The notes under the pieces were generated by a model. It had not been told where the DNA came from and did no database searches. It saw only the letters and a program-made list of their open reading frames with translations. Below are positions 1-64,000 of a DNA stretch of 64,000 nt, in pieces. Source of the DNA: Akkermansia sp. (lineage in GTDB: Bacteria > Verrucomicrobiota > Verrucomicrobiia > Verrucomicrobiales > Akkermansiaceae); assembly GCA_017398765.1 (NCBI GenBank), contig JAFQEY010000085.1, positions 1 through 64,000 of the forward strand, in the 5' to 3' direction. The position numbers and the translations under genes were made by a program. Each line of letters begins with the position of its first letter. Position 1 is the first letter of the stretch.

Positions 1-160
1 AAACAAAGGAAGCTTTATATATGTATATATAGGAGTTATTGACGTTAAAATATGTCATTTTGGGCATGTTTATTATTATTGATATATACAGCCTGCATTA
101 TGACATTATGAAGCGTCATATTTGCCAATGCGTTTGCCCTGTTCCCTTCCCCAAGTCGAC

Positions 161-190
161 TTGACATCCTTAACCCTTGTGTGGTAGAAT
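161..190 (+). promoter_or_regulatory. Sigma70-type promoter of the restriction-modification pair
   Basis: TTGACA at 161-166, an 18-bp spacer and TAGAAT at 185-190. The start codon of the methyltransferase lies 12 bp after the -10, so the mRNA leader would be only a few bases. The 160 bases before it are AT-rich and contain no gene I can support. Confidence 0.7.
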
Positions 191-202
191 CCGGTCGTTT
201 TT

Positions 203-1210
203 ATGGCACACCTGAAGTTCATAGACTTGTTTGCGGGTATTGGTGGCATCAGGCTCCCTTTTGATGAATTGGGAGACGAGAATGTCTTTGCTTCGGAGTT
301 CAATGAACCCGCCTGCGATACCTATGAGGCGAACTTCGGGCATCGTCCATCAGGGGACATCACCAAGATAGCGGCAAGTGACATTCCGCCGCATGACTTG
401 CTTTTGGCAGGCTTCCCTTGTCAGGCATTCAGCATTATGGGACTTGGAAAAGGGTTTGCCGATACAAGAGGGACTATGTTTTTTGAAATTGAGCGTATCC
501 TTAAGTATCACCGTCCGCAAGTGGTATTTCTGGAAAATGTGAAGCAACTTGTCACCCATGATAAGGGGCGGACATTTCAGGTGATAATTTCATCCCTCAT
601 GGCTCTTGGGTATCATTTGCATTGGAAAGTGCTCAATGCTCTTGATTTCGGACTTCCTCAAAAGAGGGAGAGAATTATTATAGTGGGGTTTCAGGATGAG
701 AGGGCAGCATACCACTTTGATTTTAATTTCCCCAAAAAAACATACAATTTGGCAGACATTTTGGAAGATGATTCCGAGGTTGCCCCCTCTCTGTTTGCCT
801 CTGAAATGATTCGCCATAAGAGAAAAGAGCGGGTGAAAGACAAGGAGGTATTCTATCCCTCCATTTGGCATGAGAACAAGTCCGGCAACATCTCTGTATT
901 GAATCACGCCTGTGCCTTACGAACAGGTGCGTCATACAACTATCTGCTTGTGAATGGAATCCGCCGCCCCTCTTCGCGAGAATTGCTCCGAATTCAAGGT
1001 TTTCCTGACAGTTATAAAATCGTGGTATCCCATCAGGAAATCAGAAAACAAACTGGTAATAGTGTTCCGGTGCCCATGATTCGTGCCGTTGCAAAAAAAA
1101 TACACTATGCTCTTGACCGAGCAGAAACAGAAAGAATAAAGAATGGACAATACTTTCAGCAACCCGAGATTGAGAGATTCAGGGAGACGCATCAGCCGCT
1201 CTCCCTATAA
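203..1210 (+). CDS. C5 cytosine DNA methyltransferase (type II modification enzyme)
   Basis: Transfers a methyl group from SAM to carbon 5 of cytosine in a specific DNA site, protecting host DNA from the partner nuclease. Visible motifs, in order: I (FAGIGG, residues 10-15), IV with the catalytic Cys73 (GFPCQAFS), VI (ENVKQL), VIII (QKRERI), IX region (RPSSRELLRIQGFP) and X (QTGNSVPVPM). The length of 335 aa is normal for a small Dcm-type enzyme. The start is the first ATG after a clear promoter. The region has visibly lower GC than the genes to its right, which suggests acquisition. The next ORF overlaps its 3' end by 68 bp and is probably the cognate nuclease. The target sequence cannot be read from the protein. 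Confidence 0.95.
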   Translation: MAHLKFIDLFAGIGGIRLPFDELGDENVFASEFNEPACDTYEANFGHRPSGDITKIAASDIPPHDLLLAGFPCQAFSIMGLGKGFADTRGTMFFEIERILKYHRPQVVFLENVKQLVTHDKGRTFQVIISSLMALGYHLHWKVLNALDFGLPQKRERIIIVGFQDERAAYHFDFNFPKKTYNLADILEDDSEVAPSLFASEMIRHKRKERVKDKEVFYPSIWHENKSGNISVLNHACALRTGASYNYLLVNGIRRPSSRELLRIQGFPDSYKIVVSHQEIRKQTGNSVPVPMIRAVAKKIHYALDRAETERIKNGQYFQQPEIERFRETHQPLSL

Positions 1211-1886
1211 CCTCAACGAAATCCCCAATGACCTTATAGTCAAATTAGGTGGATACCTTGTATACCTGATTTACGCAGGCAGAAGAGACATCACAGGTGA
1301 TGACTTTGGTGATGCTTTTGCCTATGCTCTCAATGGCAATCATTTGGCAAGCCCTTTGGGGATAGCCGATGTAGAACTTGACAGATTGGCATGGTCAGCA
1401 AAAACAGTCAAGCAAAGCAGCCCGTTCAATGCAAAGACTGTTCGCTTGATTTCAGGAAGATGCTCTCCTGATTATTCTTATGGTATAACAGACCCTCATG
1501 AAGATGTGCAAAAAACAGGCACAGCAGTCCTGAACATCTGGAATGAACGAGTAAACATTGCACAAGACAATTATGCAGCGGTGCGAACAGCCATCCTCAT
1601 TCGTAGTTATGACCTGCTGTCCTATGTGCTCTTTGAGGAAGAGAATCACAGATACAGGACATCGGACTACACATGGACTACTAACAAAAACGGAAATCTG
1701 ATTGGCGTCTCAAAAGAAACTGGTGAACAATGTTTTACATGGCAGCCTCACGGTTCACAGTTTACTATCCACACATCTGTCCCCGAGTCAGCCAGGAGGT
1801 TCCGGTTGAAGCAACCACCTTCCATTGATGTTTGTGGTGTGCTCAAAGATCTCAATTTTGATGATTCATGGATTTCTATCTACTGA
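1143..1886 (+). CDS. Putative type II restriction endonuclease
   Basis: 247-aa protein whose start lies inside the methyltransferase gene (68-bp overlap, different frame), the usual arrangement of a compact type II pair. I do not recognise the exact nuclease family. A segment around residues 73-90 (GIADVELDRLAWSAKTVK) has the spacing of a PD-(D/E)XK-like active site, with Asp76 and Lys88 as candidate catalytic residues. Codon use and low GC match the methyltransferase and not the downstream genes. No later in-frame ATG exists near the front, which supports the overlapping start. The function rests mainly on linkage; it could be another small accessory protein of the modification gene. Confidence 0.65.
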   Translation: MDNTFSNPRLRDSGRRISRSPYNLNEIPNDLIVKLGGYLVYLIYAGRRDITGDDFGDAFAYALNGNHLASPLGIADVELDRLAWSAKTVKQSSPFNAKTVRLISGRCSPDYSYGITDPHEDVQKTGTAVLNIWNERVNIAQDNYAAVRTAILIRSYDLLSYVLFEEENHRYRTSDYTWTTNKNGNLIGVSKETGEQCFTWQPHGSQFTIHTSVPESARRFRLKQPPSIDVCGVLKDLNFDDSWISIY

Positions 1887-1910
1887 TTCATAGATAATAG
1901 CATACCAATA

Positions 1911-1948
1911 AGCCCCGCGCCATTGATGGTAAGCGGGGCTTTTCTTTT
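1911..1948 (+). terminator. Rho-independent terminator after the restriction-modification pair
   Basis: AGCCCCGC (1911-1918) pairs with GCGGGGCT (1933-1940) and is followed by TTTCTTTT. It closes the restriction-modification transcript. Confidence 0.8.
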
Positions 1949-2263
1949 CCGAACAAGCACCGTTCAAGAGGTATTTACCGCCATGGATTGAGCATTTTCA
2001 TACAATCAATGCTGTGGATGTATGCTGGAGCAAGCGGAATGCTTGTCCCTGGTGCTTGAGCTCTTCCGCCCCGTTGTCGGTATTTGGAGTTAATTGTAAC
2101 TTTTGCTTATGCTGAGGCATTTGCTGTGTCGATGGTGTGTGATTATTTGAAGGAGTGTAAACGCCTTTACTGTCAGTGATTATTTCCGCTTTTAGGGGGG
2201 GCATGAAGAGAATCAGGCCGCGGCAGCGTTGACTCTGTGCCGAAAAGAGGGCAAGCTGTTGTC
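1949..2263. other. Intergenic region without a supported gene
   Basis: About 315 bases between the restriction-modification terminator and the phage-type genes. Composition shifts here from AT-rich to GC-rich. I see no convincing ORF, RNA or attachment-site repeat. Confidence 0.5.
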
Positions 2264-3493
2264 ATGGCAATACAAATCAAAGAATGGGGTATGCTATCAT
2301 ACCCCGGGCGTGGGGTGCAGGTGCCTTTGCAGGGCATCGCCGGTATGGATGAATCGGCAGCGCGGCTGGGGCGTGTCATTGAGGGCGCGGCGCAGCTGGG
2401 TGCACAGTTGGCAGAGCAGCAGGAAACGGTCACAACGGCAGGAAATCTGGCGGAGTTTGCCGGGCGCCTGAGGCAGGTGGAGGATGAAGCACGCGCGGAA
2501 ATTGATATGCAGAATGTCCGAGATTGGAAGTATGCATGGAATCAGGCAACGGAGGCGCGGCTGGCAGAAGCGGTGGATGAGCTTCCGCGTGAATCCCGCG
2601 CAGCGGGCAGGCATCTGGCGGCGGTGTATAGTGCGCAGGCTTCTGCAACGGCAAAACGCGATTATGAGCTGGGCAGAATCGGCCTGGCGCGTCACCGCTG
2701 GCAGGCGCGTGTGGATGAAGCGGTGGAGCGCGGTGATGCTGAGGAGGCGGAACGCTGGCTCCGAGCCGGGGAGGGGCTGTTCGTGCCGATTGATGAGGTG
2801 GAGGATCGCTCGAAAAAGGCACGTAGTAAGAGTGTTTTGAATCAGTGGAAGGCTGCTTTTCTGCAAAATGCACCGGAGACTCTGGCGGCTTTGCAGCGTG
2901 AGGATGCCCGGTTGCCACAGGAGCCGGCTGACAGGGAAGCTCTGCTGGCTATACGCGAATCTCAGTTTCGCGCCGTGAGCCGCGAGGTGGCAGAAGAGAT
3001 GAGCCGGGCGGCGGAGCAGGGGCAGCAACCACCGGCGACTGTGCTGCAAAAAGCTGCTGCCGCCGGTGTGCTGACGCCGCAGCAGGCGGAATCAGCCGGG
3101 CGGTTTGTGGAGCTTTCCGGGCAGGTGCCTGCTGCGGTGTGGAATTTGCGGGTGGATGAGTGCCCGGATGATGAGGATGCGGAAATGCGGCTGAAGCTGG
3201 ACATTCTGTCGGCGGCAGTTCCTACGGCTGAAAAAAGGACTTTGTTACAGCGGCTGAGGCGCAATAGGGAGGTGCCGGTGTCTGCTCGTGGGGGAATCAG
3301 TCGCCGTTTGTGGAATCTGTATCTGAGCGGAAGTTTTGGTTGCCCGGAGGATGCGGAGGCATGCCATCATCTGGCTCGCTTGCAGGCTCAGGTGCCGGAG
3401 CTGCTGCGCCGGGGGAATGCCCGTGAGACGGAGCGTTGGCTGGAGCGTGTCTCCCCCAATGAGGAAACTTGGATTTGTTATCAACCCAACTGA
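2264..3493 (+). CDS. Unknown phage-associated coiled-coil protein
   Basis: About 409 aa, rich in Ala, Glu, Arg and Gln with long helical stretches (for example residues 40-200), and no signal peptide or membrane segment. I chose ATG 2264, which has a GAGGG about 12 bp upstream; a GTG at 2237 is in frame. It sits 13 bp before a 1836-aa protein that overlaps a terminase gene, so it is probably part of the same phage-derived unit. The helical, Ala/Arg-rich make-up resembles internal virion or scaffold-like proteins, but I recognise no family. GC matches the host, so the unit is not a recent arrival. Confidence 0.6.
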   Translation: MAIQIKEWGMLSYPGRGVQVPLQGIAGMDESAARLGRVIEGAAQLGAQLAEQQETVTTAGNLAEFAGRLRQVEDEARAEIDMQNVRDWKYAWNQATEARLAEAVDELPRESRAAGRHLAAVYSAQASATAKRDYELGRIGLARHRWQARVDEAVERGDAEEAERWLRAGEGLFVPIDEVEDRSKKARSKSVLNQWKAAFLQNAPETLAALQREDARLPQEPADREALLAIRESQFRAVSREVAEEMSRAAEQGQQPPATVLQKAAAAGVLTPQQAESAGRFVELSGQVPAAVWNLRVDECPDDEDAEMRLKLDILSAAVPTAEKRTLLQRLRRNREVPVSARGGISRRLWNLYLSGSFGCPEDAEACHHLARLQAQVPELLRRGNARETERWLERVSPNEETWICYQPN

Positions 3494-3506
3494 AAAAATG
3501 TGACCT

Positions 3507-6500
3507 ATGAATACAATTACAGCAATGGAACAGAAGGAAACGGTGCTGAATGCACCGCAGAATAAGCAAGCTCAGGAAACGGAATCCCCCCTGCCTGATA
3601 CGGTTTTGTGGGTGAATTGGGAAATCCCGACCCCGCCGCCCCCGGGTGATTCCCGCCCTGATACGCCGGAGCGGGAGACTCCGGAGGCTGAGCCGGATGC
3701 TTTGCCGGGAGAGGTTAAAGCTCTGGCTCCGCCGCCTGCCCCGCAGGAAACGGTGAGTTGGTATCAGGTGGAGCGCGGGAAGTACTGGAACCGCATTCTG
3801 ACGGCTGATCCGGATACGATACCGCAGGATATCAGAGCCGCAGCCGGAGCGGAGGATGAAACCCAATCCCCGGAGGAGCGGGAGTACCACTTGCTGCGCA
3901 CGGTTAATCGTTCCTGGGCTGCGGATCATCTGGGGTACACGCGTGAGCAGGTGCGTGCGGACTGGGGTAATATCCGCCGTGAGTTGGCAGACAGATTAGG
4001 AGTTGCCGGTAATGAGCAGGAGGTGTTCACCTCTCTCTCCTTGCGCGCGCAGGAAGCTCCGCTGCGTGAGCTTGCCCGCTCTGCCTATGAGCAGGAATAC
4101 CTGCGGGTGCTGGAGGGCAGGGAGGATGCACCGCCGGATGCGGCAGAGGAACGCTCCCTCCATGGTGATGCCCGACTGGGGGAAATTCGCCGCATGGCGC
4201 GAGCCGCTGCGGAAGCGGACCGGGAGGAATGTATGCAGCATGCGGATGCCCTGCAGCATGTGGTGCGGACATTCTCCCAAATGGAGCGGGGACCGGTGCA
4301 GCAGGTGCGTGCTGTTTGGAACAGTCCGCAGTTCCTGCAGGCGGTAGATGAATTGGCAGAGTTGCCTGCGGAAAAACGAGCAGTGCTTTACCGGGTGGTG
4401 CAGGCGGAGTGGAAGAAGAACGGTTATACGCCCCTGCCGGAACCGCTGCCGGTGGCTATGCTGCACAGTATGGTGCGCGGTGGGGTGAATATGAGCCTGG
4501 ATGTGGGGCAGGCTCTTGGTAATGTGGCGGTGGCGCAGCTGGGGCAGCTGGGCGAGAGCCTGGGGGTGTCGGCTCTGAGCCGGTTCAGTGAGTGCCAGGA
4601 TAAACGCTTGCAGATGCTGGAGGAGCTGCGGCGCGTGGCTCAGCAGGAGGTAATTCCCATACACCCGGGGCAGGATGCCTCGTTTGCTGAGGAGCTGTTG
4701 GTGGATATGGCGGGCGCGGTGCCGGGGGTTGCCCTGGCGTTTGCCGGGGCACCGGGTGTCTCTCTGCTGGCGGCAGCGTCTGCCGGGGCCTCTGTGGCAG
4801 ATGCTCGGCAGCGTGCACCGGAGGGCAGCCAGAAGCTGCAAACGGCGGCCGGTTGTCTGGCGGGGGCTACGCAGGCGGCTATCTTCAGGGGAATGTCCGG
4901 TTTGGGGCAGCGTCTTATCAGCCGTACTATCAACCGCTTTGCCGGCAGTGTGGGGCAGGGTGCCAGGAAATATGCTCTGGCAGCGTTGCAGGCTGGGGCG
5001 CAATTCACGCAGCATACCGTTAATCTGCTGTTGGCGGGCAAGGCGGTACAGGCGGCGGAGTTGGGGTTGCAGGAGCTTGCTGCCCGGGCGGATGAGACGG
5101 CGTCTCACATTGATTGGGCGGCTTATGGTGATAATTTGCTTGATGTTGAGACCAATATCCGCGAGGCGGCCATGAATCTGCCCTTCGTGCTTATTGCCGG
5201 GGGAAAGGCTGCCTTGCACCATTTCCGGTCACCGCGTACGGTTCTGGGGGACGGTCACCGGTTGGATGCCTGGGGGGTAGACCCGGCAATGAAGGAGCGT
5301 GTGATGAATGCGCCTACCTTGCAGCAGCAGAGCGAGCTGCTGCGGGAGGCTCTGCGCAGCAGTAAGTGCTGGTCCGGTGCCGGTTTCCTTTCGGAGATAG
5401 CGGCAAAAAGTTTGCGCCTGCTGCAAACAAAGGATTTGCACCTCTTTGATAACGAACAGGTGGTGGCGCAGTTCCTCTCTCACCCCGGTGAGCAGTCTGT
5501 CTTGTCCGGGTTGCTGCGCAGGAGCGCGGAGCCCGGCAATGGTGCGGCTGCTGTGCCTGAGCCTCCGCATGCGCATCTGCGACCGCGTAAGGGGCTGCCG
5601 GCGGGGAAAGCCCCCTGGCTCAATGCTATGATGCAGAGCTGGCTGGTGAAAGCGGGCATGCTTCCCGGACAACACATAAACGGTAGAGCTGTGAATCTGA
5701 CAGACTCCCCTGCGGGCAGGCAGTCGGAATTATCACCCCTGCTGCACCAGAAGGGGTATTATCTGCCGCAGGCAGAGAGGATTCGGCGCGGTAAGCTGGC
5801 TGAGTTGGTGCATGCTGTGGAGCAGATATCCTATAGATTCCTGCTCAATACCTACACCATTGATACGCTGCACCGCAGCTTCGCCTCGGAAAAACAGGCG
5901 CAGGAGCGCACGGAGACACTGCGCCGCCGGATTCCGGAGCTGGCGGCGAGGGCAGTTCTGCAATGTGTTTTGGAGGGAAATCAGGCTGCGGCCAACAGCT
6001 CGCTCAAGTCTCATTTCAGTGAGTTTTACGGGAAACGCCGCTTCAATTCCATCCGTGAACCGTGGTTGCAGAAGGCTTCTTCCGCCCATTTCCGGGAGAT
6101 GGTCGACATGGTGGATAGCTCTCAGCGTATTCCCCGCCGCTACCCGGAAGAAGCCGGGGAGATGCGGCGGCAGTATCTGGGGCTTACCTCTGCGGTTCGT
6201 GAATTGGCTGAGCTGATTCCGCACATGGAGGATTTTCACACTTTGCTGTCGCGCGGGTATTCCCCTCTGGGTGCTTATGCGGCCATATTGGAGCGTGAAT
6301 TTTCCCTGTCACCGGAGTCACCTGATTGGAAACCGGACGGCTGGGAGGAGCCGCTTTCCCACCCGGCAGAGGCGGCTCTGCAGCAGCAGACGGATGCGAA
6401 TATGAAGAAGATGAAGCAGTATGAGCTGTTGACGGGCAGAAAAGCGGAAATGGTCACCAAAAGCTCCGGTGAGCAGCTTTGGCGGATTCGCCGGCCGGAT

Positions 6501-9017
6501 GGTACACCCACCCGCTGGCATGAGTCTGCGGAGCACGTGGCCAATGATATGGCTTATGTATACACGCTGCGGCTGGGGATGCCGTATGCCAAGGATGTGT
6601 ATGCCGCGCGGCTGGCGGAAAATATGCGGGTAAACGGGGTGGATTTTGCCGGCCTGCTGACACCGCAGCGGCGCCGTATCAGCACGCATGATGCGCTGGG
6701 GTGTATAGCACTTCAGGATTTGCATGAGCAGTGGCTGGGGAATGCGGCGGTTATGCAGCCCGGTCTGGGGTATCACCGCCGGGAGTTCCCCGGTCTGTTC
6801 GCCGGACTGCAGTATGACGGCGTAGCTGCGATGCTGCGGCCCGGGGAGAAAAACGAGCCGCCACGGCATTACCTGTTGGACCCGAAACGGACGGTCAACC
6901 CGCTCAATCTGATGTTTGCCCGCGCTCAGGTGTATTGGCAGAGAATGCTGGATTCCTCTACCATCTCTCCCGCGGAGGCTGCGGAGTTCCTGGAGAAGCA
7001 GGGAGAAATTTCCCCGCGGCAGCGGCAGGAGTTACTGCGCATGCCGGAGGTGAATCACCGGCTTTACCGCTTGCCTGAGCTGAGGGAAATGACCCGGAAG
7101 CGCCGGCACCGCTATGTGCGCCACCTGCGGGAGCTTCTCCGCAACCGGGAGCATGCCGATTTGCGCTCCGCGCTGGCTGAGCACCTGTCCTATTTCTCTG
7201 TCAACTGTCTGGTGGCAGACATAGAGCGTGCTCCCCTGCCGAATTCGGTAAAAGAATGGATAGCCGCAGCACCGTTCCGTGCTCAGGAGCATGGGGGCTC
7301 TTATCGCCGCCCTGCATTGATTTCCAAAGTTAGAGGGTCGGGAGCCCATGCCCGTGATTCTGAGGAATTCCTGGTACGGTGGATGAATGATAAGGCCTCT
7401 GAGTATCTGCTCAGTCATGGTGAAAGGATAGCGGCGTTGCGTGATGCCTTGCAGGACGAGCATTCCGAGTTGCGCCAATCACCGTTCTATGGGCGGCTTC
7501 GTGAGCTGTGGGAGCCCTCTGATGCTCAGCGCAAGGAGCAGAGCTGGTGTTATCTGCTGGGCGGAGACCGCTATTACTTCCACGCCGGGCAGGAATTGTG
7601 GAATCTGCTGAGAGAACCGAATAAAGCCTGGGAGCGCATGCCTGCTGCTCAACAGGAGTTGCTGCGCCGGGACCTGCTCCCGGTGGTGCGCGAGCACCCG
7701 GCCCCGGGGGTAAGCGCGGATGCCCCGGATGCCTTGGAGCAGAATTTACTGAATCTCCATACGCTCCTGCAGGAAAAACCTCAACTGCGCGAGTTTTCGC
7801 TCAATCCCCGCATGCCGGGTGAAATTCTCCGCCTGCGGACAGACTCCCCACCGATGCCGCAGTCGTCTCGGCAGCATGCGGAGGTTCCGGGCAGGGCAGA
7901 GCTTTTTCGCCGTGCGCCGGAGTTGATGCGGGTGGCCGGTACCCCGGAATCAGTCTCATTGCCGCCGGAGTTGGCAGCAGATGCCCGGGTGATGCCGGCT
8001 CTGCACCTGCTCACAGCCCTGCGGTATCAGGTGGCGGACTACCCGACCGTGACTCCGGAGGGCATTCGTTGGCGTAATCAGTACTATGGCGGTGAATCCG
8101 GTGTTCGCCCTAAGGGAATGACGGAGAACTGGGTGCCTGAGAAACCGCTTGGCGGTTTGCTGGACGCGCTTCAGCGGCTGGAGAGCGGTTTGGCGGAGCA
8201 GGGGAGTGAGCTGGTCGGTGAACAGCTCAAACCGCTTTCCTCTGAATTGGATTTGTCCCCGCTTCAACATGTAACCGTTTACCGCAATGACAGATTCCCG
8301 GCTGTTCAGGTCCGGCTTATGCCGGGGGATTTTGCCTCATCTTCCGTTTGCCGCAGCAGACCTTATGTGGTACACTCTCTGGCGGGTGCGCCGATGGGTA
8401 ATAAAACGGGCTGGCGGCCTCATGATGACGTAAGTAAGGTGTATCAGGATTTGGTGCATTTTGACAGTAATCCGGAACGTGGGCAGTATGACGAGCAGGC
8501 TCACCGGGCCGGCGGATTCTTTGCCATGGTGTTCAACCAGCTTCACACGCGGTTGATGAGTGCTCAGGCTCTGCGCCTTGGCCGGGATGCCGATTTGTCC
8601 AATCGGGAAATCATCATGCATTTGGCTCAGGATACCGGGTATTCAGATAAGCTTGCGGGGGTTGATATCAGTACATTGACCCCGGATGAGGTGGTAACGC
8701 TTTCCCTGTTCCGGCAGCTGCTGGCATACGAATACGGTACTCACCCGGAGGCTGCGGAATCAGAGTTGCTCCGGCTCGGGGCTCGATTCCGCACAGATAA
8801 TGACCTCTTTGAACAGGTGAAGGAAAATGTGCTTGATTCCGGAGAGTATGGCTTGGATCTGATTGATGCGTTGCGTCTGGCAGATGAAAACCTGATCCGC
8901 CGGGAGGACGGTTCGGTTATCCTGAAACACTACAGCCCCAACCCCAAGCCTGATTACCGGAAAACGGACCTCAGCCGCCCCATCACGCAACCGAGAGATT
9001 ATGATGGATATCGCTAA
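3507..9017 (+). CDS. Giant (1836-aa) phage-type protein, possibly polyvalent or internal virion protein
   Basis: Single intact reading frame of 5.5 kb. It has a Pro-rich, low-complexity N-terminus (residues about 15-85), then helical Arg/Glu/Ala-rich regions and a Gly/Ala-rich hydrophobic stretch around residues 395-440 (LVDMAGAVPGVALAFAG) that could insert into a membrane. Long Arg/Leu-rich segments follow to the end. I recognise no catalytic motif. Giant multi-region proteins beside a terminase are typical of phage large polyvalent proteins or ejected internal virion proteins; that assignment is inference from size and context. The stop overlaps the terminase start by 17 bp, implying coupled translation. 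Absence of frameshifts across 5.5 kb argues that the protein is still under selection. Confidence 0.7.
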   Translation: MNTITAMEQKETVLNAPQNKQAQETESPLPDTVLWVNWEIPTPPPPGDSRPDTPERETPEAEPDALPGEVKALAPPPAPQETVSWYQVERGKYWNRILTADPDTIPQDIRAAAGAEDETQSPEEREYHLLRTVNRSWAADHLGYTREQVRADWGNIRRELADRLGVAGNEQEVFTSLSLRAQEAPLRELARSAYEQEYLRVLEGREDAPPDAAEERSLHGDARLGEIRRMARAAAEADREECMQHADALQHVVRTFSQMERGPVQQVRAVWNSPQFLQAVDELAELPAEKRAVLYRVVQAEWKKNGYTPLPEPLPVAMLHSMVRGGVNMSLDVGQALGNVAVAQLGQLGESLGVSALSRFSECQDKRLQMLEELRRVAQQEVIPIHPGQDASFAEELLVDMAGAVPGVALAFAGAPGVSLLAAASAGASVADARQRAPEGSQKLQTAAGCLAGATQAAIFRGMSGLGQRLISRTINRFAGSVGQGARKYALAALQAGAQFTQHTVNLLLAGKAVQAAELGLQELAARADETASHIDWAAYGDNLLDVETNIREAAMNLPFVLIAGGKAALHHFRSPRTVLGDGHRLDAWGVDPAMKERVMNAPTLQQQSELLREALRSSKCWSGAGFLSEIAAKSLRLLQTKDLHLFDNEQVVAQFLSHPGEQSVLSGLLRRSAEPGNGAAAVPEPPHAHLRPRKGLPAGKAPWLNAMMQSWLVKAGMLPGQHINGRAVNLTDSPAGRQSELSPLLHQKGYYLPQAERIRRGKLAELVHAVEQISYRFLLNTYTIDTLHRSFASEKQAQERTETLRRRIPELAARAVLQCVLEGNQAAANSSLKSHFSEFYGKRRFNSIREPWLQKASSAHFREMVDMVDSSQRIPRRYPEEAGEMRRQYLGLTSAVRELAELIPHMEDFHTLLSRGYSPLGAYAAILEREFSLSPESPDWKPDGWEEPLSHPAEAALQQQTDANMKKMKQYELLTGRKAEMVTKSSGEQLWRIRRPDGTPTRWHESAEHVANDMAYVYTLRLGMPYAKDVYAARLAENMRVNGVDFAGLLTPQRRRISTHDALGCIALQDLHEQWLGNAAVMQPGLGYHRREFPGLFAGLQYDGVAAMLRPGEKNEPPRHYLLDPKRTVNPLNLMFARAQVYWQRMLDSSTISPAEAAEFLEKQGEISPRQRQELLRMPEVNHRLYRLPELREMTRKRRHRYVRHLRELLRNREHADLRSALAEHLSYFSVNCLVADIERAPLPNSVKEWIAAAPFRAQEHGGSYRRPALISKVRGSGAHARDSEEFLVRWMNDKASEYLLSHGERIAALRDALQDEHSELRQSPFYGRLRELWEPSDAQRKEQSWCYLLGGDRYYFHAGQELWNLLREPNKAWERMPAAQQELLRRDLLPVVREHPAPGVSADAPDALEQNLLNLHTLLQEKPQLREFSLNPRMPGEILRLRTDSPPMPQSSRQHAEVPGRAELFRRAPELMRVAGTPESVSLPPELAADARVMPALHLLTALRYQVADYPTVTPEGIRWRNQYYGGESGVRPKGMTENWVPEKPLGGLLDALQRLESGLAEQGSELVGEQLKPLSSELDLSPLQHVTVYRNDRFPAVQVRLMPGDFASSSVCRSRPYVVHSLAGAPMGNKTGWRPHDDVSKVYQDLVHFDSNPERGQYDEQAHRAGGFFAMVFNQLHTRLMSAQALRLGRDADLSNREIIMHLAQDTGYSDKLAGVDISTLTPDEVVTLSLFRQLLAYEYGTHPEAAESELLRLGARFRTDNDLFEQVKENVLDSGEYGLDLIDALRLADENLIRREDGSVILKHYSPNPKPDYRKTDLSRPITQPRDYDGYR

Positions 9018-10605
9018 TCTTCACCTGCCCGGTCAGTTGGATGACCCGTTGTGGCGTTTGCAGCATCTGTATTGGATTGAGAACAAATCCGGCCGCATGC
9101 AGCGATTCCGCCTGAATACCGCCCAGCTTCGTCTGCACCGCGGGATGTGGTACCGCAATTCTGTGCTCAAGGCTCGCCAGCTCGGCATCTCCACTTACGT
9201 GGCGATGCTGATGCTGGACCGCTGTCTCTTTATCCCGAACTTTCACGCGGGAATCATTGACAAAACACTGCCGGATGCGGAGCAGAAGCTTGAAAAGGTA
9301 CGCTTTGCCTGGGAGCATCTGGATTACCTTTCCCCCGGTGCTTCGCCGGAGGAGCAGGCTCTGGCTTATCTCGGCAGCCTGATTAAGCAGCGAACCGGTA
9401 TCATGAAAAAAGGTGCCCGGCATCCTGCATCGGATGCCCGCGGCAGACTTTCCTTTGCCAATGGGAGTGATATTCGCCTGGGGACAACGCTGCGCGGTGG
9501 CACGCTCCAGCTGCTGCATGTGTCAGAGCTGGCACATGTATCCGTCCATTCCCCCTGGCGGGCTCGCGAAATCCGCACCGGGGCTATCAACACCGTGCCG
9601 GCAGAGGGCACCATCATCCTGGAAAGCACGCATGAGGGTGGCCGCTACGGCGTCAACTATGAGATGACGGTGCAGGCCATGGAAAACGCCGCCCGGGCAG
9701 AGCTCTCTCCGCTGGATTTCCGCTTCTTCTTCTTCAGTTGGTTTGATAACCCGGAGTATACGCTGAAAGGCCGCGGTAGTTGGAGCGATACCATGGCTGC
9801 CTACTTTGAGCACCTGGAGCAGGAGAGCGGGGTAAAGCTCAGTCTTGCGCAGAAGCTGTGGTACGCCCGCATGGAGCGCACCATGGGGGCTGCCATGCGT
9901 CAGGAATATCCCTCCACCCCGGATGAGGCATTTGCCATGGGCAATGACGGTGCTATCTACGGTTCACAGATTGCTCTGCTGCGAGAATCCGGGAGGGTGG
10001 GGGCTGCGTTTGAATACAATGACCGGGAACCTCTCTATACCTCCTGGGATTTGGGACTCAGCGACCACACGGCCATCTGGCTGGTGCAGTGTTGGGGCGG
10101 TCAGGTCTATTGGCTTGACCACTACGCCGCCAATCAGTTCCCGCTGGAACACTATGTAGGAAAAATCAGGGAGTGGGAAAACCGCTATGGGCGTATCGCC
10201 GCGCATTTCCTGCCGCATGATGCCGCCCGGCGTGACCCGCACGGGCAATCCTATGTGGAAAGCCTGGCTGCGCAGGGAATCCACGCGGTGCGGGTCGTTC
10301 CGCGCACACCGGATATCTGGCGAGGTATCAATGTGCTGCGCGGGCTGCTGAGCAAGAGCTGGTTTCACCGTAACACACTCAGCCAGCGGGTGAATCTGCG
10401 TGGGGAAAAAGAACCCTCCGGACTTTCCTGCCTGGAGATGTACCGCACGGCCCCGGCGGGAGCTTCCGGCACCTGCCGGGAAACCCCGCTGCACGATGCA
10501 TCCTCCCACAGTGCAGATGCCGCCCGCACCTTCGCAGAAGCCCATTCTCACGGCATGGTTGCACCTGTGGTACACCGTGCCAAACCCCGGCGCGCCCTCA
10601 TGTAG
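9001..10605 (+). CDS. Phage terminase large subunit (TerL-like)
   Basis: Packaging ATPase/nuclease that would cut and pump DNA into a capsid. Residues 56-65 (KARQLGISTY) form the Walker-A-like loop typical of TerL proteins that lack the standard GKT signature. VSELAHV near residue 180 fits the Walker B region, and TSWDLGLSDHTAIW near residue 350 is the first acidic motif of the RNase H-like nuclease. PHDAARRDPHG follows near residue 408. The 534-aa length is normal for both domains. It is the last of three genes. No portal, capsid, protease or small terminase gene is nearby, so this is a remnant, a domesticated unit or part of a split element. Confidence 0.85.
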   Translation: MMDIANLHLPGQLDDPLWRLQHLYWIENKSGRMQRFRLNTAQLRLHRGMWYRNSVLKARQLGISTYVAMLMLDRCLFIPNFHAGIIDKTLPDAEQKLEKVRFAWEHLDYLSPGASPEEQALAYLGSLIKQRTGIMKKGARHPASDARGRLSFANGSDIRLGTTLRGGTLQLLHVSELAHVSVHSPWRAREIRTGAINTVPAEGTIILESTHEGGRYGVNYEMTVQAMENAARAELSPLDFRFFFFSWFDNPEYTLKGRGSWSDTMAAYFEHLEQESGVKLSLAQKLWYARMERTMGAAMRQEYPSTPDEAFAMGNDGAIYGSQIALLRESGRVGAAFEYNDREPLYTSWDLGLSDHTAIWLVQCWGGQVYWLDHYAANQFPLEHYVGKIREWENRYGRIAAHFLPHDAARRDPHGQSYVESLAAQGIHAVRVVPRTPDIWRGINVLRGLLSKSWFHRNTLSQRVNLRGEKEPSGLSCLEMYRTAPAGASGTCRETPLHDASSHSADAARTFAEAHSHGMVAPVVHRAKPRRALM

Positions 10606-10615
10606 GGCGCGCCGG
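10587..10615. other. Strong 12-bp hairpin spanning the terL stop codon
   Basis: CCGGCGCGCCCT (10587-10598) and AGGGCGCGCCGG (10604-10615) are perfect complements around a 5-nt loop. The TAG stop of terL lies at 10603-10605, inside the structure. There is no T-tract, so simple intrinsic termination is doubtful. A Rho-assisted end or an mRNA 3' stabiliser is possible. Confidence 0.6.
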
Positions 10616-10706
10616 CTCGGCAGCTGAATTCGGTGGGTTTTCGGGGGAAAATCACAGAGCTTTGTCGGTAAAACGATGAAAAAATGTAAATAGCGTGACA
10701 AAAAAC

Positions 10707-10735
10707 TTGACACGAACAGCTGTTTGGTGTATCTT
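10707..10735 (+). promoter_or_regulatory. Promoter of rpsU
   Basis: TTGACA (10707-10712), a 17-bp spacer and TATCTT (10730-10735). The expected leader to the rpsU ATG is about 40 nt. Confidence 0.8.
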
Positions 10736-10780
10736 GCCTGCCCGTTCCCGGACTAATTACTAACAACCATATCATTAATC

Positions 10781-11017
10781 ATGCGTTCCGTCACCGTACG
10801 TAAAGGAGAACCGATCGATCGCGCCCTCAAGCGCCTCAAGACTAAGCTCGATACTGAGGGTATCCTCGAAGAGATGCGCCGTCGCCGCGCTTTTGAGAGC
10901 CCCATGGATGAGAAGCGTCGCAAGGCTCGTTCCGCCAACAAGCGTAACAAGGTAAAGTGGCACTTCACCAACAAGGAGGAGATTCCGGCTGCTGCCGTGA
11001 CTCCCGCTGAGGCCTGA
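10781..11017 (+). CDS. rpsU: 30S ribosomal protein S21
   Basis: 78-aa basic protein of the small ribosomal subunit. The N-terminal pattern VTVRKGEPIDRALKRLK and the Arg/Lys-rich middle are diagnostic for bS21. The C-terminus carries a short acidic/Ala extension (EEIPAAAVTPAEA) beyond the usual end. It is a single gene with its own sigma70 promoter upstream and a perfect 14-bp hairpin downstream. Confidence 0.97.
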   Translation: MRSVTVRKGEPIDRALKRLKTKLDTEGILEEMRRRRAFESPMDEKRRKARSANKRNKVKWHFTNKEEIPAAAVTPAEA

Positions 11018-11042
11018 ATCTGAGTGTTCGGGAATTTTTCTG

Positions 11043-11074
11043 AAACGAGTAAGCGATTTTTCGCTTACTCGTTT
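11043..11074. terminator. Perfect 14-bp hairpin between rpsU and hpt
   Basis: AAACGAGTAAGCGA (11043-11056), a TTTT loop, and the complementary TCGCTTACTCGTTT (11061-11074). The tail after the stem is not T-rich, but the 3' arm itself ends in GTTT. Most likely the 3' end of rpsU mRNA. Confidence 0.55.
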
Positions 11075-11124
11075 CGCTGTTGCTCAGGCGGTCCACCTCC
11101 GCTTGTTTTTTCAGATACCCGGTC

Positions 11125-11637
11125 ATGAACATCATCCCCCTTTATTCCGCATCACAGATACAACAGGCCGTTTCCCGCACGGCGGAAGAAATAATAGCTG
11201 CTTTCGGGGCAGAGGAACCGGTGGTGGCACTCTGCCTGCTGAATGGGGCTATTTGGTTTGCCGCGGATTTGCTGCGCTGCCTCCCTGCCAATTTTGAGCT
11301 GCAGACCCTCCGCCTATCCAGCTATGAGGGGATGCAAAGCATGGGCAACATCACGTGGCACAGTGCCTTGCCGGACTGCCGGGGAAAGCGTGTGCTGGTG
11401 CTGGATGACGTGTTGGATACCGGGCGTACCATGTGCTCCGTCTGTGAAGCCCTGCGGGCATGTGGCGCAACCACGGTGCTCTCTGCTGTGGCCATCGATA
11501 AAAAAGGCTGCCGAGAGGTGGAATATGAGGCTGATTTTCGCGCCCTGACTTGTGAAGACGTTTTTCTGGTGGGGTATGGGTTGGATTTTAACGGAAAATA
11601 TCGCAATCTCCCCTACATCGGGTATGTGAGCAGATGA
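11125..11637 (+). CDS. hpt: Hypoxanthine-type phosphoribosyltransferase
   Basis: Salvages purine bases by joining hypoxanthine or guanine to PRPP in the cytosol. The 170-aa length is normal. The PRPP-binding loop VLVLDDVLDTGRTM (about residues 88-101) is the type I PRTase signature, and LCLLNGAIWFAADL is the conserved N-terminal pocket segment. I chose ATG 11125 because an upstream in-frame extension would run back into the rpsU hairpin. Exact base preference cannot be told from sequence. A gap of about 130 bp containing a promoter separates it from the next gene. Confidence 0.88.
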   Translation: MNIIPLYSASQIQQAVSRTAEEIIAAFGAEEPVVALCLLNGAIWFAADLLRCLPANFELQTLRLSSYEGMQSMGNITWHSALPDCRGKRVLVLDDVLDTGRTMCSVCEALRACGATTVLSAVAIDKKGCREVEYEADFRALTCEDVFLVGYGLDFNGKYRNLPYIGYVSR

Positions 11638-11721
11638 GTAACGGAAAGCCCGTCGGAGCGGCGGCGGAAACGGATTGCTGCGCGCGAGTCGCTGAATAAT
11701 GAGCAATTTTGCCCATTCTAC

Positions 11722-11750
11722 TTGTCAATTGGTGTGCTGTGTGCTATTCT
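11722..11750 (+). promoter_or_regulatory. Promoter of the GH36-like gene
   Basis: TTGTCA (11722-11727), a 17-bp spacer and TATTCT (11745-11750), with the ATG 19 bp after the -10. It overlaps a longer in-frame ORF extension (ATG at 11722), which argues for the ATG at 11770. Confidence 0.65.
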
Positions 11751-11769
11751 CTCTCCGCGAACAGTTACC

Positions 11770-13695
11770 ATGATTCAGAACGCATTTATCAGCATCGATA
11801 TCCGCACTGCCGGCAGAAGGTTTGCCGGGGTTACGGTGTGGGATAAAGTCAATGGCCGCAGCTATGAGCTCGGCAAGGATATTTTCAGCATTCTGTTACA
11901 GGAAGCTCTTACGGATGAGGCATGCTCCAAAAAGGAGTACACAGAGAAGTGCCTGCCGCTCAGCAGTTCAGATTTGATGTGCGGGGAGCTGACCGTAAGC
12001 CGTATAGCCGCAGATTCTTCTGCCCGCCGTCTGGTGGAGCACCGCGCCGGCACCCGTGCCGTACTGCCATTTGCCGTGACCACGGACGGCTACAAGCTGG
12101 AGTGGTGGCTGGAACTGCGGGAGGGACAGCCCTATTTCCGCACCGGGCTCAATATCACCCCCATGCAGTTTGCCATGCCAGCCCGCAAAATTACACTTTT
12201 GCAGGTGACTGCGCCGGAAGCTCGCGTGGAGGGTACGGTAAAGGGAGCCCCCATTGTGGCGGCGGGCAATCGCCTCTTTGCCGGGGTGGAAAGCCCCCTT
12301 TGCACCGGAGCGGTGACCCCGGAGGGCTTCACTTGCTCTCTGGAGCGCACCACTCATCTGCCCGCCCGTACGACCACCTGCATCTCTGCCGTCATGGGCT
12401 TCTGCCACCCCGGCCAGCTGCGCCGCACGTTCCAGCTCTCGTATCTGAATGAGGAGCGCGCCCGCCCGTACTTTCCCCTGTTCAATTACAACACGTGGTA
12501 CGATATCGGCTACTTCACCAAATACACGGAAAAGGACGTGTTGGATACCATCCGCCTTTTTGGTGAGGAACTGGTAGCCAAACGCGGGGTCACCATGGAT
12601 TCTTTCCTGCTGGATGACGGCTGGGATGACCCCGAAACGCTCTGGCAGTTCCACAGCGAGCTCCCCAATGAGTTCCGCGAGGTGCGCGCACTGGCAGAAA
12701 GTTACGGTGCAAGCCCCGGTGTGTGGTTCTCCCCCTGGGGCGGCTATGGTCAGCCCAAGCTTAACCGTCTGGCTGCCGCAGGGGATACGTATGAAACCAA
12801 TGAGCGCGGCTTTGCGCTCTCCGGCCCCAAATACTATGAGCTTTTCCGGGAGATGTGCCTGCACATGATTCGGGAAAACGGTGTCAACCACTTCAAGCTG
12901 GATGGCTGCTCCGGCATGGCGGAACCCGCTCCCGGCTCCCGCTTCGGCTCTGATTTTGAAGCCGCCATCTCACTCATAGATGAGCTGCGCGCCGAACGCC
13001 CGGACATTTACATCAACCTGACCACCGGTACCTGGGCCAGTCCTTTCTGGTTCAGCATTGCGGACTCTGTGTGGCGCGGCAACTGGGACCACGATTTCTG
13101 CGGTGTCGGTACGGCGCGCCAGCAGTGGATTACTTTCCGCGATGCCATGATTTACGCCCACAACGTGAAGATTTCGCCGCTCTGCCCCATCAACTCGCTC
13201 ATGACCCACGGCGTTATTTACAACAAAGGCGCACGCGGGCTGATGACCACGGAGGGAGACGACCTGGCAGATGAAATCTGGAGCGGGTTGGGGCTGGGCA
13301 CACAGATGCAGGAGATTTATATCACCCCGTCCATGCTGCAGCCGCATGAGTGGGACACTCTGGCAGCCGCTGCCAAGTGGACCCGCGCTAACGCGGCCAC
13401 CATGGTGGACAGTCACTGGGTGGGTGGCGACCCCGCCGCGTTAGAGCCCTACGGCTTTGCTTCCTGGAGCCCCGAAAAGGGCATTTTGGTGCTGCGCAAC
13501 CCCTCCGATTCCGAGCAGGAGTTCAGCTTTGATCCCGCCGCCGTGTTTGAACTGCCGCTCGGTGCGCCTCTGCGCTATGCTCTCAGCTCCCCCAAGGGGG
13601 ACACGCTGCCCGCAGAAGCCTGTGCCGGAACCGCAACCACGCTGCGCCTCAAGCCGTTCCAGGTCGTTGTATTGGAAGCTGTTCCTTTAGATTAA
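11770..13695 (+). CDS. GH36-type alpha-galactosidase or alpha-N-acetylgalactosaminidase
   Basis: Retaining glycosidase of clan GH-D that removes terminal alpha-linked galactose or GalNAc. The protein is about 641 aa. It has an N-terminal beta-rich region and then a TIM barrel beginning near FNYNTWYDIGY. DSFLLDDGWDDP is the conserved GH27/36/31-like barrel strand. HFKLDGCSG holds the probable nucleophile Asp378, and SVWRGNWDHDFCG is likely to carry the acid/base aspartate. No signal peptide is visible, so it would act on imported or cytosolic glycans. In an Akkermansia-like host, mucin or blood-group glycans are plausible substrates, but this is inference. The protein starts after the promoter at 11722-11750. 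Confidence 0.85.
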   Translation: MIQNAFISIDIRTAGRRFAGVTVWDKVNGRSYELGKDIFSILLQEALTDEACSKKEYTEKCLPLSSSDLMCGELTVSRIAADSSARRLVEHRAGTRAVLPFAVTTDGYKLEWWLELREGQPYFRTGLNITPMQFAMPARKITLLQVTAPEARVEGTVKGAPIVAAGNRLFAGVESPLCTGAVTPEGFTCSLERTTHLPARTTTCISAVMGFCHPGQLRRTFQLSYLNEERARPYFPLFNYNTWYDIGYFTKYTEKDVLDTIRLFGEELVAKRGVTMDSFLLDDGWDDPETLWQFHSELPNEFREVRALAESYGASPGVWFSPWGGYGQPKLNRLAAAGDTYETNERGFALSGPKYYELFREMCLHMIRENGVNHFKLDGCSGMAEPAPGSRFGSDFEAAISLIDELRAERPDIYINLTTGTWASPFWFSIADSVWRGNWDHDFCGVGTARQQWITFRDAMIYAHNVKISPLCPINSLMTHGVIYNKGARGLMTTEGDDLADEIWSGLGLGTQMQEIYITPSMLQPHEWDTLAAAAKWTRANAATMVDSHWVGGDPAALEPYGFASWSPEKGILVLRNPSDSEQEFSFDPAAVFELPLGAPLRYALSSPKGDTLPAEACAGTATTLRLKPFQVVVLEAVPLD

Positions 13696-13701
13696 TTCTG
13701 T

Positions 13702-13729
13702 TTTCCCGCCCGGCTGCCGGTGCGGGAAA
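13702..13729. terminator. Hairpin after the GH36-like gene
   Basis: TTTCCCGC (13702-13709) pairs with GCGGGAAA (13722-13729) around a 12-nt loop. It lies just after the stop, and no clear T-tract follows. Confidence 0.4.
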
Positions 13730-13822
13730 GCATCCGGATAAGGAGAGGGGTATCGGCTGATGCATAGAGGGCAGGGGAAGTCTCAAATGTTGACTCTGTT
13801 TTGGTGTCCGTACAGTAGACGA

Positions 13823-13850
13823 TTGACTTTTTTTTATTTATGGGTAGAAT
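13823..13850 (+). promoter_or_regulatory. Promoter of the GH18 gene, overlapping the first in-frame ATG
   Basis: TTGACT (13823-13828), a 16-bp spacer and TAGAAT (13845-13850). It covers the first ATG (13840), so translation must begin later. A GTG at 13858, 7 bp after the -10, would be the first codon of a leaderless mRNA. Confidence 0.6.
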
Positions 13851-13857
13851 AACAAGC

Positions 13858-15357
13858 GTGAAGCATGGAATGTTGACAGGCGTGCTGCTGGCGGTTGTTG
13901 CCGGCATATCTCAGGCGTTGACGGTGGAGACTCGTCAGACTCACGGCGTGTTCTATGCCGGAACTAATAGGCAGGCTATCATGCAGATAAAGGTGTGTGG
14001 TGAACCGGGAGAGCAAATCCGCGCTTTGGAATTTTCTACCGCTAAAACGAAAAATTCATCGGACATCAAATTAGCTCGCCTGTATTCTTCCGGCTGCAAT
14101 AATGCATTTGCACCTCAGGCGACCGGAACCAACAGGGCTGTGGAATTGGCAAAGACAAAAGTATCTGATGATACGTTTATCTTCAACCCGAAAATAACGC
14201 TGGAGCATCCCACCACTTATCTCTGGCTGGCGTATGATATATCCCCGCGAGCCGGTGGTAACAACATCATTGATGCCGTTTGCAGTGTTGTCAAAACAGG
14301 CAACAATGAGGTGACCCCTGAACGGAAGAAAGGTGATGCCGTGGTAAAAGAGCGTGCTGCGCGTGTTTACCCCTTTACTCACCGCATTGTTCCTTATTAC
14401 CGCCCACGCTGGGTGAAAGGCTGGGGTAATGCGCGAGAAGCCGTCCATCTTACCGCTGAGCATTTCAGGAGCTTCACTGATATTGTTCACTTTGCCTACT
14501 CTGTTGGTGCAGATGGTTCTGTGCAGCTTCAGTGGGTGGGAGAGGGTGCCGACCCGGTAGAGGTGGTGGATGATGCGCTTAAAGAACTGAAGCGGTTGAA
14601 AGGCAAAAGTGCCTCTCGGCTCATAGCAGGATTCGGGCACATGGATGAAGCTATGACTGCCGCTGTTGCCACCCCGGATACTCGACGTCAATTGGCTCGC
14701 AACATGGCTGAATGGGTGCTCAGCAGGGGCTACAGGGGCGTGGATATTGATTGGGAATACCCGGATACGCCTGATCAGTGGCAGAACTTCGGTGCCTTTC
14801 TGGCAGATTTGCGGGAAGAATTAGCCGGCTCTGCTACCTCCGTCAGCATCGCAGCCTCTGTCACCTACAAAATCCCCACCGTCTATGTGACCGACCAGCT
14901 TGATTTTCTCATGACCATGTCGTATGACGACTTGGGGGATGAGCATTCCTCCATGTGGAGATTTCAGAACGATGCCAACAAATGTCTTAACGATTTCAGG
15001 ATGCCGAAGGCTCGTATAGTGGCAGGGCTACCCTTTTACAGCAATGAAAAAGGAAAACTAACTGTTCAGTATGGCTACTCGCAGATACGCTCCTGGTATC
15101 CTAATCTTCCCCCTACTGCCAACCATTTCATTGCTAAAAATGAGGATGGGTCTAACGGTCCGCAACATAGTTTCAACGGTCCCGCTCTCATCAAGGAAAA
15201 ATGCTCCTGGCTGCGGAAGAATCGTTTCGGCGGCGTGATGATTTGGGCTTATGATACAGATATAGCACTCTCTCACCGTGCGTCTCTTGCTCGTGCCCTG
15301 TATTCCGTTCTTAAACAAAAGAAGCGGGGCAGCGGTCAGCGGGACAGAGAGAACTGA
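13858..15357 (+). CDS. Secreted GH18 glycosidase with N-terminal sialidase-associated-type domain
   Basis: Predicted exported enzyme of about 499 aa: an N-terminal signal peptide ending near GISQA, then a domain of about 120 aa ending in TTYLWLAYDIS that resembles the beta-sandwich found at the N-terminus of BNR sialidases. A GH18 barrel follows from about residue 170. YRGVDIDWEYP is the GH18 active-site strand, with Glu300 as the proton donor, and FLMTMSYDD and GGVMIWAYD are later conserved strands. The likely role is hydrolysis of beta-1,4 GlcNAc bonds in chitin-like, peptidoglycan or host N-glycan substrates. The start is uncertain: ATG 13840 is inside the promoter, GTG 13858 keeps a basic n-region, and ATG 13870 would lose it. 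Confidence 0.85.
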   Translation: MKHGMLTGVLLAVVAGISQALTVETRQTHGVFYAGTNRQAIMQIKVCGEPGEQIRALEFSTAKTKNSSDIKLARLYSSGCNNAFAPQATGTNRAVELAKTKVSDDTFIFNPKITLEHPTTYLWLAYDISPRAGGNNIIDAVCSVVKTGNNEVTPERKKGDAVVKERAARVYPFTHRIVPYYRPRWVKGWGNAREAVHLTAEHFRSFTDIVHFAYSVGADGSVQLQWVGEGADPVEVVDDALKELKRLKGKSASRLIAGFGHMDEAMTAAVATPDTRRQLARNMAEWVLSRGYRGVDIDWEYPDTPDQWQNFGAFLADLREELAGSATSVSIAASVTYKIPTVYVTDQLDFLMTMSYDDLGDEHSSMWRFQNDANKCLNDFRMPKARIVAGLPFYSNEKGKLTVQYGYSQIRSWYPNLPPTANHFIAKNEDGSNGPQHSFNGPALIKEKCSWLRKNRFGGVMIWAYDTDIALSHRASLARALYSVLKQKKRGSGQRDREN

Positions 15358-15446
15358 CCACAGTATCCCCCAGGCCCACCGGTGCAGAACGCCTGTCTCA
15401 GCTACTCCTGCCAATGCGGGCAGAGCCGAATCCCCTCATCGCGTTT

Positions 15447-16427
15447 TCATTTCCCCGCCGTGGTGCGGACGGAGACGGAGGCGGTGTTGGGGAGGATGTA
15501 TTTGTGGAGCTCGACGGTGGCGCGGGTGGCACCGAACTCGCGGACGCAGCAGGCGGCGAACTTGTCTGCCAGCGTCTCCAGGAGGATGGTGGGCTCTGCC
15601 TGTGCCAGTGCCGTGAGGCGTTGGGAGAGGGTGTCGTAGCAGATGGTGCGGGAGATGTCCTCGCCGGTGGCGGAGAAGGGGCAGGGCGGGGTGAGGGTGA
15701 TGTTGGCAGTGAGCCGCTGGGGCAGGGCCCGCTCTTCTTCCGGCACGCCGATGCAGCAGGTGAACTCCAGAGAGTTGATGCTGATGGTGTCTGCCGCCGG
15801 CAGCAGGCATTTTTCCAGCAGGCGCTGCAGGTAGCTCAGATCGGGCACGGTGATGTCCGGGGCGGCATGGGAGAGCTGGTCGGCGTTGTTGTAGCCGGTG
15901 AGCACGCCGATACCGATGATGCCGACGCAGTGCGCGGCGTTGATGTCGTGCTGCATGTCGCCGATAAAGGCGGTTTCCTCCGCACGGAGTCCGTGTTGTT
16001 TCATGAGCCCCGGGATGTAGTGTTCCTTGTTGTGAACCCCGGAGTGGATGTGCTCGAAGTAATGGTGGAGGTTGAGGTGGCGTGACTGCTCGTCGAATGC
16101 CTTGGGATCCATGCTGGTGAGGATGAAGCAGCGGATGCCGCGGGCTCGGCAGAACTCCAGAAAGGCGCGAGCATGCGGAATCTCCGTCACCTGCAGGGCT
16201 GAGGCATCAAAGGCGTAGCGGTAGAAATTTTCCAAATCTTCCAGCTTGGCTTCCGGGGTTTTGACGGCGTAATAGTCCGGGTAGGGCAGCTGGAACTCGG
16301 CGCGGAATGCCTCGCGGGTGAGGGGGGGGAGCTTGTATTGGGCCAGTACGTAGTTGGTGGCCTCTATGGTGAGGGCGAGGTCGTCGCAGAGCGTGCCGGA
16401 CCAGTCGAAGATGAGATTGCGGAACAT
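15447..16427 (-). CDS. HAD-type phosphatase fused to dihydroneopterin aldolase (FolB)
   Basis: 326-aa two-domain protein. Residues 1-210 form a HAD hydrolase of the phosphoglycolate-phosphatase type: motif I FDWSGT (nucleophile Asp8, the usual second Asp replaced by Ser10), motif II FILTSMD, and FIGDMQHDINAAH as motif IV. Residues about 215-326 match dihydroneopterin aldolase (FolB): FTCCIGVPEEERALPQ at the front, and ATVELHKYILP containing the likely catalytic Lys. FolB makes hydroxymethyl-dihydropterin for folate. The fused phosphatase could dephosphorylate dihydroneopterin triphosphate or monophosphate, but this is inference. It is the last gene of the nadB operon, 13 bp after its neighbour. 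Confidence 0.88.
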   Translation of the reverse strand: MFRNLIFDWSGTLCDDLALTIEATNYVLAQYKLPPLTREAFRAEFQLPYPDYYAVKTPEAKLEDLENFYRYAFDASALQVTEIPHARAFLEFCRARGIRCFILTSMDPKAFDEQSRHLNLHHYFEHIHSGVHNKEHYIPGLMKQHGLRAEETAFIGDMQHDINAAHCVGIIGIGVLTGYNNADQLSHAAPDITVPDLSYLQRLLEKCLLPAADTISINSLEFTCCIGVPEEERALPQRLTANITLTPPCPFSATGEDISRTICYDTLSQRLTALAQAEPTILLETLADKFAACCVREFGATRATVELHKYILPNTASVSVRTTAGK

Positions 16428-16440
16428 GTCAGAGTAAAAA

Positions 16441-17397
16441 TCAGTCTTTGCGTTTCAGTCGACGCCCGTCTTTTGTGGTGGAGGTCGGGGTGGTGGTAAT
16501 GTTGTATCTGTCCTGGTATTTGCGGATGGCTTTCTTGAGGGCGGGATTCACGAAGGGATTATCACGCCCGTAGCGAGCCCAGGGACCGCCGGGCACGAGC
16601 CCGAATTCCACGAAACGCCAATGCACGGTGGCAGTGCCGCCCGTGATGCCGAGGTAGTCTCGCACGGCGGGTGAGATGTCGATACCCGCACCCTTGTTGG
16701 CGGTGTTGCGCGGGCGCTCACCGCCGAAAACGTATTGCCAGTCATCGGTGTTGAACGGCCCGCAGTCCTCCCACTGCGCGAAGCAGTAGCGACCGTTGTA
16801 GTATATCTGCACCCAGGTTCCGCGGCAGACGGATTCATACTTTCCGTCCTTGTCCCGGCGGTACCAGGGGATGACTTTGGCGGCCTCCGGTTTGGGCCCG
16901 CCTTTCTCAATATCATTGTACGGGAGCGCCACGTAGAAAGGGTTGAGCTGCGGGGTAAAGGCTTTGGGAGCGTAGGTGACGGGGTCTCGGTTGGCGGGGT
17001 TGGGGTCATCATAGCCGCCGTAGTTGGCATTCCACTGGCTGTCCCAGCTACTGGCGGTGTTGGGCACGGGATTGCGCGCCGTGGCCTGTTCTCCGATGTA
17101 AAAATAGGTGGCGGTGATGTCAAAGTGCCAGGGGTAGGCACCGGGGCGGAGGCGTTGCGGGCGGGTTTTGGGGTCGGGGAAGTTGCTGCGGTGGCTCTGG
17201 TCGAAGGTGGGGCGGAGCGGCCCGTGTTTGATGGCTTCCGTGCGCAGGTTTTCTTCCGTCATGCTGCGGCGCGTCTCTCCGCTGACTCTTGTGTTGAGTT
17301 TACTGCCGGAGATGGAGCGGCGCACGCGCTGCTGAGCGTCTGCTGCGGGCAGCAGCAGCGCGGCAAGCAGCAGCAGACTGAGAGCGCGGTGTATCAT
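16441..17397 (-). CDS. Secreted double-psi beta-barrel-like protein
   Basis: About 318 aa with a clear signal peptide (MIHRALSLLLLAALLLPAA). The C-terminal half contains CRGTWVQIYYNGRYCFAQWEDCGPF, later GAGIDISPAVRDYLGI and ATVHWRFVE. This order (DxGPF, then IDxSxAxxxxLG, then V-W-F) is that of RlpA/expansin-type double-psi barrels. Such domains bind or cut peptidoglycan or act in the envelope; here the catalytic state is unknown. I chose ATG 17397 because it starts the signal peptide and lies 7 bp after the nadB stop; a longer ORF runs back into nadB. Co-transcription with nadB and FolB has no obvious functional reason. Confidence 0.7.
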   Translation of the reverse strand: MIHRALSLLLLAALLLPAADAQQRVRRSISGSKLNTRVSGETRRSMTEENLRTEAIKHGPLRPTFDQSHRSNFPDPKTRPQRLRPGAYPWHFDITATYFYIGEQATARNPVPNTASSWDSQWNANYGGYDDPNPANRDPVTYAPKAFTPQLNPFYVALPYNDIEKGGPKPEAAKVIPWYRRDKDGKYESVCRGTWVQIYYNGRYCFAQWEDCGPFNTDDWQYVFGGERPRNTANKGAGIDISPAVRDYLGITGGTATVHWRFVEFGLVPGGPWARYGRDNPFVNPALKKAIRKYQDRYNITTTPTSTTKDGRRLKRKD

Positions 17398-17404
17398 CTC
17401 TTTC

Positions 17405-19003
17405 TTACCAGTTGTGCAGGACGCTCGGCTCTGCGGTGGGCAGTTTATCCGGGGCATCCGGCGTGTAGTGCAGACCTCGGGACTCACGGCGGCGCAGGGC
17501 ACAGTCCACGATGAGCGAGGCGGTGAGGGCCAGGTTGCGCAAATCCAGAATTTCCGGGGTGACGCGGTAGCCCCAGTAGTATTCATGAATCTCGCGGTTG
17601 ATGTTGCGCAGGCGGGTGGCCGCGCGTTGGAGACGGCGGTCGGTGCGGACGATGCTCACGTAGTCGGTCATGGTGCGGCGCACCTCATCCCAGCAGTGGT
17701 AGAGAATGGCCAGCTCATCCTGCGGCACGCGGTCGCCGTGCCACCATTCGGGGATGGGGTATTCCTCCATGCGGTGTGCCAGCGGCAGGCGGGTGAGCAT
17801 GGTGGCAAGTGCCCGCTTGGTGACGACCACACATTCCAGCAGCGAGTTGCTGGCCAGGCGGTTGGCGCCGTGCAGCCCGGTGCAGCCGCTCTCCCCCGCC
17901 GCAAAGAGCCCGCGCAGGGAGGTCTGCCCGTTGGTGTCCGTCTGAATGCCGCCGCACTGGTAGTGTGCAGAGGGTACAACGGGAATCATGCTCACCTCGG
18001 CATCAATGCCGTGTTTCTTACATGTCTCGTAGATATAGGGGAAGCGCTCGGCCATGAAGCCCTTGGGCTTGTGGGTCATGTCCAGATACATGCAGGGGTG
18101 GCCGGTGCGGAGAATCTCGCTGTTGATGGCGCGGGCCACGATGTCGCGCGGTGCCAGGCTCTTGCGCTCATCGTACTTCTGCATGAACTCCTTGCCGTCC
18201 GGCCCGCGCAGAATACCGCCCTCGCCGCGCACGGCTTCGGAGATGAGGAAGGTGAGTCCCTCACGGTCGGTGCTCTTCGGGTTATAGAAGGTGGTGGGGT
18301 GAAACTGCACGAACTCCATGTTGGAGATGTTTGCCCCGGCACGCCAGGCCATGGCCACGCCGTCACCCGTGGCGGTGGCGGGGTTGGTGGTGTACATGTA
18401 CACGCGCCCCGTGCCGCCGGTTGCCAGCAGGATGCGGTCACAGCGGAAAATGTCCACCTCACCCGTGGCGGGGTTGAGCACATAGGCACCCAGCACGCGG
18501 TCTTCCGTCACGCACCCCAGCTTGGCGGTGGTGATGAGGTCGATGGCGATACGGTGGTCCAGCAGCATGATGTTGGGATGCCGCTGCGCCGCCTTCAGCA
18601 GCTTGGAGCTGATTTCCAGTCCGGTGGTGTCCTTGGCGTGCAGAATGCGGCGTTTGCCGTGGCCGCCTTCGCGCCCCAGCTCAAACTCGCCGTCCTCTTC
18701 CTGGTCGAAATCCACACCCCAGCTGAGCAGCTCGCGGATGGCCTCCGGTGCCTCTGTGATAATGGTGCGCACGGCGGCTTCATCGCAGAGCCCGGCACCG
18801 GCATCCAGCGTGTCGGCGATGTGTTCTTCAAAGCTGTCATTTTTATCCATCACCGCCGCGATACCACCCTGGGCCTTGGCGGAGCTGGAGACGAGAGGGT
18901 CGCTCTTGCAGAGAACGATCACTTTACCATGTTCGGCGGCGCGCAGGGCAAAACTGAGGCCCGCCACGCCACTGCCGATAACGAGAAAGTCAGATGTAAT
19001 CAT
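17405..19003 (-). CDS. nadB: L-aspartate oxidase
   Basis: FAD enzyme that oxidises L-aspartate to iminoaspartate, the first step of NAD synthesis. Visible features: the dinucleotide fold FLVIGSGVAGLSFAL at residues 5-19; KAQGGIAAV, the conserved flavin loop; HAKDTTG and GTGRVY; the substrate-domain signature VPSAHYQCGGI; and GLFAAGESGCTGLHGANRLASNSLLE. The 532-aa length is normal. I chose ATG 19003; a longer ORF reaches into the promoter. It heads a three-gene leftward operon (spacings 7 and 13 bp). No nadA or nadC is in the window. Confidence 0.97.
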   Translation of the reverse strand: MITSDFLVIGSGVAGLSFALRAAEHGKVIVLCKSDPLVSSSAKAQGGIAAVMDKNDSFEEHIADTLDAGAGLCDEAAVRTIITEAPEAIRELLSWGVDFDQEEDGEFELGREGGHGKRRILHAKDTTGLEISSKLLKAAQRHPNIMLLDHRIAIDLITTAKLGCVTEDRVLGAYVLNPATGEVDIFRCDRILLATGGTGRVYMYTTNPATATGDGVAMAWRAGANISNMEFVQFHPTTFYNPKSTDREGLTFLISEAVRGEGGILRGPDGKEFMQKYDERKSLAPRDIVARAINSEILRTGHPCMYLDMTHKPKGFMAERFPYIYETCKKHGIDAEVSMIPVVPSAHYQCGGIQTDTNGQTSLRGLFAAGESGCTGLHGANRLASNSLLECVVVTKRALATMLTRLPLAHRMEEYPIPEWWHGDRVPQDELAILYHCWDEVRRTMTDYVSIVRTDRRLQRAATRLRNINREIHEYYWGYRVTPEILDLRNLALTASLIVDCALRRRESRGLHYTPDAPDKLPTAEPSVLHNW

Positions 19004-19025
19004 TTTTGACGCGAATTCCGCGCAG

Positions 19026-19054
19026 ATTATAGCACCATCAGCGCGGAACGTCAC
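19026..19054 (-). promoter_or_regulatory. Promoter of the nadB operon
   Basis: On the minus strand: GTGACG (19049-19054), a 17-bp spacer and TATAAT (19026-19031). The leader to ATG 19003 is about 15 nt. Confidence 0.65.
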
Positions 19055-19130
19055 GCAGAATATCTGTTATACGGCGGCTATGGTTGCAAAAAAGCCCTCT
19101 CAGCGGAGGATTCTTCCTCCGGATAGGGAA

Positions 19131-19160
19131 ATAGCCACCGAGCTGTTGCCCGGTGGCTAT
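19131..19160. terminator. Hairpin after the PEP-CTERM gene
   Basis: ATAGCCACCG (19131-19140) and CGGTGGCTAT (19151-19160) pair perfectly around a 10-nt loop. On the minus strand the stem is followed by TTCCCTAT. It lies 40 bp past the stop of the gene at 19200-20375. Confidence 0.5.
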
Positions 19161-19199
19161 GAAAGGTGGTGGAAATGGTGCTTGGCTTACATTGCCGTT

Positions 19200-20375
19200 T
19201 TATTTGCGGCGGCGGCGTGTTGCCAGAGCAGCCAGTGCCAGCAGGCTCAGCGTCGCGGTGGTCGGCTCCGGCACAGCGGCGGTACCCAGCGTGACGGTGC
19301 CGTCTTCATTGTACTGCAGCTTAACAGTGCCGGTGCTGTTGCCCTCTGCATCCAGCAGCGTGACTTCATAGCCGGAGTAGTTGTCTTCCTTAGCCCCGGT
19401 GAAGAGCACCACGTCAGAGATATCTGCATCTCCCAGAGTCAGCGCAATGCTGCTGTTGCCCGAGAACTCAACATCGTATTCTCCCAAATCAATCGTGTAA
19501 TCTGCATCGGCAAAAATCAGCTCGGCATCACCGCCCAGCACCAAATCGCCGGTCATGCTGAAATCTCCGTCCACCTGAATATCGCCTCCGGTGGCGTTGA
19601 TGCCGGCAATGGCGCTGCCAGCCTCTGCCACCAGCGTGCCGCCGGTCATGTTGATGGTTGATTCAATGACGCCGCTGTTCACCAGCTTGCCGCCATTGAG
19701 AGTGATGCTGTTGGTGGTCAGCTCCGCATCTGCGGCCACGGTGAGTGAGCCGGAATTGACCTCTATCAGGTTGGCGTTGATGACCGCTTTCTTGCTGCCG
19801 CCGATTTCTACGGAACTGCCATTAAGCTGAACGGTGTCTGCGGTTAAGCTTGCCTGGTATACAGCAAAGGAGCTAGTGCTTTCCAGAGAAATTGTTTTAG
19901 CCTCTACCGTTGCGCTATACGTGATCGTGGCTGTTCCCGAAATGGTAACCGTATCAGATGCTGTCACTTTGGCACTGTTTCTCACAACTGAGTTGCCTTT
20001 CAAGGTCACATTCTCTGCGTTCAGCTCAGAAGAAGCTTGAAATCTCACGGTACCATCAAAGGTAACGTCATTGCCCTCGATGACGGTGTTTGCAAAAACA
20101 ACGGGTGAATTTTTGGAGGTCGTTGTTCTGAATTCATCATAACCCGTTGTGTTGATTGTGCAATCTTTTATGTTTAATGTTTTGTAATCATCGCGCAAAT
20201 TGTCGTAAACAAGAACCGTCTTCCCGTTTTCGGTAACAATTGTTCGTCCGAAGTACTTTTGATCAGCATTGTCGAAGCTGCAGTTAGCACCTTCTTCCGT
20301 TGTCCAGGTTGCAGCCTGCACTGCTGCGCTGCTCAGCAGGATAGCCAGCAATAATTGGGGTAATCTTGTTTTCAT
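19200..20375 (-). CDS. PEP-CTERM surface protein with repetitive beta-rich passenger
   Basis: About 391 aa. It has a signal peptide (MKTRLPQLLLAILLSSAAVQA), then a long Thr/Ser/Val/Asn-rich body with repeating short strands (VTLKGNSVV, VTISGTATI, ITLNGGKLV, INMTGGTLV) typical of right-handed beta-helix or autotransporter-like surface proteins. The C-terminus AVPEPTTATLSLLALAALATRRRRK is a PEP-CTERM sorting signal (PEP motif, hydrophobic helix, Arg cluster), expected to be processed by an exosortase. I chose ATG 20375 because it begins the signal peptide. The ligand or role is unknown. Upstream lies an 18-bp inverted repeat bounding a 161-bp segment, so its expression may be phase-variable. 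Confidence 0.88.
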   Translation of the reverse strand: MKTRLPQLLLAILLSSAAVQAATWTTEEGANCSFDNADQKYFGRTIVTENGKTVLVYDNLRDDYKTLNIKDCTINTTGYDEFRTTTSKNSPVVFANTVIEGNDVTFDGTVRFQASSELNAENVTLKGNSVVRNSAKVTASDTVTISGTATITYSATVEAKTISLESTSSFAVYQASLTADTVQLNGSSVEIGGSKKAVINANLIEVNSGSLTVAADAELTTNSITLNGGKLVNSGVIESTINMTGGTLVAEAGSAIAGINATGGDIQVDGDFSMTGDLVLGGDAELIFADADYTIDLGEYDVEFSGNSSIALTLGDADISDVVLFTGAKEDNYSGYEVTLLDAEGNSTGTVKLQYNEDGTVTLGTAAVPEPTTATLSLLALAALATRRRRK

Positions 20376-20443
20376 GTTGAATCTGAGGTTGATGTCGAGA
20401 AGAGAACTCGCCTGTTGATTTTCAGGCAAGCGGGTGCAGTATA

Positions 20444-20604
20444 TCGCATTTCAAATGCGATATTGCTTTGCGCCCTTTGTTATCAACCCGGTAGCGCAAA
20501 TAACAATAAACAGACTACATGAAAAGTAAGTCGATAAATGAATCCTATCGACTTTTTTTACAGTAATTTACATATTTATGCTGTACATCGCATTTGAAAT
20601 GCGA
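20444..20604. repeat. 18-bp inverted repeat bounding a candidate invertible promoter segment
   Basis: TCGCATTTCAAATGCGAT at 20444-20461 recurs as its exact reverse complement at 20587-20604. Each copy is also a near-perfect palindrome around a central C or G, and the left copy extends to 20441-20463. On the minus strand a -10-like TATACT (20438-20443) touches the left copy. The 17-bp palindrome is the spacer, and the present -35 position reads GCAATA (20461-20466). After inversion the -35 would become TGTACA, now at 20582-20587. The interior is AT-rich and contains a hairpin. Confidence 0.7.
20528..20559 (+). terminator. Terminator-like hairpin inside the candidate invertible segment
   Basis: AAGTCGAT (20528-20535) pairs with ATCGACTT (20547-20554) and runs into a T-tract to 20559. 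As oriented it would stop rightward transcription; after inversion it would block leftward readthrough. Confidence 0.55.
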
Positions 20605-20652
20605 CGCAAGGAAGTCAGCTGAGGCGCGGGGGTAATTGGCGGACGGAGAAAA

Positions 20653-21549
20653 TCAGCAGATAGTGCCGAGGATATCGCCCACGCGGGCGAAGGTTTCGAA
20701 GCCGTTGGCGGTGTTCTCCAACAGGTCGGGGGCGATCTGCACGCGACCGGGTTCGAAGAAAGTCATCACTGTGGAGCCGCCGAAGGCAAAGTAGCCGTGT
20801 TCCGAGCCTTTTTCCACGACCTGATTGGGGGTGTAGGTCTGGTAGATGGCCCCCACGCCGGTGGCACCCACGGCGAGGCAGAGTACATCCCCCAGTTCCT
20901 CTGTGTGCAGGACGGTCAGCTCACGCTTGTTGGTCCAGAGCCAGGAGAGCTTGTGGCGCAGGCAGTAGGGGGAGACGCTGGCGAGCGGCCCGGGAATCCG
21001 CACGGGGGCTTCCGGTACCCCGGCGGCAGGGAAGTGGAAGCGGTGGTAGTCTACCGGGCAGAGGCGGGAGAGCACGATGGCTCCGGTGGCGTATTTCTCT
21101 GCCAGCTCGCGGCTGCCCAGCAGGGCGGGGAGGTCAAAACTCTGGTTTTTGACAAAGACGCTGCGGATTTGGGAGGCATCCTGCCAGGCACTGTGGCGGC
21201 CGTCTGCCGGGAGTGCAACGGTGGCTCCCTCACAAATGGGGCGTGCCTCCGGCTTGAGCTTGCGGAAGAAGAATTCGTTGAAGCAGCCGTATTCTTCCAA
21301 CGGGAGGGCAACTTCCTCCATGTTGATGTTGTATTCCCTCACAAAATCCGGCAGCGTGCGGGCACTGCGGCGGCTGTTTTTCATGGCACCGAGCAGGCGG
21401 GAGAAAAACGCGCGCTTGATGAGCAGGTGCAGCGCGAGCTTGCCCGTTGCTGTGCCGTACACCCAGCGCAGGGATCGCTCTCCCAGCACTTTTTCGCGTT
21501 CTTTCTGCCCGGTGTACCGATTGATGAAGATGATGCCGTTGTCGTTCAT
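20653..21549 (-). CDS. psd: Phosphatidylserine decarboxylase proenzyme
   Basis: Membrane-associated enzyme that makes phosphatidylethanolamine from phosphatidylserine. The 298-aa length is normal. Signature segments are SRLCPVDYHRFHFPAAG (catalytic His region) and the C-terminal autocleavage site FGGSTVMTFF, where the Ser becomes the pyruvoyl group (canonical LGST is GGST here). Upstream segments YGCFNEFFFRKLKPEARP and PADGR are also typical. It has its own promoter (21567-21595) and lies between the candidate invertible segment and the end of the 15-gene operon. Confidence 0.96.
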   Translation of the reverse strand: MNDNGIIFINRYTGQKEREKVLGERSLRWVYGTATGKLALHLLIKRAFFSRLLGAMKNSRRSARTLPDFVREYNINMEEVALPLEEYGCFNEFFFRKLKPEARPICEGATVALPADGRHSAWQDASQIRSVFVKNQSFDLPALLGSRELAEKYATGAIVLSRLCPVDYHRFHFPAAGVPEAPVRIPGPLASVSPYCLRHKLSWLWTNKRELTVLHTEELGDVLCLAVGATGVGAIYQTYTPNQVVEKGSEHGYFAFGGSTVMTFFEPGRVQIAPDLLENTANGFETFARVGDILGTIC

Positions 21550-21566
21550 ATAACTTTTCTTCGGGG

Positions 21567-21595
21567 ATTCTAGCAGAAGCGGAGAATTAAGGCAA
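21567..21595 (-). promoter_or_regulatory. Promoter of psd
   Basis: Minus strand: TTGCCT (21590-21595), a 17-bp spacer and TAGAAT (21567-21572), about 17 bp before the ATG. Confidence 0.65.
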
Positions 21596-21685
21596 GAAAA
21601 ACAGTTACATAACCCACATGCCCGGAGTGGTGGGGGGGAGAGAGAGACGCGTTTCTGTGGGAGAAGCTGTTATGGGCGAAAAACG

Positions 21686-22255
21686 TCAGCTTGTTTTTTT
21701 GCGTTTCTTCAGAATTTTTTGGTATTCTTTTTTTGCCTTCTCCAGTTCTCGAGTCAGTGCTTGAGCCGAATTCTCCAGTTTTTCCCTGGGAAGTCCATCT
21801 ACATGAGGAAGAGCTTTCCGGCGATAGTTCCACAGGGCAACATCACAGGAAAGCGACAGTTGATCCATTTCCTGTATATCCAGCCGATCCATGATTGCTA
21901 ACTCTTTGGATACGTTTGCATTTTTGCTGTTGTTTCGTTTTTTTAGAGCAGATGCCACTACCTCACATTGATATTTCTTGTAATCGAGATAGTCGGCATG
22001 AGCCTGTACAAACTCCTCCATGGAATCATAGCGGTCACGTTCGGAGGGGAAGTCCGGAATCTTCGTCACCAGCCACACACCCTCTTTTATCAGTGTTGCC
22101 AGAATATGGACTGCCAGATCCAAATCCCCGGCATTATTGTTTATCTTTACTTCTTGTGTAACGTACTCACTGCTTTCCCGAATGCTGAGGGATTTGCAGG
22201 AAATCGGCAGCAGGCAAGCAAGGCAACAGATGAAAGGGGAATACTGTATTTTCAT
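21686..22255 (-). CDS. Unknown lipoprotein, last gene of the island operon
   Basis: 189 aa. The N-terminus MKIQYSPFICCLACLLPISCKS has a hydrophobic core and a lipobox-like PISC, so lipid attachment at Cys20 is likely. The rest is helical and charged, with a Lys/Glu-rich coiled C-terminus. No family recognised. It lies 26 bp after the lipase-like gene and is read as part of the same operon. A membrane-tethered accessory or immunity-type partner of the gene upstream is possible but unsupported. Confidence 0.6.
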   Translation of the reverse strand: MKIQYSPFICCLACLLPISCKSLSIRESSEYVTQEVKINNNAGDLDLAVHILATLIKEGVWLVTKIPDFPSERDRYDSMEEFVQAHADYLDYKKYQCEVVASALKKRNNSKNANVSKELAIMDRLDIQEMDQLSLSCDVALWNYRRKALPHVDGLPREKLENSAQALTRELEKAKKEYQKILKKRKKTS

Positions 22256-22281
22256 AGTCAGGAAGAAGAGATTAACGGGGG

Positions 22282-23265
22282 TTACATGGTGTCTCCGAGA
22301 CGCTGTGACCAGGATTCCTGGTTGGAGTTGTTCTGTGCGGGAGCATCCAGTAATTCCGTCATGGTTTTCTTTGGCGGTTTTACACGCGGGATTTCTACCT
22401 GCTCCATGGCAGGCGGGGTGTAGACCCCGGCCTGTTGCTGCATCATATTGGTCCAGGTTGATTCAATGGAGTGTTGTCTGGCATCTCCGGTAAGGTCAAA
22501 GCCGGGACTCCACTTGTCATTGTCGAGCTTGTTGTACAGCCCCCTCACCAGAATGCCTTTTCCAAGGAGTCTCTGGCTGCGGTTGTAGAGTTGAGCGGGG
22601 TCAGCCTCGTGCACAATATCAATCAGACGCGAGGAGCCGCCGCTAATCCCGTTCGGAAATGCGCAGGAGTTTACCGTGCATCCCCACAGGCGCCTGGAGT
22701 CAATTTCCCGGAGTACATATTGCACCATGGCCCCGGCGGCGGAGTACCCGATAACGCCAACATTCAGCTTCGGGTTGTGCTCCAGCAATTGTTCAACGGT
22801 TTCTTTTCCCCTGTGCGGATTAAATAAATCATCCCACTGCTCATTTGAAATGCCAATATCACTGCAATTGACATGGAAGACAACAAAGAGAGTGTTGCCC
22901 TTTTGCAGCAGGGCGTGGTATAAATCTCCGTCAATTTTTTTCAACGGCTGAACAAGTTGGTATCCCTTTTGCAGGGCAAGTTTCTTTAATGAATCAGACC
23001 CCAGCCCCGCCAGTTCCGTCAAATCAATGAGCCGAGCTTTCTCCGTGGGGGATAAGGTGTGAAATTCCGTCACGGATGCGTGAATGAGAGACATAGGGGT
23101 TACCGGTACGGCCGGTGTTGCGTATTCGTATGCCAGGTCATTCAGACATTTAATCAACCCGGCAAACAGTATCATGGGCACTACGCAAAACATGAAAAAC
23201 AGCCGACCGCAACCGCCTCTGCGGCGGCGCCTTCCGAAAAAATCTACATCGTCTCCGAAAAACAT
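22282..23265 (-). CDS. Membrane-anchored lipase-like alpha/beta hydrolase
   Basis: 327 aa. A basic N-terminus (FGRRRRRGGCGR) precedes one transmembrane helix at about residues 20-42. Next is a domain with FVVFHVNCSDI and, near residue 170, NVGVIGYSAAGAMVQYV. GxSxG in this setting resembles the nucleophile elbow of class 3 lipases or related hydrolases. VHEADPAQLYNR could carry the catalytic Asp, and a His is present downstream (ARQHSIEST). The C-terminal 60 residues are Pro/Gln-rich and disordered. The N-in, C-out topology would place the hydrolase outside the cytoplasm. It could act on phospholipids as an effector of the system, but the activity is inference. Confidence 0.6.
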   Translation of the reverse strand: MFFGDDVDFFGRRRRRGGCGRLFFMFCVVPMILFAGLIKCLNDLAYEYATPAVPVTPMSLIHASVTEFHTLSPTEKARLIDLTELAGLGSDSLKKLALQKGYQLVQPLKKIDGDLYHALLQKGNTLFVVFHVNCSDIGISNEQWDDLFNPHRGKETVEQLLEHNPKLNVGVIGYSAAGAMVQYVLREIDSRRLWGCTVNSCAFPNGISGGSSRLIDIVHEADPAQLYNRSQRLLGKGILVRGLYNKLDNDKWSPGFDLTGDARQHSIESTWTNMMQQQAGVYTPPAMEQVEIPRVKPPKKTMTELLDAPAQNNSNQESWSQRLGDTM

Positions 23266-23281
23266 GGTATCAATAATGGGG

Positions 23282-23767
23282 TTAGCGGCCGCGTCCGTCG
23301 TTGTCGTGTTCGCGGTACGCGCTGCGTATTAAATCCTCACGAGCGTAGGCTGCTTTGTTCATGGCAATTTGTTCGCTCCAATCATAGTTTGCGGCACGGT
23401 CCTGCCGATACTGCAAATCTTTTTCTCTATCCAGGCGCAACTGCTCACTTTCTCGGGTTTCACGCCCGTTATTGGAGCTTTTGAGGCGTTGCATTTCCGC
23501 CTCAAAAGCGGCGGCTTCACGCTCCTGTGCCTGCCTGAGCATCTCTTTGGCTTCATTCTCCCGTTTTTCAGCGGCAGAAAGCTCAGCTTTCAAATCCCGC
23601 ATGCGGGAGGCATGCTCCTCATAAACAATGAACAGCGAGCGATCATCGCCGGGAAACTCAGCCTGTTTGCGGGCTTCCTCGTCATCCAGCTTGATTCTGG
23701 CCTGCACGCGCTGCTCTCTGCACTGCTTATAGTAAAGCTCGGCCTCTTGTACCTCTACACTTTCCAT
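23282..23767 (-). CDS. Coiled-coil protein A of the island
   Basis: 161 aa, almost entirely charged helix (Glu/Arg/Lys/Gln), without signal peptide or membrane segment. It ends in NDGRGR, exactly like the next gene upstream (23780-24250). Both also carry a KRENEAK/REEEHKAK-type helix and an N-terminal stretch with phenylalanine-proline (FPGDDR; FPDDNR). They are therefore paralogues, probably forming a paired or heterodimeric scaffold. The gap to its neighbour is 12 bp. Function unknown. Confidence 0.6.
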   Translation of the reverse strand: MESVEVQEAELYYKQCREQRVQARIKLDDEEARKQAEFPGDDRSLFIVYEEHASRMRDLKAELSAAEKRENEAKEMLRQAQEREAAAFEAEMQRLKSSNNGRETRESEQLRLDREKDLQYRQDRAANYDWSEQIAMNKAAYAREDLIRSAYREHDNDGRGR

Positions 23768-23779
23768 ATACGTATCATG

Positions 23780-24250
23780 TTAACGCCCTCTGCCATCATT
23801 GTCCCGACCGCGTTCCTGGTTATTTCCCAGGTATTCCTTGCGGTAGTACTCCTCAGCCTTGCGTCTGTTTTCCTCCTGCATTTTGGCATACTCATCACGC
23901 CCGGCCTGCTGTTTCAGCTCATATTCCCGTGCATAGTGAGCCTGCCAGTAGTCGTCATTCATTCTGCCGTTGTTGTTCTTGAGATTGTCCCGTTGCTTTG
24001 TTTCATATTCCTCCCGAGCTTTGTTTCGTTCTGCGTCCAGTGCCATTTTTGCCTTGTGTTCCTCTTCACGGGCTTCTTTCAGCTGAGCATCAAGTTTTTC
24101 AAGCTTTTGCTGGTGTTCATTCAGACGCTCGAAATACGGGCGGTTATCGTCCGGGAAATTCCGCTGGTGGCTGTTATATTCATCTTCAAGGCGAGCGCGT
24201 TTCTGCTCACAGTCGCGGAGGTGGTCTTCTGCCTGTTGGGTATTTGCCAT
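23780..24250 (-). CDS. Coiled-coil protein B of the island (paralogue of A)
   Basis: 156 aa of charged coiled coil; N-terminus MANTQQAEDHLRDCEQKR, FPDDNRPYF in the middle, C-terminal tail ERGRDNDGRGR shared with its downstream paralogue. It follows the VirD4-like ATPase by 12 bp, and both start with MANT. The position suggests an adaptor for the ATPase, but there is no direct evidence. Confidence 0.6.
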   Translation of the reverse strand: MANTQQAEDHLRDCEQKRARLEDEYNSHQRNFPDDNRPYFERLNEHQQKLEKLDAQLKEAREEEHKAKMALDAERNKAREEYETKQRDNLKNNNGRMNDDYWQAHYAREYELKQQAGRDEYAKMQEENRRKAEEYYRKEYLGNNQERGRDNDGRGR

Positions 24251-24262
24251 AAGTTCGGTTAT

Positions 24263-25900
24263 TTATTTAGATGAGAAATAAGGATTGGGGGCGGCTTTGC
24301 GTGAGAACATATTGTCTCTGAAATAGGTCAGACGCTCAGCCAGGATGGGGGGGATACCCTGCACAAAGGTCAGAACCGCCGTTCGGTTCAAACGGCGCAC
24401 TTCATCCGGATTGAGCAGGTTACGGGTTATCTCCGAATAGGATTCCGTTTTGCTGTTGTTTTTGAAAAATTCCGTTGCCTTGCCGCTGGTGCCGCTGGAG
24501 ACGGAGTAGGAGGTTATCGTGGCGGCCCCCAGCATTTCTGAAATGTACTTGGCTGTTTCGTGGTCGTTGATGCCGAAGAATTGTTGAATCTTGGCATTGG
24601 CCAGAAAGGTGGGCCAGTCATGTTCATACAGTGCCTTGAGCTGCGATAAATCCTGCCACACCATCCAGATGCTCATGCCGTAACCGGCCAGCAGGCTGAC
24701 GGCCTGTTTCATCATGGGCAAGGTGCCCAGCTGTGCCATTTCGTCCAGCATGAACAGAACGGGGCACCCATCCCTTGGCGGATCCATGCTTTTTGTCATG
24801 GCCGCCATGGCCATGGTAATCCACAGGCGAATGAGCCGTGCATACCGGGCCAGATGCTGGGGGGGAATTACCAGGTAGATGGACACGCCGCCCATCGTTT
24901 TCAAATCATTGAGATTATAACTGCCTTCACCACCCTCGTCTGTGTCTCCCAGTGCCGCGCAGGCCAGGGAAGAATCCAGAAACTCTGTGTGTTTAAGGGC
25001 GTTTGAGATGATGCTTTTGATTTCTTCCTTCCCGCCGGAGAGAATTTCATTGCCGGCTCTGCGCAGCAGACCTCCTGCGGCGGTCGTATCACCGCACATT
25101 TCCCCGATGATGAAATCCATAATCTCCGTGTAGGGTCTGGCCAGCAGTTCCCGCACTTCACCCAGATGCCGCTGGCGGTGGGGCCCTTTGCCGCAGATGA
25201 CCGCCAGAATCAGCCCCCGCAGCAGCGTGCGTGCCTTGTCATCCCAGTGCGGGTCTTTCGCTCCGACCTCTCGCACAATCATCGCCTCGGCAATATTGGC
25301 GGCGATATCGCCCAGCTCCGGGTTTTGTTTCAGATAGGTGGCGGTGGGTTTGCTGTAATCCACTATACCATCCAGCGGGTTGATACTGTCAGTCGCTTTG
25401 CCTAAAACCCGGAACGGATCCAGACAGACTACTTCCTGATTTAATATATCGCGGCGGAATTGGGATGTAATGGCATAGTTTTCCCCTTTGGGGTCAATGA
25501 CAATGACAGACCCCGGATAATGCAACAGATTGGGAACGACAAGGCCGACCCCCTTGCCTGAGCGAGTGGGAGCAACGGTGATGATATGACCGTCTCCTGC
25601 CCAACCGAGCAATTGATTTTCCAAGCCTCCGCTGATAAGCTTGCCCAGCCCGGACATGAGCTTGGACATGGATGAATCATAATCCTGTCGGATGCCTGCC
25701 ACCAGTTTTTCGGGATTGACCAGCCGCCCCAGAACCATGCAACGGTTCGTCTTGTTGGCAGAAATGAACGTTCGGCGGGCATTTTCATTGCGGAAGCACT
25801 CCCGGGAATGCTGGAAATCAGAAAAAGCGAACAAGCCTTCGGAGGCCAGATCTCCGGCATTTGCCCAGCGGGCACTTCCATAACTATCGGTATTGGCCAT
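24263..25900 (-). CDS. Soluble VirD4/TraG-like ATPase
   Basis: 545 aa of the type IV coupling-protein family (HerA/FtsK-class hexameric pump). It begins directly with GSARWANAGDL, the segment that normally follows the two membrane helices of VirD4, so the membrane anchor is absent. Walker A is TRSGKG (about residues 112-117), followed by VPNLLHYPGSVIVIDPKGENY, the family hallmark. Walker B is VLFMLDEMAQLG (about 373-384), and VWQDLSQL is the usual sensor segment. No relaxase or VirB-like gene is in the window. The motor may therefore serve another process, such as moving or remodelling protein or DNA within this system. It lies between the zinc-ribbon GTPase and the coiled-coil pair, with 12-bp gaps. 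Confidence 0.88.
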   Translation of the reverse strand: MANTDSYGSARWANAGDLASEGLFAFSDFQHSRECFRNENARRTFISANKTNRCMVLGRLVNPEKLVAGIRQDYDSSMSKLMSGLGKLISGGLENQLLGWAGDGHIITVAPTRSGKGVGLVVPNLLHYPGSVIVIDPKGENYAITSQFRRDILNQEVVCLDPFRVLGKATDSINPLDGIVDYSKPTATYLKQNPELGDIAANIAEAMIVREVGAKDPHWDDKARTLLRGLILAVICGKGPHRQRHLGEVRELLARPYTEIMDFIIGEMCGDTTAAGGLLRRAGNEILSGGKEEIKSIISNALKHTEFLDSSLACAALGDTDEGGEGSYNLNDLKTMGGVSIYLVIPPQHLARYARLIRLWITMAMAAMTKSMDPPRDGCPVLFMLDEMAQLGTLPMMKQAVSLLAGYGMSIWMVWQDLSQLKALYEHDWPTFLANAKIQQFFGINDHETAKYISEMLGAATITSYSVSSGTSGKATEFFKNNSKTESYSEITRNLLNPDEVRRLNRTAVLTFVQGIPPILAERLTYFRDNMFSRKAAPNPYFSSK

Positions 25901-25912
25901 GATATTTCTCCT

Positions 25913-26863
25913 TTAGTATTGTCTTATAAGTCCGTTTTGAGCCATAATCCACAGCAGTGGATCTTCCGCACGCAGAGCATCCGGTTTCAGTGAACAGCCG
26001 AACACGGCCCATGTGTCATCCTGCTCCAATAATTTCTGCAGCCGTGTATCAGCTGCACACAGCCAGGCGGACATCTCACAGCAGATGGTTCCCTGTTCGC
26101 CTGTATCAAAGCGTCCGTTATGGATACTGTCACAACAGACGCGGTGAATCGTGGGTTTCAGGGCCCATTTCCCGGCGGCAGTGGGTTTGAGCAAATCTGT
26201 CTTGTTCAGCGTTACCGCCACGGGAACGCCCGAGAATTCCTTTTTGACCCGCCCCAAGAGCTTGCGGAAAGCTTCATCGCTTCCCTTGGCCGGGGGCAGA
26301 GAGGAACCGGCGGTAACAGCCGGAAATGTGCCGGGTTCCGTCATCAGGATGATGCCGGAGAGTGCTTGCGCTGCTTTGGCATTCAGCATTTCTCCCCTGC
26401 TTTCGGTGAGCGAAATCAGGATATTTCTGCCCTTGCAGTGCAGACAGAAAAGCTTGCTTTTCCTGTTTCCCGCGTATTGTTCCACCACCGCCCAGCCGAA
26501 GGCGCTACTCAGCTGTCTGAACCGTTCTGCAACAGCTTCCAGCCATGCACTCTTGCCGCAGCCTTCATCTCCCACCAGAGCAACATGGAGTGTGCGGGTG
26601 GAACGCTCCAGCATGGCAGCCGGGAATTCTCCCTTGCACCGGGGGCAGGCACAGAACCCCATTTTCCTGTCACAGGTTTTACACTGGGGAAAGGGTGAGC
26701 GGGTACATTCTGCGAAAAGCGGGGGCGGACAAATCCCCCATTTCTGCAGGAAACTTAATTTTGCCGGGGCCAGGGATTTGGGGAAGCAGACCGGTCTGTA
26801 GTACAGAATCTCTTTCGCAGAAAGAGGACTGTAGCAATGGGGGCAATATGGTGTTTTGGCCAT
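25913..26863 (-). CDS. Zinc-ribbon GTPase (DO-GTPase-like)
   Basis: 316 aa. The N-terminal 85 residues hold many cysteine pairs (CPHC at 7-10, then C-x2-C and C-x-C-x2-C near 60-80), suggesting one or two zinc ribbons. A P-loop GTPase domain follows: VALVGDEGCGKSAW (about 93-106), switch-like ISLTESRGEML, and NKTD near residue 220 as the guanine-specificity motif. The arrangement resembles the zinc-ribbon double-GTPase families known from predicted bacterial conflict systems; this family match is from memory and unverified. It starts 5 bp after the J-like/Fn3 gene and ends 12 bp before the VirD4-like gene, so the three are tightly coupled. Confidence 0.75.
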   Translation of the reverse strand: MAKTPYCPHCYSPLSAKEILYYRPVCFPKSLAPAKLSFLQKWGICPPPLFAECTRSPFPQCKTCDRKMGFCACPRCKGEFPAAMLERSTRTLHVALVGDEGCGKSAWLEAVAERFRQLSSAFGWAVVEQYAGNRKSKLFCLHCKGRNILISLTESRGEMLNAKAAQALSGIILMTEPGTFPAVTAGSSLPPAKGSDEAFRKLLGRVKKEFSGVPVAVTLNKTDLLKPTAAGKWALKPTIHRVCCDSIHNGRFDTGEQGTICCEMSAWLCAADTRLQKLLEQDDTWAVFGCSLKPDALRAEDPLLWIMAQNGLIRQY

Positions 26864-26868
26864 CGTTA

Positions 26869-29595
26869 TTAAATGGTAAGCGATTTGCGGTCCAGAATAA
26901 GTAATGTATCGGAAGCGGCTGCTTCGTCACAAAGAAACGGCATGAAGCAATTTCCTTCCTTTTGTGTCAACTCCTGCGGGAGTTCGACCCTGCAGGAGGT
27001 GCCTTGCGAGGCGGGTATCCGCAGTGCCTGTTTCCCTTCCGTCGGGGAGAAAGGCAGGGCTCCGTGTCCGCAGCGAACCTCCAGTTTCGGTATGCCCGGT
27101 TTGTTGCTCCTGATGACAAAATAGCAGGTCTTACCGGCCGAACCCTTTACACTGCACTGAACGCGCCTGAGTTCTCCCGGCTCAACGGAACACTGCTTTC
27201 TTGCGTCGCTCAGCAGCGGTTCGAATCCCGCACCGGAAAGATGCGCATAGATGCAGATATGGCACGGTTTATTGCCGATATCGGGCAGAATTCGGCGCGC
27301 TGTACGCTCGTTGTTTTCCCGTTGCACGGTCAGCGACCCGTCCGCCATGACATCGTCTACCCCTTCAGGAAAGGAACTATGGCTGTACACAACGGTCGCT
27401 TTATGGCACGCATCGGGCCAATTCCAGCTCAGTTCAATATCGTAGTCATCGCGTCGCACCCTGAGCCCGTCCACCCCGCCGTGCCGGGGAGAACAAATCA
27501 GCGCCATGTCTCCCTTGACCACCAGGGGCAAGATATAGTTTCCCGCTGCAGAGACTCGCCGCAGAACGGCACAATGATGCCCGTTTTCCTCTACAATTCC
27601 CTTACACTGAGCCGGAGAACACATGCTGCCCACCGCCCCGGGAAGCTCTTTGCCTACATACCAGTACACCTTCTCCGCGCCGGGAAGCTCGCTTCGGCTG
27701 ATGCGCAGTCCGGTAGCTGTCTGCTCGTATTTCCACTGGTTGGGCTTCAGCTCCGGAGGGGGGCTGGCCGGTGTGCCGCTTGCGCCGGCAGACACGGCTT
27801 CTGAGCCGCCATCCCGTTTGAATACCAGCAGATACCCATATTTCCTGCCGTTTTCCAGCCCCTTGTCCCTGTAGCTTGTCGCGCGGGATGCCACCGGGAG
27901 CCTGGTGCCGTCTGCTGCGGATTTCGGCACAGCCCCCTCGCGTCGCGTCAGCGTGGCCTGCCACCCGGGGGGGAGGTTGTTCCAGGAAATATCTGCCTGG
28001 CCACTACCCATCCGGATTTGCAGACGGGGCGTTGGTAACACGAGCCCCCCGGCTGTGCTACCGCGTAACACCCGTTCGCCCACGAGCGCAAAAACGGCGT
28101 AGGTGTAGAACACACCCGGCTGTACCTGACTGTCTGTGTAGGGTGAGCTCTTGCCGAAATGCTCAACGGCTTCGCCGTCTCGCTCATGTTGCGGCACCCC
28201 GTTTTGTTTTTTGCGCAGGACATAGCGTATGGGTGTTTTGCGGCTATCTGGCAGCACATCCAGTGCTCTGCCTCTGTAGAGTACCTTCTCCCATTCTACC
28301 CGCAGTGCGCTGCCTGCATTGCTGACGCTGCGTATGGCCGGTGCCTGCACATGCTGCAGTATCACGGCATCCAGTGCCGCCTGTACTTCTTGTTGCAGCT
28401 GCATGGCAGAGCTGAACTTGGGGTAGTTCTTCAGGATGACTGTCAGTCGTTCCTGAACTTTATCCAGTTCACCGTTCTTTGTCTGGTAGCGCAATTCATC
28501 CAACTCCTTGTGCTGCCGACGGATGTTGGTCATGCGGTTGCTGCATTTGCTGCATTTATCTGCCTTCGGGTCGGAAAGCGCACCGCAGAGCGGGCAATCC
28601 ACTTTGAACTGCATGCCGCAGGACACACAGCGTATGGCTTCTGCATCATTCTTCGCCTTGCAGGCGGGGCATTCCATGTGTGCGGATTGCCAGGGGAAAC
28701 GCACTTTGTTGTCGATGCAGCATTTCCTGTATAGCAGCCATTCTGCGTTTTCCCGAGACAGCCCCGCCTTACACAGAGAATCCAATAACTTGGTATAATA
28801 CTCCGCCGATATGGTGCTTGGCTTTCCTCCCTCTATATAGTCCGGCAGGCAGTCCAGAATTGGTTTGCTGGCAAGATAGATTTTCCAGGCTTCATCGCTC
28901 TTGTGCCTTTTTTCTTCAGTTTTGAAAAAAGTGCTTGCTATGATTAAAATCCTCGTGTGGATAATCGAACGTGTTGAATTTACGTCTTTGATCTTTTCGT
29001 CAGTTTTTTGTTTTTTAATTTCATTTAATTCATCAAAGCTGACATTTTCGCTGCATCCCCAATAATCGTATACGGATGTTTTCCCTGCTGCGATTAACAC
29101 TTTGTGCAAGTTTGTCATAGTTGGAGAAATAACAATTTCCATCACTCCTCCTTTGGGCTGGACTTTAGCGTTGCACGGTTCGAGTGCGGAGGTCGGGTAT
29201 GGCTGTCCCAAGGTTGTGATGCGAATATGGCATTCAGCGGCGAGCCCTTGCACCGTTTTCGCTTTCAGTTTGCAGTTATTGCAGATGTTGCGAAAGATGT
29301 TTTCTGCCACACAGCCTTTTATTTCGGCCTGCTTCAGCCGATATTTGACCCTGTCGCACTCATTCTTGTAGGCTTCCTGAGCCAGTGTGCTGAGCGTGTC
29401 GGGGTTGGATAACGCTGCCACAACCTCCTTAAAATTTTCTGCCAGCTCGTGAAGAAGGATATCGCCGTCCCGCTGTATACTGGTCCACTTCTCCGCTTCT
29501 GCGCGCGCTTTCAGTTTGGCTACAACTTTCGCGCAATTGATTTCAAGGGGCTCGAGCGATAAATCCAGAATCTCGTAGTAATTTTTCTTCTTCAT
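26869..29595 (-). CDS. J-like / zinc-ribbon / Fn3 multidomain protein
   Basis: 908 aa. The N-terminus KKNYYEILDLSLEP resembles the first helix of a J-domain, but no HPD motif follows, so it may be a J-like docking domain. Residues about 305-360 carry four or five CxxC pairs (CPACKAKNDAEAIRCVSC; CPLCGALSDPKADKCSKC), i.e. tandem zinc ribbons. A short helical repeat leads into several beta-sandwich units of fibronectin III type from about 410 to 640 (YTYAVFALVGERVLRG; YGYLLVFKRDG). The last 250 residues are more beta-rich repeats of unclear type. No signal peptide. Placed between the Hsp70-like genes and the GTPase, it may link the chaperones to clients. GC is slightly lower in the N-terminal third. 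Confidence 0.7.
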   Translation of the reverse strand: MKKKNYYEILDLSLEPLEINCAKVVAKLKARAEAEKWTSIQRDGDILLHELAENFKEVVAALSNPDTLSTLAQEAYKNECDRVKYRLKQAEIKGCVAENIFRNICNNCKLKAKTVQGLAAECHIRITTLGQPYPTSALEPCNAKVQPKGGVMEIVISPTMTNLHKVLIAAGKTSVYDYWGCSENVSFDELNEIKKQKTDEKIKDVNSTRSIIHTRILIIASTFFKTEEKRHKSDEAWKIYLASKPILDCLPDYIEGGKPSTISAEYYTKLLDSLCKAGLSRENAEWLLYRKCCIDNKVRFPWQSAHMECPACKAKNDAEAIRCVSCGMQFKVDCPLCGALSDPKADKCSKCSNRMTNIRRQHKELDELRYQTKNGELDKVQERLTVILKNYPKFSSAMQLQQEVQAALDAVILQHVQAPAIRSVSNAGSALRVEWEKVLYRGRALDVLPDSRKTPIRYVLRKKQNGVPQHERDGEAVEHFGKSSPYTDSQVQPGVFYTYAVFALVGERVLRGSTAGGLVLPTPRLQIRMGSGQADISWNNLPPGWQATLTRREGAVPKSAADGTRLPVASRATSYRDKGLENGRKYGYLLVFKRDGGSEAVSAGASGTPASPPPELKPNQWKYEQTATGLRISRSELPGAEKVYWYVGKELPGAVGSMCSPAQCKGIVEENGHHCAVLRRVSAAGNYILPLVVKGDMALICSPRHGGVDGLRVRRDDYDIELSWNWPDACHKATVVYSHSSFPEGVDDVMADGSLTVQRENNERTARRILPDIGNKPCHICIYAHLSGAGFEPLLSDARKQCSVEPGELRRVQCSVKGSAGKTCYFVIRSNKPGIPKLEVRCGHGALPFSPTEGKQALRIPASQGTSCRVELPQELTQKEGNCFMPFLCDEAAASDTLLILDRKSLTI

Positions 29596-29682
29596 GAATG
29601 CGAGGGGAATACACCACCACAGAGCGGGTGAACAGCCAAGCGGTTTCCGCCACCCGTTGGCTGTTCAGCTCTGCGGAGCAGG

Positions 29683-31356
29683 TTACTCAATAATCATATT
29701 GTTGAGCTTGCGCTGCATTTGTCTCATTTCTGAAACCGGGATGGAAGAGCCGGTTTTCACCTCACCCTCAATGGTCTGCCCGGAGGCGGGATCGCGCGAA
29801 AGAATGTGCAGCATACCGTCTTCGCTCAGTCGGAAGATGGTCTCAATAGGGGAGCCTTTGGGTAAGCCCGGTTTGATAGGCAAGACTCCCTCCCAGATCA
29901 CATTTCCCGCTGCGGGGTCAATACCTTCCGTGTTGAGGGCATGGATTTCTGCATCGGTGGTGGGCAGTTCCACCATGTTATCCACCACGAGGGTTTTGAC
30001 GCCCGTCTGATTATCCTGCAGGGTATAACTGGTCAACGAGGCCTCAGCCGGTAGTGTGGTGTTCTTGTACAATATGTTGTAAATGCGGTTCACATAGTCA
30101 CTTTCGCGGACCAGAATCTCACCGAAGCTGCGGCTGCTGACATTGTAGGTGGGGGTAACGATGGTTGAGATAGCCTCCAGCGTCATGTCATGTTCATCTG
30201 CCAGTTGCTGGAGCTTTTCCTTCGTTTCCAGTGAAAAATCACCGGTCGTATTCGGTTCCAGAGAGAAGCCGTCAGCTTCCTCCCGCAGCAGGTGAGCCAT
30301 GGCGCAAATGGCGGCTCCTTTGGCAACGGCTTCGTCCGGATCATAGCTTACAGGCATCAACCCGAATTCCCGGCGCAGCATCGCCGGCACCTGCGGCATG
30401 TAGGTACTGCCGCCCACCAGAATCAGCTCATCTATTTTATCCACCCCTTTGCTGCGGGCTACTTCCACCGCATGGCGCGTGTCTTCCAGGGTGCGGTTAA
30501 GCAGGGCTTCGGTTTCGCTCTCAAATTCCTCGCGGGAAACGCAGGCGTAGAGCTTTTCCCCCCGGTATTTATAGCTGGTCTGAACCTCTATTTTGGAGGT
30601 GAGCAACTTTTTGGTTTTTTCTGCCAGCAGCCGCAGATCCTGCATGGCGGCAGCATCGCTTTTCAAATCAATGACACTGTCGGCGGAGTGCTGCAGGCGG
30701 CTCACCAGCATATCCAGCATCACATCATCCCAATCCTTGCCGCCCAGTTGGTGGTTGCCATCCGTGCATACCACTTTCAGCCCGGCCGGGGATACATGAA
30801 TAATCGTTACATCGAAAGTGCCGCCGCCCAGGTCATACACCAGAATGTGGCGATTCCCTTTGCCCTGTGAGCGGGAAAGCCCGTAGGCCATGGCGGCAGC
30901 CGTCGGTTCATTGAGAATTTCCAGCACATTGAGCCCGGCAAGCTGCCCGGCTGCCTTGGTGGCTTCCCGTTCCTTGTGAGAGAAATAAGCAGGGCAGGTG
31001 ATTACCACGTCCCGTACTTCCTGCCCCAGTCGGGCAGAGGCATCCTGCACCAGTTTTTTCAGGATGTATGCGGACACCTCTTCCGGTCTGAAGTCTCCCT
31101 GTGAACAGGAAAAGACATAGGAATCACTTCCCATTTCGCGCTTGATGAACGTAGCAACCTCACCCGGACTGAGGGGGGCCTCCTGTTTGGCTTCCTCGCC
31201 CACGACAATGCGATTATCTTCATCGAACCACACTGCAGAGGGGGTGGTTCGCTCACCATCCGCATTCAGCAATACTTCCGGTTTCCCGCTGTTGCCGACA
31301 ATGGCCACACAACTGTACGTTGTGCCCAGGTCTATTCCTATGGCTTTTCTGTTCAT
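29683..31356 (-). CDS. Hsp70-like protein 1 of the island
   Basis: 557 aa. The full nucleotide-binding domain is intact: IGIDLGTTYSCVA (phosphate 1), [13 protein letters not shown] (phosphate 2), NEPTAAAMAYG (connect 1) and LVGGSTYMPQVPAML (adenosine). After about residue 380 there is a beta substrate-binding-like part, but the helical lid and the EEVD-type tail of DnaK are missing; housekeeping DnaK is over 600 aa. The 87-bp gap to the next gene is the largest in the operon. It is clearly distinct from the true dnaK at 62288. It probably serves a dedicated client within this system. Confidence 0.9.
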   Translation of the reverse strand: MNRKAIGIDLGTTYSCVAIVGNSGKPEVLLNADGERTTPSAVWFDEDNRIVVGEEAKQEAPLSPGEVATFIKREMGSDSYVFSCSQGDFRPEEVSAYILKKLVQDASARLGQEVRDVVITCPAYFSHKEREATKAAGQLAGLNVLEILNEPTAAAMAYGLSRSQGKGNRHILVYDLGGGTFDVTIIHVSPAGLKVVCTDGNHQLGGKDWDDVMLDMLVSRLQHSADSVIDLKSDAAAMQDLRLLAEKTKKLLTSKIEVQTSYKYRGEKLYACVSREEFESETEALLNRTLEDTRHAVEVARSKGVDKIDELILVGGSTYMPQVPAMLRREFGLMPVSYDPDEAVAKGAAICAMAHLLREEADGFSLEPNTTGDFSLETKEKLQQLADEHDMTLEAISTIVTPTYNVSSRSFGEILVRESDYVNRIYNILYKNTTLPAEASLTSYTLQDNQTGVKTLVVDNMVELPTTDAEIHALNTEGIDPAAGNVIWEGVLPIKPGLPKGSPIETIFRLSEDGMLHILSRDPASGQTIEGEVKTGSSIPVSEMRQMQRKLNNMIIE

Positions 31357-31384
31357 ATTGTCATCGATTCAGGTATGCAGGTTA

Positions 31385-33088
31385 TTATACTTCTGCCATC
31401 TCCAATTCGGCAACTATCTTTTTCTTTTCTTCAAGATCCTCTTTAGTCAGAGCTCCGGTCACGGTAAACTCATGATTTATTTTCTTGTTGTTGGTGATAT
31501 CGCGTGCTGTAAGTTCCAGACGTCCGTTCTCATCCAGGGAGAAGGTAACTTCAATTATCGCGCCTGCGGGCAGACCGGGTGTAAGTGCCATCTCAGCCTT
31601 TCCCAGTTCCCCGCAGTAATCCAGCTCTGTGGCGATTTCGTCCATATTATTGGAGTATACAACCAGGGGAAGAGTGGTGGCATTTGCCTCTGACACAGGG
31701 AATTGCTGCGACTTGCAGCAGGGGACAGGCGTTTGCTTTTTGATAAGATTGAAGCACACCGGTTTCTTTTCCTTGTTCAGGACACGAATACCGATACTCT
31801 TGGATGCCACGGTTCTGACTGTTGTATTAATGGTTTCAGTTACCGTGGTTACTGGAAGTCTGAACCCATCCGCAACTGCTTGTTCTGCTGCCCTCTTGAT
31901 TTCATCCTCCGTTTTAGTGGGATTTGTATCCCTGATTTCTTCTATTATCTTTGTGAACGCCTCCTGAATAGCCTTGATGTTGCCATAGGCTGCTGCACCC
32001 TTGGATACGGCATAGTTCGGCTCATAGAGCTTGGGCGCTACGCCGAGCGAATCCTTATAGCGGCTTTCCACCATGGCCATAATCTGCGGCATGTAGGTGG
32101 AACCGCCCACCAGCAGGAATTCGTCTATCTTCTCAGAACCGCCGTTATCCTTGGCTATGGCGCGAGCCTTCGCAATCATGTCATCGGTAAAGCTGATGGT
32201 GCGCTCCAGCAGGGGGCGGGTCGCCTCCTCGAATTCCTCACGAGTGACACTTACCTTCACCTTGCCGTCCGGGCAGGAGATGGTGGCTTTGGCGGTTTCC
32301 CGCTGGCTGAGACTCTTCTTGGTTTTTTCCACGGTGAGCAACAGAGCAGCGGCGGTCTCCGGGTCGCTCATGGGATCACCGGCTTCGGGATTATCCAGAT
32401 TCAGTTTCTCAAGCAGAACATCGCGCAGGGCGTTATCCCAGTCTGCGCCACCCAGTTGGTGGTCACCGTCTGAGCACACCACCTGCACGCCATCGGGTGC
32501 CACTTTGACCACTGTGACGTCAAAAGTACCGCCGCCCAGGTCATACACAATCACCTGTTTGGTGGAGCTGTCACCCTCACCGTCTTTCAGCTGAGCGGCC
32601 ATGCCCAGACCGTAGCTGATAGCGGCAGCTATCGGTTCGTCTACCACGGCAAGTACATTCAGACCGGCAATCTCACCGGCTGCCTTCGTTGCGGCACGCT
32701 CAGCTTCATTGAAGTAGGCGGGGCAGGTAATCACCACATCTTTTACACTGTGTCCTTCCTTTTCCGCACCCTTGACCATGTATTTGAGAATCAGAGCGGA
32801 AATGGACTCCGGGGAGTGCTCATTGTCGAAAAATTTCTTGCGCCATGTGGAGCCGATTTCGCGCTTAATCAGGCTCACGAAATTGTCCGGGTCGATGCTG
32901 GCAGATTCCTTGGCGGTATCGCCAACGATATAATTTCCCTCTTCAAAGTACACGGCGGAGGCTGTAATCTGACCACCGTCCGGGTTGTTGATGATGGTGG
33001 CGTTGTTGCTTTCATCCATGTAGGATATTGCTGAATAGGTGGTGCCCAGGTCAATGCCGTACACCATGGGTTTTGTATTTTCGCTCAT
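31385..33088 (-). CDS. Hsp70-like protein 2 of the island
   Basis: 567 aa. The ATPase motifs are intact: [37 protein letters not shown] and LVGGSTYMPQIMAMV. The C-terminal half has a beta domain with DENGRLELTARDI, the conserved substrate-domain strand, then a short helical end (LTKEDLEEKKKIVAELEMAEV) without a full lid. It is much closer to protein 3 (33119-34660) than to protein 1; long stretches such as YFEEGNYIVGD and SIDPDNFVSLIKR are shared with protein 3. Hence a recent tandem duplication, 30 bp apart. Confidence 0.9.
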   Translation of the reverse strand: MSENTKPMVYGIDLGTTYSAISYMDESNNATIINNPDGGQITASAVYFEEGNYIVGDTAKESASIDPDNFVSLIKREIGSTWRKKFFDNEHSPESISALILKYMVKGAEKEGHSVKDVVITCPAYFNEAERAATKAAGEIAGLNVLAVVDEPIAAAISYGLGMAAQLKDGEGDSSTKQVIVYDLGGGTFDVTVVKVAPDGVQVVCSDGDHQLGGADWDNALRDVLLEKLNLDNPEAGDPMSDPETAAALLLTVEKTKKSLSQRETAKATISCPDGKVKVSVTREEFEEATRPLLERTISFTDDMIAKARAIAKDNGGSEKIDEFLLVGGSTYMPQIMAMVESRYKDSLGVAPKLYEPNYAVSKGAAAYGNIKAIQEAFTKIIEEIRDTNPTKTEDEIKRAAEQAVADGFRLPVTTVTETINTTVRTVASKSIGIRVLNKEKKPVCFNLIKKQTPVPCCKSQQFPVSEANATTLPLVVYSNNMDEIATELDYCGELGKAEMALTPGLPAGAIIEVTFSLDENGRLELTARDITNNKKINHEFTVTGALTKEDLEEKKKIVAELEMAEV

Positions 33089-33118
33089 ATTATGTTGTTG
33101 GTTTAAGGATAAAAATGG

Positions 33119-34660
33119 TTAATTCTTGTAGACGTGAACGTCTACTTGTGTTGTTAACGCAGCGAATTCGGCGTTGTCTTTTTGTGTGAAACTGATGGTG
33201 AATTTACCATCCGTGCGTATGTGGATAGACAATCCCTGCCAGTCCACCGGGCAGTTGATACGTGCTCCTATTACTTCATTCGATGAAAACGGCTTTTGCT
33301 CTATTTGCCTGATGGAGAGATTGACACACCCCGGCCATTTCCCACGGCTGTAGTTCATCGTGCAATAATGGGGCAGAAGCGTATCGGCTGCAAGTTCGTA
33401 TGAGAAACAGGACTCCAGATTGACCCGTATCCGGTGGGCAAGCCTATACTCCGGTTCAGGAGGGGTTATTGGCATCCACCCTCCTGCCACAGGCTGCTCC
33501 GGCTCAGGCGGCTCCGGGCGAACCGGACGCACCGGACGAACCGGACGCACCGGATCGATAGTGATAGGGCGAATGATTGCACACCGCTCAGCGTAGATGG
33601 CAGCACCTTTCGCCTCTACAAGATTCGTTTCGTAGAGCTTGGGGACCACACCGAGTGAATCCTTATACCGGCTTTCCACCATGGCCATAATCTGCGGCAT
33701 GCAGGTAGCCCCCCCCACCAGCAGGAATTCGTCTATCTTCTCAGAATCTCCGTTTTCCTTGGCTATGGAGCGAGCCTTCTCAATTATCTTATCGGTAATG
33801 CCGATGGTGTGCAACAGCAGGAGGAGGGTTGCCTCCTCGAATTCCGCGCGCGTGACACTTACCTTCTTCACCTTGGCGTCCGGGCAGATGATGGTGGCTT
33901 TGGCGGTTTCCCGCTGGCTGAGGCTCTTCTTGGTCTTCTCCACGGTGAGCAACAGATCAGCGGCGGTATCCGGGTCACTCATGGGGTCTCCGGCTTCAGG
34001 GTGCTCCGAATTCAGTTTATCAAGCAGAATATCACGCAGGGCGTTATTCCAGTCTTCGCCACCCAGATCAGTTTGTTCTATGTGGTGGACAAGAGACAAA
34101 CCTACGGGCGTTACCCGCACGATAGATGCACCAAAAGAAGTGCCTCCCAGACGGTAGACAAGGATGTTTCTGTCAGCTGCCCCCTCCGGCAGTTTATCCA
34201 AACCGTATCCGATGACGGCGGCAAACGGTTCATCCAGCAAGCCGTGAACATTCAGCCCGGCAATCTCCCCGGCTGCTTTTATTGCGGCACGCTCTGCTTC
34301 GTTGAAGCGGGTGGGGCAGGTAATCACCACATCTTTTACACTGTGTCCTTCCTTTTCCGCACCCTTGACCATGTATTTGAGAATCAAAGCGGAAATGGTT
34401 TCCGGCGTGTGATCTATGCCGAAAAAATTCCTGCGCCATTTGGAGCAGAGTTTTCGCTTAATCAGGCTTACGAAATTGTCCGGGTCGATGCTGGCACATT
34501 CCTTGGCTATATCGCCAACGATATAATTTCCCTCTTCAAAGTACACGGCGGAGGCTGTAAGCTGACCACCGTCCGGGTTGTTGATGATGGTGACTTCTCC
34601 GCATTCATCAGCGCAAGCTAATGCAGAATAAGTGTTACCGAATGAGATGCCGTACCACAT
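33119..34660 (-). CDS. Hsp70-like protein 3 with degraded ATPase motifs
   Basis: 513 aa from ATG 34660, which restores the usual Hsp70 N-terminus; a longer ORF extends into the GrpE-like gene. Compared with protein 2, phosphate-1 IDLGTTYS has become ISFGNTYS (Asp lost). Phosphate-2 YDLGGGTFD has become YRLGGTSFG (Asp and the GGG run lost). The adenosine motif LVGGSTYMP is LVGGATCMP. The rest of the domain is well conserved and the frame is open. This points to a non-hydrolysing pseudo-chaperone, not a pseudogene. After about residue 400 there is a Pro/Arg linker (repeats of RPV, near 33519-33560) leading to a short beta domain. It may bind or regulate protein 2. Confidence 0.85.
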   Translation of the reverse strand: MWYGISFGNTYSALACADECGEVTIINNPDGGQLTASAVYFEEGNYIVGDIAKECASIDPDNFVSLIKRKLCSKWRRNFFGIDHTPETISALILKYMVKGAEKEGHSVKDVVITCPTRFNEAERAAIKAAGEIAGLNVHGLLDEPFAAVIGYGLDKLPEGAADRNILVYRLGGTSFGASIVRVTPVGLSLVHHIEQTDLGGEDWNNALRDILLDKLNSEHPEAGDPMSDPDTAADLLLTVEKTKKSLSQRETAKATIICPDAKVKKVSVTRAEFEEATLLLLLHTIGITDKIIEKARSIAKENGDSEKIDEFLLVGGATCMPQIMAMVESRYKDSLGVVPKLYETNLVEAKGAAIYAERCAIIRPITIDPVRPVRPVRPVRPEPPEPEQPVAGGWMPITPPEPEYRLAHRIRVNLESCFSYELAADTLLPHYCTMNYSRGKWPGCVNLSIRQIEQKPFSSNEVIGARINCPVDWQGLSIHIRTDGKFTISFTQKDNAEFAALTTQVDVHVYKN

Positions 34661-34682
34661 AGGGGAGAGTTGGGTGAAGGAA

Positions 34683-35585
34683 TTATTCTGCCGGTTCAGC
34701 CGGTTTTTGGAGCACATATACCGCAACCTTTTCCAGACGAATGACCTTGTCATTCATCTCGAATCCCCAGCGGATGCTGCTTTGGATGGTTTTAGCCAGC
34801 TCCGGATTGTCTGTCGGGATGGTTTTGAGCGCGCTGTGGCGTTTGCCGTTGAAGAGGGTGCCCGGTTCGGAACGGTAGGCAATCACATCGTGGTTTTCCA
34901 ATAAATCACGAAGGTCTTCTGCATAACCACACACCAGCTTGCGCAGTTTGGCATAATTCTCCGGCGTTGCTTCGGCAGTGGCAAAATGCTCGGAACTGCG
35001 CTCAGCACCGTCTATCTCAGCGATGAGATCCATCACGATGGCGCGGGTCTGCTTGGCGGCTTCTTCCCGGCGGTAGCGCTCCAGCTCCGCATGCTGGCGG
35101 TCAATGATTTCCTGCTTGGAGGCATCATATTTCAGCTTGCGTGCAAAATCATCGCTGAGATTTTTCAGCTGAGTATCCACCGCAGATAAGGCATTGAGCA
35201 CGGGTGAGAAATCCACGGTAAACGGTTCCGGTTGCGGAAGTTTCTGCGGTTCATTATCCGGTTCCGAAGGCAGCGGCTCTGTTGCTTCAGCCGGATTCTG
35301 CGGAGCTTCCGGGCTGTCAACGGCAGGGTCTTTCTCAGAATCCTGTACTGGTGTGAGCGTGTCTGCCGATGTGTCTTCCGCTGCCATTTCGCTCGGTTCA
35401 GCAGGCTGTGCTTCGTCTGTATCCGCCGGAGCGACCGTTTCAGCCGGTGTATCGTTCGTTTCCGCCTCCGGGGTGCTTGTTTCTGCGGGCGGGGTGACCT
35501 CCTCCGCTCCAACGGGCAGAGGCTCTTCTTCTATGGTATGGGGGGTATTGTTCATTTTTCGAAATAATTTGAATAGGAAAAACAT
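34683..35585 (-). CDS. GrpE-like nucleotide-exchange factor with acidic extension
   Basis: 300 aa from ATG 35585, whose TAATG overlap with the upstream stop suggests coupled translation; ATG 35555 is an alternative. The first 130 residues are an acidic Pro/Glu/Thr/Ala-rich tail, probably disordered. From about 135, a long helix (LNALSAVDTQLKNLSDDFARKLKYD...) leads to a compact end NDKVIRLEKVAVYVLQKP, which closely follows the GrpE beta-domain pattern. GrpE releases ADP from Hsp70. Placement directly before three Hsp70-like genes supports a dedicated exchange factor. It ends 22 bp before protein 3. Confidence 0.8.
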   Translation of the reverse strand: MFFLFKLFRKMNNTPHTIEEEPLPVGAEEVTPPAETSTPEAETNDTPAETVAPADTDEAQPAEPSEMAAEDTSADTLTPVQDSEKDPAVDSPEAPQNPAEATEPLPSEPDNEPQKLPQPEPFTVDFSPVLNALSAVDTQLKNLSDDFARKLKYDASKQEIIDRQHAELERYRREEAAKQTRAIVMDLIAEIDGAERSSEHFATAEATPENYAKLRKLVCGYAEDLRDLLENHDVIAYRSEPGTLFNGKRHSALKTIPTDNPELAKTIQSSIRWGFEMNDKVIRLEKVAVYVLQKPAEPAE

Positions 35586-36769
35586 TATTTGGTGACGTGT
35601 TGAAGCATCCATCGACTCAGTTCCGCCACGCCGGAACTATCCTTGAGTTTTGATGTGTTGCTGTGGGTTGTAAAATAGCGCACGGAGCGGAATAAACTGC
35701 ATTTCTGAGCAATATCCGGCAGTTTGCGGCGTTTGAGATACGTTCTGTATGCCTCCGGCTTGCCGGAGTTCGGGGGCGCGGAATCCTCGCCTGAGTCGCA
35801 GTTCGGATCAGCGATGATGACGGCGCACTTTAATCGTTTGAGCGTCTGCAGATACCTGGAGCGCATCAGCTCATACCAACTGTCAAAAGCCCTGGCAAAG
35901 CCTGCGTGAGAAGCCGTTGAGATATCCACCACAAACACCACGGCGTTCAGGGAGCCGTAATCGCTGAATGTGTCCAGAGCGCAGGGATTTCCCATGGCTC
36001 TTTCTCGCATATCATAGAGACGCAGCTGGTGCGTCGCTTTGCTCGGCGTGTTTGCCCCGGCACGTCCTTTCTGCGCATCTATAGTGCAACAGGCAACACC
36101 CACACCGAAGGAGGGTTTGCTGACAATGCCGGACTGCCCGCACACGCTCCAGCCTGCAATATCGTTATCCCTGAAAGCCGCCAGGAGAGCTTCGAGAAGA
36201 GACAGCCGGTAGCTATCCCCCGCTGCGAGAAAGGCAACCTGTGCCTTGCCGGAGTTCTCCTGTTTTCTGCGCCGATTGCGCACCGTATCCTCACCCGGCA
36301 TCAGGAATATCCAGATGGGAATCAGCACGATTGACGCGCAGATGAAGATTCCCAACGCTCCAAGGAGAACAAGTGGCCGTAAGATGTATATCTCGAATAC
36401 ACAGATTGCTCTGATGAGTAAAACCTCACGGTCGGAGGAGCGATACCGCGCCTGAATAGGCGAAATGAGAGACGCACGGCAAACGGATTGAATGATGCCG
36501 AAACTTTGCTTCAATCTGTATTGCAGTACTTCTTTTCCTCTCATGTTGAGCGGGGCTTCGTCGCATGCCTGTTTATAAAAAACGCGGGCATTCACGGCCA
36601 CTACACCCAGTGCCCAGACGGCATACGCCAGCAGGAATCCGCTTTGCAGCGCATTATCCAGGCTGTATCTGACATCGTTTCCCAGATAATCGGCCAGAAT
36701 ATAATGATAGACCAACCATACTACAATGCATAGTATGATAAAATATCGCCGTGAAAGTTGATTGTCCAT
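35585..36769 (-). CDS. Membrane protein with degenerate GTPase-like domain
   Basis: 394 aa. Hydrophobic helices lie at about residues 8-28, 43-62 and a pair near 125-160. From about 180 the cytosolic domain reads VAFLAAGDSYRLSLLEALLAAF in the place of a P-loop, without GK(S/T). LRLYDMRERAMG stands for the switch region, NAVVFVVDIST for the Walker B strand and CAVIIADPNCD for the specificity loop. The order is that of a TRAFAC GTPase with lost nucleotide-binding residues. It may be the membrane docking partner of the zinc-ribbon GTPase at 25913; this is inference. The function is otherwise unknown. Confidence 0.65.
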   Translation of the reverse strand: MDNQLSRRYFIILCIVVWLVYHYILADYLGNDVRYSLDNALQSGFLLAYAVWALGVVAVNARVFYKQACDEAPLNMRGKEVLQYRLKQSFGIIQSVCRASLISPIQARYRSSDREVLLIRAICVFEIYILRPLVLLGALGIFICASIVLIPIWIFLMPGEDTVRNRRRKQENSGKAQVAFLAAGDSYRLSLLEALLAAFRDNDIAGWSVCGQSGIVSKPSFGVGVACCTIDAQKGRAGANTPSKATHQLRLYDMRERAMGNPCALDTFSDYGSLNAVVFVVDISTASHAGFARAFDSWYELMRSRYLQTLKRLKCAVIIADPNCDSGEDSAPPNSGKPEAYRTYLKRRKLPDIAQKCSLFRSVRYFTTHSNTSKLKDSSGVAELSRWMLQHVTK

Positions 36770-36855
36770 TCGATTCCTAATCGATGCGCCGTTTCCGAAA
36801 AATCCGGGCAGTACAGCGGAGCGTGCTGCCCGGATGAAGTGCCGAAGAGGTGAGC

Positions 36856-37179
36856 TTACATGTTATTCAGCTCAGCTTCAAGGGCATCAATAGCGGCATT
36901 CAGCTCTCTGATATCTTTGTCGCTGGTGGTGCTGTTACGCTTGGCCTTAAGCTCATTCAGCTCTTTATTGAGTTTGTTTTTTCGAGCCTGAAGAGAGTTG
37001 TTGCTGCTTTCCAGAGAGCTGACTGTCAGCTGTTTTTTGTTCATCTCCGCCAGAAGCAGAGCCTGACGCTCTGCCGCTTTGCTCGGTGACCAGAAGATGC
37101 CTCCCTTGGTCGGGTCTCCTGTCAGCGTGCAGGAACTCACTGACGCGGCAACGATGACGGCTAAAAAGATACGTTTCAT
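36856..37179 (-). CDS. Small coiled-coil lipoprotein
   Basis: 107 aa. MKRIFLAVIVAASVSSCTL is a lipoprotein signal with VSSC as lipobox. The rest is one coiled coil (MNKKQLTVSSLESSNNSLQARKNKLNKEL...), and the shape recalls murein-lipoprotein-type spacers. It lies between two envelope-associated genes of the island. The 86-bp gap downstream shows nothing notable. Confidence 0.65.
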   Translation of the reverse strand: MKRIFLAVIVAASVSSCTLTGDPTKGGIFWSPSKAAERQALLLAEMNKKQLTVSSLESSNNSLQARKNKLNKELNELKAKRNSTTSDKDIRELNAAIDALEAELNNM

Positions 37180-37201
37180 TTCAGAGAAGAGGAAGTGAGG
37201 G

Positions 37202-37807
37202 TTAACGAGATACTAAGGTATTAACCTTGGATTTGTAGCTATTCAGTTCATCACGTTCACGAACGAGCGTGTTGATTTTTTTATTCATGGCTATTCTTTC
37301 ACTGCCCTTTGCCTCACGGGCGGCTTGCCGCGCAATGGTAAGGTCAGAATCGATGAGGGAGATATTCTCATCCAGCTCTTTTTTGAATTGTTGAGCCCGA
37401 TTTGCCGTGAGACGCTGTTTGCGCTGCTTCATGGTGTTGAGTTCATTGGCAAGTCTATTATTCTGCTTGCTCAACTCTGCAATCCGGTTATCCAGATGTT
37501 TTGAGTTGGCGCGGATAAATTCCTCTGTGTTGGCACATTGCTCTTTCTTTTTGGCAACGGAATCGCCCCACAGATAGCCGGCAATTCCCCCTATAAAGGA
37601 ACCGATAGCCGCCCCCATTGCTGCGCCTCTTTTGCCGTCAATCGCAGCACCGATCCCTGTTCCGATAGCACCGCCACCGACTATTCCGATTCCTGTCCCT
37701 CCTGCAATGGTCAGGGATCTGTCTGACATACTGCTGCAGGAGCACATGATGCCGCCAATCAGCAGCGCAGATGTCCATTTTTTGTAATTCATAATGTTGT
37801 GTTTCAT
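37202..37807 (-). CDS. Glycine-zipper lipoprotein with coiled-coil tail
   Basis: 201 aa; ATG 37792 is an alternative start. A signal region with CSCSS (lipobox near residue 24) is followed by a glycine-zipper stretch of about 50 residues (GGTGIGIVGGGAIGTGIGAA...GAAIGSFIGGIAGYLWGD), as in SlyB/YMGG-type envelope proteins, and then a long coiled coil. Glycine zippers can oligomerise in membranes, so it could form a pore or scaffold. Paired with the lipoprotein 22 bp downstream. Confidence 0.68.
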   Translation of the reverse strand: MKHNIMNYKKWTSALLIGGIMCSCSSMSDRSLTIAGGTGIGIVGGGAIGTGIGAAIDGKRGAAMGAAIGSFIGGIAGYLWGDSVAKKKEQCANTEEFIRANSKHLDNRIAELSKQNNRLANELNTMKQRKQRLTANRAQQFKKELDENISLIDSDLTIARQAAREAKGSERIAMNKKINTLVRERDELNSYKSKVNTLVSR

Positions 37808-37821
37808 AGATAAGCTATATC

Positions 37822-38916
37822 CTATTTTGTTTTGTTATTGATAATCTTCTTGCCTTTATAGTTAATGGGGGCGAAGTCGGAAGAAAGCGGGAATTCTGCA
37901 TCACCGATGCTATCTGTGATGCCTTCGATTATTCCGCCCTGACCAATCAGAACCTGAGTTTGCCCGTATTTGATGACGCGGTCGCCCTCCGCATTCTGGA
38001 AAATCCGAGCCGTGATCAGCTCCATTCTCAATCCGGATACTCCAACGGAAACAATCTTGATGGCGCGGACGGGGTAACGGGCATTATACTCATCCAACCT
38101 TTCTTTGAGTTCGTCCCGATTAAACAGGAGACTTGATTCCGTTTCCACCACTTTTTCGTTGAAATGCGTATTGATCAGCTGCCCGGCATCCTGCGTGCCG
38201 ACTAAAATACGAAGCAGGGGTTCTACCAGTTTCTCTGCGTCTGCTGCACTCAACTTTGTCAACTTGCTCTCCGTGCGAGGAGAGGAGTCCGCTGGCTTCC
38301 TTTCTGCATCAGTTGTGTTTTTTGGTGTATTTCTGGGCTTGATAGGCACTGCACGGGACCTGGTATTCAGTGGCCTTGCTTTGCCGCCATGTCTTGTGGT
38401 GTTTCTTGTCTGCTGGCCATTTTGTGGCTGACGCTGCGGTTGCGTCGTCTTTTCCCCATCGGTTGCGGTGCTCGAAGTCTCCTGCCGTGTGTTTTTCGGG
38501 GGGGCGGGAGGTGGAGTAACTGTTTCCACAGGCGGGGTGACTGGTTTTACCGTGGGGGCAGGGGGCGGCTCAACCGTTCTGTTGGTCGGGGGCTCTTCTG
38601 TATCGGTTTGGGTGGTTGCTATCGGAGCATTGTCGGAGCCCCAATCCGGTATCGTACCCAGAAGCCGGGGGGCTGAAATCTCGGTGTCGGTATTGTCGAT
38701 TTCAGGAGAAGATGAGAATGGAGCCTTGACATCCAGATAATAATATCCGAAGACAAAGCCGACACATGCAAAAAAAATCACGGCAAATCCGACTCCGGTC
38801 TTCCCGTTATCAGAAAAGAAAAATCGGGCTGTTGCTCCGGGCATGCCGCAGTGCGGGCAAATCTCCCCGCAGTACGTGGAGTTACACATGCACCTGACCT
38901 GTTTGTCCTTAGCCAT
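37822..38916 (-). CDS. Zinc-ribbon membrane protein, first gene of the island operon
   Basis: 364 aa. The N-terminal zinc ribbon is CMCNSTYCGEICPHC (residues 9-23), followed by a transmembrane helix at about 43-62 (VGFAVIFFACVGFVFGYYYL). A long Pro/Thr-rich, disordered linker (about 65-215) precedes a folded C-terminal domain from about 225 (AADAEKLVEPLLRILVG...). Cytosolic zinc ribbon and exported C-domain are predicted. The start codon lies 24 bp from the 18-bp inverted repeat at 38940-38957, so its transcription should depend on that element. The zinc ribbon is a theme shared with the GTPase and Fn3 proteins. Confidence 0.7.
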   Translation of the reverse strand: MAKDKQVRCMCNSTYCGEICPHCGMPGATARFFFSDNGKTGVGFAVIFFACVGFVFGYYYLDVKAPFSSSPEIDNTDTEISAPRLLGTIPDWGSDNAPIATTQTDTEEPPTNRTVEPPPAPTVKPVTPPVETVTPPPAPPKNTRQETSSTATDGEKTTQPQRQPQNGQQTRNTTRHGGKARPLNTRSRAVPIKPRNTPKNTTDAERKPADSSPRTESKLTKLSAADAEKLVEPLLRILVGTQDAGQLINTHFNEKVVETESSLLFNRDELKERLDEYNARYPVRAIKIVSVGVSGLRMELITARIFQNAEGDRVIKYGQTQVLIGQGGIIEGITDSIGDAEFPLSSDFAPINYKGKKIINNKTK

Positions 38917-38939
38917 AATTGAACGCTGGTCATACTACA

Positions 38940-39129
38940 GCATTTAGAATGCTGATGTGTTCAATTTGCACCTTGAGCCAATATTCTCAATTACCTTTGA
39001 ATTACATGTAATCGTAGCAAAAAGTGAAAACGAAACATAAGGAAGCAATTCTTATAATGTTAATGACTAATTTTACGTTAAAAATACACATTAGTCGTTA
39101 GATTTTGCTTGCATCAGCATTCTAAATGC
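38940..39129. repeat. 18-bp inverted repeat bounding the divergent promoter of island and recombinase
   Basis: GCATTTAGAATGCTGATG at 38940-38957 recurs as its exact reverse complement at 39112-39129. The left core CAGCATT-TAG-AATGCTG is a 7+3+7 palindrome. On the minus strand a -10-like TAGTAT (38932-38937) sits 17 bp from the present -35 position, which reads ACACAT. After inversion it would read TTGCAT (now 39109-39114). The segment also holds TAATGACTAA (39061-39070) and its near-complement TTAGTCGTTA (39091-39100). Confidence 0.72.
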
Positions 39130-39144
39130 ATATCCGTTCACATA

Positions 39145-40134
39145 ATGATTATGAATACCGTACATGATATCATCAGCCATTTGCCATTGAATATGAAAGA
39201 TGTTGCGCGTCTGGCAGCGGAAGCAACAGAGGAGTTGGGAGAGAGAGCTCAAGGGCTCACTCGCCTGCAAATGCTATGTTTGTTGCGCCGGTTGATACGT
39301 GCCGGTGCAGAGGCCGTTAAAGCCGAGGAACACACGGTCAGCTTTGCCGAAGCAGCGTGGGAAAGTGTGTCGGCTCGGGCAGGGCGTCGGGCAACTACGC
39401 TGCGAGATTTGCGGCATTTTGTGCGGCGAATGCTGCGGGTGGAAGGGGTTGGTGAACGGCCGCTGCGCGCCATGCGAACGCGAGAATGCCGAGAGTTACT
39501 GGAGCAGGCTTTCGGTAACAGCAATCACAGCTTTAACAAGGGACGCGCCATCTTGCACAGCATCTTTGCCTACGGGGAGCGCCGGGAATGGTGTTGTGAT
39601 AATCCGGTGAGTCGTATTGAATGCCGCCGGATTCATGAAAAAGAAATCGTGCCGTTGAGTCTGCAGGAGGTGCAGCGTTTGGAGCAGGCGGCTCAGCAGC
39701 CGGAGCACCGGGACATGCTTTTCTCTCTCCATCTGCTGTTGTACAACGGCGTTCGCCCACATGAAGTGGCGCGTTTGAGTGAGCGCAACATCCGCCCGGA
39801 ACAAAATCGCATCATTATTCCTCCCGACAGGAGTAAAACCGGTGGCGGTCGTGTGCTGCCGCTTCGTAAGAAAAAGCGGTTACAGGGTGTCGCGCTCAGT
39901 ATTCCAAAAAATTGGCAGCAGCGTTGGCGCGCTCTTCGCCGTGCCGCCGGGTTTCGCTTTTGGCAGCCGGATGTGTGCCGCCACACTTTTGCCAGCTATC
40001 ATGCGGTGTATTTCAGGAATTTGGAGGAACTGCAGCTGGAGATGGGGCATCGCAGCATTGAGTTGCTGCGCTCGCGCTATTTGAACTTGCCGCGGGTGTC
40101 TCACGCGAGAAAATATTGGGAAGTGTCTAAATAA
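39145..40134 (+). CDS. Tyrosine recombinase next to inverted repeats
   Basis: About 329 aa. It has an N-terminal helical DNA-binding domain (residues 30-130) and a catalytic domain with Arg204 (NGVRPHEVARL), Lys231 (RSKTGGGRVLP), Arg279 (DVCRHTFASY), His302 (MGHRS) and Tyr312 (RYLNLP). The first His of HxxR is Asp276, a tolerated change in some XerC/D-like proteins. ATG 39145 or 39151 is the likely start; the in-frame TTG at 39109 overlaps the inverted repeat. Candidate substrates are the repeats at 38940/39112 and perhaps 20444/20587. It may be a dedicated inversion enzyme rather than a mobile-element integrase, as no element ends are seen. Confidence 0.9.
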   Translation: MIMNTVHDIISHLPLNMKDVARLAAEATEELGERAQGLTRLQMLCLLRRLIRAGAEAVKAEEHTVSFAEAAWESVSARAGRRATTLRDLRHFVRRMLRVEGVGERPLRAMRTRECRELLEQAFGNSNHSFNKGRAILHSIFAYGERREWCCDNPVSRIECRRIHEKEIVPLSLQEVQRLEQAAQQPEHRDMLFSLHLLLYNGVRPHEVARLSERNIRPEQNRIIIPPDRSKTGGGRVLPLRKKKRLQGVALSIPKNWQQRWRALRRAAGFRFWQPDVCRHTFASYHAVYFRNLEELQLEMGHRSIELLRSRYLNLPRVSHARKYWEVSK

Positions 40135-40136
40135 AG

Positions 40137-40157
40137 AAGCCCGTGTGACACGGGCTT
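40137..40157 (+). terminator. Terminator after the recombinase
   Basis: AAGCCCGTG (40137-40145), TGA loop, CACGGGCTT (40149-40157), immediately after the stop codon. The following sequence GTTGATT is only moderately T-rich. Confidence 0.6.
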
Positions 40158-40193
40158 GTTGATTACTTGTGGTGTATACTGCGCGCGGTAAGT

Positions 40194-40949
40194 TTAATCC
40201 TGCGCCATGCGGGCTATATTGGCCTGATAGACCGCGTTGGCCGATTTGTTCCTGGCTCTGGCGATTTTGTTTTCGTAGAGCTTTTGCTGCAGCTTTTCAC
40301 CGGAGGGATATTGGGCTTCCGGTTGCTCAGAGACTGTCACGCGGGTCCCCACGGCGGTGATGCCGAAGAGCCTGACCGCCATGCTGTTCGGTGTCCGGAT
40401 GCAGCCGTGGGAAAGACGCTGCCCGGCGCGGACTTTGCCGGTGTGCATACCCACGCCGTCACTGGTAAGCCGCTGCCAGTTGGGCATGGGGGAGCCCACA
40501 AATTTACCGCCGGGAGGCACGGGGTCTTTGAACGCATCGGCATCGCTGTCGATACATTTGCCGTTGGCATCATACATCTTGCCGTAGCGGTTGGAGGCGT
40601 ATTGCTCTTTTTTCTGGGTGATGCGGAATTTACCGGTGGGTGTTTCGCGCCCGGGGATACCCGTGGAAACCGGCCAGTCAGCAGCTACCTGATCACCCAC
40701 ATAGAGACGCCCACGCTGCTGGCTGAGGCAGATGTAGATGGGGCAGGATGAGTTGGCCTGCGGCAGCAGTTCCTCATCCAGATAAATGTCCATTACCTCC
40801 GGATAATAGCCGTTGGTGATAAATTTTTCGTACTTCGTCAGCTCAACGGGCGCATTGGGTACAGGCGTGGGCGGAAGCGCATTCTGGCAGGCTGACAGAA
40901 GGGCTGTCAGTGTCAGACCAAGGGATGTAAGAAAACGATGTTTTTTCAT
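40194..40949 (-). CDS. L,D-transpeptidase (YkuD) lipoprotein
   Basis: 251 aa. The signal with lipobox LLSAC ends near residue 21. The YkuD domain spans about 75-215: ICLSQQRGRLYVGDQVAADWPVSTG at its start, GVGMHTG carrying the conserved His, and LSHGCIRTPNSMAVRLF with the nucleophile Cys (SHGCxR). It forms or edits 3-3 peptidoglycan crosslinks, or anchors proteins to the wall, in the periplasm. It is 11 bp from a second YkuD gene; the pair probably forms an operon. Confidence 0.92.
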   Translation of the reverse strand: MKKHRFLTSLGLTLTALLSACQNALPPTPVPNAPVELTKYEKFITNGYYPEVMDIYLDEELLPQANSSCPIYICLSQQRGRLYVGDQVAADWPVSTGIPGRETPTGKFRITQKKEQYASNRYGKMYDANGKCIDSDADAFKDPVPPGGKFVGSPMPNWQRLTSDGVGMHTGKVRAGQRLSHGCIRTPNSMAVRLFGITAVGTRVTVSEQPEAQYPSGEKLQQKLYENKIARARNKSANAVYQANIARMAQD

Positions 40950-40960
40950 GGCTTAAAGGG

Positions 40961-41572
40961 TTAGCGGATAATAACGGGGGTTCCTACGGGGGTGTTTTCA
41001 AAGAAAATTTGTGCCATCTTGCGGGGCAGTCTGATGCATCCGTGGCTTTCCGGCGCGGCGGTGACAATACCCTCATGCATCCAGATACCGGAGTTGGTCA
41101 GCTTCATGCCGTAGTTCATGGCAGCTCCTTTGTAGATGCCGCCGGCGGGCATGGGTTCACCTGCTGTGTAGTCTGCAATGAGGGTGTTTCCGGCAGCATC
41201 CACCACGCTGCCATAGGTGGATGAGGTGTGGTCTATGTCTTTTTCCATAATCGGGAATGTGCCGCTGGGCGTTCCGTGTCCCGCTTTGCCGGACGAAATA
41301 GTGCTCCATCCCACTTGCCGGTTCCCGATGTAATAGGTGGCTCGCTGGAGGTTGGTGTCAATGACGATAAGGTGCTCCCCCTCCAGACCAATCGGCTTGT
41401 CCCAGTGCCCGGTGCTGACGGCTTCCGTGGGGCTGAGTTTGATTTTTTCAGGTGCAAAGGCGTAGGTGTTGGTCACGTTGTTGATACGTGTGGTATCACA
41501 GGCAGTAAGAAACAGCGCTGATGCGCAGAGCATCAGACCAACAATTCGTTTGTTTGCTTGAGCGGTCAGCAT
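40961..41572 (-). CDS. L,D-transpeptidase (YkuD) lipoprotein
   Basis: About 203 aa from ATG 41572, which gives a compact lipoprotein signal (MLTAQANKRIVGLMLCASALFLTAC); ATG 41596 and 41662 are in-frame alternatives. The YkuD domain has HLIVIDTNLQRATYYIGNRQVGWSTISSG, GIWMHEG and SHGCIRLPRKMAQIFF, with Cys in SHGC as nucleophile. Same reaction class as its neighbour, but only distant in sequence, so specialisation is likely. Confidence 0.9.
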   Translation of the reverse strand: MLTAQANKRIVGLMLCASALFLTACDTTRINNVTNTYAFAPEKIKLSPTEAVSTGHWDKPIGLEGEHLIVIDTNLQRATYYIGNRQVGWSTISSGKAGHGTPSGTFPIMEKDIDHTSSTYGSVVDAAGNTLIADYTAGEPMPAGGIYKGAAMNYGMKLTNSGIWMHEGIVTAAPESHGCIRLPRKMAQIFFENTPVGTPVIIR

Positions 41573-41694
41573 GTCTTTCGTCTTTAATACGTTCATCGGC
41601 ACCGGACTCATGCACGGTGCTTGCGCGTTTATGCCTTCATTATGTCTTTTTGTCAAGTACATTCCAAATTATTTGGCATATTTTTTGGAAATAG

Positions 41695-41723
41695 TTGCCC
41701 GCGGCCGGGGAACATGTTAGGAT
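41695..41723 (+). promoter_or_regulatory. Promoter of dus, leaderless type
   Basis: TTGCCC (41695-41700), a 17-bp spacer and TAGGAT (41718-41723). The ATG of dus is at 41730, where transcription is expected to start. Confidence 0.55.
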
Positions 41724-41729
41724 AGGCTC

Positions 41730-42647
41730 ATGCTACTGGCTCTGGCTCCGATGCAGGATGTGACTGATCTGGCGTTCATGCGGACGCTGGCGCGGGTGGG
41801 GTCTTTGCCGGATTTGTTGGTGACGCCTTATTTTCGCAGTACTCCGACCACCTGTGCGCTGGCGGAACAGAACTTGCGCTGTATTGAGGGGAACGAAACC
41901 GGGGTGCCCATTGAAGCGCAGCTGGCCGGGAGTGATGCCACCGCTCTGGTGCGGGATGCCCGCCATCTTCTCACCCTGCCGGTGAGCGGTATCAATCTGA
42001 ATGCCGGCTGTCCCTCTCCGCTGGTGAACCGCCATGGTGCCGGTGCCGGCTTGCTGCGCGAGCCGGACAATTTCCGCGAGGTGTTGCAGGCATTGCGGCT
42101 TGCTGTCCCGGCGGGAAAATTTACGGTTAAGTGTCGCTTGGGCTGGGCAGATGATACGGAGTTTGCCGCGTTACTGGAGTTGCTGAGTGAGGCGAAGCCG
42201 GATATGCTGACGGTTCACGCCCGCACGCGGAAAGATTTGTACGGCGGTAAGCCCCGCTTTGAGCATGTGCGCCGCGCCGTCCGGGCCATGGATTGCCCGG
42301 TGCTGGCCAATGGCGATTTGCAGACTCCGGAGCAGGTGCTGCACTGTCTGGAAGTTACCGATGCCGCCGGGGTGATGATTGGACGCGGAGCGGTGCGTAA
42401 TCCGTTTATTTTTCGTCAGCTGCGTGGCGGTGAATCACCTGCTCAAGAGGAGATGCGGGACTATTACCGTATTCTGGTGGAAGAAACAGGGCGCATCCTG
42501 TTCGGTATTCGCACAGAAAAGGGTCACTGCAACCGCATGAAAAAGTATCTGGCGTTCTGCTACCCGGATTTCACCGCAGAGCAGGAGTATGCCCTGCGCC
42601 GCTGCACGGTGGTGGAAGAGATGCTGCGCCTGCTGGGCGGAACATGA
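41730..42647 (+). CDS. dus: tRNA-dihydrouridine synthase
   Basis: FMN enzyme that reduces uridine in the tRNA D-loop. 305 aa. It opens with LALAPMQDVTDLAF (flavin loop), then GINLNAGCPSPLVNRHGAGAGLL, with the catalytic Cys, KFTVKCRLGWAD, LTVHARTRKDLYGG (conserved His/Arg) and VMIGRGAVRNPFIFRQL. Which positions it modifies (DusA, B or C type) cannot be settled. It overlaps the next gene at ATGA (42644-42647). Confidence 0.95.
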   Translation: MLLALAPMQDVTDLAFMRTLARVGSLPDLLVTPYFRSTPTTCALAEQNLRCIEGNETGVPIEAQLAGSDATALVRDARHLLTLPVSGINLNAGCPSPLVNRHGAGAGLLREPDNFREVLQALRLAVPAGKFTVKCRLGWADDTEFAALLELLSEAKPDMLTVHARTRKDLYGGKPRFEHVRRAVRAMDCPVLANGDLQTPEQVLHCLEVTDAAGVMIGRGAVRNPFIFRQLRGGESPAQEEMRDYYRILVEETGRILFGIRTEKGHCNRMKKYLAFCYPDFTAEQEYALRRCTVVEEMLRLLGGT

Positions 42648-43486
42648 AAAACGGCAGTCCTATGAACGCCCGATACCAAATACTCGTGATTCTCTCAGCC
42701 ATGGTGACGACCGCTGTCGCCATTCTGCTGTTCGGGGAAAAGACGGTGGGTTACTCATCACTTGCGGTGAGCAGTGTATGGGGCGGTCTGGGTACTTTCT
42801 GTTGCCTGCGAATGCCCGGAAAGCCGTATTGGGTGCAGGTGCTGCTCTGCTGGGGTGCCACCCTGTGCCTCAGCCTGTCGGTTCTTCATGCTGCATCTGA
42901 CAGTAACCCTCCCCATCCTTACATGGAGTGGTTCCCCGTTTACATGCTGATGCTCATTCTGCCGCCATTATTGTTGCTGGAAGCACTGGTGATTCGGCTG
43001 GTGCTTTGCCTGAGCAAATCAGCTGAGGAGGCAGACTCCCTGCACCGGCACTTCATGGCCGCCGTTGAAGCGGGTAATATCGAGCGCGTCAAGGCTCTGC
43101 TGCCCGGTATCTTCATCAACGATACGAATGAACGCCACGAAACCGCCTTGCAACTGGCTGTACTGAGCGCTACGGACACCATTTTCCCCCGGCAGGGCGA
43201 TGCTTTACCAATCGTCCGTCTGCTCCTGCAACACGGCGCAGATGCCAAGGGATGCCTCAATGCCATCGTGGAACGGCATGAACTGAACTTTGAAGCAACC
43301 GACCGGAATTCCCCCGCCTATAGCACCGCAGTAGACCACGCCGTAGAGCTGATTCCCCTGCTCTCTGCCGCAGGGGACACCATCAGCGCGGAGGCTCTGA
43401 GCTCCGCGCGCTACAACTGCGACCCTGCCATCCAACAAGCTCTCAGACAGGTGAAGCAAACCCCAATCGAGTTACCGGAGGAATGA
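42644..43486 (+). CDS. Membrane protein with ankyrin-like repeats
   Basis: 280 aa. Four hydrophobic helices lie within residues 10-125, then a soluble part from about 135 with HFMAAVEAGNIERVKALLPG, ETALQLAVLSAT and LPIVRLLLQHGADAKGCL, which read as two to three ankyrin repeats. The start overlaps the dus stop (ATGA), indicating translational coupling; a second ATG at 42662 is possible. The role is unknown; protein-protein contact at the inner membrane is likely. Confidence 0.65.
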   Translation: MKNGSPMNARYQILVILSAMVTTAVAILLFGEKTVGYSSLAVSSVWGGLGTFCCLRMPGKPYWVQVLLCWGATLCLSLSVLHAASDSNPPHPYMEWFPVYMLMLILPPLLLLEALVIRLVLCLSKSAEEADSLHRHFMAAVEAGNIERVKALLPGIFINDTNERHETALQLAVLSATDTIFPRQGDALPIVRLLLQHGADAKGCLNAIVERHELNFEATDRNSPAYSTAVDHAVELIPLLSAAGDTISAEALSSARYNCDPAIQQALRQVKQTPIELPEE

Positions 43487-43562
43487 ACCGGGGCGACCGC
43501 CTCAGCATTGCTCCGGCATATTGGCTCCGGAGTCGTTCCAATCTTCGTGCCCGGAGCTGTGT

Positions 43563-44000
43563 TCAGGGGTAAACAAGTTCACATTCCGCGCATTTTTTGC
43601 CGCAGAATGTCGGTTTGAGCTGCTTCATGCCGTAGACGGGAATGCGAATGGAAAAGGTGCCTCCCGGCTCACAAAGCAAGGGTGTATAGCCCGGGTGGGG
43701 TGTCTCCCGCACCTGCATATCCAGCGCGCAGGTTTTTTCACCCAGTGATGTAAGACTGTACTGATAGTACACCATCTGCAGCGGAGTACCATCCGCGCGG
43801 CGGCCCTCAGCCATCACCTGATAAAAAGGCACCGACCCCTCATCCGGGCCTAAGCCCTCCGACAACACCCGAAACGCCTCCGGCTCAGGTGCCGCCTTGA
43901 GATTCGGCGTCTCGCCCGGCGTCATCAGAATCGCCATCACCAGCACCAACAGACAGATGCTCATGATGCCGATATGAATCAGAAATCGCTTGTTTTTCAT
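43563..44000 (-). CDS. Unknown membrane-anchored small protein
   Basis: 145 aa; one N-terminal membrane helix (IGIMSICLLVLVMAILM), then an exported-side domain of about 110 residues with four Cys (two near CGKKCAEC at the end). No family recognised. It stands alone between convergent and divergent genes. Confidence 0.55.
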   Translation of the reverse strand: MKNKRFLIHIGIMSICLLVLVMAILMTPGETPNLKAAPEPEAFRVLSEGLGPDEGSVPFYQVMAEGRRADGTPLQMVYYQYSLTSLGEKTCALDMQVRETPHPGYTPLLCEPGGTFSIRIPVYGMKQLKPTFCGKKCAECELVYP

Positions 44001-44102
44001 GGTCGGGGATTCCCCTACAATCTACCGCAACAGACGCGCTCCTGCAAGCCAAATTCACAGGTGGTAAGTCAACGCGTGCGGTATCCCACAGATTTGCCCG
44101 AC

Positions 44103-44259
44103 AAATGGGAAGTTGAAGGACAAAGGACAATGGACAAAGGACAAAGGACAAGGGACAAGGGACAAGGGACAATGGAAAAGTCAGGCGAGCAAAGCGAGCG
44201 GAATTCTGCACCTTGTCCCTCGTCCATTTGACTTTGTACTTCTCGTTAACTTCCCATTT
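44103..44259. repeat. Heptamer tandem repeat within an inverted-repeat element
   Basis: Eight contiguous 7-bp units GGACAA(A/T/G) occupy 44118-44173. They sit inside a larger element whose ends, AAATGGGAAGTT (44103-44114) and AACTTCCCATTT (44248-44259), are perfect inverted repeats. The downstream arm contains imperfect complements of the heptamers (TTGTCCCTCGTCC). It may be a MITE-like or folding repeat. No transposase is present. Confidence 0.7.
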
Positions 44260-44298
44260 ATCGAACGCTTTACTCAAACTAATGAAAATCAAGCGGTC

Positions 44299-44327
44299 TT
44301 GACACGACCAAACCTTCATGCTACCCT
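44299..44327 (+). promoter_or_regulatory. Promoter directly before the gene at 44335
   Basis: TTGACA (44299-44304), a 17-bp spacer and TACCCT (44322-44327), 7 bp before ATG 44335. It suggests a leaderless mRNA and shows that the longer ORF to the left is not translated. Confidence 0.6.
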
Positions 44328-44334
44328 CATGATT

Positions 44335-45018
44335 ATGGGAAAGAAAAAGAAGAGCGCTGACCAATCCACCGGGCGCATGCCGGAGATAGCCCCCGGAGCC
44401 ATCGCAGAGGCTCAGGAGTTTCTGCGCCACATTGAGTCGCGCCGCCGTTCTTTCTCGCCGGATAATACCGAGCTGACACCGCGCCGACAGCAGCTCATCC
44501 AACGCATCCGCAAAGCCTTTGCCGGCGTGAGCTGTCATCGGGAGGTGCGTGTGCTGCTGGGGGCAGAGGCGGAGGATGATTACTGCTCTGCCGATGCTCA
44601 AGCCGTGCTTGGCCTGATGGAGGAGCGGGATAACTGGGAAGCCATACCGGATGATTTGTTGTTTGCCTGTTCCTGTGCGCTGCACTACGTTGGGCCACAT
44701 GCGTACCGCTTCTTGCTTCCCCGCTTCCTCATCGGCGCGTTGCAGGGGGTAGTCGAAATCTACCCCGGCTCCGCCCCCTCCAACGATTTGGAAGTATACA
44801 CCCGCCATCAGATGGCTTATCTGGATGAAGCCCAACGCACTTGCCTGGCTGACTACATGAACTTGGAGTGCGTGGAAGAGGGGCGTACCCAGCGCAATCA
44901 ATTCCTGCCATGGGAGCACGATGAGTACCGAACCGATTACGCCGAATCCATGGACTACAAGGAATACGGTAAACTCCTCATCCAACGCTTCCTTGACCGG
45001 GAAAAAGGCAGCTGCTGA
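44335..45018 (+). CDS. Conserved protein resembling DUF6714
   Basis: About 227 aa, cytosolic. The Lys-rich N-terminus (MGKKKKSADQS) is followed by IRKAFAGVSC, LLGAEAEDDYCSADA, NWEAIPDDLLFACSCALHYVGPHAYRFLLPRFLIGAL, a pattern I associate with the DUF6714 family of unknown function; the family match is from memory. The start is set by the promoter 7 bp upstream; ATG 44329 is the only near alternative. The heptamer repeat element lies just upstream. Confidence 0.65.
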   Translation: MGKKKKSADQSTGRMPEIAPGAIAEAQEFLRHIESRRRSFSPDNTELTPRRQQLIQRIRKAFAGVSCHREVRVLLGAEAEDDYCSADAQAVLGLMEERDNWEAIPDDLLFACSCALHYVGPHAYRFLLPRFLIGALQGVVEIYPGSAPSNDLEVYTRHQMAYLDEAQRTCLADYMNLECVEEGRTQRNQFLPWEHDEYRTDYAESMDYKEYGKLLIQRFLDREKGSC

Positions 45019-45052
45019 AATTCATTCCCCCAACATACACCAGTCTTATTTG

Positions 45053-45138
45053 CAAACTCCATCCGATTTTGTGTGAGTTTTACGCAAAAGTCCATCCAGT
45101 TTCGTGCATTTGTGCACAAAAGTCCATCCAGTTTCGTG
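45053..45138. repeat. Three direct repeats at exact 32-bp spacing
   Basis: A 22-bp sequence beginning CAAAAGTCCATCCAG and ending TTTCGTG occurs at 45085-45106 and 45117-45138. A diverged copy (CAAACTCCATCCG...TTTTGTG) sits at 45053-45073. Starts are 32 bp apart, i.e. three helical turns. They lie 56 bp before the ATPase gene at 45194, like an operator or iteron array. Confidence 0.75.
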
Positions 45139-45193
45139 AATAAAGCTTGAAAATCGAGCTGAAAAAAGTAGAATATCGGAAAGGTAAGCAACA

Positions 45194-46534
45194 ATGAAAC
45201 GAGAAGCCATATACGCACTGGAAAAGTGGAAAACCAATCCGGCCAGAAAGCCTCTGCTTCTGCTGGGTGCAAGACAGGTGGGCAAAACATGGCTGATGAA
45301 AGAATTCGGGAGAACTCACTATGAGCAGGTTGCTTACATTCGTCTGGACAAAGATGAGGAAATGAAGCAGCAATTTACCCGCAGTGGGTACAATATCAGC
45401 TCTCTTCTCACCGCCATAGAAGCCAGAGTCGGATTCAGCATTCGAGCCGACAACACTCTTCTTATCCTGGATGAGATACAGGAAAGCCCCCATGCACTGA
45501 CTTCACTGAAATACTTTTGCGAGGAAGCAAGAGAATACCACATCATTGCAGCCGGCTCATTGCTGGGAGTTCACCAACACAGCGGCACCGGATTTCCCGT
45601 GGGCAAAGTCAACAGAATGACATTGTACCCGATGAGTTTCACAGAGTTTCTCGATGCTATGGGTAAGGAAAGGCTCTGCGCGGAGTTGAAAAAAAGAAAT
45701 TGGGATATTATCACCTCTTTTGCATCCACCCTCGAAGAAATGCTGCGGCTTTATTACTACATCGGTGGCATGCCGGAAGCCGTCAGCACCTACCTGACAA
45801 CTCACGATTTCAACGCCGTCAGAGAAATACAGGAAGAAATACTCGCCGATTATTCCGGAGATTTCAGCAAACACATCCCCCCGCAACTGGCCGCAAAAGT
45901 TTCCATGATATGGGAATCTGTTCCCACGCAATTGGCGAAGGAAAACAAGCGTTTCGTATACAAGGAAGTTCAGAAAAATATGCGTGCGCGGGATTTGGAA
46001 GAAGCGATGGATTGGCTCATTCGGGCAGGCCTGATTTATCGGGTTAATCGAATCTCGAAACCCGCATTACCGCTCAATCCGTATGCAGAGGGCGCGTTTA
46101 AACTATTCTTTCTGGATGTTGGCTTACTCGGAGCAAAAACCGGCATCGATGCATCCATTATCCTGTACGGCAATCGTATTTTTCAGGAATTCAAGGGAGC
46201 TCTGGCAGAACAATACGTGCAACAACAATTGCGCGCAGAGAGCGCTCTGGAGCCTTATTACTGGCTCTCAGAAAGTATGAGAGCCGAAATAGACTTCCTG
46301 ATACAACACCTCATGGCCGTTATCCCCATCGAAGTGAAGGCAGAATTAAATCTGCAAGCCAAGAGCCTGAAAAGCTATTGCCATAAATTCTCGCCCACCG
46401 TAGCTGTACGTACTTCCATGCACACCTACCACCGGCAGGTACTCTCTTCGGCAGGAACTCCCACAACATTGATTGATTTACCCCTGTACGCCGTTTGTAA
46501 TCTCGCAGCAGAATGCCGGGATTGCCTTGCGTGA
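45194..46534 (+). CDS. AAA_14 / DUF4143 ATPase
   Basis: 446 aa. AAA-type ATPase domain with Walker A LLLGARQVGKTWL (about residues 23-35) and Walker B NTLLILDEIQESP (about 91-103), sensor-like IIAAGSLLGV, and SGTGFPVGKVNRMTLYPMSFTEFL, typical of AAA_14. The C-terminal DUF4143 part has LFFLDVGLLGA and ends with EIDFLIQ...VIPIEVKAE, the nuclease-like (PD-(D/E)XK-type) strand pair D-x-E-x-K. These proteins are widespread, often in many copies, and of unknown function. It is monocistronic, with a three-copy direct-repeat array upstream. GC is lower than its neighbours, suggesting transfer. Confidence 0.88.
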   Translation: MKREAIYALEKWKTNPARKPLLLLGARQVGKTWLMKEFGRTHYEQVAYIRLDKDEEMKQQFTRSGYNISSLLTAIEARVGFSIRADNTLLILDEIQESPHALTSLKYFCEEAREYHIIAAGSLLGVHQHSGTGFPVGKVNRMTLYPMSFTEFLDAMGKERLCAELKKRNWDIITSFASTLEEMLRLYYYIGGMPEAVSTYLTTHDFNAVREIQEEILADYSGDFSKHIPPQLAAKVSMIWESVPTQLAKENKRFVYKEVQKNMRARDLEEAMDWLIRAGLIYRVNRISKPALPLNPYAEGAFKLFFLDVGLLGAKTGIDASIILYGNRIFQEFKGALAEQYVQQQLRAESALEPYYWLSESMRAEIDFLIQHLMAVIPIEVKAELNLQAKSLKSYCHKFSPTVAVRTSMHTYHRQVLSSAGTPTTLIDLPLYAVCNLAAECRDCLA

Positions 46535-46596
46535 AGCCTGCGGTTCGCCTCATTGAGGCAGCATTCGTTCCCGGTCATCCGCAACATGGATGAGGC

Positions 46597-47259
46597 TTAG
46601 TGAATCTTCTGCCCCGATAACACATAAATAACCGTAGCGGGAACGATGACGGCAGAGGTAACTAGCGACCCCGCCCAAGACAGCGGGACATCCACCCCCC
46701 AGGATATGGCCGCAACGAGCGGCGTGCGTAATTTGTTACCGAGGGTTCGATATTCCGGCACATCGGACAGCTCTTTGATGTCCCCCCTATTCGCATCCAG
46801 AAGGTCTGCGCTGAGGAAATGCCAGCCGCGATTGAGCCGCATGGGGATATGGCGCAAGGTATAACGGCAGGCCTCCTCCCGATTCAGTCTCACCGCCTGC
46901 GAAAAATCAAAATCGCGAGCACGCACCAGAGCCGGCTTTTGTTCGTTCAGGCATATCAGGTAGCGTTCGGGGGGCGGTACTTTCGCGGCTGCGGAAAGCT
47001 CCGTATATCGGACACGATGCGGCCAGTGGATTGGGTCTCCGTAAAAATCAACAAGATGGGGAGCATAGCGCATGTAGCGCACTTCGCATTCCATGTAAAG
47101 GTCATCTCCCCGTTTGTATACCACCGGGATTTCCTTTTCTTTCTGAGTGATGACCGGCACTGCCTTCCCCACACTATCCAGCGCAGCCCCCAGATTAGAG
47201 GCAATGCAACCGGACAAAACAGGCAGCAGGCTAAGGATACACAGAAAAAAGCGTCTCAT
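46597..47259 (-). CDS. Unknown lipoprotein
   Basis: About 220 aa from ATG 47259. MRRFFLCILSLLPVLSGCIAS is a good lipoprotein signal (LSGC). The body has no recognised domain; near the C-terminus a hydrophobic stretch LVTSAVIVPATVIYVLSG could be membrane-embedded. In-frame ATGs at 47274 and 47298 would weaken the signal. The 220 bases upstream contain no supported gene. Confidence 0.6.
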   Translation of the reverse strand: MRRFFLCILSLLPVLSGCIASNLGAALDSVGKAVPVITQKEKEIPVVYKRGDDLYMECEVRYMRYAPHLVDFYGDPIHWPHRVRYTELSAAAKVPPPERYLICLNEQKPALVRARDFDFSQAVRLNREEACRYTLRHIPMRLNRGWHFLSADLLDANRGDIKELSDVPEYRTLGNKLRTPLVAAISWGVDVPLSWAGSLVTSAVIVPATVIYVLSGQKIH

Positions 47260-47481
47260 AACAAAGTTCAGCATATCATCTATCAGGCGTCCTGTCAAAT
47301 AGTTTCACCTGTTCCGCGGCGGCCTTTCATTGCCTGTCTTCCTGACTTTCGGATTGACGCGCAAGGATGGGCTCTTTTATGTCTTTCTTTTCGCCAGGCA
47401 GTCCGCCATCAGCATGGTCAGCAGGAGTGCCCCGTAGATACTTTCCTGCATGATATCCGCCACAACGGGAGGGATGAAACG

Positions 47482-47961
47482 TTAATCCCCGAAGATAGGG
47501 TGATTACGTCTGTCCTCCCGGCGCTCGACGTAGCATATATAGCAGCCCACAGCACGGGCAAGCTGATAATGCGCCGCATGTTCCACCTGTACACGGTGAA
47601 GGTGGTATTGACGGATAGTCAGAGATGCCCCGAGCAAGGCAATGTGGTAGGTGTAATCCGCACGATCCAATCCACAGCACGCCGAAACGGAGGTGTCCAC
47701 AAGCTCTGTGCGCCCGTCCGGCAGTCGCAGGGTAAACACGGGGCTGCAGAAAATGGGGCGGTCTATATAGCAGAGAATCTCCCCGGCTGCGTCCTCGATG
47801 ACGGGTTTATTCACGATGATACTCAAGGGGAAGCGCACCGTGTTGCGGCAGCACAGCAGCGGCTTCTTCTTCGGGTCAAGAATCTCGAAGTATTCATCCC
47901 TCCTGCGGCGGCAGCAGCAGCCGTCCTCAAACCGCATGTACTTGCTCTCGAAAAATAACAT
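47482..47961 (-). CDS. Unknown Cys/Arg-rich small protein
   Basis: 159 aa. The N-terminus MLFFESKYMRFEDGCCCRRRRDEYFEIL is followed by a beta-rich region (VRFPLSIIVNKPVIEDAAGEILCYIDRPIFC) and a Cys-containing end. It has no signal peptide. The strand pattern could fit a small beta-barrel, but I recognise no family. It is 11 bp downstream of the SMR transporter gene and probably co-transcribed. Confidence 0.5.
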   Translation of the reverse strand: MLFFESKYMRFEDGCCCRRRRDEYFEILDPKKKPLLCCRNTVRFPLSIIVNKPVIEDAAGEILCYIDRPIFCSPVFTLRLPDGRTELVDTSVSACCGLDRADYTYHIALLGASLTIRQYHLHRVQVEHAAHYQLARAVGCYICYVERREDRRNHPIFGD

Positions 47962-47972
47962 AGGTATGCGAA

Positions 47973-48290
47973 TCAGGCAGAAACTTTCAGGACAATCACG
48001 CCACCGATGATGAGCCCCACCCCCAGCATCCGCAGAAGCGAGGCAGAATCACCGAAACAACAAACGCCTATCAGGAAGGTACAGGCGGCGCCCACGCCCG
48101 TCCAGATAGCATAAGCCGTGCCGATGGGTATCTGCTTCTGCGCCAGATACAGGAACACGCCGCTGAGCGCCATGGTCACCACGGCAAAAGCTATCCAGAG
48201 CCAACGACACCCCGACCCCGCCGCCAATTTCATGCCGACAGGCCAACCGACTTCGCACACCGCTGCCACCAGGAGCCAAATCCAAGCCAT
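47973..48290 (-). CDS. SMR-family transporter (SugE/Gdx type)
   Basis: 105 aa with four membrane helices, normal for small multidrug resistance proteins. The essential Glu of helix 1 is in AAVCEVGWPVGMKLA, and helix 3 has GTAYAIWTGVGAACTF. Members pump guanidinium or quaternary cations in exchange for protons. The EVxW pattern favours SugE/Gdx over EmrE, but the substrate is not certain. I chose ATG 48290; the longer ORF would add a non-membrane tail that overlaps the upstream region. Confidence 0.9.
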   Translation of the reverse strand: MAWIWLLVAAVCEVGWPVGMKLAAGSGCRWLWIAFAVVTMALSGVFLYLAQKQIPIGTAYAIWTGVGAACTFLIGVCCFGDSASLLRMLGVGLIIGGVIVLKVSA

Positions 48291-48329
48291 GCCCCGATTA
48301 TACGGGCTTACCCCCTGCGGAGCAAGGAT

Positions 48330-48357
48330 AAAAAAATCGGCGGCCACCGGGCCGCCG
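48330..48357 (-). terminator. Rho-independent terminator of rho
   Basis: Minus strand: stem CGGCGGCC/GGCCGCCG (48338-48357) around a 4-nt loop, followed by seven T (A-run at 48330-48336). It is the cleanest intrinsic terminator in the window. Confidence 0.9.
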
Positions 48358-48368
48358 TGTAAGAAGCT

Positions 48369-49784
48369 TCAATTACTGCTGCGGGACTTGATGTCCATAA
48401 TCAGCTGCGCGTTGCTGGGGCAGCGCCGCAGGAAGAAAAGGAGGCGCTCCATGGCATCCGTCGGCTTGTAATTGGCCAGGCCGCGGCGAATGAGGCGCAC
48501 CTTCTCCAGCATCATTTCCGGGAGGATGAGTTCTTCGCGGCGCGTACCGCTCTTCAGGATATCCACCGCCGGGTATATATACATCTCCGCGATACGGCGG
48601 TTAAGCACCAGCTCCATATTGCCGGTGCCCTTGAATTCCTGGAAGATGAGTTCATCCATGCGGCTGTTGGTTTCCACCAGTGCCGTGGCAAGAATGGTAA
48701 GTGAACCGGCGGCGCGGGTGTTGCGAGCCGCAGCGAAAAGCCTGCGGGGAGTCTCCAGAGCCCGGGCATCAATACCGCCGCTCATGGTGCGGCCGCTGCC
48801 GCGCTCTGCGTTGTTGTAGGCCCGCGCCAGACGGGTGATGGAATCCATGAGGATGAGAACGTGCTTCCCGTTTTCCACCAGACGCTTGGCGCGCTCGATG
48901 CACATCTCGGCCATGCGGCAGTGTTCGCGCACGGGGCTGTCATTGCTGGAGGCAAAGATTTCTGCCTCGGGGAGTTGGCGTTTGAATTCGGTTACTTCTT
49001 CCGGGCGTTCATCCACCAGCAGCACCATCAGGTGCAACTCCTCACCGTAATTCTTGATTGCACCTTCCGCGATATGCATTAGCAGTGTGGTTTTGCCGGT
49101 GCGGGGTGGGGCTACGATGAGCCCGCGCTGGCCGCGAGCCACGGGTGCCATGAGGTCAAGCGTGCGGGTCGTGAAGCGGGAGGAAGTTGTCTCAAAAGCC
49201 AGACGATGCGTGGGGTTGACCGCTTTCAAATCCTCAAAGTGCGGGGCGGCTGCAGCCTGTTCCGGGGGGAGACCATTAACGGCACTCACCGAGATGAGCT
49301 GGTGACCGCGCTCGTACCGCTGTGCCATGCCGCTCACCTGCACATACGGGCGCAGACGGTGGGTGGTGATGATATCCTCCGGCACATAGATGGCCGTTTC
49401 CGAGGGAGCCCAGTTGTTGTCAGCCGTGCGGATAAAGCCGAATCCCTTGGGCGTTATCTCCAGAATACCCGTCAGCGGCTCCGGCTCGCCCACGGGAACG
49501 TATGCACGCGAGGGGGCTTTGGCGTTTTTTTCACGCAAGGTTACCTCCCGGTATTTGGCGATGCTGTTGCGGCGGGCTTCCGCGCGTTCCTGCTGGATTT
49601 TGGCGTGATCTCGCCGGGGGCGTGTCGGGCGTTGCGGCCGGTAGCCCTGTTGCGGATGCCGGGCGTGAGAATGCTGAGGCTCCCGGTTGCCGTCCCGGTT
49701 ATTATCCTGCATGGGGCGGCGCGGGGATGTCCTGCGGAACGTGCGAGGGCGGGCGGAATAAGGTGTATCATCAGGCGCACTCAT
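48369..49784 (-). CDS. rho: Transcription termination factor Rho
   Basis: Hexameric RNA-dependent ATPase that ends transcription. About 471 aa from ATG 49784. The N-terminal 100 residues are Arg/Pro/Gln/Asn-rich and disordered, an insertion also known in other high-GC phyla. The RNA-binding fold has GILEITPKGFGFIR and DIITTHRLRPYVQVSG. Walker A is VAPPRTGKTTLL, Walker B MVLLVDERPEEVTE, and the R- and Q-loops lie in NNAERGSGRTMSGG. The previous gene, yebC, ends about 115 bp upstream behind a hairpin. Confidence 0.97.
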   Translation of the reverse strand: MSAPDDTPYSARPRTFRRTSPRRPMQDNNRDGNREPQHSHARHPQQGYRPQRPTRPRRDHAKIQQERAEARRNSIAKYREVTLREKNAKAPSRAYVPVGEPEPLTGILEITPKGFGFIRTADNNWAPSETAIYVPEDIITTHRLRPYVQVSGMAQRYERGHQLISVSAVNGLPPEQAAAAPHFEDLKAVNPTHRLAFETTSSRFTTRTLDLMAPVARGQRGLIVAPPRTGKTTLLMHIAEGAIKNYGEELHLMVLLVDERPEEVTEFKRQLPEAEIFASSNDSPVREHCRMAEMCIERAKRLVENGKHVLILMDSITRLARAYNNAERGSGRTMSGGIDARALETPRRLFAAARNTRAAGSLTILATALVETNSRMDELIFQEFKGTGNMELVLNRRIAEMYIYPAVDILKSGTRREELILPEMMLEKVRLIRRGLANYKPTDAMERLLFFLRRCPSNAQLIMDIKSRSSN

Positions 49785-49819
49785 GGCGTCAGTGGAGAAA
49801 GTTGTTGGAAAATCAGAAG

Positions 49820-49860
49820 TCCGGCGGGTGTTACCTATTGCGGGTACCGCACCCGCCGGA
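49820..49860 (-). terminator. Hairpin between yebC and rho
   Basis: TCCGGCGGGTG (49820-49830) pairs with CACCCGCCGGA (49850-49860), 11 bp with a 19-nt loop; after the stem on the minus strand comes CTTCTGATTTTCC. Probable terminator of yebC, or part of a rho leader structure. Confidence 0.55.
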
Positions 49861-49899
49861 GATTTTCTGTTGGTTTCAAAGAAAATGCAGGGAGCAGCA

Positions 49900-50652
49900 T
49901 CAGAGCTGTTCCAGAATGGCTTCGTCAATCTCGAAGTTGGAGAACACGTTCATGGTGTCATCGTAGTCATCCAGCAGCTCATAGAGCTTCATGACTTTTT
50001 GCGCGGTCTCCACATCGCTGATAACGGTGGGATTCTGTGCTACGGAGATGAGCTTCATGCCGGTCACGCTCTTGCCGGCGGCTGCCAGGGCCTCGGATAC
50101 AGCCTGCAGATCCGTCGGTCCGCAGATGAATGCCCACTCGCCCTCGCTTTCTCCTTCCTCAAACTCGTCTGCTCCGCAATCCATGGCAAGCTCCATGGCA
50201 TCGTCCTCGGTGAGCGTGGTATCATTGATTCGCACCTCGCCCTTGCGGTCAAATTGGTAGGAGACAGAGCCGGGGGTGCCCATGTTGCCGCCGTTGCGGG
50301 AGAAGATGGTGCGCAGCTCGGAGGAGCAGCGGTTGGTGTTGTCCGTAGCTACTTCTACGATGATTGCCGTGCCGGCGGGACCATAACCCTCATAGGTCAT
50401 CTCCTGAATAGCCGCTCCCTGCAGCTCGCCTGTGCCTTTCTTCACGGCACGGTCGATGTTGTCCTTAGGCATGGAGGCGGCCTTGGCGCCTTCAATAGCG
50501 GCGCGCAGGCGCGGGTTGGTATCCACATCTCCGCCGCCGTTTTTGGCTGCCAGCGTGATTTCGTGGGAGTAACGGGCAAATATCTTACCTTTCTTCGCGT
50601 CGGCTGCTGCCTTCGTGAACTTAATCTTGGACCATTTGTTATGACCTGACAT
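49900..50652 (-). CDS. yebC: YebC/PmpR/TACO1-family protein
   Basis: 250 aa, normal length. MSGHNKWSKIKFTKAAADAKKGKIFAR is the family signature, and ASMPKDNIDRAVKKGTGE and YEGYGPAGTAIIVE follow. Members act as transcription regulators or, as shown for several bacteria and mitochondria, relieve ribosome stalling at proline-rich stretches. A tRNA-Pro gene lies about 190 bp upstream, which is probably coincidental. Single gene, convergent with nothing, upstream of rho. Confidence 0.96.
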   Translation of the reverse strand: MSGHNKWSKIKFTKAAADAKKGKIFARYSHEITLAAKNGGGDVDTNPRLRAAIEGAKAASMPKDNIDRAVKKGTGELQGAAIQEMTYEGYGPAGTAIIVEVATDNTNRCSSELRTIFSRNGGNMGTPGSVSYQFDRKGEVRINDTTLTEDDAMELAMDCGADEFEEGESEGEWAFICGPTDLQAVSEALAAAGKSVTGMKLISVAQNPTVISDVETAQKVMKLYELLDDYDDTMNVFSNFEIDEAILEQL

Positions 50653-50843
50653 AATTTCCGGAATTGTGTGAAAAGCAGTACGCAGAGGACAGCACCCTGA
50701 AAGATGCGCTGCATCATCCGCGCAGAACCCCTGAATCGGCGGGGTTTGTATTCCTCATGCAGCATCTGACCTGTGCTGTTTCGGGGGGAGTATCTCCGCC
50801 GGAATCCTGCCAAATCCGACAGGGAAATAGGGTTCAAAAGGAA

Positions 50844-50917
<74 letters not shown>

Positions 50918-51058
50918 ATGTATTAGGACACGCCGATTCTACATCAATTTTTGCTTTTTGCAAGCATAATCTTTTATTTTTTGTGTCACCATTGTACAAA
51001 AAAGAGATTTATCTGTCGGAATTTCCTGTGTGCGGCGGTGTTTTTTGAAGATATCAAA

Positions 51059-51086
51059 GGGGGCTCCACGTTAAGGTGGAGCCCCC
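51059..51086. terminator. Terminator-type hairpin after the 702-aa protein gene
   Basis: GGGGGCTCCAC (51059-51069) pairs with GTGGAGCCCCC (51076-51086), 11 bp with a 6-nt loop, about 50 bp past the stop at 51137. Weak T-tract on the minus strand. Confidence 0.6.
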
Positions 51087-51136
51087 CGGAATGCAGTAAG
51101 CAGTAAGCCTTGCCGGAGAGAGAGAAGAGATTGTTC

Positions 51137-53245
51137 TTACTGGTTGCGGGACTTGTAGGTTTCTCGTGCTTCCATTTCGGCAGCGGTGTTTTTCTGTACT
51201 TTTTCCAGAGCCTGTTTGGCAGCAAGGGCTACATCGCTGTCCGGGTCTTTGCTGTAGCGGGTCAGCAGGTTGACAACCCACTTGAAGTCTCGCAGAGAGG
51301 CGAGGTTCTTGATGATGGAGAGCTTGTCCTTGCGGGATTGCTCCAGTTTTTTACGCTCATCCTTAATTTTTTCCAGTTCCGGCCCCTCGCCGATGAAGAG
51401 ACTGCTGTCGGGGTCTGATTTGTTGATGAGGTCCTGAACCTTGGCGGTGTCGGCAAAGGGTGCTTCGCAGAACATCTCGAGAATCTTCTCTGCATCGGCA
51501 TCTGAGCGCTCGCGGTTCTGGCGGAATACAGAGGCGATGACCATCTTGATATCCGACTCATGATCGGCACTGCCCTTGGCCTTTTCCTGAAGCTCCAACA
51601 CATAGTCCAGAATGGAATCATCTCCCCAGTAGCCGATGAAACTGAGGTTGGTATTGTTCCAGCCGGAGAGGTCTGACAGTTCGCTCTTGTAGTGCGCTAA
51701 TGCCTTATCGGAGCATGCCTTGGCCATGATGATGCAGCAGTCCTCACGCAGTTTTTCGCTGAGTCCCTCAAAAATCTGGTTGCCGATGGCAACTTTCTCG
51801 GCTTTCTCGCTGTCATCCATCATGCGCAGGATGTTATCCAGACAGATGCTGAGTGTCTTGGCTAGCTGCTTATCCGTTTTTTCATCGCTGAGCAGGGCGA
51901 TGATTTCCGGCACATCGTCCTTGCCGACTCGCAGCCCGATGCATTCCCAGACAGCGGCCAGGGCTTTGCCCTTGGTGGGCCAATCCGCTTTGGCATTGAC
52001 GGCTTCTGCCAGTTTGCGCAGGTGGATGTTGACCTCATTGTTACCGGCGATGGCGATGCGCTGCAGCAGCCAGCGGAACATGCCGGAGTCAATCTTGTCG
52101 CACTTCTTGGCGGTAATATCAAAGACCAGTTTGCAGATTTCCGGGTCGCTTTCCGCGGCAAGACCCAGCAGCAGGCAAGCATTGGGACACACGGTTTTAA
52201 GGGGGTCGGAACCGTAGAGGTTGGTGCCGGTTTCACTCTTTGCATAGGGGTCAACCAATACCTCCATGAGTGCTTTGGCGTCCTTGCGGGAGCAGGTGAC
52301 ATCCACCCCTTTGGCTTTGGCTTCAGCCAGAGTGTTAACCTGCTTCCGGTTAATATCCTGAGCGCGCAGAAGAACAGATTTGATGTAGCTGCGGTGCTGT
52401 TCGACACGCTCCTGCTTGGCATTTGTGTCCAGGACATACCAAGTGCAGAATCCTGCAGCCAGCACCAGTACACCTACTCCCACGAGGAAAGGCAGTTTTT
52501 TCCAGACGGGGGTGGCGGTTGCCTGGCGCTCCAGCTCAATCAGGTAAGCATCTCTTGCGGCAGCTTCCGCTTCTGCTGCTTCCTCTTCCGGGGTCAGTTT
52601 GGGGGCTGCCTTTTTCTTTTTCCTGGCACCGGGGGTGCCGACCGCTCCTGCGGATTTCGGTTTGCCGGAGACGAGAGCCCCGGCCTTACCGTTGGGTTTG
52701 GCGGATTTGATTTTGGCAGCAGGAGCCGGGGTGTCCGCCGCAAGTTCCTGTGCGGCTTTGGCGGTCTCGGCAGCTGTTTGTTCGGTGGCTGCTGCCTCGG
52801 CAGATGCGGCTTCCTCTTCAGCAGCTACCAGAGCTGCCTGAGCTGCCTGAGCTTCCTGGAACTCTGCCATTTGGCGGTTGTATTCCTCCATCTGGCGGTT
52901 GTATTCCTCCATCTGGCGCTCGTATTCTTCCTGAGCTTTGCGGGCTGCTTCAGCCTCCGCAGCTTTGGCTTCAGCGGCGGCTTGTGCCTCAGCGGCGGCT
53001 TGTGCCTCAGCGGCGGCTTGTGCTTCAGCGGCGGCTTGTGCCTCAGCAGCGGCAGGGGACGCTCCGCTGTCTTTGGGTGCGGAAGAATTCGCTGCGGCGG
53101 GGGTCGCCGACTTTGCTTTCGGTTGAATTGCCTTGCCGTCTGCTCCCTTAAGCTTGACGCGGGTGGCAGGGGCTGTTCCGGAACTGACGAGAGAGCGGCG
53201 CGGCGCAACAGGCGCGGCGTTTATTTTCAATTTAGGAGTGGCCAT
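51137..53245 (-). CDS. Large repeat-rich membrane protein of unknown function
   Basis: 702 aa. The basic, Ala/Pro-rich N-terminus has four tandem QAAAEA units (18-bp DNA repeats at 52971-53042), then a coiled region with repeats of EEY(N/E)RQM, another Ala/Lys-rich linker, a single membrane helix at about 260-282 (LPFLVGVGVLVLAAGFCTWYVL) and a helical C-terminal domain of about 400 residues. The latter has HEAT/TPR-like character (ICKLVFDITAKKCDKIDSGMFRWLL...). The topology suggests a cytosolic N-tail and a periplasmic helical-repeat domain. No family recognised. The N-terminal tandem repeats are prone to length change. Confidence 0.7.
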   Translation of the reverse strand: MATPKLKINAAPVAPRRSLVSSGTAPATRVKLKGADGKAIQPKAKSATPAAANSSAPKDSGASPAAAEAQAAAEAQAAAEAQAAAEAQAAAEAKAAEAEAARKAQEEYERQMEEYNRQMEEYNRQMAEFQEAQAAQAALVAAEEEAASAEAAATEQTAAETAKAAQELAADTPAPAAKIKSAKPNGKAGALVSGKPKSAGAVGTPGARKKKKAAPKLTPEEEAAEAEAAARDAYLIELERQATATPVWKKLPFLVGVGVLVLAAGFCTWYVLDTNAKQERVEQHRSYIKSVLLRAQDINRKQVNTLAEAKAKGVDVTCSRKDAKALMEVLVDPYAKSETGTNLYGSDPLKTVCPNACLLLGLAAESDPEICKLVFDITAKKCDKIDSGMFRWLLQRIAIAGNNEVNIHLRKLAEAVNAKADWPTKGKALAAVWECIGLRVGKDDVPEIIALLSDEKTDKQLAKTLSICLDNILRMMDDSEKAEKVAIGNQIFEGLSEKLREDCCIIMAKACSDKALAHYKSELSDLSGWNNTNLSFIGYWGDDSILDYVLELQEKAKGSADHESDIKMVIASVFRQNRERSDADAEKILEMFCEAPFADTAKVQDLINKSDPDSSLFIGEGPELEKIKDERKKLEQSRKDKLSIIKNLASLRDFKWVVNLLTRYSKDPDSDVALAAKQALEKVQKNTAAEMEARETYKSRNQ

Positions 53246-53281
53246 GTCTTTGCTGTAAATTGAATGAGAAGAGACATGTTA

Positions 53282-53310
53282 TCTTTAGCATATTTCCCCT
53301 CAGATTGCAA
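53282..53310 (-). promoter_or_regulatory. Promoter of the 702-aa protein gene
   Basis: Minus strand: TTGCAA (53305-53310), a 17-bp spacer and TAAAGA (53282-53287); leader about 30 nt. Confidence 0.5.
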
Positions 53311-53351
53311 TAACGGAAATGGGAAAAGGCTTTTTTTCTGTTCCTCTGCCC

Positions 53352-54173
53352 TTAGAGGATACACTTGATTTGGCGCCGCCGCAGTTCAGCTGTTTTGAAA
53401 AGACTCAGTCCCAGAATGATGGTGAGAGCTGTAGCATAGCAGACAAAATCAGCGGATCCTGTGGGGTAGATTCCGGCGGATGCTCGCGGTTGCAGCGTGC
53501 AGACAAAGCCTGTTGCGGCGGCTGCCAGTAGCAGGATGCCGATGACTTTGGAAGCCCGATTTCCGCAGAAAAGGGCAGGGAGCGGCAGCAGAGACAGGGC
53601 GGTGAGAATGATGAACCCACGGCCATGCCCCCACAAGATATCTGAGCTGATGATGCAGGCTGCCACCGGCAGCAGACAGAGCCCCCCCACCCAACGCCGC
53701 CCGGGGAAAAGATTCTCAAGTATCCGGCTCAGGAGCAGCAGAAAGAGGCTGCCATAGAGCTGGTAGGTAAGCAGGGGCCGCAGTGCTGCCAGATGGTTTG
53801 GCTGCACGCTTGCTTCCGGGAGGTAATATTCAGGGACAACATAGAAGAGTGCTCCCATGCAGCAGATAACGAAGGGCCAGCCGCACCAGAGAGCCGTAGT
53901 GGCCATGCGCCCGGCACAGTGTGTGGTGCAGGTGGTTGTTTTTCCTGCCAGCAGCAGGCAACTGCGCAGAAGTTGAGCACTCATGCCGCCCAGCGCAGCA
54001 AAGAGTCCGGCGCAGAAGATGCCGAAAGGGATGGCGGCACGCAAATCCCACAGTGGGATGCACCCCATGAAAGACGCCCCCGAAAAGGGAGAGCTCTGTG
54101 CTGTATTGCGCAGCGTTGTCACGGCCAGCAACAGTGCCCCGGCTAACAGAAGAATGAAGAGTCGATGCCTCAT
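53352..54173 (-). CDS. Unknown polytopic membrane protein
   Basis: 273 aa with about seven to eight hydrophobic helices spread over the full length (for example LFILLLAGALLLAVTTL at the start, GFIILTALSLLPLPALFCG and FVCYATALTIILGLSLF near the end). No transport or enzyme motif is visible. It follows map by about 90 bp on the same strand, with a small hairpin between (ACTGCCGCA 54186-54194 with TGCGGCAGT 54217-54225). Confidence 0.6.
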   Translation of the reverse strand: MRHRLFILLLAGALLLAVTTLRNTAQSSPFSGASFMGCIPLWDLRAAIPFGIFCAGLFAALGGMSAQLLRSCLLLAGKTTTCTTHCAGRMATTALWCGWPFVICCMGALFYVVPEYYLPEASVQPNHLAALRPLLTYQLYGSLFLLLLSRILENLFPGRRWVGGLCLLPVAACIISSDILWGHGRGFIILTALSLLPLPALFCGNRASKVIGILLLAAAATGFVCTLQPRASAGIYPTGSADFVCYATALTIILGLSLFKTAELRRRQIKCIL

Positions 54174-54261
54174 GCCGAAAGCATAACTGCCGCAGTGGGC
54201 TCATGCAAGCCTGCTTTGCGGCAGTCGGGCAAACAGTTGGAGCCCGCACACGCGGGGTAGC

Positions 54262-55056
54262 TTACAGCGTGATGCCCAGCTGCTCCGGCAGGGCAATGCG
54301 CGGACGCTCCGTCAGGATTTCTCCACCGTGGGAACCCACTGCTACGGTGTGTTCAAAGTGGGCGGACCAGGAACCGTCTGCCGTGACGGCGGTCCAGTCA
54401 TCCTCCAGCACCTTGATGCGGTAGGTGCCCAGATTTATCATCGGTTCAATAGCCAGAATCATGCCGCGTTTGAGCCGGGGAAGGGGGTAGCGCGGGCGGT
54501 AGTTGGGAATCTGCGGTTCCTCATGCAGGTGGCGGCCTACGCCGTGTCCCACGTAATCCCGCACAATGCCGAATCCGAAAGGCTTGACATAATCTTCAAT
54601 GGCTCCGCAGACTTCCATGAGAGAATTGCCCTGTTTTGCCTGCTCAATGCCGCGGAAAAGAGCCTCCTCTGTCACCGCCAGCAGTCGGCGGGCTTCTTCG
54701 CTCACGTTGCCCACCGGTACCGTCATGGCGTTGTCACCGTACCAGCCGTCCACAATGGCTCCGCAGTCCAGACTGACGATATCTCCGTCCTGTATGACCC
54801 GTGTGCCGCCGATGCCGTGGACTATCTCCTCGTTCACAGAGATGCAGAGCTGCCCGGGGTACCCGCAGTAGCCCAGAAAGGCGTTGCCGCATTTTTCCTT
54901 GCGGAAAAGTTCGGCGGCGTAGTCATCTATCTCTTTGGTGGTGATGCCGGGGCGGATGATGGGCATGAGCTCCATCAGAATGCGCGCCGATACTTCGCCT
55001 GCTTTGCGAAGCTTGCTGATTTCATTCGGATTGCGGACGGGGATGCGTTCTGCCAT
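54262..55056 (-). CDS. map: Methionine aminopeptidase, type I
   Basis: Removes N-terminal Met from new proteins. 264 aa, normal for type Ia. Metal ligands and signatures: SVNEEIVHGIGG (His), VSLDCGAIVDGWYGDNAMTV (two Asp), RDYVGHGVGRHLHEEPQIPNY (His), GMILAIEPMIN (Glu) and the final ARFEHT-like SAHFEHTV (Glu). The start has a clear promoter. Confidence 0.97.
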   Translation of the reverse strand: MAERIPVRNPNEISKLRKAGEVSARILMELMPIIRPGITTKEIDDYAAELFRKEKCGNAFLGYCGYPGQLCISVNEEIVHGIGGTRVIQDGDIVSLDCGAIVDGWYGDNAMTVPVGNVSEEARRLLAVTEEALFRGIEQAKQGNSLMEVCGAIEDYVKPFGFGIVRDYVGHGVGRHLHEEPQIPNYRPRYPLPRLKRGMILAIEPMINLGTYRIKVLEDDWTAVTADGSWSAHFEHTVAVGSHGGEILTERPRIALPEQLGITL

Positions 55057-55083
55057 GGTGAAAAATGCTGATTTGCTCCGTTG

Positions 55084-55111
55084 ATTATAGCATGCAGTAG
55101 CTGAAACTCAA
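55084..55111 (-). promoter_or_regulatory. Promoter of map
   Basis: Minus strand: TTGAGT (55106-55111), a 16-bp spacer and TATAAT (55084-55089). Confidence 0.65.
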
Positions 55112-55179
55112 CCCTTCATCCTGTCGTGTGGATAAAATTTCGGTCGGCCGCGGTGAAATCGGGCACCTCTGTAACACAA

Positions 55180-55207
55180 TTGTAACACTCAGCACGCATT
55201 TTATGCT
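55180..55207 (+). promoter_or_regulatory. Promoter of the gene at 55282
   Basis: TTGTAA (55180-55185), a 16-bp spacer and TATGCT (55202-55207). A direct repeat TGTAACAC overlaps the -35. The leader is about 68 nt. Confidence 0.5.
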
Positions 55208-55281
55208 CGAATTCAGAGCCCCCTTGTGTTACAAGAAAGCATCGACAATCCGTTTTTAACATTTAACCAAGAGATACGACT

Positions 55282-56568
55282 ATGGCAATTCATATCCAAA
55301 TGAGTGAAGAAGCTGAGCGCGAGATGCGCCGTGCATCTATGCGCAATAAGCTTTCCTCGCTGCTGGCCTGCCTGCTGCTGGTAGGCGGTGGCGGTCTTAT
55401 TCTGACCCTGACTGTGGTGCTTATTGCCCAGGAAATGCCGGCAGAGTTCCTGGCCTATACTCCACCCGCAGAAGATGCGCCGCCCACCAATGAGCCCACC
55501 ACGCAACAGCTTTCCTCCAAGGCTTCCTCTCCCTCCAAAAATGTGTCCCCGACGGTGATTGTGTCGACCTCTGCCGCTCCTGTGGCTATGTCTGAGGTGG
55601 ATATTCCCATGGATGACAGCATGGATGTAGGCGTTTCCATGGATTTGGGCATGGGGTTGGGCGATGGCCTGGGCGATGGTCTGGGCGATGGTGGTGATGG
55701 CCTTGGCTCCGGTTCTGCCGGCGGTTCCGCTCTGGTGGGTACTTTCTACGATTTGAAACAGACCAAGAGTGGGGCACCCTCCGGCATTGTCAGTGGTGGT
55801 CAGGGTGAGCACAAGGTGTTGGAAGTGCTGAACGGCTTCCTCAAGGGCTGGTCCGAATCCACGCTGGGCAAGTATTACAAATCTCCCAATAAGCTGTATG
55901 CCTCCAATTTCTACCTGCCTGTCTGTCTCGCTAAGTATGGCCCCATTGCCTATGGCGTGGGTGACAAGGTGAAAGAGGGTGCATGGGTGGCCATTTATCG
56001 CGGTAAAGTCCGTGCGCCGAAGTCCGGTAAGTTCCGCTTTGTGGGAACGGGTGACGAATGCATCGCCGTGCGTTTCAATAACAAGACGGTGCTGGAAGCC
56101 GGGTATCGCCTTCCCTCTCGCTGGAGCAAGGAAAAACCGGGCCGTGCCAAGGTTTCCGGTCCTGACCATGCCAATTATGCCAAGGAGGTCAAGGATGGTA
56201 CTGATAGAATCCACAAGGGTTATGAGTTTATCAAGCTGAATGGTATCGGTATCTGGAACTCAGAAATCGGCGGTCTCACGGCAGGTAATGTTTTCGATGT
56301 GAAGGAGGGAGAAGTGTATCCTATTCAGATTATGGTAACGGAAGTTCCCGGCGGTAAGTTTGGTGTTCTGCTGTTGCTGGAGGATATGTCTGAAGGCTTG
56401 AAGTCCAATAACCCCAACAACGTGTATCACCTGTTCCGTACTAATTTCTCCACTCCGAGCGATAAGTCCATTCTGGAATTGCTCAAGAAGGATCGTTGTA
56501 ACGTGGGCGATCAGCTGGAAGTGCCCAAGTACAATCCTGATTCCCTCATCTGGGTTGCCGTGCCCTGA
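55282..56568 (+). CDS. Membrane-anchored protein with PA14-like domain
   Basis: 428 aa. A short cytosolic N-terminus precedes one membrane helix (LSSLLACLLLVGGGGLILTLTVVLIAQ, about 25-50). A Pro/Ser/Thr linker and a Gly/Asp-rich stretch with repeated GLGDGLGDG (about 120-145) follow. Then comes an exported domain in which RGKVRAPKSGKFRFVGTGDECIAVRFNNKTVLEAG reads like the core of a PA14 carbohydrate-binding module; GGLTAGNVFDVKEGEVYPIQIMVTEVPGGKFG continues it. Binding of a glycan or wall component is a reasonable guess. Single gene with its own promoter and terminator. Confidence 0.7.
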   Translation: MAIHIQMSEEAEREMRRASMRNKLSSLLACLLLVGGGGLILTLTVVLIAQEMPAEFLAYTPPAEDAPPTNEPTTQQLSSKASSPSKNVSPTVIVSTSAAPVAMSEVDIPMDDSMDVGVSMDLGMGLGDGLGDGLGDGGDGLGSGSAGGSALVGTFYDLKQTKSGAPSGIVSGGQGEHKVLEVLNGFLKGWSESTLGKYYKSPNKLYASNFYLPVCLAKYGPIAYGVGDKVKEGAWVAIYRGKVRAPKSGKFRFVGTGDECIAVRFNNKTVLEAGYRLPSRWSKEKPGRAKVSGPDHANYAKEVKDGTDRIHKGYEFIKLNGIGIWNSEIGGLTAGNVFDVKEGEVYPIQIMVTEVPGGKFGVLLLLEDMSEGLKSNNPNNVYHLFRTNFSTPSDKSILELLKKDRCNVGDQLEVPKYNPDSLIWVAVP

Positions 56569-56591
56569 TGTAAGATTGAAAAAAAATCAGC

Positions 56592-56624
56592 AACGCTGCA
56601 TCGGTCCCGGTGCAGCGTTTTTTT
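56592..56624. terminator. Bidirectional terminator between the PA14-like gene and recQ
   Basis: AACGCTGCA (56592-56600) pairs with TGCAGCGTT (56611-56619), followed by a T-run on the plus strand and preceded by an A-run, so it can serve both convergent genes. The recQ stop touches its edge. Confidence 0.85.
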
Positions 56625-58485
56625 ACAGCTCGTTCCAAGGGGTTCCTGCGCGGCTGCCGTAGAGAGGGTGAGCCCAGAGGCGGCGGGCGAGTGAACCGGG
56701 GGTGGATATACCCAGCAGAAAGCGGCGGCGCTGGGAATCACGGGAGAACTCCGGCAGGTCGGTCGGGGCCGGGACGGGGGCTTCCGGCGGCGTCGGGGGC
56801 ATAGGCAGGGCGGTTTTTTCTCCGCAGCAGATGCCGCAGTTACCGCAAGGTGGGGGGGAGGTTTGTTCCTCTCCGGTGAAGTAGCGGTGCAGGGCTGTGT
56901 TGAGACATTCCCGCCCGGTGAGCATGTGCAGCAGTGAGTCAAGTCTCTGCTGGTTGCCGGTGGTGTGGCGCGCGAAGCTTGCGGAGAGAGCATCTGCCAC
57001 GGCGCGGGCATCGGCAGGGCACCCGGCGGAGCGGATACAGAAAGCGCGGCGGCGGTAGCGGATATCCCACTCCTGCGCTGCGAGGCAGTCATCCAGCTGG
57101 TGCATGGCTTCGGCATAGCTGCAGTCCCACGCCAGTGCTGCATCGGCCACTTCTCCCTCTCGGTGTTCGGCCAGCCAGCGGAGTCGGCTGCTTTCCTGTT
57201 CATCCCTCCCGTCCAGTATGGTGCTGAGGGGGAAAAGCGGTTTAGCTTTGTAAAACTGGTAGCCTGTGGATTCTTCTGTCACGGCTCCCATTTCCATGAG
57301 CAGTTGCAGGGCTCGTTGGGGTACATCCTCCGGTATATCACAGACAGTGGTCAGCTCCCATGGGGAAACGACTTTCCACGCGGCGGGCAGTAGCCAGCGG
57401 ACACAGCGGAGCACTCCCTCAGCATCCGGCTCTGCGGCGTAGATGCGGTTGCGGGCATCGGTGAGGTCTGCTCCGTTGAGCAGTACCAGCGAGGCGGCGG
57501 GCTGCCCGTCACGCCCGGCGCGCCCGGATTCCTGAAGATAGGCTTCCGGTGAGGAGGGGGCGCAGTAGTGGATGACGGAGCGGACATCCGGCTTGTCCAC
57601 CCCCATGCCGAAGGCGATGGTGGCCACGAGGATGCGGAGCCGGTTGTGCAGAAAGTCGTCCTGAATGCGGGCGCGGAGTTCAGCATTCTGTCCGGCGTGG
57701 TAGCAGGTGGCTCCCGGGTATCCGGCTGCAGCTAAATCAGCTGCCAGTTGCTCAGTTTCCTTGCGGCTGCGGCAGTAGATGATGGCGGGCAGGTGCTGCG
57801 GCTCTGCCAGGTGCGCCAGCAGAGCAGGCATGCGCTCGGTGCAGCTGAGGACGCGGCGGGAGATGTTCGGCCGCGCCGGGGGCAGGGTGATGCTGTTCTC
57901 CGGCAGGATATGAAAGGCGGCCCGCAAGTCCTGCTGCACGCGCGGAGTGGCGGTGGCGGTGAGTGCCATGGTGCAGAGAAAGGGGAACTGTTCCCGGATG
58001 CGCGGCAGTTGCAGGTAATCCGGGCGGAAACTGTGACCCCATTCGGAGACGCAGTGGGCTTCATCCACCACAAAAAGCCGCAGCGGGGCAGATTTCAGGG
58101 CTCCCCTCAAATCACGGTTATCCAGAGATTCCGGTGCTACGAAGAGAAGGCGCAGTTCTCCGGCGTTTACCGCGGCTAAAACCTGCTCCCGCTCCTCCTG
58201 CTCCAGTGTGGAATCAAATCGGGCGGCGGGTATGCCCCGGCGGGTGAGGGAATCACACTGGTCACGCATGAGAGCAATGAGCGGTGAGACTACTACGGAG
58301 GTTCCGCCCAGCAAAAGTGCCGCAGCCTGATAACACAGGCTTTTGCCATGACCGGTCGGCAGCACGCCGAGGGCGTTTTGTCCTGCCAGAGCCGCTTCAA
58401 TAAGCTGCCGCTGCCCCGCCCGTAGTTTCGCTGCGCCGAATGTGCTGAGGATGCGCTGCTCCGCTGTGTGGTCAAAGCTTATCAT
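56623..58485 (-). CDS. recQ: RecQ-family ATP-dependent DNA helicase
   Basis: 620 aa 3'-5' helicase for recombination repair. Motif 0/I region LRAGQRQLIEAAL and GVLPTGHGKSLCYQ, motif II VVDEAHCVSEWGHSFRPDY with the RecQ aromatic loop, motif III ALTATATP, and motif VI SGRAGRDGQPA. The RecQ zinc site seems to be near the C-terminus (ECLNTALHRYFTG...CGNCGICC, about 525-555), after a helical region, and no HRDC domain follows; the last 60 residues are Pro-rich. The start overlaps the stop of the patatin gene, so the two are coupled. Confidence 0.92.
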   Translation of the reverse strand: MISFDHTAEQRILSTFGAAKLRAGQRQLIEAALAGQNALGVLPTGHGKSLCYQAAALLLGGTSVVVSPLIALMRDQCDSLTRRGIPAARFDSTLEQEEREQVLAAVNAGELRLLFVAPESLDNRDLRGALKSAPLRLFVVDEAHCVSEWGHSFRPDYLQLPRIREQFPFLCTMALTATATPRVQQDLRAAFHILPENSITLPPARPNISRRVLSCTERMPALLAHLAEPQHLPAIIYCRSRKETEQLAADLAAAGYPGATCYHAGQNAELRARIQDDFLHNRLRILVATIAFGMGVDKPDVRSVIHYCAPSSPEAYLQESGRAGRDGQPAASLVLLNGADLTDARNRIYAAEPDAEGVLRCVRWLLPAAWKVVSPWELTTVCDIPEDVPQRALQLLMEMGAVTEESTGYQFYKAKPLFPLSTILDGRDEQESSRLRWLAEHREGEVADAALAWDCSYAEAMHQLDDCLAAQEWDIRYRRRAFCIRSAGCPADARAVADALSASFARHTTGNQQRLDSLLHMLTGRECLNTALHRYFTGEEQTSPPPCGNCGICCGEKTALPMPPTPPEAPVPAPTDLPEFSRDSQRRRFLLGISTPGSLARRLWAHPLYGSRAGTPWNEL

Positions 58486-59330
58486 CAGGCAAGAAAGCGA
58501 TGAATGTTTTCCAGCTGCTCGGCGGCGGTGGCGCGCCCGATGTCGTATGCGGCCTGCAGTTTGTCCGGGTTCTTCTCGGCACGGCTGACGGGAAGTGGTT
58601 CTGCCGGGCGGATGACGAGCACGCTGCCGGCGGCTTCTTGTTCTGCGATGTAGTTCAGCGTGGTATTATACATCTCATGCCGCCGCTGCATGGTTTGCAC
58701 CAGCTTGGGGTAGCGGCGGTACATGAGCCGGATGAGCGGCAACGCTTTTGTCTTTTTCTTGCGATAATCTGCCGGTTGGGTGAGGATGACAACATTGCGC
58801 GTATAGCCGATGCTTTGGAAAAAGCGCAGGGGGATGGCATCGCTCATGCCGCCGTCCAGCAGTTTCTGCCCCTCAATTTCGACGATGCGTGATACCAGTG
58901 GCATGGAGGCAGAGGCGCGTATCCAGTCGAAGCCGTGGTCATGATAACCGTCATAGCGTCGGTAGACGGGCTCGCCTGTCTCTACATCAGTGCAGACGAG
59001 GTAGAATTCCATGGGGTTTTCCCGGTAGGTGTCGAAATCAAACGCATCCAGATGCAGCGGGACTTCTCGGTAGGCAAAATCGGTGTTGAAGAGGTTGCCG
59101 GTGAGCAGCAGACTGCGTAGCCCGCAGTAGCGCGGGTCATTGCAGAAGCGTTTGTTGTAGCGGATGCTGCGCCCGATTTGGCGGGATTTATAGTTGCAGC
59201 CGAATGCGGCCCCGGCAGAGACTCCCACAGCACCGTCAAACTCAATCCCGTGCTCCATCATCACATCGGTAACTCCGGCGGTGAACATGCCGCGCATGGC
59301 TCCACCCTCCAGTATCAGTCCTTTTTTCAT
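58485..59330 (-). CDS. Patatin-like phospholipase
   Basis: About 281 aa from ATG 59330 (MKKGLILEGGAMRG, the oxyanion-hole segment). The catalytic Ser is in VGVSAGAAFG (GxSxG) and the catalytic Asp in KLLDGGMSDAIP (DGG). The family is the bacterial YjjU-like group; it hydrolyses lipid acyl esters, probably in the cytosol or at the inner membrane. No signal peptide. In the trpS operon, 14 bp after pfkB, and coupled to recQ. Confidence 0.92.
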   Translation of the reverse strand: MKKGLILEGGAMRGMFTAGVTDVMMEHGIEFDGAVGVSAGAAFGCNYKSRQIGRSIRYNKRFCNDPRYCGLRSLLLTGNLFNTDFAYREVPLHLDAFDFDTYRENPMEFYLVCTDVETGEPVYRRYDGYHDHGFDWIRASASMPLVSRIVEIEGQKLLDGGMSDAIPLRFFQSIGYTRNVVILTQPADYRKKKTKALPLIRLMYRRYPKLVQTMQRRHEMYNTTLNYIAEQEAAGSVLVIRPAEPLPVSRAEKNPDKLQAAYDIGRATAAEQLENIHRFLA

Positions 59331-59344
59331 ACTGCGTGGCGGGG

Positions 59345-60298
59345 TCACAGACTCCACTGAGTCATGGTATGGAAACGGTGAATGCGTTCGGCAAGCTCTG
59401 CTCGTGTGACGGAAAAGAGCGGTACCGTGCCGAATTTCTCACAGGTAAAGGAAGCCACGACTGTAGCTAGCGCAATACCGCTTTTCATGGCTTCCCACTC
59501 GGGCTTTCCGCCGTTGAGACAGCTGGTCAGGTGCCCGGCCAGTGCTCCCATGAATGAATCACCCGCTCCGGTGGGGTCTTTCGGGTGCACCAGCGGCCAG
59601 GCCGGGCAGCGGAACAGGCGGGTTTCTCCCCCCTCTGTGCGGTGGAAGAGTGTGGCCCCGGCACTGCCGTGTTTCACAATGGCATAGCGCGGCCCGGCTT
59701 CCAACAGACGATAGCCTGCTTCCGTTGAATCCACCGTGTCGGCAAATGCGCGGGCTTCTTCATCATTCATGAGTGCTAAATCTACCCTTGCGAGCAGCTT
59801 GCGGGTGTATTCCGGCTCTCGCTCTATCCAGGATTTCATGAAATCCGCCATCACGAACTGAGCCTCACGGCATTGCTCCACGAGCCGATATTGCAGTGGT
59901 GGGGTTACGTTGGTGGCAACTACCAGCGGGGCTTTTTTCAATTCATCCGGCAGTTGTATGCGCCAGTGTTCCTGCACGCCTTCGATGGTTTCTACCGTGG
60001 TGCGCAGGTTCATGTCCTGCTCGTATTTGCCGGTCCAGGCAAAGGTGCGCCCCGCGGCTTGGTCCACGTGTGCCATGCTTACGCCACGGGCTTCCAATGC
60101 CATGCCGAACTCGCGCGGAAAATCATCTCCCACCACGCCGACTAAATCAATATCCGGGGTGATGAGTCGCGCCGCCAGTGCTGCGTATGGGCCGGAGCCC
60201 CCCAGCACGGAATTGACCCGCCCGCCGGGGGTTATCAGGGTGTCGATGGCGATGGTTCCGTAGATGAGGGCGCGGTCACTCATGGTGGGGAGTCGCAT
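59345..60298 (-). CDS. PfkB-family carbohydrate/nucleoside kinase
   Basis: 317 aa ribokinase-fold kinase. Features: GTIAIDTLITPGG at the start, GGSGPYAALAARL (substrate loop), and near the end HPKDPTGAGDSFMGALAGHL, in which the Asp of GAGD is the catalytic base. The substrate cannot be predicted. ATG 60298 overlaps the trpS stop (ATGA), and ATG 60283 is an alternative. Confidence 0.9.
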   Translation of the reverse strand: MRLPTMSDRALIYGTIAIDTLITPGGRVNSVLGGSGPYAALAARLITPDIDLVGVVGDDFPREFGMALEARGVSMAHVDQAAGRTFAWTGKYEQDMNLRTTVETIEGVQEHWRIQLPDELKKAPLVVATNVTPPLQYRLVEQCREAQFVMADFMKSWIEREPEYTRKLLARVDLALMNDEEARAFADTVDSTEAGYRLLEAGPRYAIVKHGSAGATLFHRTEGGETRLFRCPAWPLVHPKDPTGAGDSFMGALAGHLTSCLNGGKPEWEAMKSGIALATVVASFTCEKFGTVPLFSVTRAELAERIHRFHTMTQWSL

Positions 60299-61272
60299 CA
60301 GCTCCAGGAGAGTCCAACCGCCTTGCGCAGTCGGCTGAGGGTGGCGGCAGCTTCCTCACGGGCGCGTTCCGCTCCCTGATTCAGCACGCCGTTCACATAG
60401 TCCGGGTTGGCCAGCAGCCACTCCCGGCGTTCGCGGGCAGCGCGGAAATGCTCCCAGTAAGCCTCAAAGAGGTCTTTCTTGAACTGTCCGTAGCCCACAC
60501 CTCCGGCCAGGTGGGCATCCACCATGCTTTGGTACTGCTCCGGTGTGGCAAAGAGTTTGTAGAGCTGCAGAATAATGGAGCCTTCCGTCGGCTTCGGGGC
60601 TTCCAGCGGGGTGGCATCTGTCACCACTTTTTTGTTGATGAGCTTGCGCAGCGGCTTCTCCTCTCCGAACATGGGCAGGGTGTTGCCGTAGCTCTTGCTC
60701 ATTTTCTGACCGTCCAGTCCGGGGACAACTGCCGTGACTTCGCTGATGATGGGCTCCGGGAGCTTGAAGATATCCGCCCCGAATGTGTCGTTAATCTTGC
60801 CTGCCAAATCGCGGGTGACTTCCAGATGCTGCTTCTGGTCCTTGCCCACGGGCACGGCATCTGCGTTGTAGAGCAGAATATCCGCCGCCATCAGTGCCGG
60901 ATAGGCAAACAACGCATGGTTGGCGGCTATCCCCTTAGCCACTTTTTCCTTGTAGGAGTGGCAGCGTTCCAGCAGCCCCATCGGGCATACGGTGGAGAGT
61001 ATCCACGCCAGCTCATGCACCTCCGGTACTGCCGATTGGGCGAAAAAGACAGATTTCTCCGGGTCGAGCCCGCAGGCCAGAAAATCCACGGCGAGCCCGT
61101 AGGTGTTTTCCTGCAATTTCTGCGCACTCTCCATGGTGGTCATGGCGTGATAGTTGGCGATAAAGTAGAACCCCTCGCCTTTCTCCTGCAGCTGAACGGC
61201 AGGGCGGATGGCCCCGAAGTAGTTGCCGATATGCAGCTGCCCGCTGGGTTGTAAGCCTGTAAGGAATCTCAT
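60298..61272 (-). CDS. trpS: Tryptophanyl-tRNA synthetase
   Basis: Class I synthetase that charges tRNA-Trp. 324 aa, normal. The signatures are TGLQPSGQLHIGNYFGA (HIGN) and DGQKMSKSYGNTL (KMSKS). MAADILLYNADAVPVGKDQKQHLEVTRDLA is also characteristic. It is in an operon with the thioredoxin-like lipoprotein (15-bp gap) upstream and pfkB, patatin and recQ downstream. Confidence 0.98.
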   Translation of the reverse strand: MRFLTGLQPSGQLHIGNYFGAIRPAVQLQEKGEGFYFIANYHAMTTMESAQKLQENTYGLAVDFLACGLDPEKSVFFAQSAVPEVHELAWILSTVCPMGLLERCHSYKEKVAKGIAANHALFAYPALMAADILLYNADAVPVGKDQKQHLEVTRDLAGKINDTFGADIFKLPEPIISEVTAVVPGLDGQKMSKSYGNTLPMFGEEKPLRKLINKKVVTDATPLEAPKPTEGSIILQLYKLFATPEQYQSMVDAHLAGGVGYGQFKKDLFEAYWEHFRAARERREWLLANPDYVNGVLNQGAERAREEAAATLSRLRKAVGLSWS

Positions 61273-61287
61273 GTTGTGAAGTGATAT

Positions 61288-61881
61288 TTATTTATTCGGA
61301 AGGGTGATGGGAACCAACACGGGGGCCGCTGTGCCCCGCGCCCGTTCGTCTTGTGAGAGCAGGGCATGCAGGAAATTGCGCACGCTTTCGGCTGTGTAGG
61401 CCCCCTCTATGGTGCGTAGTTTCACCCCCTCCGTGTAAAAAACGGTGGTGGGTACTTTGTTGAGCTCAAATTCTTTCGCCAACGCTGTGTAGTCATCCGG
61501 GTTGACCATCACCACCTGTACCGTTCCTTTGCTCTGATTGGCAATCTGTTCCAAGCCGTTGCGCATGCGGTTGCTGTATGGGCACCAGGGGGAGGCAAAG
61601 CACAGTATGAGCGTGCGCCCGGATACGCCTGTCACCTGCCGGATATCTTCCCCTTTGTAGTCGCTGAACAGCTCGAACTTCGGTGCTCTCACCAGAGAGG
61701 TCGGGGCCGCGTTGCGATCCGTGCGCACCAGTGATTCCAGCGATTCTCGTTGAGGGTTGGGTGCCGGTTTGGTTGAGGTGGTAAAGCGCGCTGCCTTTTC
61801 GCGCAGCTCCTCATCATTATCCCCGCAGCTGCTCAGCAGCGGGAATAACAGCAGGGATACGAGCAATCCGGTCAGTCTCAT
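61288..61881 (-). CDS. Thioredoxin-like lipoprotein with one active-site Cys
   Basis: 197 aa. The signal is MRLTGLLVSLLLFPLLSSCGD with lipobox LSSC. A thioredoxin fold follows: LILCFASPWCPYSNRM (about residues 91-106) is the active-site helix, with CPYS instead of CxxC, and KVPTTVFYTEG holds the cis-Pro. With only one Cys it cannot do standard dithiol exchange; a monothiol, peroxiredoxin-like or chaperone role is possible. First gene of the trpS operon, with a promoter 6 bp upstream. Confidence 0.85.
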   Translation of the reverse strand: MRLTGLLVSLLLFPLLSSCGDNDEELREKAARFTTSTKPAPNPQRESLESLVRTDRNAAPTSLVRAPKFELFSDYKGEDIRQVTGVSGRTLILCFASPWCPYSNRMRNGLEQIANQSKGTVQVVMVNPDDYTALAKEFELNKVPTTVFYTEGVKLRTIEGAYTAESVRNFLHALLSQDERARGTAAPVLVPITLPNK

Positions 61882-61887
61882 GCGCCT

Positions 61888-61916
61888 TTCATACCACCTT
61901 TTCGCGCGCGTGGAAA
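61888..61916 (-). promoter_or_regulatory. Promoter of the trpS operon, leaderless type
   Basis: Minus strand: TTTCCA (61911-61916), a 17-bp spacer and TATGAA (61888-61893), ending 6 bp before ATG 61881. Confidence 0.5.
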
Positions 61917-62009
61917 GCCTAATCTGTGTTCTAACCGGCCAAACGTGCTGATTCTGCGGAATGGGTGTTAATTTGCAGCTTCAATTTATTTTGTAATCGA
62001 ATGTTTGTG

Positions 62010-62070
62010 TGTGCGACAAAATGCCGCATGTTGCAATTTGTCGCACTTCGGTGGGGCAATTTGCCGCACT
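62010..62070. promoter_or_regulatory. Three operator-like repeats upstream of dnaK
   Basis: GCAATTTGTCGCACT (62033-62047) and GCAATTTGCCGCACT (62056-62070) are direct repeats. TGTGCGACAAAATGC (62010-62024) is an inverted copy. Starts are exactly 23 bp apart. The first two also form a 10-bp perfect inverted repeat (GTGCGACAAA / TTTGTCGCAC). No family of regulator is recognised; not CIRCE. Confidence 0.65.
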
Positions 62071-62188
62071 CTGGTATTCCGGGAGTCGGTCGGAAGGTGA
62101 GCATGGGTGTGCAAGACACGTTCCAAATGCTTGCAAAATGAACACTTTTTTAGCGATATTGCACAAATAATTGCAAAATTTTCAAAGT

Positions 62189-62204
62189 TGGCATGCCATT
62201 TGCA
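62189..62204 (+). promoter_or_regulatory. Sigma54-like -24/-12 element before dnaK
   Basis: TGGCATGCCATTTGCA matches the sigma54 consensus TGGCACGNNNNTTGCW at every fixed position but one. The leader to the ATG would be about 75 nt. I see no strong sigma70 hexamer pair nearby. Chance match remains possible. Confidence 0.45.
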
Positions 62205-62218
62205 ACATAAAAAGGTAA

Positions 62219-64000
<1,782 letters not shown>

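Follow-up and report, generated by a model that had tools for sequence, protein, structure and literature searches.

A recombinase, an inverted repeat and a divergent operon

The window, that is, the whole stretch of 64,000 nucleotides that was analysed, lies on contig C85 of a draft genome of Akkermansia sp. (2.16 Mb in 102 contigs, 84% complete). Within it, a gene for a tyrosine recombinase on the plus strand and an operon on the minus strand diverge from an inverted repeat at 38940-39129.

The operon begins with a gene for a 364-aa protein (37822..38916, minus strand, as are all that follow) in which a zinc-ribbon-like N-terminus and one membrane helix were recognised by inspection, with no Pfam match. 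It continues with two small probable lipoproteins, one containing a glycine-zipper (37202-37807) and the other a coiled-coil (36856-37179), a 394-aa protein of unassigned family (35585-36769), a GrpE-like protein (34683-35612) and three Hsp70 (DnaK-like) genes (29683..34753), and ends with a 908-aa protein (26869..29595) that has a weak match to a double zinc ribbon. The combination of recombinase, repeat and divergent zinc-ribbon/GrpE/DnaK operon is conserved in eight genomes: among the Akkermansia and Akkermansiaceae metagenome assemblies in which relatives were found by protein, synteny extends over all of these parts in G008:C35 and, at protein identities of roughly 26-68%, in six further genomes of the genus. 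Of the third DnaK-like gene (33119-34753), G008 retains only a recognisable N-terminal stretch; in the remaining orthologous operons, there are two DnaK genes, and the third was not found as a separate full copy. Assignment of the operon as an anti-phage system was rejected, PADLOC having given weak matches only, to coiled-coil or glycine-zipper stretches.

The recombinase gene (39151..40134, plus strand, 327 aa) starts with an ATG 21 bp from the right arm of the repeat and is the neighbouring tyrosine recombinase that the first-pass annotation had pointed out. By its catalytic residues and modelled fold, the protein is a tyrosine site-specific recombinase and the probable invertase. The catalytic set R202, K229, D274-x-x-R277, H300 and Y310 is invariant in the family alignment, with D in place of H at the first box position, in agreement with the pattern R...K...[H/D]xxR...H...Y; the protein matches Pfam Phage_integrase, and the closest PDB folds to its AF2 model (pLDDT 90) are Tn1549 Int, lambda Int, XerA and IntI. 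The comparison was made by fold because a phmmer search of PDB sequences returned chance matches only (hedgehog proteins).

The recombinase has 12 other matches within its own genome, some of them fragments, and up to 24 in other genomes of the genus. Most of the relatives with enough upstream sequence have an inverted repeat shortly 5' of the matched start, mostly at a distance of 19-53 bp, and in most of these repeats 109-166 nt separate the arms. Further members of this recombinase family could also act in trans on the arms at 38940-39129. Translation of the recombinase from TTG 39109, within the arm, would turn the inversion into an intragenic one; this start was rejected because the homologues align from the ATG at 39151 and the paralogues begin after the arm. 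A viral origin of the recombinase was likewise rejected, no relative having been found among viral contigs.

The repeat and related elements in the genome and genus

The left, operon-side arm of the repeat (GCATTTAGAATGCTGATG, 38940..38957, plus strand) contains the palindrome GCATT-TAG-AATGC, and the right, recombinase-side arm (CATCAGCATTCTAAATGC, 39112..39129, plus strand) is its exact reverse complement, with 18 of 18 positions complementary; between the arms lies the putative invertible segment of 154 nt (38958..39111, with no strand assigned). The exact 18-bp inverted repeat around a 190-bp span, as first described, is thus present, with the short exact inverted repeats around an intergenic segment by which invertons are recognised. 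Exact inverted repeats of at least 14 bp with a gap of 40-600 nt number two in the whole 64-kb window, both of 18 bp, namely, 38940-38957/39112-39129 and 20444-20461/20587-20604. First-order Markov shuffles yield 0.1 such repeats per window, with a maximum of 15 bp, and the repeat at 38940-39129 far exceeds this chance expectation. The second repeat (TCGCATTTCAAATGCGAT) encloses 125 nt upstream of a gene for a PEP-CTERM protein (19200-20375, minus strand), with TATACT outside its left arm and TGTACA inside its right arm.

Each arm at 38940-39129 carries one copy of the palindrome GCATT-NNN-AATGC, which occurs 43 times in the genome, against 0 copies of a reversed-pattern control. Many of these sites are paired 130-500 bp apart, with three-base cores complementary within the pair, and the repeat studied here is one of many such elements in the genome. 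The longer form TCGCATT-NNN-AATGCGA is present in 17-24 copies in this genome and three near relatives, and in this genome its sites adjoin PEP-CTERM genes. The published Akkermansia motif, CGGATT..AATCCG, has 51-88 copies in several other genomes and 0 in this one when searched with a two- or three-base gap. Judged by its arms, CAGCATT-NNN-AATGCTG, the focal element does not carry the CGGATT (group-138) motif and belongs to a third, recombinase-linked set. The arm motif varies by clade, CGGATT as against TCGCATT, with some genomes having neither, which suggests drift of invertase specificity.

The arms as probable promoter spacers

On the operon side, a -10-like hexamer, TAGTAT (38932..38937, minus strand), lies outside the inverting segment, in a register at which most related loci have TA. 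It is separated by a 17-bp spacer (CAGCATTCTAAATGCTG, 38954-38938, minus strand) from the present -35 position, which is occupied by ACACAT (38960-38955, minus strand). A -35-like hexamer, TTGCAT (39109..39114, plus strand), lies at the inner end on the recombinase side; related loci have TTGCAT, TTGACT or TTGACC there, and inversion of the segment would put this hexamer 17 bp from TAGTAT. All of these elements stand where the first-pass annotation had located them. Its proposal of an invertible operon promoter is not supported by the single focal sequence, in which TTGCAT-17-TAGTAT scores 7.5 bits, below the median of 8.9 for the best-scoring site of shuffled sequences; neither orientation rises above shuffled sequence, and a promoter call on this basis was discarded as not significant. 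The proposal gains its support from comparison, namely, from the conserved register and from the inverted paralogue and contig breaks described in the following section.

Among the loci with a correctly placed palindrome centre, a sample that leaves out some divergent loci, the operon-side outer hexamer at 17-bp spacing starts with TA and has 4-5 matches to TATAAT in most cases, and the recombinase-side outer hexamer matches about 1/6 of the TATAAT positions in closely related loci. An inner TTG hexamer occurs in the same register just inside one arm, in most loci on the recombinase side. In G022:C49 (TTGCAT-17-TACAAT) and G005:C26 (TTGACA-17-TAGAAT), it is the operon side that carries the hexamer, which would represent the ON state. 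Of the 15 G004 pairs of the published motif, 14 have TTG at the exact register in one arm only (P about 4e-15). An outer TA at a spacing of exactly 17 bp is seen for 12 of the 30 arms, the highest value of all registers. Because the -35/17 bp/-10 register is kept both at the paralogues and in the published-motif pairs, the arm appears to serve as the promoter spacer, such that inversion would exchange the -35. The focal assembly is accordingly predicted, from its hexamers, to represent the OFF state of the operon promoter.

The suggestion that the present orientation is more favourable for the recombinase finds no support at the junction: there is no -10 there, the recombinase-side outer hexamer being ATCCGT, one of the poorly matching kind. 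For the recombinase, a promoter within the segment is a more plausible guess than one at the junction. The candidate, TATAAT (39053..39058, plus strand), faces the recombinase and lies near the place of a conserved sequence of the paralogues, TTGATT-17-TATAAG or similar, which sits inside the segment and faces the recombinase in the common orientation. If TATAAT at 39053 indeed served as the recombinase promoter, the inversion that switches the operon ON would at the same time silence the recombinase.

Evidence for inversion

A relative has a paralogous locus, G022:C49, whose segment has to be reverse-complemented to align to homologous loci, with z of 26 for G022:C8, 22.8 for G008:C53, 10.0 for G008:C65 and 6.5 for G000:C46, and z of 1.1 or less for the other orientation (0.7 for G022:C8); the recombinase-side flank aligns to the same loci directly. 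These comparisons show the segment of this paralogue in the opposite orientation.

Contigs also tend to break at the arms: 7 of the 43 GCATT-NNN-AATGC sites lie at most 25 bp from a contig end, where 0.10 are expected (P about 2e-11). The alignments of contigs C22 and C6 to G022:C8 stop at one arm and resume at the other, with exactly the segment missing, and the two contigs are apparently the flanks of one inverton. The breaks at the arms of C22 and C6 can be understood as an effect of mixed orientations on the assembly graph; a repeated segment could act similarly. In addition, the arms change in concert, the arm core being TAG in the focal genome versus TCG in the G008 orthologue, with further cores at other orthologous loci, and the arms being identical within each locus, with about 64% identity between the focal and G008 segments.

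Both orientations are thus found among paralogous loci and indicated by contig breaks, and the orthologous focal loci show one. A fixed orientation in related genomes, which the first-pass annotation had named as evidence against inversion, is what the orthologous Hsp70-operon loci display (8 of 8 assemblies in the same orientation, predicted OFF), but not the paralogous G022:C49, which is inverted. In view of the uniform orthologues, the focal switch may strongly prefer one orientation or be seldom used. We infer from the comparisons as a whole that the segment at 38940-39129 inverts and that the element is very probably a real, functional invertible promoter.

The proposed switch and its alternatives

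The reading that we favour, with good confidence, is that a site-specific invertible promoter half, flipped by the divergent recombinase, switches the zinc-ribbon/GrpE/DnaK operon. The tyrosine recombinase would recombine the two arms and thereby invert the segment between them, with each arm doubling as a recombination site and a 17-bp promoter spacer. The recombination site would be the palindrome GCATT-NNN-AATGC, whose three-base core would have to match between the partners. The operon's -10 would stay in place beyond the left arm, and its -35, TTGCAT, would occupy one inner end of the inverting segment. As assembled, TTGCAT would be parked on the recombinase side without a following -10, leaving the operon OFF; after inversion, it would stand 17 bp from TAGTAT, and the operon would be ON. 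It is presumably this recombinase that acts on the arms at 38940-39129, and the transcription states given here for the two orientations are predictions from sequence. Far more tentatively, the same principle, with the arm as a 17-bp spacer and only the -35 exchanged, might apply Akkermansia-wide and, combined with an invertase promoter in the segment at recombinase-linked loci, would yield a self-limiting switch that sets the conserved Hsp70/GrpE operon into one or the other of two heritable states.

A different view, to which we assign an appreciable but minority chance, takes the recombinase as the main regulated gene, with its promoter in the segment, so that inversion mainly shuts off the recombinase in a self-limiting manner and the effect on the operon is secondary or merely coupled. 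The distance of 21 bp between the ATG and the arm leaves little room for an outside promoter, and both the internal promoter-like sequences of the paralogues and the focal TATAAT at 39053 point towards the recombinase. However, the -35 of the candidate internal promoter at the focal locus (ACGAAA) is poor, CATAAT just 5' of the ATG could serve a leaderless transcript, and the conserved operon-side outer -10 would be left unexplained.

The uniform orientation of the eight orthologous assemblies lends itself to two further interpretations, each of which we consider unlikely. The arms could be operators, that is, palindromic sites bound by a repressor or by the recombinase in a regulatory role, and the locus would then not invert; each arm does hold its own palindrome. 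Yet the segment takes the opposite orientation at a paralogous locus, contigs end at arms, and the core varies freely among loci but matches between partners, a match required for strand exchange but not for repressor binding. Alternatively, the locus could be a relic that formerly inverted and is now locked OFF in this lineage, where five near-identical genomes share the orientation. This is hard to reconcile with an intact recombinase with invariant catalytic residues and with the concerted change of the two arms between the focal genome and G008, whose segments have meanwhile diverged, a sign that the site has stayed in use.

Relation to known invertible promoters

The genus shares the layout at 38940-39129, which represents a variant of an already known type of switch. 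The CGGATT..AATCCG inverton motif of Akkermansia (Jiang et al. 2019, as cited in PMC13343947) has been recovered once more as group 138, in the vicinity of PEP-CTERM genes (PMC11892184), which also neighbour elements of the present genome, and flipping has been demonstrated for the cps1 inverton of Akkermansia muciniphila (PMC13343947). Invertases near invertons are generally not regulatable by those invertons (PMC11892184), whereas the focal recombinase starts only 21 bp from an arm. The CGGATT invertons of A. muciniphila and the focal element share the genus, a similar segment length, a palindromic arm with a three-base core matched between partners, and the 17-bp register with TTG inside one arm and TA outside. 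They differ in the arm sequence, in the recombinase gene that directly adjoins the focal element and in the genes concerned, which are capsule or PEP-CTERM genes there and a chaperone-type operon here.

The invertible promoters of Bacteroides, for example, Mpi of B. fragilis, similarly involve a site-specific recombinase and short inverted repeats, with the orientation controlling the neighbouring genes. They employ adjacent or global tyrosine or serine invertases and contain the whole promoter within the segment, whereas the predicted focal promoter is split across the arm. In E. coli, a tyrosine recombinase, FimB or FimE, inverts the short promoter element fimS, again with the whole promoter inside the segment; the likeness to fimS is one of layout, and the predicted split promoter sets the focal locus apart.

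Invertons in Akkermansia are already known, and the arm-as-spacer arrangement is put forward here with no claim to priority over Jiang et al. 2019. In the literature searched, which covers that study through its citation in PMC13343947, we found no description of the CAGCATT-NNN-AATGCTG set or of the Hsp70 operon as phase-variable. The switch proposed here would carry phase variation in Akkermansia, an intensively studied genus of the gut, beyond surface structures to a conserved operon that encodes Hsp70 and GrpE homologues, for which the recombinase at 39151..40134 can be named as the likely invertase. The sequence rule that comes with it (the arm as a 17-bp spacer between a -35 within the segment and a -10 beyond it, and three-base cores that match) would allow the ON and OFF states of Akkermansia invertons to be read from sequence and tested.

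Other arrangements of the arm motifs

Several other loci carry the motifs in other configurations. At G000:C23:25500-33500 (L109), three same-core GCATTNNNAATGC sites (C23:27814, 28312 and 30878) lie near similar small secreted proteins starting with MKKTIIALMALAGVASA, one of which has a PEP-CTERM match, and the region looks like a multi-site shuffling locus. At G000:C68:15244 (L158), GCATTTACAATGC is embedded in a far longer perfect palindrome, with 11 further bases on each side; the site is 124 bp from the end of a contig that carries a C-terminal fragment of a recombinase. Finally, at G004:C1:1338400-1339000 (L189), TAGCAT is present at the 17-bp register on both outer flanks with a single inner TTGACT, possibly an either-or switch between two divergent genes, and C57 (L094) resembles this locus.
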